Assembly: GCF_015234515.1 (NCBI RefSeq)
Contig: NZ_JADGMY010000003.1
Span: forward strand, 1 to 37,346
Direction of reading: 5' to 3'
Length of the DNA stretch: 37,346 nucleotides
Source: Cellulomonas sp.
GTDB taxonomy: Bacteria; Actinomycetota; Actinomycetes; Actinomycetales; Cellulomonadaceae
Part shown: piece by piece, positions 1 to 37,346 of the stretch
Numbering within the stretch: the stretch's first letter is position 1
Layout: every line of letters begins with the position of its first letter
Notes under the pieces: generated by a model
The model's input: only the letters and a program-made list of their open reading frames with translations
Told to the model about the DNA's origin: nothing
Database searches by the model: none
Made by a program: the position numbers and the translations under genes

Positions 1-1
1 A

Positions 2-20
2 GCGAGGACCACGTCCTCGC
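2..20. terminator. Short perfect hairpin at the left edge
   Basis: Eight-base arms GCGAGGAC and GTCCTCGC flank the loop CAC. It lies beyond the two edge repeats, on the 3' side of the leftward YhgE/Pip gene. It could end that transcript or belong to a gene cut off by the window edge. No gene could be supported in bases 1-112. Confidence 0.35.
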
Positions 21-46
21 AGGCCAGGAGTCAACCGAATCCGGGG

Positions 47-100
47 CAGTCCCATTGCACTCTCGCGCCCTTGGAGGGGACTGGATTGCACTCTCGCGGC
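47..100 (-). repeat. Two copies of the 3'-end repeat family (left edge)
   Basis: Read on the minus strand, the copy at 79-100 is GCGAGAGTGCAATCCAGTC, matching the units of the array at 37017-37325. The copy at 47-69 shares GCGAGAGTGCAAT, but its last third diverges to GGGACTG. Both lie within about 70 bases of the stop codon of the leftward gene at 113. They have the same orientation relative to that gene as the right-hand array has to uxaC. Function is unknown. Confidence 0.8.
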
Positions 101-112
101 CACCCTGGGGGG

Positions 113-2314
113 TCAGGCGTAGGCGGCTAGCGTGCGGGGGCCGACGGCCTGGCGGGCGCGGGCTGCTGCGCCGGTGGTCGCCAGGAGGCTCGCGACGGCC
201 CACAGGACGAGCGCGACGACCGCGCCGAGCAGGGAGGCGGAGGACTCCTCGACGATGGCGCCGAACGCGTCAGCGGCCGGGGCCAGCGGGAGCCAGCCCA
301 CCAGCGAGCCGACCCACGTCGGGACCGTCACTGCGAGGCCGGCGACGAGGTACACGAACGCCGCGACGAGGCCGACGATGCGCCCGGCCGTGCCGAACCA
401 CGCGCCGACGGCCTGCTGGAACGCGGCCAGAGCCACCGCGGCGACCGCACCGACCGCTGCGAGCCCGAGCACCCGGCCCAGGCCCTGGTCGGTCAGACCG
501 CCCGCGAGGGCCCCGACGGCCGCACCGGCGACCGCCGAGACGGCCGCAGGCACGGCGAGCGCCCCGGCCGCCTGCGCGAGCGCCGAGCGCGTGGAGCCGG
601 CGACGCGCACCGGCAGCGGCCGGAACACGAGGAACAGCACCAGCGCACCGACCCACAGGGCCACGGCGACCAGCACCGAGACCTGACCCAGCGGCGCCGA
701 GACCACCGAGGCGGGCGGGGCGACGGGAGCGGTCACGACCTGCGCGAGGTCGGCGCGCTGGTCCTCCGGGGTCGTGGGGAGCTGGTCGACCGCCTGGCCC
801 AGACCGGTCCCCAGCTCGGCCGTGCCGTCGGCGAGCTGCACGGCACCGTCGTTCGTCTGCCGGATCCCGTCGGCGAGCTGGGTGGTGCCGTCGGCGAGCT
901 GGGACGCGCCGCCGTCGAGCTGCGCGACACCCGCCGCGAGCTGCGACGACCCGCCCGCGAGCTGCGTGGCACCGCCGGCGAGGTCGGCGGCGCCGCTCGC
1001 GACGCCCGACGTGCCGGCCGCCAGCTGGTCCAGGCCGGTGGCGAGCTGACCGGCGCCACCGGCGAGCTCCTGAGCGCCCGTGCCGAGCCGGGCGGCACCG
1101 TCGGAGAGCTGCTGGAGGGTCGCGAGCAGACCCGGGTTCCCGGGTGTGCCGTCGCCGTCGACGGCCGTGGCGACACCCTGAGCGAGGCCGGCTGCGCCGG
1201 TCACGACGCTCCTCGGGTTCGTGGCGTCGAGCTGGGCCTGGAGTGCGGTGAGCTGACCGACCGCGATCGCACAGGTCGGCGTCGGCTGGCGGTCGGGCGG
1301 CACCGACGCGTCGCACGCGTTCGCGGCGACGAGATCCTGGGTCGTTCCCAGCAGACCGTCGACGAGCTGACGTGTCCCGTCGGCCACACCGTCGGCACCC
1401 GTCACCAGCCGGGGCAGGCCCCGCGCCGGGTCGCCGGCGCCCGCCGAGGCCTGCGCCAGCCCTGCGGCGAGCTCCCCGGTCCCGGCTGCCAGCTCCCCGG
1501 CACCCTGCGCCAGCTCACGCGCGCCGGCTGCGGACTGCCCCGCGCCACCCGCGAGCTGCTGCGCGCCGCCGGCCAGCGACCGTGCGCCCTGCGCGAGCTG
1601 GCTCGTCCCTGTCGCGAGGTCGTCCGACCCGCCGCGGAGCTCGCGCACACCGCCGGCGAGCTGCCCGGCACCGTCGGCGAGCCCGTCGGCGCCGGTCGCG
1701 AGCTGGCCCGTGCCGTCGGCGAGCTGCCCGGCGCCGTCGGCCAGCTGCGTGGCGCCGTCGGCGGCCTCGCCGAGCTGCTCGCTGAGCGTCGTGAACCCGA
1801 CGAGCACGTTCTCGACGTACGTCGTGGTGAGCTGCTGGCCCAGCACCCGCGTGGCCGTCGTGGTGACCGTCGAGGCGAGGACCTGGTCGACGGCGGTGGC
1901 GCCCGGGGGTGAGGTGATGTCGATCGTCGCCTGCTCGACCTGGCCCGCGCCGGACGCGAACGACGTGGCGGCCGCCGAGAAGTTCTCCGGGATCGTGACG
2001 ACGGCGGCGTACGTGCCGTCGGCGAGCCCGGCGGTGGCGTCGGCCTCGTCGGTGACGACCCAGTCGTAGTTCGCCTCGACCTCGGCCCCCTCGACGAGGG
2101 CCCCGGCGAGCTGCCGTCCGAGCGGCGTGTACTGCCCCTCGAGCGTGACGGGCTCGTCCAGGTTGACGACGGCGGCCTTGACGCGCGCGAGCCCGTCCGC
2201 GGGCGACCACGCGGCGGCGAGCAGCAGCACGACGAGCGCCAGCGGCGCCGCCAGGGCGACGACGACGGCGGGCCACCGCCGGACGGACGGGCGGGTCACC
2301 GAGGTGCGGGTCAT
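113..2314 (-). CDS. YhgE/Pip-family membrane protein
   Basis: Protein of 733 residues. One N-terminal membrane segment (about residues 15-38) is followed by an extracytoplasmic region. Its middle (roughly residues 190-530) is built of imperfect seven-residue repeats of the type L-A-x-G-A-x-Q. A C-terminal block of about five to six membrane helices resembles an ABC-2-type permease. This is the arrangement of the YhgE/Pip family, relatives of phage-infection protein and type VII secretion EsaA; the cargo is not known. The ATG at 2314 is chosen because GGAAGGA sits 6-7 bases upstream. A GTG at 2338 would overlap the MMPL stop as GTGA and add eight residues. It follows the MMPL gene directly and is probably co-transcribed and TetR-controlled. 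The repeats also make the DNA at about 830-1760 internally repetitive. Confidence 0.85.
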   Translation of the reverse strand: MTRTSVTRPSVRRWPAVVVALAAPLALVVLLLAAAWSPADGLARVKAAVVNLDEPVTLEGQYTPLGRQLAGALVEGAEVEANYDWVVTDEADATAGLADGTYAAVVTIPENFSAAATSFASGAGQVEQATIDITSPPGATAVDQVLASTVTTTATRVLGQQLTTTYVENVLVGFTTLSEQLGEAADGATQLADGAGQLADGTGQLATGADGLADGAGQLAGGVRELRGGSDDLATGTSQLAQGARSLAGGAQQLAGGAGQSAAGARELAQGAGELAAGTGELAAGLAQASAGAGDPARGLPRLVTGADGVADGTRQLVDGLLGTTQDLVAANACDASVPPDRQPTPTCAIAVGQLTALQAQLDATNPRSVVTGAAGLAQGVATAVDGDGTPGNPGLLATLQQLSDGAARLGTGAQELAGGAGQLATGLDQLAAGTSGVASGAADLAGGATQLAGGSSQLAAGVAQLDGGASQLADGTTQLADGIRQTNDGAVQLADGTAELGTGLGQAVDQLPTTPEDQRADLAQVVTAPVAPPASVVSAPLGQVSVLVAVALWVGALVLFLVFRPLPVRVAGSTRSALAQAAGALAVPAAVSAVAGAAVGALAGGLTDQGLGRVLGLAAVGAVAAVALAAFQQAVGAWFGTAGRIVGLVAAFVYLVAGLAVTVPTWVGSLVGWLPLAPAADAFGAIVEESSASLLGAVVALVLWAVASLLATTGAAARARQAVGPRTLAAYA

Positions 2315-2334
2315 CGGGGTTCCTTCCTGCGCGC

Positions 2335-5094
2335 TCACGCGAGGACGCCGGTCTGCGGCGCGAGGGTGGTCACGGGGGTGCCGGCGGGCAGCAGGTCGTC
2401 GGCGGGGGTGGTGCCGACGACGCCGAGCAGGAGCGTGGCGCCGGCCTCGGCGGCGCGGGCGATCGCCGCCGCGAGGTGCGCACGCTCGTGCGGGTCGGTG
2501 ACGAGGTCGGTCCGGTCGACCGCGAGGACCGCCGGACGCTCGGCGACGGCCGCGTCGAGCGCGTCGACGCCCTCGGTGCGCAGGTCGACGTACCCGACCC
2601 GGCGGCGCACGGCCGCGGCCCGCACGGGCAGCAGGTACCCGTCGACCTTGAGGTCACCCCCGGCGGGCGTGTGGCGTCCGGCGACCGTCAGCAGCAGCGC
2701 GGCGACGCGGGCCGGCTCGTCGGCGTGCGCGACGAGCGCGTCGCCGCGGCGCACGGCGAGGTTGACGACGTCGGTGCCGTCGGCGGCAGCCAGGCGCAGG
2801 TCGCGCGCGGCCACCACGACGTCGGCGTCCGCGGGCCACCGCGCCATGCTCAGCTCGCGGTGCAGCGCCTCGCCCTCGACGTCGAACGACGGCAGGACGC
2901 GGTCCAGGCCGCGCGGCATCCACCAGGCGCGGTCGCCGAGGATCTGCATCACGGCGGGCACGAGCGTCATGCGCACGATGAACGCGTCGACCGCGACGCC
3001 CACGGCCAGCCCGAGGGCGATGGGCTTGATGTTGATGTCGCCCTCGGGGACGAAGGCGAAGAACACCGCGACCATGATGACCGCCGCGGCGGTGACGACC
3101 TTGGCCGAGCCGACGAACCCGGTGACGACCGACTGCCGCGCCTTGCCGGAGTGGACGTAGTCCTCCCGCATGCGCGACACGAGGAACACCTCGTAGTCCA
3201 TGGCGAGGCCGAAGAGCACGCCCATGAGGACGATCGGCATGAACGAGATGATCGGCCCCTGCCGCGAGACGTGGAGCAGGTCGGCGGCGACGCCGTGCTC
3301 GAACACGCTGGTCACGACGCCGAACGCGGCCGCCACCGACAGCAGGTAGCCGAGCGTCGCCTTGAGCGGGACGGCGACCGAGCGGAACACCATCGTCAGC
3401 AGGACGAGCGAGAGACCGACGACGAACACCGCGAACGGCAGCAGGGCCGCGCCGAGCTTGGCCGACACGTCGATGCCGACGGCGGTGAAGCCCGTGACCG
3501 ACAGGTCGAAGCCGTGCTCCTCGAGGATCTGAGGGCGCAGGTCGCGGATGGCCTGCACGAGCTCGGCGGTCTCGGGGTCCGTGGGGCCGGTCGTGGGGAC
3601 GACCTGCACGATGCCGGTGTCGATCGACGCGTTCGGCGTCGACAGCGGCACGTCCTCGACGCCGGGCAGCGCCCGCAGCTCGTCCGCGACGTCCGCCATG
3701 AGCTGCAGCGGGTCCTCGCTCGTCACGATGCTGCCGGTGACGACGAGCGGGCCGTTGGCGCCGGGGCCGAAGTGCTCGGTGATCCGGTCGTACGTGATGC
3801 GCTGCGAGGAGTCGGTCGGCGAGACGCCGGCGTCGGGCAGCGCGAGGCGCAGGTCGAGCGCGGGGAAGGCCAGCGCCAGCAGCGCGCCGACCGTGAGGAC
3901 GACCGTGACCCACGGGCGCGCCGTGGCGAGCCGGACCCAGCCGGCGAAGAAGCGGTTGTGGTGCGCGGGCAGGTCCCAGTCGTCGCCCGTGCGCTGCTCG
4001 GCCGGGGCGGACAGGGCAGCGGCGGCGGCCGGCGCGGTCGACGAGCGGCGCGCCCGCCGGGACGGCCGCGGGCGCAGCTTCTCCCCGGCGACGCCGAGCA
4101 TCGCGGGCACGAGCGTGATGGAGACCAGCACCGCGACGCCGACCGACACGGCACCGGCCACACCCATGACCGTGAGGAACGGGATGCCGGCGACACCGAG
4201 GCCGACCAGCGCGATCATCACGGTGAGCCCGGCGAAGATGACGGCCGAGCCGGCGGTCGCGTTGGCGCGTGCGGCGGCCTCGTCCGGTGCCAGACCGGTC
4301 GCGAGCATCTCGCGGTGGCGCGACACGATGAACAGCGCGTAGTCGATGCCGACGGCCAGCCCGAGCATGAGCGAGAGCAGGGGTGTGGTGCTGGTGACCG
4401 ACGTGAAGGCGGCGGCGACGAGCACGAGCAGGGTCGAGAGCCCCACGCCGAGCAGGGCGTTGAGCAGCGGCATGCCGGCGGCGGCGAACGAGCCGAGGGT
4501 CAGCAGCAGCACGATGAAGGCGACGACGACGCCGAGCGCCTCGGTCACGGTCAGCCCGGGGAACTCCTGGGAGTAGAGCTGGCCACCGATGGTCGCCTCG
4601 TAGCCGTCGGGCAGCGCCGCGTCGAGGTCGTCCGCGATGTCGCGCAGGCCGTCCTTGACGTCGGCGCCGATGGACACGCCCTCACCCTCGAGCGAGATCG
4701 TGACCAGGGCGGCCTCGCCGTCGTCGCTGACGGCGGAGGCGCCGGGGGTCTCGGTGTCGAACGGGGAGACGGCGGACGTGACGCTCTCGACCTGCGTGAA
4801 CGCCTCGATCGCGTCGTCGACGGCGGCGACGACCTCGGCCTCGTCGACCTGGTGGCCGTCCTCGCCGACCACCAGCACCTGGGCGCTCGTGCCCGCCGCC
4901 TCGGGGAACGTCGCCGCGAGGTGGTCGAGCGCGGCCTGCGACTCGGTCCCGGGGATCGTCACCGAGTTGTCGAGCTTGCCGCCGAGCAGGCCGGCGAGTG
5001 CACCGACCAGGACGAGCAGCCCCAGCCAGGCTCCGATGACGGCGCGGCGGCGCGCGAACGCGGTGCGGCCGAGGCGGTAGAGCGCAGAGGACAC
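2335..5094 (-). CDS. MMPL/RND-family transporter with an ABC-ATPase-like tail
   Basis: Protein of 919 residues in the MmpL class of RND transporters, which export lipids or drugs using the proton gradient. It has two repeats, each with one membrane helix, a large extracytoplasmic loop and a bundle of about five helices. MMPL-type motifs include GLAVGIDYALFIVSRHRE and LFGLAMDYEVFLVSRMRE. The last 165 or so residues (coded by 2338-2833) follow the final helix and resemble an ABC nucleotide-binding domain without a Walker A lysine. The GTG at 5094 is preceded by GGGAG and is just before the first helix; the open frame continues upstream without coding character and runs through the divergent tetR gene. 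It is the first gene of a leftward pair with the YhgE/Pip gene. The substrate is unknown. Confidence 0.88.
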   Translation of the reverse strand: MSSALYRLGRTAFARRRAVIGAWLGLLVLVGALAGLLGGKLDNSVTIPGTESQAALDHLAATFPEAAGTSAQVLVVGEDGHQVDEAEVVAAVDDAIEAFTQVESVTSAVSPFDTETPGASAVSDDGEAALVTISLEGEGVSIGADVKDGLRDIADDLDAALPDGYEATIGGQLYSQEFPGLTVTEALGVVVAFIVLLLTLGSFAAAGMPLLNALLGVGLSTLLVLVAAAFTSVTSTTPLLSLMLGLAVGIDYALFIVSRHREMLATGLAPDEAAARANATAGSAVIFAGLTVMIALVGLGVAGIPFLTVMGVAGAVSVGVAVLVSITLVPAMLGVAGEKLRPRPSRRARRSSTAPAAAAALSAPAEQRTGDDWDLPAHHNRFFAGWVRLATARPWVTVVLTVGALLALAFPALDLRLALPDAGVSPTDSSQRITYDRITEHFGPGANGPLVVTGSIVTSEDPLQLMADVADELRALPGVEDVPLSTPNASIDTGIVQVVPTTGPTDPETAELVQAIRDLRPQILEEHGFDLSVTGFTAVGIDVSAKLGAALLPFAVFVVGLSLVLLTMVFRSVAVPLKATLGYLLSVAAAFGVVTSVFEHGVAADLLHVSRQGPIISFMPIVLMGVLFGLAMDYEVFLVSRMREDYVHSGKARQSVVTGFVGSAKVVTAAAVIMVAVFFAFVPEGDINIKPIALGLAVGVAVDAFIVRMTLVPAVMQILGDRAWWMPRGLDRVLPSFDVEGEALHRELSMARWPADADVVVAARDLRLAAADGTDVVNLAVRRGDALVAHADEPARVAALLLTVAGRHTPAGGDLKVDGYLLPVRAAAVRRRVGYVDLRTEGVDALDAAVAERPAVLAVDRTDLVTDPHERAHLAAAIARAAEAGATLLLGVVGTTPADDLLPAGTPVTTLAPQTGVLA

Positions 5095-5157
5095 AGGTGC
5101 TCCCGGAGGCGGTGTGGGGAGGACGGCGACGTCCGACGGTCGCGCGAGGCGCGGGTT

Positions 5158-5192
5158 CGATACACGACTGTATGCGATACAGGAATGTATCG
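5158..5192. promoter_or_regulatory. Nested palindromic operator between mmpL and tetR
   Basis: A 35-base symmetric element centred on base 5175. The outer arms are CGATACA (5158-5164) and TGTATCG (5186-5192). The inner arms are CTGTAT (5168-5173) and ATACAG (5177-5182) around GCG. It is an A/T-rich island in a G/C-rich setting and lies 44 bases before the TetR start and 64 before the MMPL start. Two nested half-site pairs suit binding of two TetR dimers repressing both directions; binding is inferred. Confidence 0.8.
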
Positions 5193-5235
5193 ACACCGGT
5201 AGGCTCCTGCCCGAGGGACGACGGAGGGCGGAGGC

Positions 5236-5916
5236 ATGAGCGAGACCAGCACGACCGCGGGCGGCGACGTCGAGGCGACCGTCTCGCGCCGGCGCCGCCA
5301 CACGCGCGAGCGCCTGCTCGACGCCGCGTTCGACCTGTTCGCCGACGAGGGCGTCGACGCCACCTCGATCGAGGCGGTCTGCGAGCACGCCGGCTTCACA
5401 CGCGGGGCCTTCTACTCCAACTTCGACAGCAAGTACGCGCTCCTGCTCGACCTGGCGGCGCGCGAGCACCGCCGACGTCTGCGCGAGCTGCGCGACGCGC
5501 TCGCGGTCGCCCAGGCCGACTGCGCGCGGGGCTCGGCCGTCGACGTCGACGCGATGGCGCGGTTCCTCGAGATCCTGCTCGAGCGCATCTCCGACGACCG
5601 TCGCTGGCGCGTCATCAGCGCCGAGCTGACGCTGCTGGCCATGCGCCAGCCCGACATCGCGCGTCACCACCACGACCTCGACCGGCAGATGACCGACGAG
5701 GTCGCCGACGAGATCGAGCGACTCATGCCGACGCTCGGTCGACGCCTCGTCCTGCCCGCCCGGCAGGTGCTGCGCGTGCTGGCCGCGGGGTACCTGGCGG
5801 ACCTCAACGCTGCCGACCTCTCGGGGGACCCGCAGCCCGCTGCGCGCGCCCGCGCGGAGGCCGCGACCTGGTTGCCGACGGTGGCGGAGCGCCTGACGCT
5901 CCCTGTCGGGCTGTAG
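5236..5916 (+). CDS. TetR-family transcriptional regulator
   Basis: Protein of 226 residues. The N-terminal helix-turn-helix (about residues 17-63) carries the TetR signatures RERLLDAAFDLFADEG, TSIEAVCEHAGFTRGAFYSNF and a following K-Y-A-L-L. The C-terminal ligand domain is helical and family-specific. The ATG at 5236 is preceded by GGAGGGCGGAGG. It is divergent from the MMPL/YhgE pair across the palindrome at 5158-5192, the usual layout for a TetR repressor of an efflux operon that also represses itself. The inducer cannot be deduced, but a lipophilic MMPL substrate is a reasonable guess. Confidence 0.92.
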   Translation: MSETSTTAGGDVEATVSRRRRHTRERLLDAAFDLFADEGVDATSIEAVCEHAGFTRGAFYSNFDSKYALLLDLAAREHRRRLRELRDALAVAQADCARGSAVDVDAMARFLEILLERISDDRRWRVISAELTLLAMRQPDIARHHHDLDRQMTDEVADEIERLMPTLGRRLVLPARQVLRVLAAGYLADLNAADLSGDPQPAARARAEAATWLPTVAERLTLPVGL

Positions 5917-5954
5917 GGCACGCCGGAGACGGGGGCGTCCGGCATGCTGGACGC

Positions 5955-6695
5955 ATGACCAACCTGCCCGGCGGTGTCTCCGTCAGCCGTCAGCGGGTCT
6001 ACGACTGGCTGGCGCCCGACGGGGTCGGGCGCGCGGGCAGCGGGACCCCCCACCTGCACCTCGCGTCGAGCCAGGCGTACGTCGTCCTGTCCGGCACGGG
6101 GGCCGTGCACACGCTCAGCCCCGACGGCGTCGCCGAGCACCCGCTGCGGCCCGGGGTGCTCGTCACCATCCAGCCGGGTGTCATCCACCGGGTGGTGAAC
6201 GACGGCGACCTCGAGGTGCTCGTCGTCACGTCGAACGCCGGCCTGCCCGAGGCGGGGGACGTGGTCATGACGTTCCCCCCGTCGGCACTGACGGACATCG
6301 CGACGTACCGCGACGCCGCCGCGCTGCCCGTCGGTGGTGCGCACTCCGACGTGACCGACGAGCAGGTCGCGCACGCGGCCCGTGCCCGGCGCGACCTCGC
6401 GCTGCAGGGGTACGCCCAGCTGCTCCAGGCGGTCGAGCACAAGGGCCCGCGCGCCGCGCTGCACCCGTTCTTCGCAGCGGCCGTGCGGCTCGTACGGCCG
6501 TCCGTGCCGCGGTGGCAGGACCTGTGGGGACGCACGGCGTTCGCCGAGACCGACGCCACGGCGGCCGTCCTCGAGGGCCTCATGCGCGGTGCCGCGCCGC
6601 ACCTGCAGGCCGGGCGCGCCGAGCGGGTGGAGGCCGACCCGGCGCCCCGCGGGTACGGCATGTCCGGCCGGACCCAGACGTGGACGCTGGGCTGA
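5955..6695 (+). CDS. Cupin-domain protein with unknown C-terminal half
   Basis: Protein of 246 residues. Residues about 30-110 form a cupin barrel, with H-L-H-L-A in the first motif and IQPGVIHRVVNDGDLEVLVV in the second. The histidines could bind a metal. The rest (about 120-246) is helical with conserved-looking Trp and Arg residues (RPSVPRWQDLWGR), and I do not recognise it. The start at 5955 is the first ATG after tetR; the longer frame upstream is out of phase with tetR and lacks coding character. Only 38 bases separate it from tetR, with a weak hairpin (GCCGGA/TCCGGC, 5922-5942) between. A sugar-binding or isomerase role is possible but unproven. Confidence 0.7.
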   Translation: MTNLPGGVSVSRQRVYDWLAPDGVGRAGSGTPHLHLASSQAYVVLSGTGAVHTLSPDGVAEHPLRPGVLVTIQPGVIHRVVNDGDLEVLVVTSNAGLPEAGDVVMTFPPSALTDIATYRDAAALPVGGAHSDVTDEQVAHAARARRDLALQGYAQLLQAVEHKGPRAALHPFFAAAVRLVRPSVPRWQDLWGRTAFAETDATAAVLEGLMRGAAPHLQAGRAERVEADPAPRGYGMSGRTQTWTLG

Positions 6696-6700
6696 GGTGA

Positions 6701-6718
6701 CGCGGGCCGGCGCCCGCG
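6701..6718. terminator. Hairpin between convergent genes
   Basis: Perfect seven-base arms CGCGGGC and GCCCGCG with loop CGGC, immediately after the cupin gene and before the end of the convergent protease gene. It has no T-run and would act as a two-way terminator typical of high-G+C actinobacteria. Confidence 0.5.
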
Positions 6719-6740
6719 ACCACGGGGGCCCGCGCCGCGG

Positions 6741-7928
6741 TCAGCGGCCGACGGCTGCCGCGAGGACCCGGTGCCGGTCCGCCGTGACCGCGGCGAGCAG
6801 GTCCCGCTCCGACTCGGCGTGCCGGTGCAGGTCGGTGCGGCCCGTCACGGCGAGCTGCCGGCGGAAGGCCAGGGTGGTCGCGTCGCGCTGGAACCGGCGC
6901 ATCGCCTCGGCCGCCTCCTTGCCGCCGGTGCGCTCGGCCCAGCCGACGGCCGTGCTGCGGCGCGGCAGGGACGCCAGCATGTCGATCTCGTGCGGCGCGA
7001 ACCAGCCGGCCCGGGCGTACTCGGTCAGCCGGTGGCGGATCACGGCGGACTCCTGGCGGCGCAGCCAGAACGCCAGCGCGACGACGCCGGCGAACAGCGG
7101 CACCTGCACGACGGCGAACACCATCAGGTAGGCCGGCCCGGCCACCAGGCTCATCGCGTTCCACAGCCCGTGCCCGGTCATCGCGGCCAGCAGCCCCACC
7201 GGGAACAGCCACCACGCGGCCGACCTGTGGCGCGAGCGCGCCGCCAGGCCCAGGGCCGCACCCGTGCACGCCGTGAACAGCAGGTGCGCGAACGGCGTCG
7301 CCAGGCCGCGCAGCACGAACGTCTCGGGGAGCGCTGCGCCGGCCTGGCCGAAGTACAGGACGTTCTCCGTGAACGCGAACCCCGCCGCGACGACCCCTGC
7401 GTACACGATCCCGTCGACCACGCCGTCGAAGTAGCGTCGCCGCGCGAGGAACAGGACGAGCACACCGGCACCCTTGGCGAGCTCCTCGATCACGGGGGCC
7501 GACACCACGGTGGCCGCGACCACGCCCGCGTCCAGGTCGCCCGTCGCCTGCGCGACGGTGTAGAGCGTGAGGTCGTTGACGACGAGCGAGACGAGCACCG
7601 CGACGCCCGCGCCCCACAGCAGCCCGAACAGCAGCGCACCGCGCGGCTCGGGCTCCCACCGGTCGAGCCAGCGCACGCCCAGGAGCACGACCGTCAGGGG
7701 CACCAGCGCGAGCATGATGCCGACGACGCCCATGCCCATGCCCACCTGCACGAGCATCAGCGCGACCGCGCCGAGCGCCGTGACCGCGAGGAGCGCCAGG
7801 GCCAGCACCGCCAGGACGTCCCGCGCGGTCCGCGGACGACGCGACGGCACCCACTGCGCCGGGACGCACTGCGCAGGGCTGGCAGGGCTGGCAGGGCCGG
7901 CGGGACGTGCGGGCTCGTGACTGCTCAC
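6741..7928 (-). CDS. PrsW-family intramembrane metalloprotease
   Basis: Protein of 395 residues with about eight membrane helices. PrsW motifs are in order: EELAKG with the glutamate pair at residues 148-149, then FAFTENVLYF, then a His in FAHLLFTACTGAALG, then GHGLWN. These acidic and His residues form the proposed metal site. PrsW of Bacillus cleaves the anti-sigma factor RsiW, but actinobacterial members mostly have unknown substrates and no anti-sigma factor lies nearby. The N-terminal 30 residues are Pro/Ala-rich (with repeats of P-A-S and A-Q-W/C-V-P) and cytosolic. The C-terminal 110 residues after the last helix are soluble and basic. The start is the GTG at 7928, preceded by AGGGTG; a later internal start is possible because the Pro/Ala tract is not conserved in the family. 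Confidence 0.85.
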   Translation of the reverse strand: MSSHEPARPAGPASPASPAQCVPAQWVPSRRPRTARDVLAVLALALLAVTALGAVALMLVQVGMGMGVVGIMLALVPLTVVLLGVRWLDRWEPEPRGALLFGLLWGAGVAVLVSLVVNDLTLYTVAQATGDLDAGVVAATVVSAPVIEELAKGAGVLVLFLARRRYFDGVVDGIVYAGVVAAGFAFTENVLYFGQAGAALPETFVLRGLATPFAHLLFTACTGAALGLAARSRHRSAAWWLFPVGLLAAMTGHGLWNAMSLVAGPAYLMVFAVVQVPLFAGVVALAFWLRRQESAVIRHRLTEYARAGWFAPHEIDMLASLPRRSTAVGWAERTGGKEAAEAMRRFQRDATTLAFRRQLAVTGRTDLHRHAESERDLLAAVTADRHRVLAAAVGR

Positions 7929-8037
7929 GCGGTCACCCTAGGGGCGCGGTGGGACGCACGTCCCCCGAGTCCTGCCGTGCGGCGACCGTAGGGTGGCCGG
8001 GTCCCCGCCGGCAGGGTGGGGCGAGGCGAGGGGAAGC

Positions 8038-8655
8038 ATGGACGAGCGCGAGGTCCGCCGCAGGATGCGGGCGCAGGAGCTGTACGACGACGAGGGGCCG
8101 GGACTCGAGGCGCTGGTCGCGGAGCGGCAGCGCGCCAAGGAGCTGACCTGGCGCTTCAACATGGCCAACCCCACGGACGTGCCGGCACGTCAGGCGCTCC
8201 TGCGTGAGCTGTTCGGCCGCATGGGCGAGCGCGTGTGGATCGAGGCGCCGCTGCAGGTCTCGTACGGCTACAACGTGACGTTCGGCGACGACGTGTTCGT
8301 CAACGTCGGCTTCACGCTGGTCGACGACATCGAGGTCACCATCGGCTCGCGCGTCATGATCGCGCCCAACGTGACGATCAGCGTCACGGGCCACCCCGTG
8401 CACCCGGAGCTGCGCTCGGGCATGGCGCAGTTCTCCGCGCCCGTCGTCGTCGAGGACGACGTGTGGCTCGGTGCGCACGTCGTGCTCCTGCCCGGCGTGA
8501 CGGTCGGTGCCGGCTCGATCGTCGGTGCGGGCAGCGTCGTGACGAAGGACGTGCCGCCCGGGGTGGTCGTCGGCGGCGTGCCGGCGCGCGTGCTGCGGCC
8601 GATCACCGACGCGGACCGCGAGTTCGCGTACCGCGCGCCGGGCACGCTGGGCTGA
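8038..8655 (+). CDS. Maltose/galactoside-type sugar O-acetyltransferase
   Basis: Protein of 205 residues in the LacA/Maa/NodL branch of left-handed beta-helix acetyltransferases, using acetyl-CoA to acetylate a sugar hydroxyl. The N-terminal helical maltose-acetyltransferase region (about residues 5-60) contains AKELTWRFNMANP. Hexapeptide repeats run from about 70 to 185. The catalytic His is expected at residue 119 in TGHPVHPELR. The end motif SVVTKDVPPGVVVGGVPARVLR is diagnostic. The ATG at 8038 follows GAGGGGAAG. It stands alone between a divergent protease gene and a strong terminator, so the physiological sugar is unknown. Confidence 0.92.
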   Translation: MDEREVRRRMRAQELYDDEGPGLEALVAERQRAKELTWRFNMANPTDVPARQALLRELFGRMGERVWIEAPLQVSYGYNVTFGDDVFVNVGFTLVDDIEVTIGSRVMIAPNVTISVTGHPVHPELRSGMAQFSAPVVVEDDVWLGAHVVLLPGVTVGAGSIVGAGSVVTKDVPPGVVVGGVPARVLRPITDADREFAYRAPGTLG

Positions 8656-8667
8656 GCCACCGGCGCA

Positions 8668-8719
8668 GCACCACGTCGCTCCGGTGACCGGGGGGGTGGA
8701 CACCGGAGCGACGTGGTGC
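8668..8719 (+). terminator. Perfect 19-base-stem terminator hairpin
   Basis: Arms GCACCACGTCGCTCCGGTG (8668-8686) and its exact complement (8701-8719) flank a 14-base G-rich loop. It begins 13 bases after the acetyltransferase stop. There is no T-run, so it would be a hairpin-only terminator or a 3'-end stabiliser. Confidence 0.75.
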
Positions 8720-9074
8720 GGCACGTGCCGCGCGGGGCGGGACGCGGTCAGCCGCGCACTCGCGCCCTGCGCGTCCGTGCCAGGGCTCGCGCTCCCGCCG
8801 AGAGGAGCCCGATCCCGTGCAGCACGCCGGGGTCCGCACCCGCCGCGGCCAGGGGTCCTGCAACCACATCGGCGCCGTACGTCGGGCACAGCCTGGACGC
8901 GCTTCCAGGCGTGGCGTCGATGTTCCGGCGCGCCCCACGTCGTGTCAAGGAGAAGTCCCTGCTCATCGCCCTGACGAGTGAACGGTCCGGTCGTGCCGCC
9001 GGCCCGGGAGCGCGGCACGCGTCGGGTCGGCGGGTGGTAGCCTCGCGCCGATCATCACGCCGGCGGGGGGATCC
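8720..9074. other. 355-base gap before the LacI gene
   Basis: No convincing gene. A minus-strand frame at 8748-8966 (72 residues, ATG, weak ribosome site) has a mildly hydrophobic stretch but no family resemblance. The only structured element is the inverted repeat at 8891-8910. The promoter of the LacI gene should lie in the right half. Confidence 0.4.
8891..8910. promoter_or_regulatory. Inverted repeat upstream of the LacI gene
   Basis: Arms GCCTGGA and TCCAGGC flank CGCGCT, giving a 20-base dyad about 165 bases before the LacI start. It could be an operator or a small hairpin. There is no second copy nearby, so this is tentative. Confidence 0.3.
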
Positions 9075-10097
9075 ATGACAGGGCGCACCGGACGGGCCCC
9101 CACCCTCGACGAGGTGGCGCGGCGCGCGGGCGTCTCGCGGTCCGCCGCCTCCCGCGCGATCAACAACGCGATCCACGTCAGCCCTGCCACGCGCCTCGCC
9201 GTCGAGCGGGCCGTCCGCGAGCTGGGGTACGTGCCCAACGTCATGGCGCAGGCGCTGGCGCGCCAGAAGGTCGGTGCCGTCGTCCTCGCCGCGTCCCACG
9301 ACAACGCGGAGCTGTTCGGCGATCCCTTCTTCGGGCAGGTGATCGTGGGCGTGACGTCGGCGCTCGAGAGCACCGAGCTCGACCTCAAGCTGCTGCTGTG
9401 CCACTCCGAGCGCGGGCACGACCGGGTGCGGCGCATGCTGCGCCGTCCCCGCGCCGACGGCGTGATGGTCATGGCGCTGCGCGGCGACGACCCCCTGCAG
9501 CGCATGGTGCTGGAGTCCGGCCTGCCCGCGGTGTTCGGTGGACGACCGCTGCACGGCCGGCCCGACTGGTTCGTCGACGTCGACAACAGGGACGGTGGTC
9601 GCATCGCGGCCGAGCACCTCGTCCGGCTGGGACGACGCCGCGTCGCGACCATCGCCGGGCCCGCCGACTCCCACGCGGCGGTCGCCCGGCTCGGTGGCGT
9701 CGCCGACGCGCTGTCCGTCGCGGACCTCGACCACACGCTCGTCGAGCACGCCGACTTCACGCGCGACGGCGGGGCACGGGCCATGGAGCGTCTGCTGGAG
9801 CGCGACCCCACGATCGACGCCGTCGCGGCCGCGTCCGACAACATGGCGGCCGGTGCCCTCCAGACGCTGCAGCTGCACGGGCGGCGGGTGCCGCAGGACG
9901 TCGCCGTCGTCGGCTTCGACGACCTGCCGATCGCGCAGCTGGCGCACCCCGCGCTGACGACCGTCCAGCAGCCGATCCGCTCGCTCGGCTACGAGATGGC
10001 GCGGCTCCTGCTGGCCGTGGTCGACGGCGAGGCCCCCAGCCCGCTGCTCCTGCCCACGCGCCTCGTGGTCCGCGAGTCCGCCCCGGCCGTGGGCTGA
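9075..10097 (+). CDS. LacI-family transcriptional regulator (orphan)
   Basis: Protein of 340 residues. The LacI DNA-binding head is at about residues 9-60 (TLDEVARRAGVSRSAASRAI, then the hinge region Y-V-P-N-V-M-A-Q-A-L-A). A periplasmic-binding-protein-like sensor domain follows, with DGVMVMALRGDDP and VAVVGFDDLPIAQLAHPALT. The head has S-A-A-S-R in the recognition helix, a common arrangement for sugar-responsive actinobacterial LacI proteins. The ATG at 9075 follows GGGGGG. There is no adjacent transporter or sugar-enzyme gene in the same direction; the nearest glycan genes start at 13010. It ends five bases from the convergent polymerase gene with no room for a terminator. Confidence 0.92.
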   Translation: MTGRTGRAPTLDEVARRAGVSRSAASRAINNAIHVSPATRLAVERAVRELGYVPNVMAQALARQKVGAVVLAASHDNAELFGDPFFGQVIVGVTSALESTELDLKLLLCHSERGHDRVRRMLRRPRADGVMVMALRGDDPLQRMVLESGLPAVFGGRPLHGRPDWFVDVDNRDGGRIAAEHLVRLGRRRVATIAGPADSHAAVARLGGVADALSVADLDHTLVEHADFTRDGGARAMERLLERDPTIDAVAAASDNMAAGALQTLQLHGRRVPQDVAVVGFDDLPIAQLAHPALTTVQQPIRSLGYEMARLLLAVVDGEAPSPLLLPTRLVVRESAPAVG

Positions 10098-10102
10098 CCC
10101 GC

Positions 10103-11878
10103 TCAGGCGGCGTCCGCGTACGACTCCACGACCGCCAGGTCCAGCGCGAACTCCACGGGGGCCGACCCGAACAGCAGGGCCCCGGCCTCGTCCGCCGCGT
10201 CCCGCACGGCCTGCGCGACGGCGTCGGCGTCCTGCGCGGGGCAGTGGACCACGACCTCGTCGTGGAGGAAGAACACGAGGTGCGCGCGCCCGTCGCCGAT
10301 GTCCCGCAGGCGGCGACGCAGGGACGCGAGCCAGCACAGCGCCCACTCGGCGGCCGTGCCCTGGACGACGAAGTTGCGGGTGAACCGGCCGCGGTCGCGG
10401 GCGCGGCGGCGGGCGTCGCGCACGTCGTCGGCGTCGGCGCCCTCGGCCCCGGCGGCGCCGAGGTGGTCGAGGAACGCGGCGCTCGCCGGCGGTGACGTCC
10501 GGCCGAGCCACGTCGAGACCGGCTCGCCGCGCTCACCCGCGCGTGCGGCCGCCTCCACGAGCGCGACCGCCTGCGGGTACGCGCGCGTCAGACGCGGCAT
10601 GAGCATGCCCGCCGTCCCCGTGGTCGCGCCGTAGATCGCGCCGAGCAGCGCGTACTTGGCGTCCTTGCGGGTCGGGACGGTGCCCGCGTCGGCGATGCGC
10701 TGGTAGAGGTCGGAGCCGCGCGCGGCCTCGGCCATCGCGCGGTCCCCCGACATCGCGGCCAGCACGCGCGGCTCGAGCTGGGCGGCGTCGGCGACGACGA
10801 GCCGCCAGCCCTCGTCGGCGCGGGCGGCGGCGCGCAAGGACGTCGGCAGCTGCAGCGCACCGCCGCCGTCGGTCGCCCAGCGTCCGGTGACCACGCCCCC
10901 GACGACGTACGTGGGCCGGAACCGCCCGTCGCGCACCCACGCGTCGAGCCACGCCCAGCCGTTCGCGCTCAGCAGCCGCGACAGGCGCTTGTACTCGAGC
11001 AGCGGCTCGACGACCGGGTGGTCGAGCTCGCGGATCTCCCACTTGCTCGTCGACGCCAGGGAGAAGCCCTGCCGGCGCAGCGCCGCGAGCAGGTGCGGCT
11101 GGGAGTCGGGGTTGAGCCGCGGGTCGTTGAGCAGGTCGCGGATCGTGGCGACGAGGTCCTCCAGGCGCCGCGGGCGCCCGCCGCCGACGGGACGCGGGCC
11201 CACGAGGTCGGTGAGCAGCTCGTCGTGGCGCACGGGGTCCCACGGCAGGCCGTCGTGCTCCATCTCCGCCGCGAGCAGCGCCCCGCCGGACTCCGCCGCG
11301 AGCAGCAGGCGCAGGCGCCCCGGCTGCGTCGACCCCGCGACGGCGGCGAGCTGGTCGCGCAGCTCGCCGAGCAGGCCGTGGGCGTCGTCCGCGGCCTCGC
11401 CGGGACCGGCGGGCACTGACGGACCGACGGCGCGCGGCTCGGGGGCGACCCGGTCGCCCGGGTCCTCGTCGTCGAGCTCGCGCAGCGCGTCGAGCAGGTC
11501 GGGCTCGTGCGGGGGCGGTGCGTCGGGGGCGGGGGCGTCGAACGGTCCCGGCGGCGCCGCCTGCAGCCGCGACCCGGCAGCCGACGCCGCGTGCCGCAGG
11601 ATCGTGTGGCACAGCCGCAGGTCGTGGCAGCGATCGACACGGACGCCCGCGGCGAGCAGCGGCGGGTACCAGCGGCGCGTGTCGTCCCACACCCAGCGCG
11701 GGTGCTCGGCGGCCTCGACCTGCGCGACGACGTCCGGGAGCGAGTCGACGGCGACGACCCGCGCCGCCGGTGCCCCGCCCCGCCCCGGCGGCGCGACCGG
11801 TGCTGCCTCCGCGTCGAGCGGCGTCAGCGTGACGCTGCGCCCCGAGGCGTCACGGGTCAGCAGGACGTAGGCGGGCAC
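10103..11878 (-). CDS. Actinobacterial 3'-5' exonuclease/family A DNA polymerase
   Basis: Protein of 591 residues with the family A polymerase fold. Motif A is LVVADAAQLEPR with Asp364. Motif B is RKDAKYALLGAIYGATTG. Motif C is FLHDEVVVHC with His539, Asp540 and Glu541. It lacks the 5' nuclease domain of Pol I. The N-terminal part, annotated as a 3'-5' exonuclease in actinobacterial homologues, is poorly conserved and contains an acidic, Pro-rich insertion (about residues 120-185), so exonuclease activity is doubtful from sequence alone. A repair role is likely, since cells of this kind normally also have full Pol I. The GTG at 11878 follows GGAGGATG. It lies 33 bases downstream of the VOC gene in the same direction. 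Confidence 0.88.
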   Translation of the reverse strand: MPAYVLLTRDASGRSVTLTPLDAEAAPVAPPGRGGAPAARVVAVDSLPDVVAQVEAAEHPRWVWDDTRRWYPPLLAAGVRVDRCHDLRLCHTILRHAASAAGSRLQAAPPGPFDAPAPDAPPPHEPDLLDALRELDDEDPGDRVAPEPRAVGPSVPAGPGEAADDAHGLLGELRDQLAAVAGSTQPGRLRLLLAAESGGALLAAEMEHDGLPWDPVRHDELLTDLVGPRPVGGGRPRRLEDLVATIRDLLNDPRLNPDSQPHLLAALRRQGFSLASTSKWEIRELDHPVVEPLLEYKRLSRLLSANGWAWLDAWVRDGRFRPTYVVGGVVTGRWATDGGGALQLPTSLRAAARADEGWRLVVADAAQLEPRVLAAMSGDRAMAEAARGSDLYQRIADAGTVPTRKDAKYALLGAIYGATTGTAGMLMPRLTRAYPQAVALVEAAARAGERGEPVSTWLGRTSPPASAAFLDHLGAAGAEGADADDVRDARRRARDRGRFTRNFVVQGTAAEWALCWLASLRRRLRDIGDGRAHLVFFLHDEVVVHCPAQDADAVAQAVRDAADEAGALLFGSAPVEFALDLAVVESYADAA

Positions 11879-11911
11879 GGCTCATCCTCCCGCTCCGGGC
11901 GGGCGCCGGCG

Positions 11912-12310
11912 TCACTCGTCGCGGCTGGACAGGACGCAGAACTCGTTGCCCTCGGGGTCGGCCAGCACCGTCCAGGAGACGTCGGGTCCCTGACCGACGT
12001 CCGCGCGCGTCGCCCCGAGCTCGAGCAGCCGGGCGATCTCCGCCTCGCGGTCGTCCGAGGTGTGGGGTGCGAAGTCGAGGTGGAGCGCGCTCTTCGCCCT
12101 CTTGTCGTGGTCGACCGCGACGAAGCACAGCCCGGGAGGCACCCGGTGGAACGGGAGCGACGCGGCCAGCTCGCGTCCCCACGGTGGCAGGACGTCGGCC
12201 TCGTCGTCCTCGAGGGGGACGTAGTCCCAGCCCAGCGCGTCGGCCCACCAGCGGGCGAGGGCGTGCGGGTCGCGGGACTCGATGACGGTGGTGTACCAGC
12301 GCAGCGGCAT
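11912..12310 (-). CDS. VOC-family (glyoxalase-fold) protein
   Basis: Protein of 132 residues with the beta-alpha-beta-beta-beta pattern of the vicinal-oxygen-chelate fold. It has ALARWWADALGWDY near the N-terminus, SALHLDFAP in the middle and VLADPEGNEFCVL at the end. This pattern is common in actinobacterial glyoxalase-like proteins of unassigned function. The ATG at 12310 is preceded by AGGAGG at ideal spacing. It sits between a small unknown gene (58 bases upstream) and the polymerase gene, all read leftward and possibly one transcript. Confidence 0.85.
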   Translation of the reverse strand: MPLRWYTTVIESRDPHALARWWADALGWDYVPLEDDEADVLPPWGRELAASLPFHRVPPGLCFVAVDHDKRAKSALHLDFAPHTSDDREAEIARLLELGATRADVGQGPDVSWTVLADPEGNEFCVLSSRDE

Positions 12311-12368
12311 CTCGGCTCCTCCTGACGGGTGCCGGCCACGCTACGCCCGGCCTCCGACACGCCGCGCG

Positions 12369-12695
12369 TCAGCGCAGGAGTGCCGTCCTGACGGCGTCGC
12401 CGGGCACCGCGAGCAGCGCGGTGCCGTCCTGGCCGTCGAGCGCCACCACGAGGTCCGCGGTGTCGGGATCGACGAGGACCTCGACCGCGTCGTCGCCGTG
12501 GACGACGCCGGGCGCGCGCAGCGCGTCCGCGAGGATCTCGCAGGGCCACATCCAGCGCGTCACCCCGGACTCCTGCAGGAAGTGCACGACGAGGTGCGCA
12601 CCGTCGCGGTGCACCGTCGTCGCGACGGTCGCGGACGTGCGCACCAGCACGCAGTCCGCGGAGGTCAGCGCCGGTGTGGCACCCGTCTCGCCCAT
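12369..12695 (-). CDS. Hypothetical protein, 108 residues
   Basis: I do not recognise this protein. The ATG at 12695 has GGAGGGA about eight bases upstream. The sequence is acidic, with alternating beta-like segments (HLVVHFLQES, DLVVALDGQDGTALLAVPGDAVRTALL), no membrane segment and no signal peptide. Codon use agrees with the neighbours. It is the first gene of the leftward set VOC-polymerase and divergent from the GH3 gene. A long antisense frame that continues upstream to 13412 is only a shadow. Confidence 0.6.
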   Translation of the reverse strand: MGETGATPALTSADCVLVRTSATVATTVHRDGAHLVVHFLQESGVTRWMWPCEILADALRAPGVVHGDDAVEVLVDPDTADLVVALDGQDGTALLAVPGDAVRTALLR

Positions 12696-13009
12696 GTCGT
12701 CGTCCCTCCGTCTGGTCGGTCCCCCCGCGCCCGGGTCCGACGACCGGGCCGACCGCGGGCCAGCCGGGTCGGTCCGGACGCTATCGGCGCTCACTGACAC
12801 AGGGGGGTGCAGACCGGGGTGAGATACCGGGGCGATCGGGTGACGTGTGGTGGCGGAACCGCCCGGGTGGCCCAGCGGCCGGTCCGCGCAAGCGCTTCGC
12901 CCCGCGGCCGCCGTCGCCGGTGCCCGCGGCCCGCGGTTACCGCGCGCCGGGTCACCTGCGTTAGCGTCGTGCGGCCGGTCGCAGCATCCGTAACGTCGTA
13001 GAGGACCCC
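12696..13009. promoter_or_regulatory. Divergent promoter region with a LacI-like core palindrome
   Basis: A 314-base gap without a gene. The palindrome AAGCGCTT at 12890-12897 is the core seen in many actinobacterial LacI-type sugar operators, but its flanks (GC and CG) do not extend the symmetry. It lies 113 bases before the GH3 start. The GH3 ribosome site GAGGACCCC precedes the GTG at 13010. The leftward promoter probably lies near 12780, where TGTCAGTGAGCG is followed by GATAGC on the minus strand. Confidence 0.4.
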
Positions 13010-15310
13010 GTGGTGGACACGCCCCCGTACCAGGACCCGTCGCTGCCGATCCCGGAGCGCGTCGCTGACCTGCTGAGCCGCATGACGCTGCCCGAGAAGG
13101 TCGGTCAGATGCTCCAGCTGGACGCGCAGCCGGGAGTGGAGGATCTCGTCCTCGACAAGCACGTGGGGTCGATCCTGCACGCCTCGCCGCAGCGCGTCCT
13201 CGAGGCGCTCGACGCGGTCGAGCGCACACGGTTGCGCATCCCGCTCCTCGTGGCCGACGACGCGATCCACGGGTACTCGTTCTGGCGCGGCGCCACGATC
13301 TTCCCGACCCAGCTCGGTGTCGCGGCGTCGTGGGACCCCGCCGCGGCCGAGGCGATGGCGCGCGTGACGGCCGTGGAGGTGTCGGCCACCGGGCTGCACT
13401 GGACGTTCTCACCGGTCGTCTGCATCACGCGCGACCTGCGCTGGGGGCGCGTGACCGAGACGTTCGGCGAGGACCCGTTCCTCATCGGCGAGCTCGCCTC
13501 GGCGATGGTCCGCGGCTACCAGGGCGACGGCCTGGACGACCCGACCGCGATCCTCGCGTGCGCCAAGCACTTCGCCGGCTACTCCGAGACGCAGGGCGGG
13601 CGCGACGCGTCCGAGGCGGACATCTCGCGGCGCAAGCTGCGCTCGTGGTTCCTGCCGCCGTTCGAGCGCGTCGCGCGCGAGGGCGCCCGCACGTTCATGA
13701 TCGGCTACCAGTCCACCGACGGCGTGCCGATCGTCGTCAACAGGTGGCTCCTGCAGGACGTGCTGCGCGGGGAGTGGGGCTGGACCGGCACGCTCATCAC
13801 CGACTGGGACAACGTCGGCCGGATGGTCTGGGAGCAGAAGATCGCCCCCGACCACGAGCACGCCGCGGCCAACGCCGTGAACGCGGGCAACGACATGGTC
13901 ATGACGACGCCCGGGTTCTTCGAGGGTGCGCAGAAGGCCGTCGCCAACGACCTGGTCGACGAGTCGCAGCTCGACGCCGCGGTGGCGCGCATCCTGACGA
14001 TCAAGTTCGAGCTGGGGCTCTTCGAGGACCCGCGCCGTCCCGACCCCGTCCGGCAGGCCGAGGTCATCGGCTCCGACGACCACCAGGACATCAACCTGCA
14101 CGTCACGCGGCGCTCCCTGGTGCTGCTGCAGAACTCGGGGGTCCTGCCGCTGGGTGGGGGCCTGGAGTCGGGTCTCGACGGGCGGGCCACGGCGCCCGAC
14201 GGGTCGGTGCCGCCGCCGGTGCGCATCGCGCTCGTGGGGCCCAACGCCGACGACGTCGACGCGCAGCTCGGCGACTGGGCCGGACGCTCCGGCCAGGTCG
14301 ACTGGATGCGCGAGGAGGGCCACCCCCGCGAGATGACCGAGACGGTCCTCGACGGGCTGCGCGGCCTGCTGCCGCAGAGCTGGGAGCTCACGTACGCCAA
14401 GGGTGCCGAGATCGGCGCGCTCGGCCCGGACCCCGAGGGTGAGACGTACCCCGACGGCCAGCCGCGCATGCCGATCCTGCACCCGGCCGCCCCGGACCCG
14501 GTCCTCATCGCCGAGGCCGTCGCCGCCGCGCAGGCGGCCGACCACGTCGTCGCGGTCGTGGGCGACACGATCGGGCTGATGGGCGAGACGCGGTCGACCG
14601 CGACGCTCGAGCTCGTCGGCGGGCAGGTCGCGCTGCTCGACGCGCTCGCGGCGACGGGGACGCCGATGACCGTCGTCGTCATCGCCTCCAAGCCGCTGGT
14701 CCTGCCGGACTCGGCGCTGGCCGCCGACGCGATCGTGTGGGCCGCGAACCCGGGCATGCGCGGCGGGCGTGCGATCGCCGAGCTGCTGCTCGGGACGATC
14801 GAGCCGGCCGGGCGCCTGCCGCTGACGTTCGCGCGGCACGTCGGCCAGCAGCCGGTGTACTACAACGGCCTGCGGGGCCAGCACGGCAGCCGGTACGCGG
14901 ACCTCACGCAGGACCCGCTGTTCGCGTTCGGTGAGGGCCTGTCGTACTCGACGGTCGAGTACTCCGACCTCACGGTGGCAGAGCCGGTCCTGGCGCGCGA
15001 CGGCGTGGTGCGGGCCCAGGTCACCGTCACCAACACCGGCGCGCGGCCGTCGCACGAGGTCGTGCAGGTCTACGTCAGCGACCTCGTCACGTCCCTGACG
15101 TGGGCCGACAAGGAGCTCAAGGCGTACCGGCACGTCGACGTCGCGCCGGGGGAGTCCGTCGTCGTCGACCTCGAGCTGCCCGTCGCCGACTGCACGATCG
15201 TCGACGCCGAGGGCCGCCGCGTGGTCGAGCCCGGCGAGTTCGAGCTGCTGGTCGGCCGCTCGTCGCGCGACCGCGACCTGCTGCGGGCGGGGTTCACGGT
15301 CACGGGCTGA
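13010..15310 (+). CDS. GH3 beta-glycosidase (beta-glucosidase/xylosidase type)
   Basis: Protein of 766 residues with the three-part GH3 plan. The N-terminal barrel begins ERVADLLSRMTLPEKVGQM. It includes the substrate-binding Lys-His in ILACAKHFAGY. The predicted nucleophile is Asp265 in TLITDWDNVG. The alpha/beta sandwich (about 375-600) carries the VALVGPNAD-like segment and AGRLPLTFARHVGQQPVYYN. A fibronectin-III-like domain (about 660-760) ends the protein. There is no signal peptide, so it should cleave imported oligosaccharides in the cytoplasm. The exact sugar (glucose, xylose or other) cannot be read from sequence. The GTG at 13010 follows GAGGACCCC. It stands just upstream of the secreted xylanase, in the same direction but with its own regulatory gap. 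Confidence 0.92.
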   Translation: MVDTPPYQDPSLPIPERVADLLSRMTLPEKVGQMLQLDAQPGVEDLVLDKHVGSILHASPQRVLEALDAVERTRLRIPLLVADDAIHGYSFWRGATIFPTQLGVAASWDPAAAEAMARVTAVEVSATGLHWTFSPVVCITRDLRWGRVTETFGEDPFLIGELASAMVRGYQGDGLDDPTAILACAKHFAGYSETQGGRDASEADISRRKLRSWFLPPFERVAREGARTFMIGYQSTDGVPIVVNRWLLQDVLRGEWGWTGTLITDWDNVGRMVWEQKIAPDHEHAAANAVNAGNDMVMTTPGFFEGAQKAVANDLVDESQLDAAVARILTIKFELGLFEDPRRPDPVRQAEVIGSDDHQDINLHVTRRSLVLLQNSGVLPLGGGLESGLDGRATAPDGSVPPPVRIALVGPNADDVDAQLGDWAGRSGQVDWMREEGHPREMTETVLDGLRGLLPQSWELTYAKGAEIGALGPDPEGETYPDGQPRMPILHPAAPDPVLIAEAVAAAQAADHVVAVVGDTIGLMGETRSTATLELVGGQVALLDALAATGTPMTVVVIASKPLVLPDSALAADAIVWAANPGMRGGRAIAELLLGTIEPAGRLPLTFARHVGQQPVYYNGLRGQHGSRYADLTQDPLFAFGEGLSYSTVEYSDLTVAEPVLARDGVVRAQVTVTNTGARPSHEVVQVYVSDLVTSLTWADKELKAYRHVDVAPGESVVVDLELPVADCTIVDAEGRRVVEPGEFELLVGRSSRDRDLLRAGFTVTG

Positions 15311-15405
15311 CCCCGCCCCCGCGTGCTGCGGGCGTCGTCCCACGGGTGTGTCGCTAAACGATTCGCCGCGCCTCCGGGTCTTCGGAGATCCGCGTGATCA
15401 TGGGA

Positions 15406-15421
15406 TTGTGAACGTACACAA
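15406..15421. promoter_or_regulatory. Palindromic operator candidate before the xylanase gene
   Basis: TTGTGAACGTACACAA is symmetric at seven of eight base pairs around a central CG, the form of a LacI-family operator. It lies 109 bases before the xylanase start, in a 219-base gap. A weaker TAAACGATT element is at about 15354-15362. The regulator is not identified. Confidence 0.5.
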
Positions 15422-15454
15422 CGGCCACCGGGACCCCTCGCTCCCTCCGGTCGC

Positions 15455-15510
15455 GCGCAGGACGACGGCGTCCTGCGCTCGCACGTCATCCGCCGCGCGG
15501 TCGGCGGATG
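15455..15510 (+). promoter_or_regulatory. Two stem-loops in the xylanase leader
   Basis: The first hairpin has ten-base arms GCGCAGGACG (15455-15464) and CGTCCTGCGC (15469-15478) with loop ACGG. The second has nine-base arms CATCCGCCG (15487-15495) and CGGCGGATG (15502-15510) and ends a few bases before the ribosome site AGAGGG (about 15517-15522). They may stabilise the mRNA or tune translation of the secreted enzyme. Confidence 0.5.
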
Positions 15511-15526
15511 CCAGCAGAGAGGGTGA

Positions 15527-17971
<2,445 letters not shown>

Positions 17972-18017
17972 CCACCACGACCGTCGGCGGGCCCAGACGC
18001 CCCGACCGACGCACGAC

Positions 18018-18053
18018 GGGCCCGACCGTCGCCCCCGGGCGACGGTCGGGCCC
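18018..18053. terminator. Strong two-way terminator after the xylanase gene
   Basis: Seventeen-base arms GGGCCCGACCGTCGCCC (18018-18034) and its exact complement (18037-18053) are separated by CC. A smaller hairpin GCCCGGG/CCCGGGC (18055-18076) follows. It lies between convergent genes and has no T-run. Confidence 0.75.
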
Positions 18054-18130
18054 GGCCCGGGATCTCGGACCCGGGCGGGCCGGGGGGCGCGAGGGGCCGC
18101 CCGGCCCTCCGCCGACCGCGCCGGTCACCT

Positions 18131-18155
18131 GGCCGGCGCGGTCCCCCCGCCGGCC
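18131..18155 (-). terminator. Hairpin after the ABC ATPase gene
   Basis: Arms GGCCGGCG and CGCCGGCC flank a nine-base loop, beginning 14 bases past the ATPase stop on the minus strand. Likely the ATPase gene's own terminator. Confidence 0.5.
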
Positions 18156-18168
18156 TCGGAGCGGCGGC

Positions 18169-18948
18169 TCAGCGGCGCGGCTGCCCGCCGACCACGTCGG
18201 GCAGGGCCTCGACGAGCGCCTGGGTGTCCGGGTGGTGCGGGTCGCGCAGCACGTCGCGCAGGGGGCCGGACTCGACGATGGTGCCCTCGGCCAGGACCAG
18301 CACGTGGTCCGTCAGCCGCTCCAGGAGCCGCACGTCGTGCGACGCGACGAGCAGGCCGATGCCGTCGGCGCGCACGAGCGCGCGGATGTCGTCGGCGACC
18401 TCCTCGCGCATGGTCTGGTCGACGGCCGTCAGCGGCTCGTCGAGCAGGAGCAGGTCCGGCCGGGTGGCCAGCGCGCGGGCGATGGCGATGCGCTGCCGCT
18501 CGCCGCCGGACAGCGTGCCGACGCGGCGCGTGACGAACCGGATGGGCAGACCGACGACGGCCAGCGCGGCCTCGACGTCGTTGTCGGTGGTCCGGCCGGC
18601 CTTCCGGGCCTCCTTGAACGCGTCGAGGATCGTCTCCTCGACGGTGCGCTGGACGTCGACGCCGGCGATGCCGTTCTGGTGGACCGTGCGCAGACGCGCC
18701 TTGACGTCCTTGCGCTTGCGTCGGGGCGTCTTGGCGACGGGCACGCCGTCGAGCGTCACGTGCCCCTGGCCGGGCCGCATGCCCCCGCCGAGGATCTCCA
18801 CCAGCGTGGACTTGCCGACACCCGAGCGGCCGAGCAGGCCCACGGCGTCGCCGGGGCGCAGCGTGAGGTCGACCCCCGCCAGCACGGGCGGGCCGCCGTA
18901 CCCCGCCCAGACGTCGGTGGCCTGCAGGACTGCGCGGGTGCTGCTCAT
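18169..18948 (-). CDS. Solitary ABC transporter ATP-binding protein
   Basis: Protein of 259 residues. Walker A is GRSGVGKST with Lys46. The Q-loop is at HQNG, the signature is LSGGERQRIA, Walker B is LLLLDEP, and the switch His is in VASHD. The C-terminal PDTQALVEALPDVV resembles the end of peptide/nickel (Opp/Dpp-type) ATPases, but the last cysteine-rich oligopeptide motif is missing. No permease or binding protein lies beside it. It could serve a transporter encoded elsewhere. The ATG at 18948 is preferred; a GTG at 18990 would add 14 hydrophilic residues and neither has a strong ribosome site. It is divergent from the GH42 gene. Confidence 0.8.
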   Translation of the reverse strand: MSSTRAVLQATDVWAGYGGPPVLAGVDLTLRPGDAVGLLGRSGVGKSTLVEILGGGMRPGQGHVTLDGVPVAKTPRRKRKDVKARLRTVHQNGIAGVDVQRTVEETILDAFKEARKAGRTTDNDVEAALAVVGLPIRFVTRRVGTLSGGERQRIAIARALATRPDLLLLDEPLTAVDQTMREEVADDIRALVRADGIGLLVASHDVRLLERLTDHVLVLAEGTIVESGPLRDVLRDPHHPDTQALVEALPDVVGGQPRR

Positions 18949-19181
18949 GCGTGGTGCTCGTCTCGTCTCGTCGTGGGCGTCGTGCGACACCGGTTGCTGG
19001 TCCCAACGTACGGCCAGGCCGGTCGGATCCCACGATCGGTCGTCGGATCCGCGGTGCGCGCCGGTGCTAGCGTTCGGGCAACCGTCCGAGACGCCGCAGG
19101 TGGCTCCCGGGGCCGCCGGCGACGACGCCGCTGCGGCCCTGTCCTCGCCCGCGCGCCGTCGCGCGCCCCAGGAGGACCGCC

Positions 19182-21143
19182 GTGCCCGCTGACGTCCGCA
19201 TCCGCTACGGCGCCGACTACAACCCGGAGCAGTGGCCGCAGGACGTCTGGGACGAGGACGTGCGTCTCATGCGCGCCGCCCACGTCACGACCGCCACCGT
19301 CGGCGTGTTCTCGTGGTCGCGTCTCGAGCCTCGCCCCGGGGAGTACGAGTTCGGGTGGCTCGACGACGTGCTCGGGCGCCTGCACGCCGGCGGCGTCCGC
19401 GTCGTGCTCGCGACCGCGACCGCCTCACCGCCCGCCTGGTTCGCCGCGCGGTACCCGGACTCCCTGCCCGTGACGCAGGACGGCGTACGCCTGGCCTTCG
19501 GGTCGCGGCAGCAGTACTCGCCGTCGTCCCCGGACTACCGGCGGCACGCGCTCGCCCTGGTCGAGCAGGTCGCCTCGCGGTACGCCGACCACCCGGCGCT
19601 GGAGATGTGGCACGTCAACAACGAGTACGGCTGCCAGGTGTCGCGCTCGTACGACGCGCACAGCGCGACCGCCTTCCGCGCGTGGCTCGCGCGCCGCTAC
19701 GGCGACGTCGAGGAGCTCAACCGTGCCTGGGGCACGGAGTTCTGGTCCCAGCGGTACGGCTCGTTCGACGAGGTCGGCGTGCCGTCGGCCGCACCGGCGA
19801 CCCGCAACCCGACGCAGGTGATCGACTTCCGGCGCTTCAGCTCGGACGCCATGCTCGCCCTGCACCGGGCCGAGGTCGAGGTGATCCGCCGCCACAGCCC
19901 CGACGTGCCCGTCACGACCAACTTCATGGGCTTCTTCGAGGGTGCGGACTACTGGGCGTGGGCGCCGTTCGTCGACGTCGTCAGCGACGACGCGTACCCG
20001 GACCCCGTGGACCCCGCCGCGCACGTGCGTCTGGCCGCGCAGCGCGACCTCGTGCGCGGGCTCGGGGGCGGTCGGCCGTGGCTGCTGATGGAGCAGGCGA
20101 CCGGTGCCGTGAACTGGCGTGCCCGCAACGCGCCGCGTCCCCGCGGGCAGCACCGGGCGCAGTCGCTGCAGGCGGTCGCGCGCGGCGCGGACGGGGTCCT
20201 GCACTTCCAGTGGCGGCAGTCGGCGTCGGGCGCCGAGCGGTTCCACTCGGCGATGGTGCCGCACGCCGGCCCGGGCTCGCGGGTGTTCCGGGACGTCGTC
20301 GCGCTGGGGGAGGAGCTGACGGGGCTGACGGACCTGGTCGGCACGCGCGTGACCGCGCACGTCGCGCTGGTCCTGGACTGGGACTCGTGGTGGGCGCTCG
20401 AGCAGGACGCGGTGCCCACGCGCGTCGAGTACGTCGAGCGGTTCCTCGACTGGTACGCGCCGTTCCTGCGGCGCGGGGTCACGGTCGACGTCGTGCCGGC
20501 CGGGGCCGACGTCGTCGGCTACGACCTCGTCGTCGCGCCCGCGCTGCACGTCGCGCGTCGTGCGCACCTGGCGGAGCTGGACGCGTACGTGCGCGGGGGC
20601 GGGCACCTGATCGTCACGTACGCGTCGGCCCTGGTCGACGAGGACCTGCGGGTCCACCTCGGGGGGTACCTCGGGCCGCTGCAGGGGACCCTCGGTGTCC
20701 GGGTCGAGGAGCTGGCGCCGACGGCCGGGCCGGGCGGCACGCCCGGACCTGCGCTGCGGCTCACCGGTGGGCTCGAGGGCACGGCGTCCCTGTGGCAGGA
20801 CGTGCTGGTCGTGGACGACGCGGAGGTCGTCGCGACCTTCGCCGACGGGTACGCCGCGGGCGGTGCGGCCGTGACGCGGCGCGAGCACGGTGACGGGGTC
20901 GCCTGGTACGTCGCGACGCAGCCCGCGGCCGACGTCCTCGACGCCCTGGTCGACCGGGTGCTGGGCGAGGCCGACGTGGCGGCGTTGTTCGCGGCCCCCG
21001 TCGAGGGCGTCGAGGCCGTGCGGCGCGGCGACCGCCTCGTCGTCGTGAACCACACCGACGCCCCGGTGAGCGTCGACGTCGCGGGGACGCGCACGGACCT
21101 GGGCGCCCACGACGCGAGGGTGCTGCCCGCCGACCCGGCGTGA
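19182..21143 (+). CDS. GH42 beta-galactosidase
   Basis: Protein of 653 residues. It opens with YGADYNPEQWP, a hallmark of GH42. The acid/base is Glu148 in WHVNNEYGC and the nucleophile is Glu304 in LLMEQATGAVNW. The trimerisation (glutamine-amidotransferase-like) domain covers about 385-580, and a small beta domain ends the protein. It has no signal peptide, so it should hydrolyse imported beta-galactosides or galacto-oligosaccharides in the cytoplasm. The GTG at 19182 follows AGGAGGACC. It is divergent from a lone ABC ATPase, which might help import its substrate, though that is only a positional hint. Confidence 0.95.
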   Translation: MPADVRIRYGADYNPEQWPQDVWDEDVRLMRAAHVTTATVGVFSWSRLEPRPGEYEFGWLDDVLGRLHAGGVRVVLATATASPPAWFAARYPDSLPVTQDGVRLAFGSRQQYSPSSPDYRRHALALVEQVASRYADHPALEMWHVNNEYGCQVSRSYDAHSATAFRAWLARRYGDVEELNRAWGTEFWSQRYGSFDEVGVPSAAPATRNPTQVIDFRRFSSDAMLALHRAEVEVIRRHSPDVPVTTNFMGFFEGADYWAWAPFVDVVSDDAYPDPVDPAAHVRLAAQRDLVRGLGGGRPWLLMEQATGAVNWRARNAPRPRGQHRAQSLQAVARGADGVLHFQWRQSASGAERFHSAMVPHAGPGSRVFRDVVALGEELTGLTDLVGTRVTAHVALVLDWDSWWALEQDAVPTRVEYVERFLDWYAPFLRRGVTVDVVPAGADVVGYDLVVAPALHVARRAHLAELDAYVRGGGHLIVTYASALVDEDLRVHLGGYLGPLQGTLGVRVEELAPTAGPGGTPGPALRLTGGLEGTASLWQDVLVVDDAEVVATFADGYAAGGAAVTRREHGDGVAWYVATQPAADVLDALVDRVLGEADVAALFAAPVEGVEAVRRGDRLVVVNHTDAPVSVDVAGTRTDLGAHDARVLPADPA

Positions 21144-21145
21144 GC

Positions 21146-21161
21146 CCCCGGCCTGCCGGGG
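21146..21161. terminator. Hairpin between convergent GH42 and oxidase genes
   Basis: CCCCGG and CCGGGG flank loop CCTG in the 22-base gap between the two stop codons. It probably terminates both transcripts. Confidence 0.5.
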
Positions 21162-21165
21162 CGTC

Positions 21166-22638
21166 TCAGTGGTGGTCGTGCGGCGCCGGTGCCGCCGTGC
21201 CCCCGGGCTCGACGACGACGAGCTGACCCATGAGGCCCTCGTCCTCGTGCAGCAGCAGGTGGCAGTGGAACATGTACGGCGTGGTCGGGTCCGCGTGGTC
21301 CTCGAAGCGCATGACCAGCCGGTACGTGCGCCGCGGCTCGAGGTACACGGTGTCCTTCGCGCCCGCGAGCGCGGGCGGTGGTGCCTCGCCGTCGATGTCG
21401 AGGACCCGGAACTGCACGTCGTGGACGTGGAAGTTGTGGGGGAACAGGTCGAGGTTGCGGACCTCCCAGAGCTCGGTCGCGCCCTTCTCGACGGTCGCGT
21501 CGACGCGGTCCATGTCCATGCGCCGACCGTTGATCTGACGTCCCTGCAGGTCGAACGTGCGGGTCACGGTCGCCTCGGGCAGCGGCTCGAGCGTCGTGAG
21601 CGCGCCGGCGACGGGCGGCGACGGCGCCAGGTCCTGCGCGGCGCGCAGCTCCAGGACGTCGAACGTGTCGTTCGCCCCCATCGCGAACGCCGCGACGACG
21701 CGCCCCAGGTCCGGCGGGTACGACCGCAGGCGCACGCGCTCGCCCGGTGACACCGTCACCACGACCTCGGCGCGCTCACCGGGCGACAGCTGCACGCGCG
21801 TCGTCGGGACCGGCGCGGGCAGCAGCCCGCCGTCGCTGGCGACCTGCAGCACCTCGCGGTCGTCCGCGAACCCGAACGCGTACGTCCGCGCCGTGGACCC
21901 GTTGAGCAGCCGCAGCCGCACGCGCTGCGTCGTCGCCTCCAGGTAGGCGCCGCGCACGCCGTTGGCCGTCACGAGCGAGCCCAGGACGCCGAGCTCACCA
22001 CCACCGCTCAGGTCGAGGTCGCCGTCCGCGTCGAGCTTGCGGTCCTGCACGACGACGGGGACGTCGTCCACGCCGTACTCGTCGGGCAGGCCGACGTCCG
22101 CCGCGGCCGGGTCGTCCAGCAGGAAGAACCCGGCGAGCCCGCGGTACACGTGCTCCTCGGTGCGGCCGTGCGGGTGCGGGTGGTACCAGAGGGTCGCGGC
22201 GGGCTGGTCGACGCGCCACGTCGGGCGCCAGGTCGCCCCGGGCTCGACGGGCTGGTGCGGCCCGCCGTCCATCGCGGCGGGCAGGTGCATGCCGTGCCAG
22301 TGCACGCTCGTCGCCTCGGGCAGCGTGTTGCGGACCTCGACCGCGACCTGCTCGCCGCGGGACGCCCGCAGGGTCGGGCCGAGCAGGTCGCCGTCGAACC
22401 CCCAGGTGGGGGTGTCGACGCCCGGCACGAACCGGGTGGTGCCCTCCTGCGCGGTGAGGCTGAACGTGCGCGTCCCGTCGGCGTCGACGGTCGACGGCGC
22501 GAGCGGCGGCACGGGCAGCGGGGCGTCGAACGTCTCGGGCACGTCGACGCGCGACACGGACACGCCGCCGCAGGCCGACAGCCCCGCGACGACCAGGGCC
22601 ACCACGGCGACGCCGGCCGCGGCGCGGGACCTGATCAC
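21166..22638 (-). CDS. Lipoprotein multicopper oxidase
   Basis: Protein of 490 residues. The signal peptide ends in a lipobox with Cys23 (GLSAC), so it is tethered outside the membrane. All four copper-ligand clusters are present: HWHGMHLP (His113, His115), WYHPHPHGRTEEHVYRGLAG, HNFHVHDVQFRVL, and MFHCHLLLHEDEGLMG (His458, Cys459, His460). It is a three-domain CueO/FtsP/bilirubin-oxidase-like enzyme that couples oxidation of Cu(I) or phenolics to reduction of oxygen. It lacks the long Met-rich insertion of CueO, so phenol or bilirubin-like substrates are as likely as copper. The GTG at 22638 overlaps the upstream membrane-protein stop as GTGA; the longer frame upstream has no coding character. 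Confidence 0.92.
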   Translation of the reverse strand: MIRSRAAAGVAVVALVVAGLSACGGVSVSRVDVPETFDAPLPVPPLAPSTVDADGTRTFSLTAQEGTTRFVPGVDTPTWGFDGDLLGPTLRASRGEQVAVEVRNTLPEATSVHWHGMHLPAAMDGGPHQPVEPGATWRPTWRVDQPAATLWYHPHPHGRTEEHVYRGLAGFFLLDDPAAADVGLPDEYGVDDVPVVVQDRKLDADGDLDLSGGGELGVLGSLVTANGVRGAYLEATTQRVRLRLLNGSTARTYAFGFADDREVLQVASDGGLLPAPVPTTRVQLSPGERAEVVVTVSPGERVRLRSYPPDLGRVVAAFAMGANDTFDVLELRAAQDLAPSPPVAGALTTLEPLPEATVTRTFDLQGRQINGRRMDMDRVDATVEKGATELWEVRNLDLFPHNFHVHDVQFRVLDIDGEAPPPALAGAKDTVYLEPRRTYRLVMRFEDHADPTTPYMFHCHLLLHEDEGLMGQLVVVEPGGTAAPAPHDHH

Positions 22639-23036
22639 GGCTGTCGCCCCCGCAGCTGCTGCACGCCGCTGCCGAGCAGTCCGGCGCCCGCACCGAGCAG
22701 GGCGCACCACGTGAGCTCCCAGCCGGCCGCGAACAGCACGACGGGCGTCGGGCGCGGCTCGCGGCCGAACGCCAGGGACAGCGCCACCAGGACGGCGCCG
22801 TACAGCAGCCCCGCGAGGGTGCCGGTGAGCACGGGCCGGGGCGCGTCGAGCAGCCCGAGCACGGCGACCCACGTGAGCGCCGTGACGGGCAGGACGACCG
22901 CCGCGAGGGTCAGGTCCGACAGGCCGACGGCACCCAGGACGGGCCACAGCGCGACCGTCGCGGCGAGCGCGACGACGAGTCGGCCGCGGACGCGCCGGGC
23001 AGGCGTGCGCGGAACGGATGTGCTGGTCAGAGGCAT
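22635..23036 (-). CDS. Four-helix membrane protein coupled to the oxidase
   Basis: Protein of 133 residues with four predicted membrane helices (about 19-38, 43-63, 72-91 and 102-123) joined by short loops. I do not recognise the family. The ATG at 23036 has GGAG just upstream; another ATG at 23045 would add three residues. Its stop overlaps the oxidase start by four bases, so the two are translationally coupled. It may help place, metallate or electronically connect the oxidase. The gene is divergent from the histidine kinase, separated by 164 bases that must hold both promoters. Confidence 0.75.
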   Translation of the reverse strand: MPLTSTSVPRTPARRVRGRLVVALAATVALWPVLGAVGLSDLTLAAVVLPVTALTWVAVLGLLDAPRPVLTGTLAGLLYGAVLVALSLAFGREPRPTPVVLFAAGWELTWCALLGAGAGLLGSGVQQLRGRQP

Positions 23037-23200
23037 GTTCTCCATGTCGCACGACGCTAGGCACGGGGGCCGGCGGGCGAATCCGTCACGTGTCGCCGGC
23101 TGCGGACGTCGCCGGTCGACGCGGGGGTCGGCACCAGGCGACCGCGGGAGTCGACCGCTCGGGGATGTCCCCCAGCGCGCCGTGTTCCTACGCTCGGGGT

Positions 23201-24352
23201 GTGAGACCCCCACCTGCAGGGACGCGCGCCACCGACGTCGGGCTCGCCGTCGGGACCGTCGCGGTCGTCGCACTGACCATCGGCTCCGGCGTCGCGGCCG
23301 AGCGGGCGACGTCGCCGGTCGCCTACGTGTTCGCGCTGGGCTTCGGTGCCGTGCTCCTGGCGCGTCGGCGGTGGCCCGTGGCCGTCCTGGTCGTCACCGT
23401 GCTCGGGATCTTCGCGTACTACGCGCTGGGCTTCCCGGCGATCGGTCAGGCGCTGCCCGCCGCTGCGGCGCTGTACTCGGCCGCGGAGCTCGGGCGCACC
23501 CGCGCCGCGCTCGCGGTCGGCACGGTGCTCGTCGGGGTCGCGGCGTACTTCCGCATCACCGAGGGTCTGCCCGCCACGTACCTGCTGAGCTACGAGCTGC
23601 TGACGAACGTCGCGCTCGTGGCGGCGGCGGTCGCGCTGGGGGTGAGCGTGCGGGTGCGCCGCGAGGCGCGGGCCGACCAGGAGCGGCTGCGCGTCGCCGC
23701 GCTGGCCGAGCAGGCCGCCGAGGCCGAGCGGCGGCTCGAGGCGCAGCGCGTGCGCATCGCGCGGGACCTGCACGACAGCATCGGGCACACGGTGTCCGTC
23801 ATCGCCGTCCACGCGGGCGTCGCCGCCGAGGCCGTCGGGCGGGACGACGCCCTGGTGGCGTCGTCGCTCGCGCAGGTGCGCGACGCGACGCGCTCGACGC
23901 TGCGCGAGCTGCGCGCCACCGTGCGGCTGCTGCGCACCACGGGGGACGATCCCGCGCGTGGCGCGGTCGGGGTCGCGGGCGTGCCGGCCCTCGCGGCGTC
24001 CGCGGGCGCGGCGGGGCTGGACGTCGACGTGCGGCTCGACGTGCCCGACGGCGCCCTCGACGGCGCGATCGGCGCGGCCGCGTACCGGATCGTGCAGGAG
24101 GCGCTGACGAACGTGCTGCGGCACGCGGGCGCGGGGAGCGTGGACGTCGAGGTGCGCGTCGCCGACGGGTGGCTCGACCTGCGGGTGCGTGACGACGGCG
24201 CCGGCCCGGGCGAGGGTGCGTCGGGCGACGGCCAGGGGCTGCGCGGCATGGCCGAGCGGGCGGGCCTGCTGGGCGGGACGCTGACGTCGGGACCCGCTGA
24301 CGGCGGCGGCTTCGTCGTGCAGGCCCGGCTGCCTGCGAGGCTCGGCGCATGA
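23201..24352 (+). CDS. NarL-type sensor histidine kinase
   Basis: Protein of 383 residues. The N-terminal half has about five membrane helices and no large sensor loop. A short coiled coil (about 150-188) leads to the HisKA_3 domain with phospho-acceptor His191 in ARDLHDSIGH. The ATPase domain follows, with EALTNVLRHAG (N box) and RVRDDGAGPGEG and GLRGMAERAGLLGG (G boxes). This is the actinobacterial LiaS/DesK-like class that senses through its membrane part. The GTG at 23201 is close to GGGG; the open frame continues upstream but overlaps the divergent gene. The stop overlaps the regulator start as ATGA. Confidence 0.92.
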   Translation: MRPPPAGTRATDVGLAVGTVAVVALTIGSGVAAERATSPVAYVFALGFGAVLLARRRWPVAVLVVTVLGIFAYYALGFPAIGQALPAAAALYSAAELGRTRAALAVGTVLVGVAAYFRITEGLPATYLLSYELLTNVALVAAAVALGVSVRVRREARADQERLRVAALAEQAAEAERRLEAQRVRIARDLHDSIGHTVSVIAVHAGVAAEAVGRDDALVASSLAQVRDATRSTLRELRATVRLLRTTGDDPARGAVGVAGVPALAASAGAAGLDVDVRLDVPDGALDGAIGAAAYRIVQEALTNVLRHAGAGSVDVEVRVADGWLDLRVRDDGAGPGEGASGDGQGLRGMAERAGLLGGTLTSGPADGGGFVVQARLPARLGA

Positions 24353-25011
24353 TCACCGTCGTGCTGGTCGACGACCAGGAGCTGCTGCGCGCGGGCCTGC
24401 GCAGCCTCGTCGAGCGCGACGGCGACATCCGCGTCGTCGGGGACGCCGCCACCGGGCGCCAGGGCGTCGCGCGCGTGCGCGAGCTGCGGCCCGACGTCGT
24501 CCTCATGGACGTCCGCATGCCCGACCTCGACGGCATCGAGGCGACGCGCGCGATCGTCGCCGACCCCGCGCTGGTCGACGTCGCCGTGCTCGTGCTCACG
24601 ACGTTCGACGAGGACGAGAACGTGTTCGCCGCGATCCGCGCGGGCGCCGCCGGGTTCCTGCTCAAGGACGTCGCCCCGGACGAGCTGCGCCAGGCGGTCC
24701 GCACGGTCGCCGCGGGCGAGGCGCTGCTGGACCCGGCGGTCACGCGGCGCGTCATGCGGGCCGCCGCCGCGACGCCGCCGCCGAGCGACGCGTCCCGCCT
24801 GTCCGTGCTCACCGAGCGGGAGCGCGAGGTGCTCCGCGAGGTCGGCCGGGGCCGGTCCAACCAGGAGATCGCCGCGCGCCTGTACCTGAGCCCCGCGACC
24901 GCGCGCACCTACGTCAGCCGCCTGCTCACCAAGCTCGACGCGCGCGACCGCTCGCAGCTCGTGGTCCTCGCGTACGAGACGGGCCTGGTGGGCGGGAGCG
25001 CGACGCCCTGA
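24349..25011 (+). CDS. NarL/LuxR-type response regulator
   Basis: Protein of 220 residues. The receiver domain has the acidic pocket VDDQE, phospho-acceptor Asp54 in VLMDVRMPDLDG, Thr in VLTTFDEDE and Lys in FLLKDVAPDELRQAV. The LuxR-type helix-turn-helix at about 150-212 contains LTEREREVLREV and RSNQEIAARLYLSPATARTY. It starts inside the kinase stop and is its partner. Divergence from the membrane protein-oxidase pair suggests that pair as a target, but no shared operator was found. It ends two bases before the convergent methyltransferase stop. Confidence 0.95.
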   Translation: MITVVLVDDQELLRAGLRSLVERDGDIRVVGDAATGRQGVARVRELRPDVVLMDVRMPDLDGIEATRAIVADPALVDVAVLVLTTFDEDENVFAAIRAGAAGFLLKDVAPDELRQAVRTVAAGEALLDPAVTRRVMRAAAATPPPSDASRLSVLTEREREVLREVGRGRSNQEIAARLYLSPATARTYVSRLLTKLDARDRSQLVVLAYETGLVGGSATP

Positions 25012-25013
25012 CG

Positions 25014-25634
25014 TCAGCGGCGGCGCGCCACCAGGACAGCGTCGCGGACCGGGACGTCGACGCCGTCGTGCCGGTGCGTGCGCTCGACGACCCGCGCCTC
25101 GATCGTGCGCCACTGCGTCGGGTCGAGGTCGGCGCCGACCTGCTCGGCCGTGTGGCCCAGCCGCGCGAGGTGGGGCCGTGGCACGGGGCCGTCCACGTCC
25201 GACGGGTCGTGCCCGACGACGAGCAGCGTGCCGCCCGGCGCGACCGCGTCGGCGAGCCACGCCCAGCCGCGACCGCCCTCGGCGTGCAGGTAGTGCGACG
25301 TCACCAGGTCGTAGCGTCCCGGGGGTGTCCACGTGCGCAGGTCCGCCTGCTGCCACGTGACGTCGAGGCCGCGTGCGGCGGCCTGCGCGGCGCCCCGGTC
25401 CAGTGCCGTCTGCGAGGCGTCGACGGCCGTGACGCGCCACCCCCGCTCGGCGAGCCACAGCGCGTCGGCGCCCTCACCGGCTCCCGCGTCCAGGGCTGTC
25501 CCCGGGGTCAGGTCGGCCGCGACCTGGGCGAGCGTCGGGTTCACGTGCCCGCTCCACACGCGGTCGAGTGTCCGGTAGCGGTCCTCCCACCACGCCGGGT
25601 CGAGCTCCTCGGTGCTGCTGGTGTCGTCGGTCAT
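25014..25634 (-). CDS. Class I SAM-dependent methyltransferase
   Basis: Protein of 206 residues. Motif I is ALDAGAGEGADALWLAERG, followed by VTAVDAS (acidic loop binding the ribose) and YDLVTSHYLHA, then the region GGTLLVVGHDP. This is the Methyltransf_25/11 pattern, related to tellurite-resistance TehB-like enzymes; the acceptor is unknown. The ATG at 25634 follows GAGGAG. It lies 36 bases downstream of the flavin oxidoreductase gene in the same direction, and a 12-base palindrome CCTCACGTGAGG (25643-25654) covers part of its ribosome site. That could be a fortuitous hairpin. Confidence 0.9.
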   Translation of the reverse strand: MTDDTSSTEELDPAWWEDRYRTLDRVWSGHVNPTLAQVAADLTPGTALDAGAGEGADALWLAERGWRVTAVDASQTALDRGAAQAAARGLDVTWQQADLRTWTPPGRYDLVTSHYLHAEGGRGWAWLADAVAPGGTLLVVGHDPSDVDGPVPRPHLARLGHTAEQVGADLDPTQWRTIEARVVERTHRHDGVDVPVRDAVLVARRR

Positions 25635-25670
25635 GACGGGCTCCTCACGTGAGGTGTCGCGGTGGTGGGG

Positions 25671-26630
25671 TCAGGCACGGGCGGCGGCGAGGTCGGCCGC
25701 GACGAGCGACATGTTGACCTGCGCCCCCACGGCCGAGCCGACCGCGATGCTCGACGCGAGCGCGTGCTGCGGCCCGGTGACGTTGCCCGCGGCCCACACG
25801 CCGGGCACGGACGTCGCGCCCGCGCTGTCCACCGTCACGCCGCGGCCCAGGTCCTCGTCCGGCGCGCCGACGGGCTCCGTCGCGATCCCCAGCCCGTCGA
25901 CGACCGCGTCGGCCAGGACCGCCCGCGGCGCGACGAACACCGCGTCGCACGGGACGGTCGTGCCGTCGGCGAGCAGCAGACCGGTGAGCGCGTCGCCGTC
26001 GACGCGGACGCCCGTGACGCGTCCGGCCACGACCCGCACGCCGCGGGCCGCCAGGTCGGCGCGCTCGTCGTCGTCCGGGTCGAGGGCGTCGTGCAGGACG
26101 ACCGTCACGTCGTCGCTCAGCTGACGGACCAGCAGGGCGCGGTGCACGGCCGAGGACCCCGACGCGAGGACCGCGAGCGTGCGGTCCCGCACCTCCCAGC
26201 CGTGGCAGTACGGGCAGTGCAGGACGTCGCGCCCCCAGCGCTCGCGCAGGCCCGGGACGTCCGGCAGCTCGTCGCGCAGGCCGGAGGCCAGGACGAGCCG
26301 GCGCGCACGGTGCGTGGCACCGTCGTCGGTGCGCACCTCGAACGCCGGTTCGTCGCCCGGCAGGCGGCGGGCGTCGACGACGCGGGTCGTCACGACCTCC
26401 ACGCCGTACCGCTGGACCTCGTCGCGGCCTGCCGCGAGGATCTTGCTGGGCGGGGTGTCGTCGTGGGTGAGCAGGTTGTGCGCGCGGGCCGCGACCGCGT
26501 TGCGCGGCTCGCCCGCGTCGAGGACGCGCACGCTGCGGCGGGACCGGCCGAGGCACAGCGCGGCGGACAGCCCGGCGGCACCGCCACCGAGCACGAGGAC
26601 GTCGACGGGGGGGAGGGGCTCCGTGGTCAT
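25671..26630 (-). CDS. Thioredoxin-reductase-like FAD/NAD(P)H oxidoreductase
   Basis: Protein of 319 residues. The FAD motif VLVLGGGAAGLSAAL is at residues 10-24. The redox pair is CPYC (Cys139, Cys142) in LHCPYCHGWEVRD, and the C-terminal FAD contact is GVWAAGNVTGPQHALASSIAVGSAVG. The size and CPYC fit the thioredoxin reductase superfamily, but the PYCHGWE context is of the HcnC-like group often found beside transcription factors rather than true TrxB. The nucleotide-binding site reads VLASGSSAVH instead of GGGDSA, so NADPH use is uncertain. The ATG at 26630 lacks a clear ribosome site. It is divergent from an XRE-cupin gene. Confidence 0.88.
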   Translation of the reverse strand: MTTEPLPPVDVLVLGGGAAGLSAALCLGRSRRSVRVLDAGEPRNAVAARAHNLLTHDDTPPSKILAAGRDEVQRYGVEVVTTRVVDARRLPGDEPAFEVRTDDGATHRARRLVLASGLRDELPDVPGLRERWGRDVLHCPYCHGWEVRDRTLAVLASGSSAVHRALLVRQLSDDVTVVLHDALDPDDDERADLAARGVRVVAGRVTGVRVDGDALTGLLLADGTTVPCDAVFVAPRAVLADAVVDGLGIATEPVGAPDEDLGRGVTVDSAGATSVPGVWAAGNVTGPQHALASSIAVGSAVGAQVNMSLVAADLAAARA

Positions 26631-26657
26631 GCACCGAGCGTGCGGTGCGGGCGTCGG

Positions 26658-26686
26658 CTTGACAAGTGGAGTTGCCGGGACGGCAA
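26658..26686. promoter_or_regulatory. Promoter and operator between oxidoreductase and XRE genes
   Basis: TTGACA (26659-26664) is a consensus -35 element, and CTTGACAAG around it is itself palindromic. The perfect inverted repeat TTGCCG-GGA-CGGCAA (26672-26686) follows, ending seven bases before the XRE start. The short distance means the repeat would overlap the promoter or transcription start, ideal for autorepression. Confidence 0.6.
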
Positions 26687-26693
26687 ATGAGGC

Positions 26694-27281
26694 ATGGTCG
26701 AACTGGATGCGGTGCTCGGCACGGTCGGTCCCCGGCTGCGGTCGCTGCGGGAGCACCGGGAGGCGACGCTCGCCGACGTCGCCGCCGTCACCGGCATCTC
26801 GGTCAGCACCCTGTCCCGCCTGGAGTCGGGGCTGCGGCGTCCCACGCTCGAGCTGCTGCTGCCGCTCGCGCGCTTCCACGAGGTGACGCTCGACGAGCTC
26901 GTCGAGGTGCCCGCGGGGGACGACCCGCGCGTCGTGCCGCACCCCACCGTGCGCCACGGCGTGACGTACGTGCCGCTGACCCGGCGCACCGAGGGGCCGC
27001 GCGCCTACCGGCTGGTCTACCCGCCGCGGACGCCCGCCGAGGTCGGCGAGCCGCGCGTGCACGACGGCTACGAGTGGCTCTACGTGCTCAGCGGCACGCT
27101 TCGCCTCGTCCTGGGCGGCCGGTCGCTCGACCTCGTCGCGGGGGAGGCCGCCGAGTTCGACACCCGCGTCCCGCACTGGCTCGGCAACGTGTCCGACGGC
27201 CCGGTCGAGGTGCTGGCCCTCTACGGCCCCCAGGGTGAGCGCATGCACGTCCGCGCGCGCCCCCGTCGTCGTGACGCCTGA
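26694..27281 (+). CDS. XRE-family regulator with cupin sensor domain
   Basis: Protein of 195 residues. The helix-turn-helix (about 10-66) reads LRSLREHREATLADVAAVTG and SVSTLSRLESGLRRPTLELL. A cupin (about 115-188) has HDGYEWLYVLSGTLRLVLG and EAAEFDTRVPHWLGN. Such regulators sense small metabolites or thiol/metal state through the cupin. The ATG at 26694 follows GAGG. It is divergent from the CPYC oxidoreductase, a pair repeated in many actinobacteria, and probably controls it through the inverted repeat at 26672-26686. Confidence 0.93.
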   Translation: MVELDAVLGTVGPRLRSLREHREATLADVAAVTGISVSTLSRLESGLRRPTLELLLPLARFHEVTLDELVEVPAGDDPRVVPHPTVRHGVTYVPLTRRTEGPRAYRLVYPPRTPAEVGEPRVHDGYEWLYVLSGTLRLVLGGRSLDLVAGEAAEFDTRVPHWLGNVSDGPVEVLALYGPQGERMHVRARPRRRDA

Positions 27282-27290
27282 CCGCAGCGG

Positions 27291-28244
27291 TCAGCCGAGC
27301 GTCGCCGCGACCACCAGCAGCACCGGGACGCACAGCACGGTCGTGACCAGGCCGGCGTCCCGCGCGAGCGCCTCGCCGTGGCGGTACTGCATCGCGTAGA
27401 CCAGGACGTTCTGCGCCGTCGGCAGGGCGGCCATCGCGACGACCGCGAGCAGCGCGGGCGCGGGCAGCCCCAGGGCCGTCCCCACACCCCACGTCAGCAC
27501 GGGCTGGACGACCGACCGCAGCCCGACGGCCAGCGCGAGGTCCCGCCGCGGCGCGGCGCCGCCGGGTGTGCGCGGGACGGCGAGCGACATGCCGAACGTC
27601 AGCAGTGCGAGCGGTGCCGCGGACGCGCCGACCAGCGCGAACGGCTCGAACACCACCTCGGGGAGTGACCAGGGCAGCGCCGCGAGCACCAGGCCGGTGA
27701 GCGTCGCGACGATGATCGGGTTGGTGAGCGTGCGACGCGCGACCGCCTCGACGCGCAGGGCGAGCGGCGCCCGGGCCCGGGGGAGGGAGGGGTCGTCCGC
27801 GCCGGCGGGCCGGTCGAGGACCGCGAACGCGACGGGCGCCAGCACGAGCAGCTGGAACAGCAGGGTCGGGACGACGGCGACGGGGTCGTCGAGCAGGTAC
27901 ACCGCCAGCGGCAGGCCGATGTTGCCGGCGTTGACGTACGACGAGCTGAGCGTGCCGATCGTGACGTCGGCCGCGGGGCGTCGCCACGCGACCCGCAGGA
28001 CCACGACCGCCAGTGCCGCGACCAGTGCCGTGCTCAGCCACGTGACCAGCGCCGTGCGCGACACCAGCACGTGCAGGTCGGCGTGCGCGACCGTGGAGAG
28101 CAGCAGCGCGGGAGCCGCGACCGCGAACACGACGCGGGCGAGCACCGGTGCCGCGCGCTCGCCCAGCACGCGGTGGCGTCCCAGCACCCAGCCGAGGGCG
28201 ACGACGGCGCCCATGGTGCCCAGCGCGACGAGGACGGCGGACAT
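27291..28244 (-). CDS. AEC-family permease (auxin efflux carrier-like)
   Basis: Protein of 317 residues with ten predicted membrane helices in two five-helix repeats. The first crossover motif is SSYVNAGNIGLPLAVYLL and the second is MAALPTAQNVLVYAMQY, as in bacterial AEC transporters related to malate permeases. The substrate is probably an organic acid anion but is not predictable. The ATG at 28244 begins just before the first helix; its ribosome site is weak and the frame upstream to 28397 crosses the ArsR-type operators, so it is not coding. It ends nine bases after the convergent XRE gene. Confidence 0.88.
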   Translation of the reverse strand: MSAVLVALGTMGAVVALGWVLGRHRVLGERAAPVLARVVFAVAAPALLLSTVAHADLHVLVSRTALVTWLSTALVAALAVVVLRVAWRRPAADVTIGTLSSSYVNAGNIGLPLAVYLLDDPVAVVPTLLFQLLVLAPVAFAVLDRPAGADDPSLPRARAPLALRVEAVARRTLTNPIIVATLTGLVLAALPWSLPEVVFEPFALVGASAAPLALLTFGMSLAVPRTPGGAAPRRDLALAVGLRSVVQPVLTWGVGTALGLPAPALLAVVAMAALPTAQNVLVYAMQYRHGEALARDAGLVTTVLCVPVLLVVAATLG

Positions 28245-28358
28245 CAGCGTGTCCGTGTGGCCGGCGGCGGCGCGGACGTCGAGGCGCTCGCTGTCACGCG
28301 CCGATCCTCGCACGGGCGTCCCGGACTCCAGTGCCGCCTGCGCCACCGAGCATCTCGC

Positions 28359-28376
28359 TGCAACCAAAGGGTTGCA
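28359..28376. promoter_or_regulatory. ArsR operator candidate, upstream copy
   Basis: TGCAACCAAAGGGTTGCA, with seven-base arms and a four-base centre. It is the same 18-base dyad type as the copy at 28405-28422, with centres 46 bases apart. It sits in the gap between the AEC permease gene and the SRPBCC-ArsR operon and could affect both promoters. Confidence 0.7.
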
Positions 28377-28404
28377 CTGCGCCGGGACCGGTGGCACGAT
28401 CTAC

Positions 28405-28422
28405 TGCAACATAACAGTTGCA
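28405..28422. promoter_or_regulatory. ArsR operator candidate, downstream copy
   Basis: TGCAACATAACAGTTGCA, with six-base arms TGCAAC/GTTGCA. It ends just before the ribosome site AAGGAGG of the SRPBCC gene, so a bound repressor would cover the transcription start. Confidence 0.75.
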
Positions 28423-28435
28423 CAAGGAGGCTGCC

Positions 28436-28906
28436 ATGACCGAGCACCAGACCACCGCCCTCGTCGACGACGCCACATCGACCGTGACCCGCACGGTCCG
28501 CGTCGACGCCCCGCCCGCCCGCGTCTTCGAGGTCCTCACGCGCGAGGACCTCGTCGCGCAGTGGTTCGGCCAGCGAGCCTCGCTGCCGGACCTGCGCGTC
28601 GGGGCCACCGGCACCCTCGGGTGGGACGGTCAGGACGACGTGCCCGTGCGGATCGAGGCGTGCGACCCGCCCCGCCGCTTCGCGTTCTCGTGGCCCGGCT
28701 GCGGCGGGGACCTGACGGACGACACCGCCCTGACCGCGACCTTCACGCTCGAGGCCGACGGCACCGGGACGCTGCTCACGGTCGTCGAGACCGGGTTCGA
28801 CAAGCTCGGCGACGAGCGGCTGCGCCAGCTCGCGGACCACCGCGACGGCTGGACGTCCGAGCTCGACGAGCTCGTGCGGCTGGTGCGCGACGAGGTCGCG
28901 GCGTGA
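28436..28906 (+). CDS. SRPBCC-domain protein (AHSA1-like)
   Basis: Protein of 156 residues with the START-like fold used for hydrophobic ligand binding: VTRTVRVDAPPARVFEVLT, then FGQRASLPDLRVGATGTL, PPRRFAFSW and the C-terminal helix RLRQLADHRDGWTSELDEL. This AHSA1 branch is very commonly paired with ArsR regulators in actinobacteria. The ATG at 28436 has a perfect AAGGAGG seven bases upstream. Its stop overlaps the ArsR GTG start as GTGA. The ligand is unknown. Confidence 0.9.
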   Translation: MTEHQTTALVDDATSTVTRTVRVDAPPARVFEVLTREDLVAQWFGQRASLPDLRVGATGTLGWDGQDDVPVRIEACDPPRRFAFSWPGCGGDLTDDTALTATFTLEADGTGTLLTVVETGFDKLGDERLRQLADHRDGWTSELDELVRLVRDEVAA

Positions 28907-29238
28907 CGTCCGCGACCGGCACGACCGACGTGGTCGCGGTGTGCGCCGCCCTCGGTGACGAGACGCGGTGGCAGGTGCTCAGCGAGGTCGGTCGCGGGGA
29001 GGCGTCGGCGTCGGCGCTGGCCGAGCGGCTGCCGGTGACGCGGCAGGCGATCGCCAAGCACCTCGCCGTGCTGGCCGAGGTGGGTCTCGTCGAGCCCGTG
29101 CGCGCCGGACGTGAGGTGCGCTACCGCGCCGTCGGTGCGCGCCTCGGCCTGCTCGCGCGGACGCTCGAGGCCGTCGGCGCGCGCTGGGACGAGCGCCTGG
29201 CCGCGATCGCACGTCTCGCGGAGTCCCCGGCGCCCTGA
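28903..29238 (+). CDS. ArsR-family winged-helix regulator
   Basis: Protein of 111 residues. The winged helix reads VCAALGDETRWQVLSEVGRG, then SASALAERLPVTRQAIAKHL and VRAGREVRYRAVGA. No cysteine metal-binding motif such as ELCVCDL is present, so this is the non-metal SdpR-like subgroup. It is translationally coupled to the SRPBCC gene and probably represses its own operon at the two TGCAAC-N6-GTTGCA dyads. The SRPBCC protein might supply or titrate the ligand. Confidence 0.92.
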   Translation: MTSATGTTDVVAVCAALGDETRWQVLSEVGRGEASASALAERLPVTRQAIAKHLAVLAEVGLVEPVRAGREVRYRAVGARLGLLARTLEAVGARWDERLAAIARLAESPAP

Positions 29239-29264
29239 CCGCGTCACCCGTCACCCGCCACCCA

Positions 29265-29302
29265 CCGCCGAGCGCGGACCGTCCGAGGTCCGCGCTCGGC
29301 GG
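29265..29302 (+). terminator. Terminator of the SRPBCC-ArsR operon
   Basis: Sixteen-base perfect arms CCGCCGAGCGCGGACC and its complement flank loop GTCCGA. It lies 27 bases past the ArsR stop and separates this operon from the thiamine-precursor transport operon. Confidence 0.8.
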
Positions 29303-29375
29303 CGTGCCGGGCACCCGGACCACAGTGCGGACGACCACCCGGGGCCGTGCGACGCGCGCGTAGCGTCACAGGCGT

Positions 29376-29456
29376 CGTGACACGGGGTGCCGCACCAGCG
29401 GCTGAGATCACACCCGTCGAACCTGATCTAGGTCGCACTAGCGAAGGGATGTCGCG
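29376..29456 (+). promoter_or_regulatory. TPP riboswitch (THI element)
   Basis: All conserved aptamer blocks are present in order: ACGGGGTGCC (29380-29391), CTGAGATCACACCCG (29402-29416), GAACCTGATCTAGGTC (29419-29434) and GCGAAGGGATGTC (29441-29453). P1 pairs 29376-29382 with 29450-29456. A -10-like TAGCGT at 29361-29366 would start transcription almost at the aptamer. Binding of thiamine pyrophosphate should switch off the downstream transport operon. The expression platform lies between 29457 and 29608 and includes a GGGGG/CCCCC hairpin (29504-29520). Confidence 0.95.
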
Positions 29457-29457
29457 C

Positions 29458-29523
29458 ATGTCTCCCATGCGTCCACCGCTGCACGCCCACCCGCACCGTC
29501 GCCGGGGGCGTCTCACCCCCTGA
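29458..29523 (+). CDS. Possible leader peptide after the riboswitch
   Basis: A 21-codon frame starts two bases after the aptamer's P1 stem and ends in TGA. The aptamer's own conserved GAAGGGA (29443-29449) would serve as its ribosome site at eight-base spacing. The peptide is Pro/His/Arg-rich and resembles no known family. It may be an accidental frame or a translated sensor of aptamer folding. Confidence 0.3.
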   Translation: MSPMRPPLHAHPHRRRGRLTP

Positions 29524-29608
29524 CGTCGACGCGTCCACCGCGCGTCGCCCCGCAGGCCCACCGGTCGCCCACGCGTCCGGCGATCGCGCACGCCCTCCTG
29601 GAGACCCC

Positions 29609-30628
29609 ATGACCCGCCGCCGCCTCGCGCTCGCCACCGCCCTGCTCGCCGCCGCGCTCCTGCCCGCCGCCTGTGCCGACGGCGCGGCCACCGCCGCCGA
29701 CCGTCCCGTCGTCCGGTTCGCGCTCGACTGGACGCCCAACACCAACCACACCGGCCTGGAGGTCGCGCTCGCCCAGGGCTGGTTCGACGACGCGGGCCTC
29801 GACGTCCAGGTGCTGCCGTACACCGACGTCCAGCCGGACGCACTGATCGACGCCGGCGCCGCCGAGGCGGGCATCAGCTTCCACGGCGACTCGGTGCTCG
29901 CCCAGGCGGCCGGCGCCGACGTGGTCGCGGTGCTCGCGCCGCTGCAGCACTGGGCCTCGGCCATCGCGGTGCGCGCCGACGACGCGACGATCACGCGCCC
30001 GCGGGACCTCGACGGGCGGGTCTACGCCGGGTTCGGCGGCCCGGCGGAGGTGCCGCTGCTGCAGGCGGTGATCCGCGCCGACGGCGGGCGCGGCGACGTG
30101 ACGGCCGTGACCCTGGGGACCAGCGCCTACGCCGCCCTGTACGCGGGCGAGGCGGACGTCGCGATCCCGTTCGTCGCGTGGGAGGGGCTCGAGGCGCAGC
30201 GGGCCGGCACACCGCTGCGCTACTTCCGGTACACGGACTACGGGTTCCCCGACGCGTACGCGGTGCTGGTCGACGCCCGCCGCTCCTGGGTGGCCGACGA
30301 GCCGGAGGTCGCCGCCGCGTTCGTCGACGCCCTGGGGCGCGGCTACGAGTACGCCGCCGACCACCCCGACGAGGCCGCGGAGCTGCTGGTCGCCGCGCAC
30401 CCCGACGCGTTCGCGGACCCCGGCATGGTCGTCGAGAGCCAGCGCCTGCTGGCGGCGGAGTACATGCGCGCCGCCGACGGCACCGTCGGCGGCATCGAGA
30501 CCGCGCAGCTCGCCGGCTACGGCGACTTCCTGCTCGAGCAGGGGCTGCTGGCCGGACCGGACGGGGAGGTCCTGACGACCCGGCCCGACTGGTCGACCTT
30601 CCACGTCGACCTCGGCGGCGCGCCGTGA
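29609..30628 (+). CDS. thiY: ThiY-like thiamine-precursor binding lipoprotein
   Basis: Protein of 339 residues. The lipobox Cys22 (PAAC) anchors it to the membrane. The family hallmark FALDWTPNTNHTG, which binds the pyrimidine ring, is at about residues 37-49. It belongs to the NMT1/ThiY group, which delivers formylaminopyrimidine or HMP to an ABC importer. GISFHGDS and VLAPLQHWASAI are also typical. A ribosome site GGAGACCCC precedes the ATG. The TPP riboswitch upstream independently supports the thiamine role. The stop overlaps the permease start as GTGA. Confidence 0.92.
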   Translation: MTRRRLALATALLAAALLPAACADGAATAADRPVVRFALDWTPNTNHTGLEVALAQGWFDDAGLDVQVLPYTDVQPDALIDAGAAEAGISFHGDSVLAQAAGADVVAVLAPLQHWASAIAVRADDATITRPRDLDGRVYAGFGGPAEVPLLQAVIRADGGRGDVTAVTLGTSAYAALYAGEADVAIPFVAWEGLEAQRAGTPLRYFRYTDYGFPDAYAVLVDARRSWVADEPEVAAAFVDALGRGYEYAADHPDEAAELLVAAHPDAFADPGMVVESQRLLAAEYMRAADGTVGGIETAQLAGYGDFLLEQGLLAGPDGEVLTTRPDWSTFHVDLGGAP

Positions 30629-31395
30629 CGGACGTGCCAGGGCGGGTGCTCCCCGTGGGTGTGGGCGTCCTCGCGCTGCTGGGCGTCTGGCAGGTGGTCG
30701 TCGCGACGGGCGACGTCGCACCGCGCCTCCTGCCGTCCCCGGCCCGGGTCGCGCAGCAGGCGTGGACGCACCGGGACGCCCTCGCGGGCCACGCGGGCGC
30801 GACGCTCACCGTGGCGCTGGTCGGGTTCGCGGTGTCGGTGGCGGTCGCGGGGGTGCTGGCCGTCACGCTCGACCGGCTGCCTCGCCTGCGGACGGGTGTG
30901 GTGCCGCTGCTCGTGGCGTCGCAGACCGTGCCCGTGCTGGTCGTCGCGCCGCTGCTCGTCCTGTGGTTCGGGTTCGGGCTCGCGCCCAAGGTGCTGGTCG
31001 TGACGCTCGTGACGTTCTTCCCCGTCGCGCTGGGCCTCGTCGAGGGGTTCGCGGCGGCCGGGCCCGGTGCGTCGGCGCTGCTGGCGACGATGGGTGCGAG
31101 CCGGTGGCAGGAGTTCGCGCACGTGCGGCTGCCCGCCGCGATGCCCCGGTTCTTCACGGCACTGCGGATCGGCGTCACGTACGCGGTGGTCGGGGCTGTC
31201 GTCGCGGAGTACGCGGGGGCCGTGCAGGGCCTCGGGACGTACATGACGATGCAGCGCGCCGCGTTCCGCACCGACCTGGTGCTGGCCGCCGTCGGGGCGT
31301 GCGCCGCGCTCACCCTGGCGCTGTACGCGCTGACCTGCGGGATCGAGCGCGTCGTCGTGCCGTGGGCGCGACCGCGGCGGGTGCGTCGTGCCTGA
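30625..31395 (+). CDS. thiX: ABC permease, ThiX type
   Basis: Protein of 256 residues with about six membrane helices in the binding-protein-dependent permease fold. The cytoplasmic EAA-like loop is MGASRWQEFAHVRLPAAMPRF, with a conserved-style Gly, and the region AVVGAVVAEYAGAVQGLG follows. It pairs with the ThiY-like protein and the ATPase. The GTG at 30625 shares four bases with the thiY stop. The longer frame upstream is antisense to codon use of thiY and not real. Confidence 0.9.
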   Translation: MTDVPGRVLPVGVGVLALLGVWQVVVATGDVAPRLLPSPARVAQQAWTHRDALAGHAGATLTVALVGFAVSVAVAGVLAVTLDRLPRLRTGVVPLLVASQTVPVLVVAPLLVLWFGFGLAPKVLVVTLVTFFPVALGLVEGFAAAGPGASALLATMGASRWQEFAHVRLPAAMPRFFTALRIGVTYAVVGAVVAEYAGAVQGLGTYMTMQRAAFRTDLVLAAVGACAALTLALYALTCGIERVVVPWARPRRVRRA

Positions 31396-32230
31396 CGCGC
31401 TGCTGCAGGTCCGCGACGTGCACCTCGCGCTGCCGGCCGCCGACGGGCCGCGGCCGGTGCTCTCCGGCGTCGACCTGGCGGTGCCCCGGGGGTCGTTCAC
31501 GTGCGTCGTCGGGCCGTCCGGGTGCGGCAAGAGCACGCTGCTCGGGGTCGTCGCGGGCCTGCGTCGCCCCGACCGCGGGCAGGTGCTGCTCGACGGCCGC
31601 GACGTCACCGGTGCGCCGGGCCGGGCCGCGTGGATGGCGCAGGACGACCTGCTGCTCGAGTGGCGCACGGTCCTCGACAACGTCGCCCTCGGGCTCGAGG
31701 TGCAGGGCGTGCGCCGCCGCGAGGCGCGCGACCGCGTGCGCGACCTGCTCGTGGAGTTCGGGCTGGCCGACCACGCCGACGCGCGCCCCTCGGAGCTGTC
31801 GGGTGGCCTGCGGCAGCGCGCCGCGCTCGCGCGGACGGTCGCGCAGGGGCGCGACCTGCTGCTGCTCGACGAGCCGTTCGGCGCGCTCGACGCCCTGACG
31901 CGGCTGCACCTGCAGCGCTGGCTCGCGGCGACGTGGGCGGAGCACCGCTGGACCGTCGTCATGGTGACGCACGACGTGCGCGAGGCCGTGACCCTCGCCG
32001 ACCAGGTCGTCCGCCTGTCCGGGCAGCCGGCCCGCGTCGCGGCCCGTCACCCGGTGGGCGACCCGCGCCCGCGGCACCCGGCGGCGCTCGGGCCCGTCGC
32101 CCGGCGTGTGGAGCACGAGGTGCTGACCGGTCTGGGCGTCGGGGTCGTGCCGGACCCGCTGCTCTCCCGGACGGGGTGTCCGGGAGAGCAGCCGGGGGTC
32201 ACAGAGCGGAGTTCTGCATGGACCCCGTGA
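31388..32230 (+). CDS. thiZ: ABC ATPase, ThiZ type
   Basis: Protein of 280 residues. Walker A is GPSGCGKST with Lys48, the Q-loop is AQDDLLLEW, the signature is LSGGLRQR (137-144), Walker B is LLLLDEP with Asp161-Glu162, and the switch His is in VTHDVREAV. The nitrate/taurine-type order fits ThiZ. The start overlaps the permease end by eight bases. The last 25 or so residues are encoded by a terminator-like hairpin and then by bases antisense to the septum gene. The natural family end is around residue 250, so these extra residues look like read-through of the frame into non-conserved sequence. Confidence 0.9.
   Translation: MPDALLQVRDVHLALPAADGPRPVLSGVDLAVPRGSFTCVVGPSGCGKSTLLGVVAGLRRPDRGQVLLDGRDVTGAPGRAAWMAQDDLLLEWRTVLDNVALGLEVQGVRRREARDRVRDLLVEFGLADHADARPSELSGGLRQRAALARTVAQGRDLLLLDEPFGALDALTRLHLQRWLAATWAEHRWTVVMVTHDVREAVTLADQVVRLSGQPARVAARHPVGDPRPRHPAALGPVARRVEHEVLTGLGVGVVPDPLLSRTGCPGEQPGVTERSSAWTP
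32158..32192. terminator. Two-way terminator inside the thiZ 3' end
   Basis: Perfect 15-base arms GCTGCTCTCCCGGAC (32158-32172) and its complement (32178-32192) with loop GGGGT. It lies within the thiZ frame, 36 bases before its stop, and six bases past the stop of the convergent septum gene. Confidence 0.75.
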
Positions 32231-32741
32231 AGCCGCCCTCGGGGTGCGTGACGAGGCACTGGACGACGTCGTCCCCCTGCTCCCAGCTCTCCTCGGTGGG
32301 GGTGAAGGGCACGAAGTCGAGCGTCGACTCCTCGTACGACGTGCCGACGAAGCCCGCGAAGGCGTCGTAGCAGAACGTCTCGGCGACCGACGGCGTCTCG
32401 GTGTCTGCGGCCTCCCGCAGGGCGAGGTCGGCCTGGAACTGCTCCTCGGTCAGGGTGGTCTCGGCGTAGATCTCGGCGTCGTGCGGGTCGGCGCAGGGCA
32501 CGGTCCGCACGGAGTCGAACTCGGTGGCCTCGGAGAGGGCGGCGTAGTCGATGCAGTCGCCGACCTGGAGCGAGAAGGCGTCGGCCTCGGCCGCCTCGGT
32601 GATCTCGCCGCCCGGCTCGTCGCGCTGGGCCTCCTCGGTGCCGCCGAGGGCGGAGTCGAGCGCGGAGCAACCGGTGAGCGCCGCAGCGAGGGCGAGGGCC
32701 AGGACAGGAGCGGTCAGCAGACCGCGGGTTCGTGTGTTCAC
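32199..32741 (-). CDS. Septum-formation-domain lipoprotein
   Basis: Protein of 180 residues. Cys25 in the lipobox LTGC indicates a lipoprotein. The mature part has LQVGDCIDYA, VRTVPCADPHDAEIYAETTL and a repeated Cys pair (FCYDAF, VVQCLV), as in the actinobacterial septum-formation (Septum_form) domain. The family's role in division is named from early genetics and not settled. The GTG at 32741 has no ribosome site upstream, so it may be leaderless. It overlaps the convergent thiZ gene by 32 bases. Confidence 0.85.
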   Translation of the reverse strand: MNTRTRGLLTAPVLALALAAALTGCSALDSALGGTEEAQRDEPGGEITEAAEADAFSLQVGDCIDYAALSEATEFDSVRTVPCADPHDAEIYAETTLTEEQFQADLALREAADTETPSVAETFCYDAFAGFVGTSYEESTLDFVPFTPTEESWEQGDDVVQCLVTHPEGGFTGSMQNSAL

Positions 32742-32842
32742 GCGGAGAAGTGAAGCAGCGTCCCCCGTCCGGGTGACACCGTTTTGCCCACATTTCGGTA
32801 ACGATGCGCCGGGACGTCAGGCGCCCGCCCCGGGGGCCGCCG

Positions 32843-34351
32843 TCACCGGGTGGCAGGGACGGGGGCCAGGCCCCGCACGGCGCTGGTCACCGCGTCCCGG
32901 AACGCCGCCGAGGACGCGACCGGCCCGGGGAACACCTCGTCGATCGCGAACAGCCGCCCGACGGGGTCCGGCGCGGCGACCGCCTCGGCCAGCCGCGCGG
33001 CCATCGGGTCGTCGAGCACCACGCGGCGGCCGGCCACGACCAGGTCACCCGCGACCGCGGCCTGCACGTACGCCACCCACCCGGCGAGCGCGTGCGCCGC
33101 GGCGTGCGGCACGACGCCCGCGGCGAGCCGGTCGGCGACCGTCCCCAGCAGCCGCTGCGGCAGCTTCTGCGACCCGTCCATCGCGACCTGCACGGTCGTG
33201 TGCCCGGTGCGCGGGTTGGCGAACCGGTCCAGCACCTCGTCGCGGTACGCGCGCAGGTCCAGGCCCTCCGGCGCGACGAGCGTCGGTAGCACGTCCTCGT
33301 CGACGAGCGAGCGCGCGAGCGACTCCAGGTCGGGGTCGGCGACGGCCTCGGCGATGGTCGCGTGCCCGCGCAGGGCGCCGTGGTACGCCAGCGCGGAGTG
33401 CGTCGCGTTGAGGATCCGCAGCTTGGCGCGCTCGAACGGTGCGACGTCCTGCGTCAGCGTCGCACCCGCGAGCTCCCACGCGGGACGCGGCCCGGCGAAC
33501 GAGTCCTCGACGACCCACTGGAAGAACGGCTCGCCCGCGACGAGGCCGGCGTCGCGCAGGCCCAGCATGGCGGCCGCCTCCGCGCGGTGCGCGTCGGTGG
33601 TCGCGGGCACGATCCGGTCGACCATGGTCGACGGGAAGCGCACGGACGACGCGACCCACGCGGCCACGTCGTCCGCACCCGGCACCGCTGCCAGCGCCTG
33701 CCCGACCAGGCGCGCGAGCACCGCGCCGTTGTCGCCGAGGTTGTCGCAGGGCACCACGGTCAGCGGCGCACGGGACGTCCGGTACCGCCGGACCAGCCCG
33801 CGCACGAGCATCCCGATCGGCGTGAGCGTCGCGGCCTCGTCGTCGCGGACGAGCTCACTCGCCGCCGACCCCAGGTCGGCCGCCACGTCGTGCGCGGCCG
33901 TGTCGAGCCGGCCGTCGGCCGCGCGGCGGTAGCCCTTCTCCGTCACCGTCAGCGTCACGACGTGGGTCGTGGGCGCCGCGATCGTGGCGAGCACGAGGGG
34001 GGTGTCCCGGCCCGGGTAGGCGACGGCCCGCACGGCACCGACCACGCGCAGCGACGTGGTCCGCGCGCCGGTGGTCAGCACGCCGTACAGGCCGTCCTGC
34101 GGACCGAGCTGGTCGACCACCCGCGGGCTGCGCTGCGTCACGCCGAGCAGGCCCCAGCCCGTCTCGCCCGTCGTCGCCGCCGCGTCCTCGGTGCACACGG
34201 CCTGGTGCGCGCGGTGGAACGCGCCGATGCCGAGGTGCACCTGGCCCACGGTCAGCGCGTCGGGGTCCACGGCCGGGCCCTGCACCCCGTCGGGCAGGCC
34301 GTGCGCGACGCGGTCCGCCCACGTGGTGGCGGACAGGCGGGGCAGGGTCAT
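32843..34351 (-). CDS. uxuB: Fructuronate reductase/mannitol dehydrogenase family (UxuB)
   Basis: Protein of 502 residues. The polyol dehydrogenase signature HLGIGAFHRAHQA (about 40-52) binds NAD. VPCDNLGDNG is followed by SSVRFPSTMVDRIVPATT. The catalytic Lys lies in FERAKLRILNATHSALAYHG. Relatives reduce fructuronate, tagaturonate or mannitol. The neighbouring uxaC and LacI genes point to D-fructuronate to D-mannonate with NADH. The ATG at 34351 shares four bases with the stop of the upstream LacI gene, so the two are translationally coupled. Mannonate dehydratase (uxuA) is not in the window. Confidence 0.88.
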   Translation of the reverse strand: MTLPRLSATTWADRVAHGLPDGVQGPAVDPDALTVGQVHLGIGAFHRAHQAVCTEDAAATTGETGWGLLGVTQRSPRVVDQLGPQDGLYGVLTTGARTTSLRVVGAVRAVAYPGRDTPLVLATIAAPTTHVVTLTVTEKGYRRAADGRLDTAAHDVAADLGSAASELVRDDEAATLTPIGMLVRGLVRRYRTSRAPLTVVPCDNLGDNGAVLARLVGQALAAVPGADDVAAWVASSVRFPSTMVDRIVPATTDAHRAEAAAMLGLRDAGLVAGEPFFQWVVEDSFAGPRPAWELAGATLTQDVAPFERAKLRILNATHSALAYHGALRGHATIAEAVADPDLESLARSLVDEDVLPTLVAPEGLDLRAYRDEVLDRFANPRTGHTTVQVAMDGSQKLPQRLLGTVADRLAAGVVPHAAAHALAGWVAYVQAAVAGDLVVAGRRVVLDDPMAARLAEAVAAPDPVGRLFAIDEVFPGPVASSAAFRDAVTSAVRGLAPVPATR

Positions 34352-35334
34352 CGGGGCTCCGGGGGGTGGGGAGGGGGTGCGGTGGTGCCGCGGACCACGA
34401 GCTCGACGGGCAGGAGGGTGGTCGGCGCGTCCGGGGTGTGCGGGCCCAGCAGCAGGTCGACGGCGGTGCGGCCCAGGCGTGCGAGCGGCATCGCCACCGT
34501 CGTGAGCGCGGGGGTGACGAGGGTCGCGACCGGGACGTCGTCGAACCCGACGACCGACACGTCGTCGGGCACCCGCAGGCCGCGCGCGCGCAGCCGGTCG
34601 ACGATGCCGAGGGCCATGAGGTCGTTGTGCGCGAGCACGGCCGTCGCCCCGCTCGCGACGACGAGGTCGGCGGCGCCGACGCCCCCGGCGAACGCCGGCG
34701 GGTGCGCCCCGAGGTCGATCAGCTGGACGTCGAGGTCCAGGGCCTCGAGCCCGTCGCGGCGGCGGGCGTCGGACCACGAGCCCGCCGGGCCTCCCGCGTA
34801 CGCGACCCGGCGGTGACCGAGCGCGTGCAGGTGGCGCACCGCCTGCCGGACGCCGCCGCGGTTGTCGACGGCCACCGACGGGAGCCCCGCGCCCTCCCGG
34901 TTGACGAGCAGCACCGGCCGGCCCCCGGCGGCCACGGACGCGAGGTCGTCGTCCGACATCCGCGGCGAGCACAGCAGGACGCCGTCGGCCTGCGCTCCCA
35001 GCTGACCGACGAGCTCGGCCTCCAGCAGCGGGTCCTCCTCGGCGTCGGCGACCACGACCGCGTGCCCCGACGCCCGGGCGCGGGACTGGACGGCCTTGGC
35101 GACGGCGGCGAAGAAGGGGTTCTCCAGGTCCGGCACGACGAGGCAGAGGTACCCGCTGCGACCGGTGATGAGCTCGCGCGCGGCCCGGTTGGGGCGGTAG
35201 CCGAGCTCGCGTGCGACACGGCGCACCGCTTCGCGCCGCTCGGGCGCGACGAGGTCCGGGGCGGACAGCGCCCGCGAGGCGGTCGCGGCGGAGACGCCGG
35301 CGGCACGTGCGACGTCGCGCAGCGTGACGGCCAT
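34348..35334 (-). CDS. LacI-family regulator of the glucuronate locus
   Basis: Protein of 328 residues. The DNA-binding head (about 3-55) is VTLRDVARAAGVSAATASRA, with the hinge GYRPNRAARELITGRSG. The sensor domain has LCLVVPDLENPFFAAV, NREGAGLPSVAVDNRGG and VSVVGFDDVPVATLVTPALT. The ATG at 35334 has CAGGAG eight bases upstream. It is cotranscribed with uxuB and divergent from uxaC, with the dyad GATGAAACCGATTTCATC 55 bases upstream. It probably represses both directions until a uronate intermediate binds. Confidence 0.94.
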   Translation of the reverse strand: MAVTLRDVARAAGVSAATASRALSAPDLVAPERREAVRRVARELGYRPNRAARELITGRSGYLCLVVPDLENPFFAAVAKAVQSRARASGHAVVVADAEEDPLLEAELVGQLGAQADGVLLCSPRMSDDDLASVAAGGRPVLLVNREGAGLPSVAVDNRGGVRQAVRHLHALGHRRVAYAGGPAGSWSDARRRDGLEALDLDVQLIDLGAHPPAFAGGVGAADLVVASGATAVLAHNDLMALGIVDRLRARGLRVPDDVSVVGFDDVPVATLVTPALTTVAMPLARLGRTAVDLLLGPHTPDAPTTLLPVELVVRGTTAPPPHPPEPR

Positions 35335-35388
35335 CGGAGCTCCTGTCGACGTCGGGACGCGTCCGGGCGGCGGCACCGGCGGGCAGAC

Positions 35389-35406
35389 GATGAAACCGAT
35401 TTCATC
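35389..35406. promoter_or_regulatory. LacI-type operator of the uronate genes
   Basis: GATGAAACCGATTTCATC is an 18-base dyad symmetric at eight of nine pairs with the central CG typical of LacI-family sites. It lies in the 236-base gap between the LacI and uxaC starts, close enough to repress both. Confidence 0.8.
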
Positions 35407-35478
35407 ATGGCGTGCCGCCCGGGCGCAATGTGCCCGGATCGTCCTTGCATCCGCCCTGAACGGGTGGCAGGGTCTGCC

Positions 35479-35492
35479 TGCAAACGTATTCA
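35479..35492. promoter_or_regulatory. Weaker second operator candidate before uxaC
   Basis: TGCAAACGTATTCA is symmetric at five of seven pairs around CG. It could be an auxiliary LacI site about 90 bases from the main one, or a chance A/T-rich promoter stretch. Confidence 0.35.
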
Positions 35493-35570
35493 CCGTGGTG
35501 GGCGACCCCCGTCGTCCGCACCGCGGCAGCGCGCCGCAGCGCCGCCGTGGCCCGGCGCTGGAGGATCCCC

Positions 35571-37025
35571 ATGCCCGACCCCGCAGCCGCTGCTCCCCGC
35601 TGGGCGCTGCACCCCGACCGTGCCCTGCCGGCCGACCCGGTGACCCGCCCGGTCGCACGGCAGATCCTCGACGCGACGCGTGACCTGCCGATCGTGTCGA
35701 TGCACGGTCACGTCGACGCCGGCGTGCTGGCGCGGGACGAGCGGTTCGACGACCCCGCCTCGCTGCTCGTCGTGCCGGACCACTACCTCGTGCGCATGCT
35801 GGTCTCCCAGGGCGTCCCGCACGAGGCTCTCGGCCTGCCGCGCCGCGACGGCGGCGCGGTGCAGAGCGACCCGCGAGAGATCTGGCGGACGTTCGCGTCG
35901 CACTGGCACCTCTTCCGCGGGACGCCCACGCGGTTCTGGATGGAGCACGTGCTGGTCGAGGTGCTCGGCGTGACCGAGCGGTTGTCCGCCGCCACGGCTG
36001 ACGCCGCGTACGACACGATCGCCGAGCGCCTCGCCGAGCCGGGCTTCCGGCCGCTCGCGCTGCTCGACCGGTTCGGCATCGAGATCATCGCGACCACCGA
36101 TCCCGCGTCCGCCGACCTGGCCGACCACGCCGACCTCGCCGCTCGCGGCTGGGGCGAGCGGATCGTCCCCACGTTCCGCCCGGACGCGGTGCTGCACGTC
36201 GACCGGCGGGGCTGGGCCGACGACGTCGCGCTGCTGGGGGAGCGCGCGGGTGTGCCGATCAGCTCCTACCGCGACTTCCTGCGGGCGCTGGAGGCGCGGC
36301 GCTGGGCCTTCGTCGACGCGGGTGCGCGCGCGACCGACCACGGTCACGTGCTCGCGGACACGACGCCGATGGCGGAGACCGACGCGACCGCCGTGTTCGC
36401 GTCCGCGCTGCGCGGTGACGTCGACCCGGCCGCGGCGCGCGCGTTCTCCGCCCACATGCTGTTCGAGATGGCGCGCATGTCCACGCAGGACGGCCTGGTC
36501 ATGCAGCTTCACCCCGGGGCGCTGCGCGACCACGACCCGCACGTGGCGGCGACGCTCGGGCACGACGTGGGGTACGACATCCCGGTCGCCACGGAGTACG
36601 TGAAGGCGCTGCGTCCGCTGCTGTCCGCCTTCGGCCACCACCCGGACCTGCGCCTCGTGCTCTTCACGCTCGACGAGGACACGTTCAGCCGCGAGCTCGC
36701 GCCGCTGGCGGGCGTGTACCCGGCGGTGCGGCTGGGTGCACCGTGGTGGTTCCTCGACAGCCCCGACGGCATGCGGCGGTTCCGCGAGGCCGTCACCGAC
36801 ACCGCGGGGTTCGCCAACACCACGGGCTTCGTCGACGACACCCGCGCGTTCCTCTCGATCCCGGCGCGGCACGACCTGTCGCGACGCATCGACGCGGGCT
36901 TCCTCGCGCGGCTCGTCGTCGAGCACCGGCTCGACCTCGACGAGGCCCTGGAGACCGCCGTCGACCTGGCCTACGGCCTCCCCCGCGCCGCCTACGCCCG
37001 CCAGACCACCCCCGCAGGTGCGTGA
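35571..37025 (+). CDS. uxaC: Glucuronate isomerase UxaC
   Basis: Protein of 484 residues, close to the usual 465-480. The N-terminal metal-binding HxH motif is at His45 and His47 in SMHGHVD. The family segments FRGTPTRFWMEHVL, IIATTDPASADL, RIVPTFRPDAVL, MQLHPGALRDHD and APWWFLDSPDGMRRF are present. It interconverts D-glucuronate and D-fructuronate (and galacturonate with tagaturonate), feeding UxuB. The ATG at 35571 follows GGAGGATCCCC; a start at 35547 would precede this ribosome site. The stop TGA at 37023-37025 lies inside the first copy of the downstream repeat array. Confidence 0.94.
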   Translation: MPDPAAAAPRWALHPDRALPADPVTRPVARQILDATRDLPIVSMHGHVDAGVLARDERFDDPASLLVVPDHYLVRMLVSQGVPHEALGLPRRDGGAVQSDPREIWRTFASHWHLFRGTPTRFWMEHVLVEVLGVTERLSAATADAAYDTIAERLAEPGFRPLALLDRFGIEIIATTDPASADLADHADLAARGWGERIVPTFRPDAVLHVDRRGWADDVALLGERAGVPISSYRDFLRALEARRWAFVDAGARATDHGHVLADTTPMAETDATAVFASALRGDVDPAAARAFSAHMLFEMARMSTQDGLVMQLHPGALRDHDPHVAATLGHDVGYDIPVATEYVKALRPLLSAFGHHPDLRLVLFTLDEDTFSRELAPLAGVYPAVRLGAPWWFLDSPDGMRRFREAVTDTAGFANTTGFVDDTRAFLSIPARHDLSRRIDAGFLARLVVEHRLDLDEALETAVDLAYGLPRAAYARQTTPAGA

Positions 37026-37325
37026 GAGTGCGATCCAGTCCCCCCAGGTGCGTGAGAGTGCGATCCAGTCCCCCCTGAGAGCGCGCGAGAGTGCAATCCA
37101 GTCCCCCAGGGGTGCGTGAGAGTGCAATCCAGTCACCCCTGAGGTGCGCGAGGGTGCGATCCAGTCGCACCCCAGGTGCGTGAGAGTGCGATCCAGTCAC
37201 CGCCCAGGTGCGTGAGGGTGCGATCCAGTCACCCCCCAGGTGCGCGAGAGTGCGATCCAGTCACCGCCCAGGTGCGTGAAGGTGCGATCCAGTCACGACG
37301 GGGTGACTGGATTGCACTCTCACGC
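37017..37325 (+). repeat. Array of nine direct and one inverted 3'-end repeats
   Basis: Units start at 37017, 37047, 37081 (5' end diverged), 37111, 37143, 37175, 37207, 37239 and 37271; an inverted copy is at 37304-37325. The core is GTGAGAGTGCGATCCAGTC. Within the core, variation is limited to C/T and A/G changes: GTG or GCG, GAG or GGG or AAG, GCGAT or GCAAT. Spacers are 6-10 bases, mostly C-rich. The period is mostly 32 bases, not a multiple of three, so it is not a coding repeat. Adjacent units also form CACC-spacer-GGTG mini-dyads. The first unit supplies the uxaC stop codon. Confidence 0.93.
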
Positions 37326-37326
37326 C
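37272..37326 (+). terminator. Long hairpin from the last direct and the inverted repeat
   Basis: GTGCGATCCAGTCAC (37282-37296) pairs with GTGACTGGATTGCAC (37303-37317) with one G-U pair in RNA, loop GACGGG. Pairing continues imperfectly outward to about 37273 and 37326, giving a stem of roughly 24 pairs that could end the uxaC transcript. Confidence 0.55.
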
Positions 37327-37346
37327 AGGAGGGGGAGGGGCGGAGG

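Follow-up and report, generated by a model that had tools for sequence, protein, structure and literature searches.

A dispersed, clade-restricted 3'-end repeat family in Cellulomonas whose 19-base core is a putative recognition site

The window, a stretch of 37,346 nucleotides from Cellulomonas sp., closes on a repeat array that follows uxaC (glucuronate isomerase; 35547..37025, plus strand). The gene was assigned from the list of open reading frames, from orthologues and from the PF02614 UxaC profile, which matches the frame at 1.7e-70. Two starts are candidates: GTG at 35547 gives the longest frame, and 35640 is the choice of the coding score. The array consists of nine direct copies of a 19-base core (37022..37294, plus strand) separated by C-rich spacers of 11-14 bases. 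The copies start at 37022, 37052, 37085, 37116, 37148, 37180, 37212, 37244 and 37276, with core-to-core spacings of 30, 33, 31, 32, 32, 32, 32 and 32. An inverted copy, found by sequence match, follows at 37305..37323 (minus strand). The first-pass annotation had described nine direct copies and one inverted copy after uxaC, the first of which provides the stop codon of the gene. Both statements hold: all ten copies fit the core at 0-2 mismatches, where shuffled sequences give 0 expected, and the frame of uxaC ends within core copy 1 (37022..37040, plus strand), whose GTGA includes the stop TGA (37023-37025).

The array extends beyond the window, whose end just precedes an assembly gap within it; at least three inverted copies lie on the far side. 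Core matches past the window mark inverted copies at 37467-37485 and 37529-37547 of contig C3 of the window's own genome (G000; other G numbers denote related genomes), and an inverted copy with 2 mismatches at L049:4590-4608 also belongs to this array, which thus holds at least nine direct and at least four inverted copies in total.

At the other end of the window, a lone core copy (79..97, minus strand) lies in sense orientation 15 bases past the stop of a minus-strand frame at 113-2338. A degenerate partial core stands at 47-67, about 32 bases from the lone copy and on the same strand; together the two suggest a decayed two-copy array behind that frame. Inside the frame, 21-base tandem repeats occupy 825-1068 and 1650-1763 and are likely a repetitive coding region.

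A search of G000 for the core returned 134 + 145 copies at no more than two mismatches, and a reversed-pattern control returned 0 + 0. A 15-base part of the core alone has 245 exact matches. The family is dispersed, and a local duplication unique to uxaC, which would have told against the earlier proposal, is excluded as its origin, even though local tandem growth does build each array. The core consensus, GYGAGAGNGCRATCCAGYC, was derived from 236 copies in 35 stretches of G000, which were chosen from 100 places among the matches listed, so that mismatch-only arrays could be missed; one such array, of 11 copies at C28 260612-261112, surfaced in a 400-kb survey of the genome. Position 8 of the core takes all four bases, and positions 2, 11 and 18 vary chiefly by transitions. 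The earlier remark that only transitions are seen within the core is correct for the ten copies of the window and fails genome-wide at position 8. On the strand of the core, both flanks are C-rich (C-G skew 0.37 and 0.30). Dozens of genes have core copies just past their stop codons, either singly or in arrays that reach about 19 copies. Of the 35 stretches, ten run to the end of a contig, and several contigs start or stop inside arrays (e.g., L047, L052, L053, L054, L066 and L080). Assemblies from short reads are thus broken by the arrays, and every copy number is a minimum.

Gene neighborhoods were called by our own codon-score method, not by a standard gene finder. Among the 34 G000 arrays for which both neighbors were called, 13 are convergent, 20 codirectional (two of these fall within called frames) and 1 divergent; 7 further arrays at contig ends stand outside this count. 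In an unselected 400 kb of the same genome (C28:1-400000), 47 of 218 intergenic regions of at least 30 nt are divergent. The core was matched in only 10 of the 330 intergenic regions of that survey, five times as a multi-copy array and five times as a single, loose match, a frequency that rules out a general terminator. None of the five arrays is divergent, and the sole divergent match is a single loose one. Two related genomes, for each of which 20 stretches were picked for their cores, gave similar figures: 10 convergent, 10 codirectional and 1 divergent among 21 intergenic regions of G044 (with 3 more copies inside called genes), and 8, 13 and 0 among 21 regions of G003 (with 2 copies inside called genes). 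Random placement, which would also have told against the earlier proposal, is excluded.

A core lies within 75 nt of 43 stop codons in G000, at a median distance of 16 nt. By raw count, all 43 stops are TGA. The TGA is common to stop and core at 3 of these 43 gene ends; a core-supplied stop, real at uxaC, is therefore not a general feature. The first core after the gene is in sense orientation at 25 ends and antisense at 18, and the corresponding counts are 18 versus 12 in G044 and 17 versus 12 in G003. With the first core antisense at 18/43, 12/30 and 12/29 gene ends, Rho loading by a C-rich sense strand is not favored. The flanking proteins are mostly metabolic enzymes; 17 of the 19 scanned match a Pfam family, one of them below the cut-off.

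The repeat is limited to one clade of the genus. Carriers, taken as genomes with at least two exact copies of the 15-base pattern, number 12 among 81 Cellulomonas genomes; the 11 relatives hold 183, 177, 123, 92, 79, 45, 36, 26, 19, 3 and 2 copies. The other 69 genomes have at most 1, and three of them hold one match each. A 17-base form, searched with at most one mismatch in G000 and 147 relatives, gave several copies in 9 of 80 same-genus relatives, none in 71, and a single match in 1 of 67 relatives from other genera. The 15-base pattern finds 3 copies in G079 and 2 in G046, the poorest carriers, which have 16 and 6 within one mismatch of a 17-base form. A second core subtype, GYGAGAGNTCGATCC, is present in 11 of the 12 carriers and occurs once elsewhere in the genus. 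Across 140 sampled genomes of the family, a looser pattern gave 0-3 matches per genome, except in G000 and G003. Ten of 16 matching stretches carry the names Cellulomonas sp. B6, C. iranensis, C. phragmiteti and C. avistercoris; the remaining six are single matches in unrelated taxa. Carrier relatedness was judged by one gene, uxaC, which has a match in 63 of the 81 genus genomes: the carriers head this set in identity to G000 (97-86%), and the next four genomes (84-85%) carry no repeat. Common 10-mers in G011, uncorrected for composition, were only G+C-rich words. We found no description of this repeat in the open-licence literature.

The same gene ends hold different numbers of cores in different species. 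The uxaC slot has one core in G018 and two in G003 (++), and reads +++++++-- in G044 and +++++++++---- in G000. No core lies within at least 190 nt at the orthologous loci of G052, G064, G043, G079, G046, G007, G028, G072 and G011. An overlap of uxaC with the frame after it, at GTGA, is seen in G052, G011 and others; we take that frame to encode a KDPG aldolase. The gene after uxaC in G000, G044 and G003 is a different one. The L075 slot reads -+ in G003, -++++ in G044 and -+++++++ in G000. The skeletons of the L073 slot are --+ / ----+ and -+ / ----++++, and those of the L059 slot +- / ++-------. The orientation skeleton is thus kept while copies multiply across species at the same gene ends. 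The G044 and G003 slots were fetched for their cores; their occupancy is by construction, and they show shared positions, not the frequency of sharing. Five G000 slots were also aligned to sequence fetched from G046, which has one simple inverted pair at one of them, three loose matches at another and none at three. The single slot aligned to G011 has no core. The L068 slot, home to a seven-copy core array in G000, is occupied in G046 by another tandem repeat, with the unit CCCATCCCGCGCGCCGCGCTGA.

Spacers are specific to their locus. Of 386 distinct 14-base flanks, only 3 recur at a second locus: two come from one array split between contigs, both halves of which lead to one G044 slot, and the third is a piece of a neighboring core. 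Between adjacent tandem units of equal period (30 comparisons), the core differs at 30 of 570 sites (5.3%) and the spacer at 70 of 436 (16.1%; Fisher p = 1.7e-8, with comparisons within one array not independent). Among tandem copies, divergence of the core is thus roughly a third of that of the spacer.

The commonest letter at position 8 differs between species: A predominates in G003 (49 of 57 copies) and T in G000 (162 of 245), and G044 is mixed (53 T and 42 A among 115 copies). G000 and G003 have 11 slots in common (L052 and L080 counted as one). Ten of these are A-rich in G003. At five (L047, L049, L059, L068 and L078), G000 is T-rich where G003 has A; both are A-rich at three, and the rest are mixed or otherwise. 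Recombination between arrays is an unlikely cause of this change, because spacers are not shared between loci. A common recognizer or a core-sized conversion may account for it.

The first-pass annotation had raised a protein-binding array phased to the DNA helix, with a spacing close to three turns. The constraint on the core fits protein binding; the phasing does not survive. Counting one vote per array and spacing in four species, 84 of 174 votes fall at 30-33 bp; outside this peak, the 66 votes at 35-70 bp give R of 0.23-0.24 for every period from 9.5 to 12, so that all fit equally weakly, and helical phasing was dropped.

We read these observations as a dispersed, clade-restricted family that grew in place from inverted pairs and whose core is a predicted protein site at gene ends. 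We hold this account tentatively, at somewhat below even. The seed of each array would be an older inverted pair, whose arms were presumably duplicated in tandem, in place, by replication slippage. The core is likely a recognition site, putative as it is: its constraint would reflect recognition by a protein rather than RNA pairing alone. A trans-acting factor would keep the core, and the arrays would be its by-products or amplifiers. The effect could be BIME-like, with the end of a transcription unit marked or insulated on the DNA in either orientation. Recognition by one trans-acting factor would explain why one sequence stands at unrelated loci, why it is constrained within arrays, why either orientation serves and why the letter at position 8 shifts. 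Several results count against a protein site: the strong RNA folding of inverted pairs, the fewness of arrays that lack a partner, the failure of strict phasing, the sense lean of the first core in three related species, and a position-8 difference that is clean at just 5 of 11 shared slots. An autoregulated binder at the divergent locus L062 was considered and rejected; its neighbors encode an alpha/beta hydrolase and an AAA ATPase of the MoxR type, neither with a DNA-binding domain.

The inverted pairs bear on a second reading, in which the core forms one side of an RNA stem-loop at the 3' end (either terminating transcription or protecting the mRNA end). The arrays would then be spare arms made by slippage, with the core preserved since each arm has to pair with the opposite one. 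Both orientations are present in 31 of the 41 multi-copy G000 arrays. Of the ten arrays with one orientation, three are at contig ends (L047, L052 and L053) and four (L049, L057, L068 and L077) have inverted copies at their locus that our 150-nt rule alone sets apart. That leaves L063, L067 and L069, together with a few lone copies such as L048, without an inverted partner nearby, which speaks against obligatory pairing. The low-copy species G003, G072, G079 and G046 have 24 distinct loci of one to five copies each: 6 are single (a few of which may be chance matches), 6 are one simple inverted pair, 9 are larger with both orientations and 3 are direct only. Both orientations at 15 of these 24 loci favor a stem-loop, as do the placement behind stop codons and the simple G046 pair at one of the five aligned array slots.

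Folding points the same way. In the RNA fold of the window array, a direct copy pairs with a distant inverted copy (z -7.6), and simple inverted pairs fold at z -6.9 and -6.1. Two covariation tests disagree. The first, on 38 close G000 pairs, found no excess: 22 of them agreed at position 8, the level seen for opposite pairs in general. The second took the closest pair per locus (40 pairs, three species), and here the letters agree in 28 pairs at position 8 (against 20.8 expected, P 0.005) and in 30 at position 11 (against 21.4 expected, P 0.003), with no excess at position 2 (22 pairs against 21.0 expected). Equal letters at positions 8 and 11 suit pairing or shared ancestry; given the disagreement, RNA pairing stays a live rival. 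The 3'-UTR regulatory system offered in the first-pass annotation may hold as well; the sense lean of the first core, the strong folds and these equal letters bear on it. The simple loci do show stem-loops, but no T-run follows the pairs read by eye, and the core is too sparse between genes to be a general terminator. Pairing also leaves unexplained both the single sequence at unrelated loci and the shift at position 8. We consider the stem-loop a serious possibility, though a doubtful one.

Rfam gave six matches for 36500-37346 of the window, all under the gathering score. On the strand opposite the C-rich spacers, G-quadruplex motifs number 31, versus 8.9 in shuffles, and are found in 21 of 40 array stretches versus 8 of 130 other regions of at least 100 nt. 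We did not adopt a G-quadruplex as the mechanism, since tandem copies inflate the motif enrichment.

Perhaps the repeat is a selfish or mobile family, spread by an enzyme that targets gene ends and without a function for the host? Its clade-limited spread at 2 to 245 copies and its two core subtypes within one clade would fit, and insertion behind genes is harmless. However, PF01797 (Y1_Tnp), the one transposase profile searched genome-wide, is found in 0 of 12 carriers. Many slots are common to species, which suggests old positions over current movement, with the reservation that slots were sampled for their cores. The core is constrained after tandem duplication, and phage and plasmid collections gave no match to it; viral contigs gave four single matches. 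We regard a purely selfish family as unlikely. Least probable is pure mutation, in which slippage-prone C-rich DNA grows and shrinks around a neutrally decaying core inherited from ancestral pairs: local growth, locus-specific spacers and their C-rich, G-quadruplex-prone makeup agree with it, but a neutral core should diverge at the spacer rate instead of about three times less, and neutral decay does not explain why several slots show the same difference at position 8.

Copies are also unevenly spread along the chromosome. In six single-contig genomes dnaA lies at most 1.3 kb from coordinate 1, and the origin half was taken as the half-chromosome around this point, with single mismatched matches included among the loci. 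In G003, 31 of the 40 loci fall in the origin half (p 0.0003); the corresponding figures are 22 of 28 for G072 (p 0.002) and no fewer than 23 of 31 for G044 (p 0.005). Counted by copies, its share is 146 of the 183 in G044 and 141 of the 177 in G043, where 100 places in each were listed by position and the rest taken as beyond the last listed coordinate. For G064, an exact search with one form gave 12 copies, all of them in the origin half and one close to the boundary. Tests confined to one replichore were weaker: 14 of 17 in G044 (p 0.006), 14 of 22 in G043 (0.14), 13 of 20 in G003 (0.13) and 10 of 13 in G072 (0.05). The genomes are related, and these tests are hence not independent. Copies get sparser towards the half opposite dnaA in G003, G072, G044, G043 and G064. 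The enrichment may reflect older DNA near the origin. A bolder extension of the protein-site account, and an improbable one, is that a clade-specific protein reads the 19-base site at gene ends across the origin half as a distributed chromosome-organizing system, with position 8 changing at many loci along with the protein. If so, the arrays would raise local occupancy, and a DNA-binding code and its many sites would be seen co-evolving between neighboring species.

Close relatives offer a natural series of 2, 26, 183 and 245 copies by one pattern, in which small inverted-pair loci can be set against large arrays at the same gene ends. The family is an example of a RAYT-less repeat in which the core is constrained and spacers drift. 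Should the protein-site reading be true, the role and growth of extragenic gene-end repeats would be testable within one genus.

Several known systems can be compared with this family. Judged by its spacers, the array is not a CRISPR: they are short and C-rich, and they recur from unit to unit of one array. The core may resemble the 19-bp repeat of the R64 shufflon. The sites of the nucleoid-occlusion proteins SlmA and Noc are short palindromes dispersed on the chromosome and thinner towards the terminus; the Cellulomonas core, in contrast, is asymmetric and arrayed at gene ends, and we claim no relation. A mobile REP-like repeat that inserts at gene ends had also been suggested for the uxaC array. 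Dispersal and placement behind stop codons bear out part of this idea, but a REP moved by a RAYT is rejected on two counts. Besides its absence from the 12 carriers, Y1_Tnp is found in only 1 of 81 genus genomes, the non-carrier G004. That match, the only one in the genus, lies at G004:C48:3559-3891 (L082), in a genome without the repeat. Moreover, GYGAGAGNGCRATCCAGYC starts GYGA, bears no GTAG/CGTC tag and is not self-complementary along its length, which sets it apart from a tagged REP palindrome.

The best reading is that this is a new clade-specific 3'-end interspersed repeat family, nearest in kind to STAR elements and BIMEs. REP/BIME elements comprise more than 100 dispersed extragenic copies at gene ends, in arrays of both orientations whose inverted pairs can form hairpins (PMC2817692, PMC3733652). 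The Cellulomonas repeat is likewise extragenic, at 3' ends and in both orientations, the exceptions being two G000 arrays and five G044 and G003 copies within frames. It differs in that its unit is not a tagged palindrome, its carriers have no RAYT, and its arrays grow mostly by direct copies. STAR elements of Staphylococcus have a 14-bp core, T(G/A/T)TGTTG(G/T)GGCCC(C/A), and their spacers measure 40 bp or more; the spacers are locus specific, arrays expand locally, and neither a mover nor a function is known (PMC3532100). Both families have a short conserved core, intergenic arrays, locus-specific spacers, variable copy number and few related species that are rich in copies. The Cellulomonas core has another sequence and is 19 bp long rather than 14, with spacers of about 13 bp rather than at least 40. 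STAR loci differ between species, whereas many Cellulomonas slots are shared. Finally, the Cellulomonas arrays differ from STAR in that most include inverted copies, they lie behind stop codons, and their commonest core letter differs by species.
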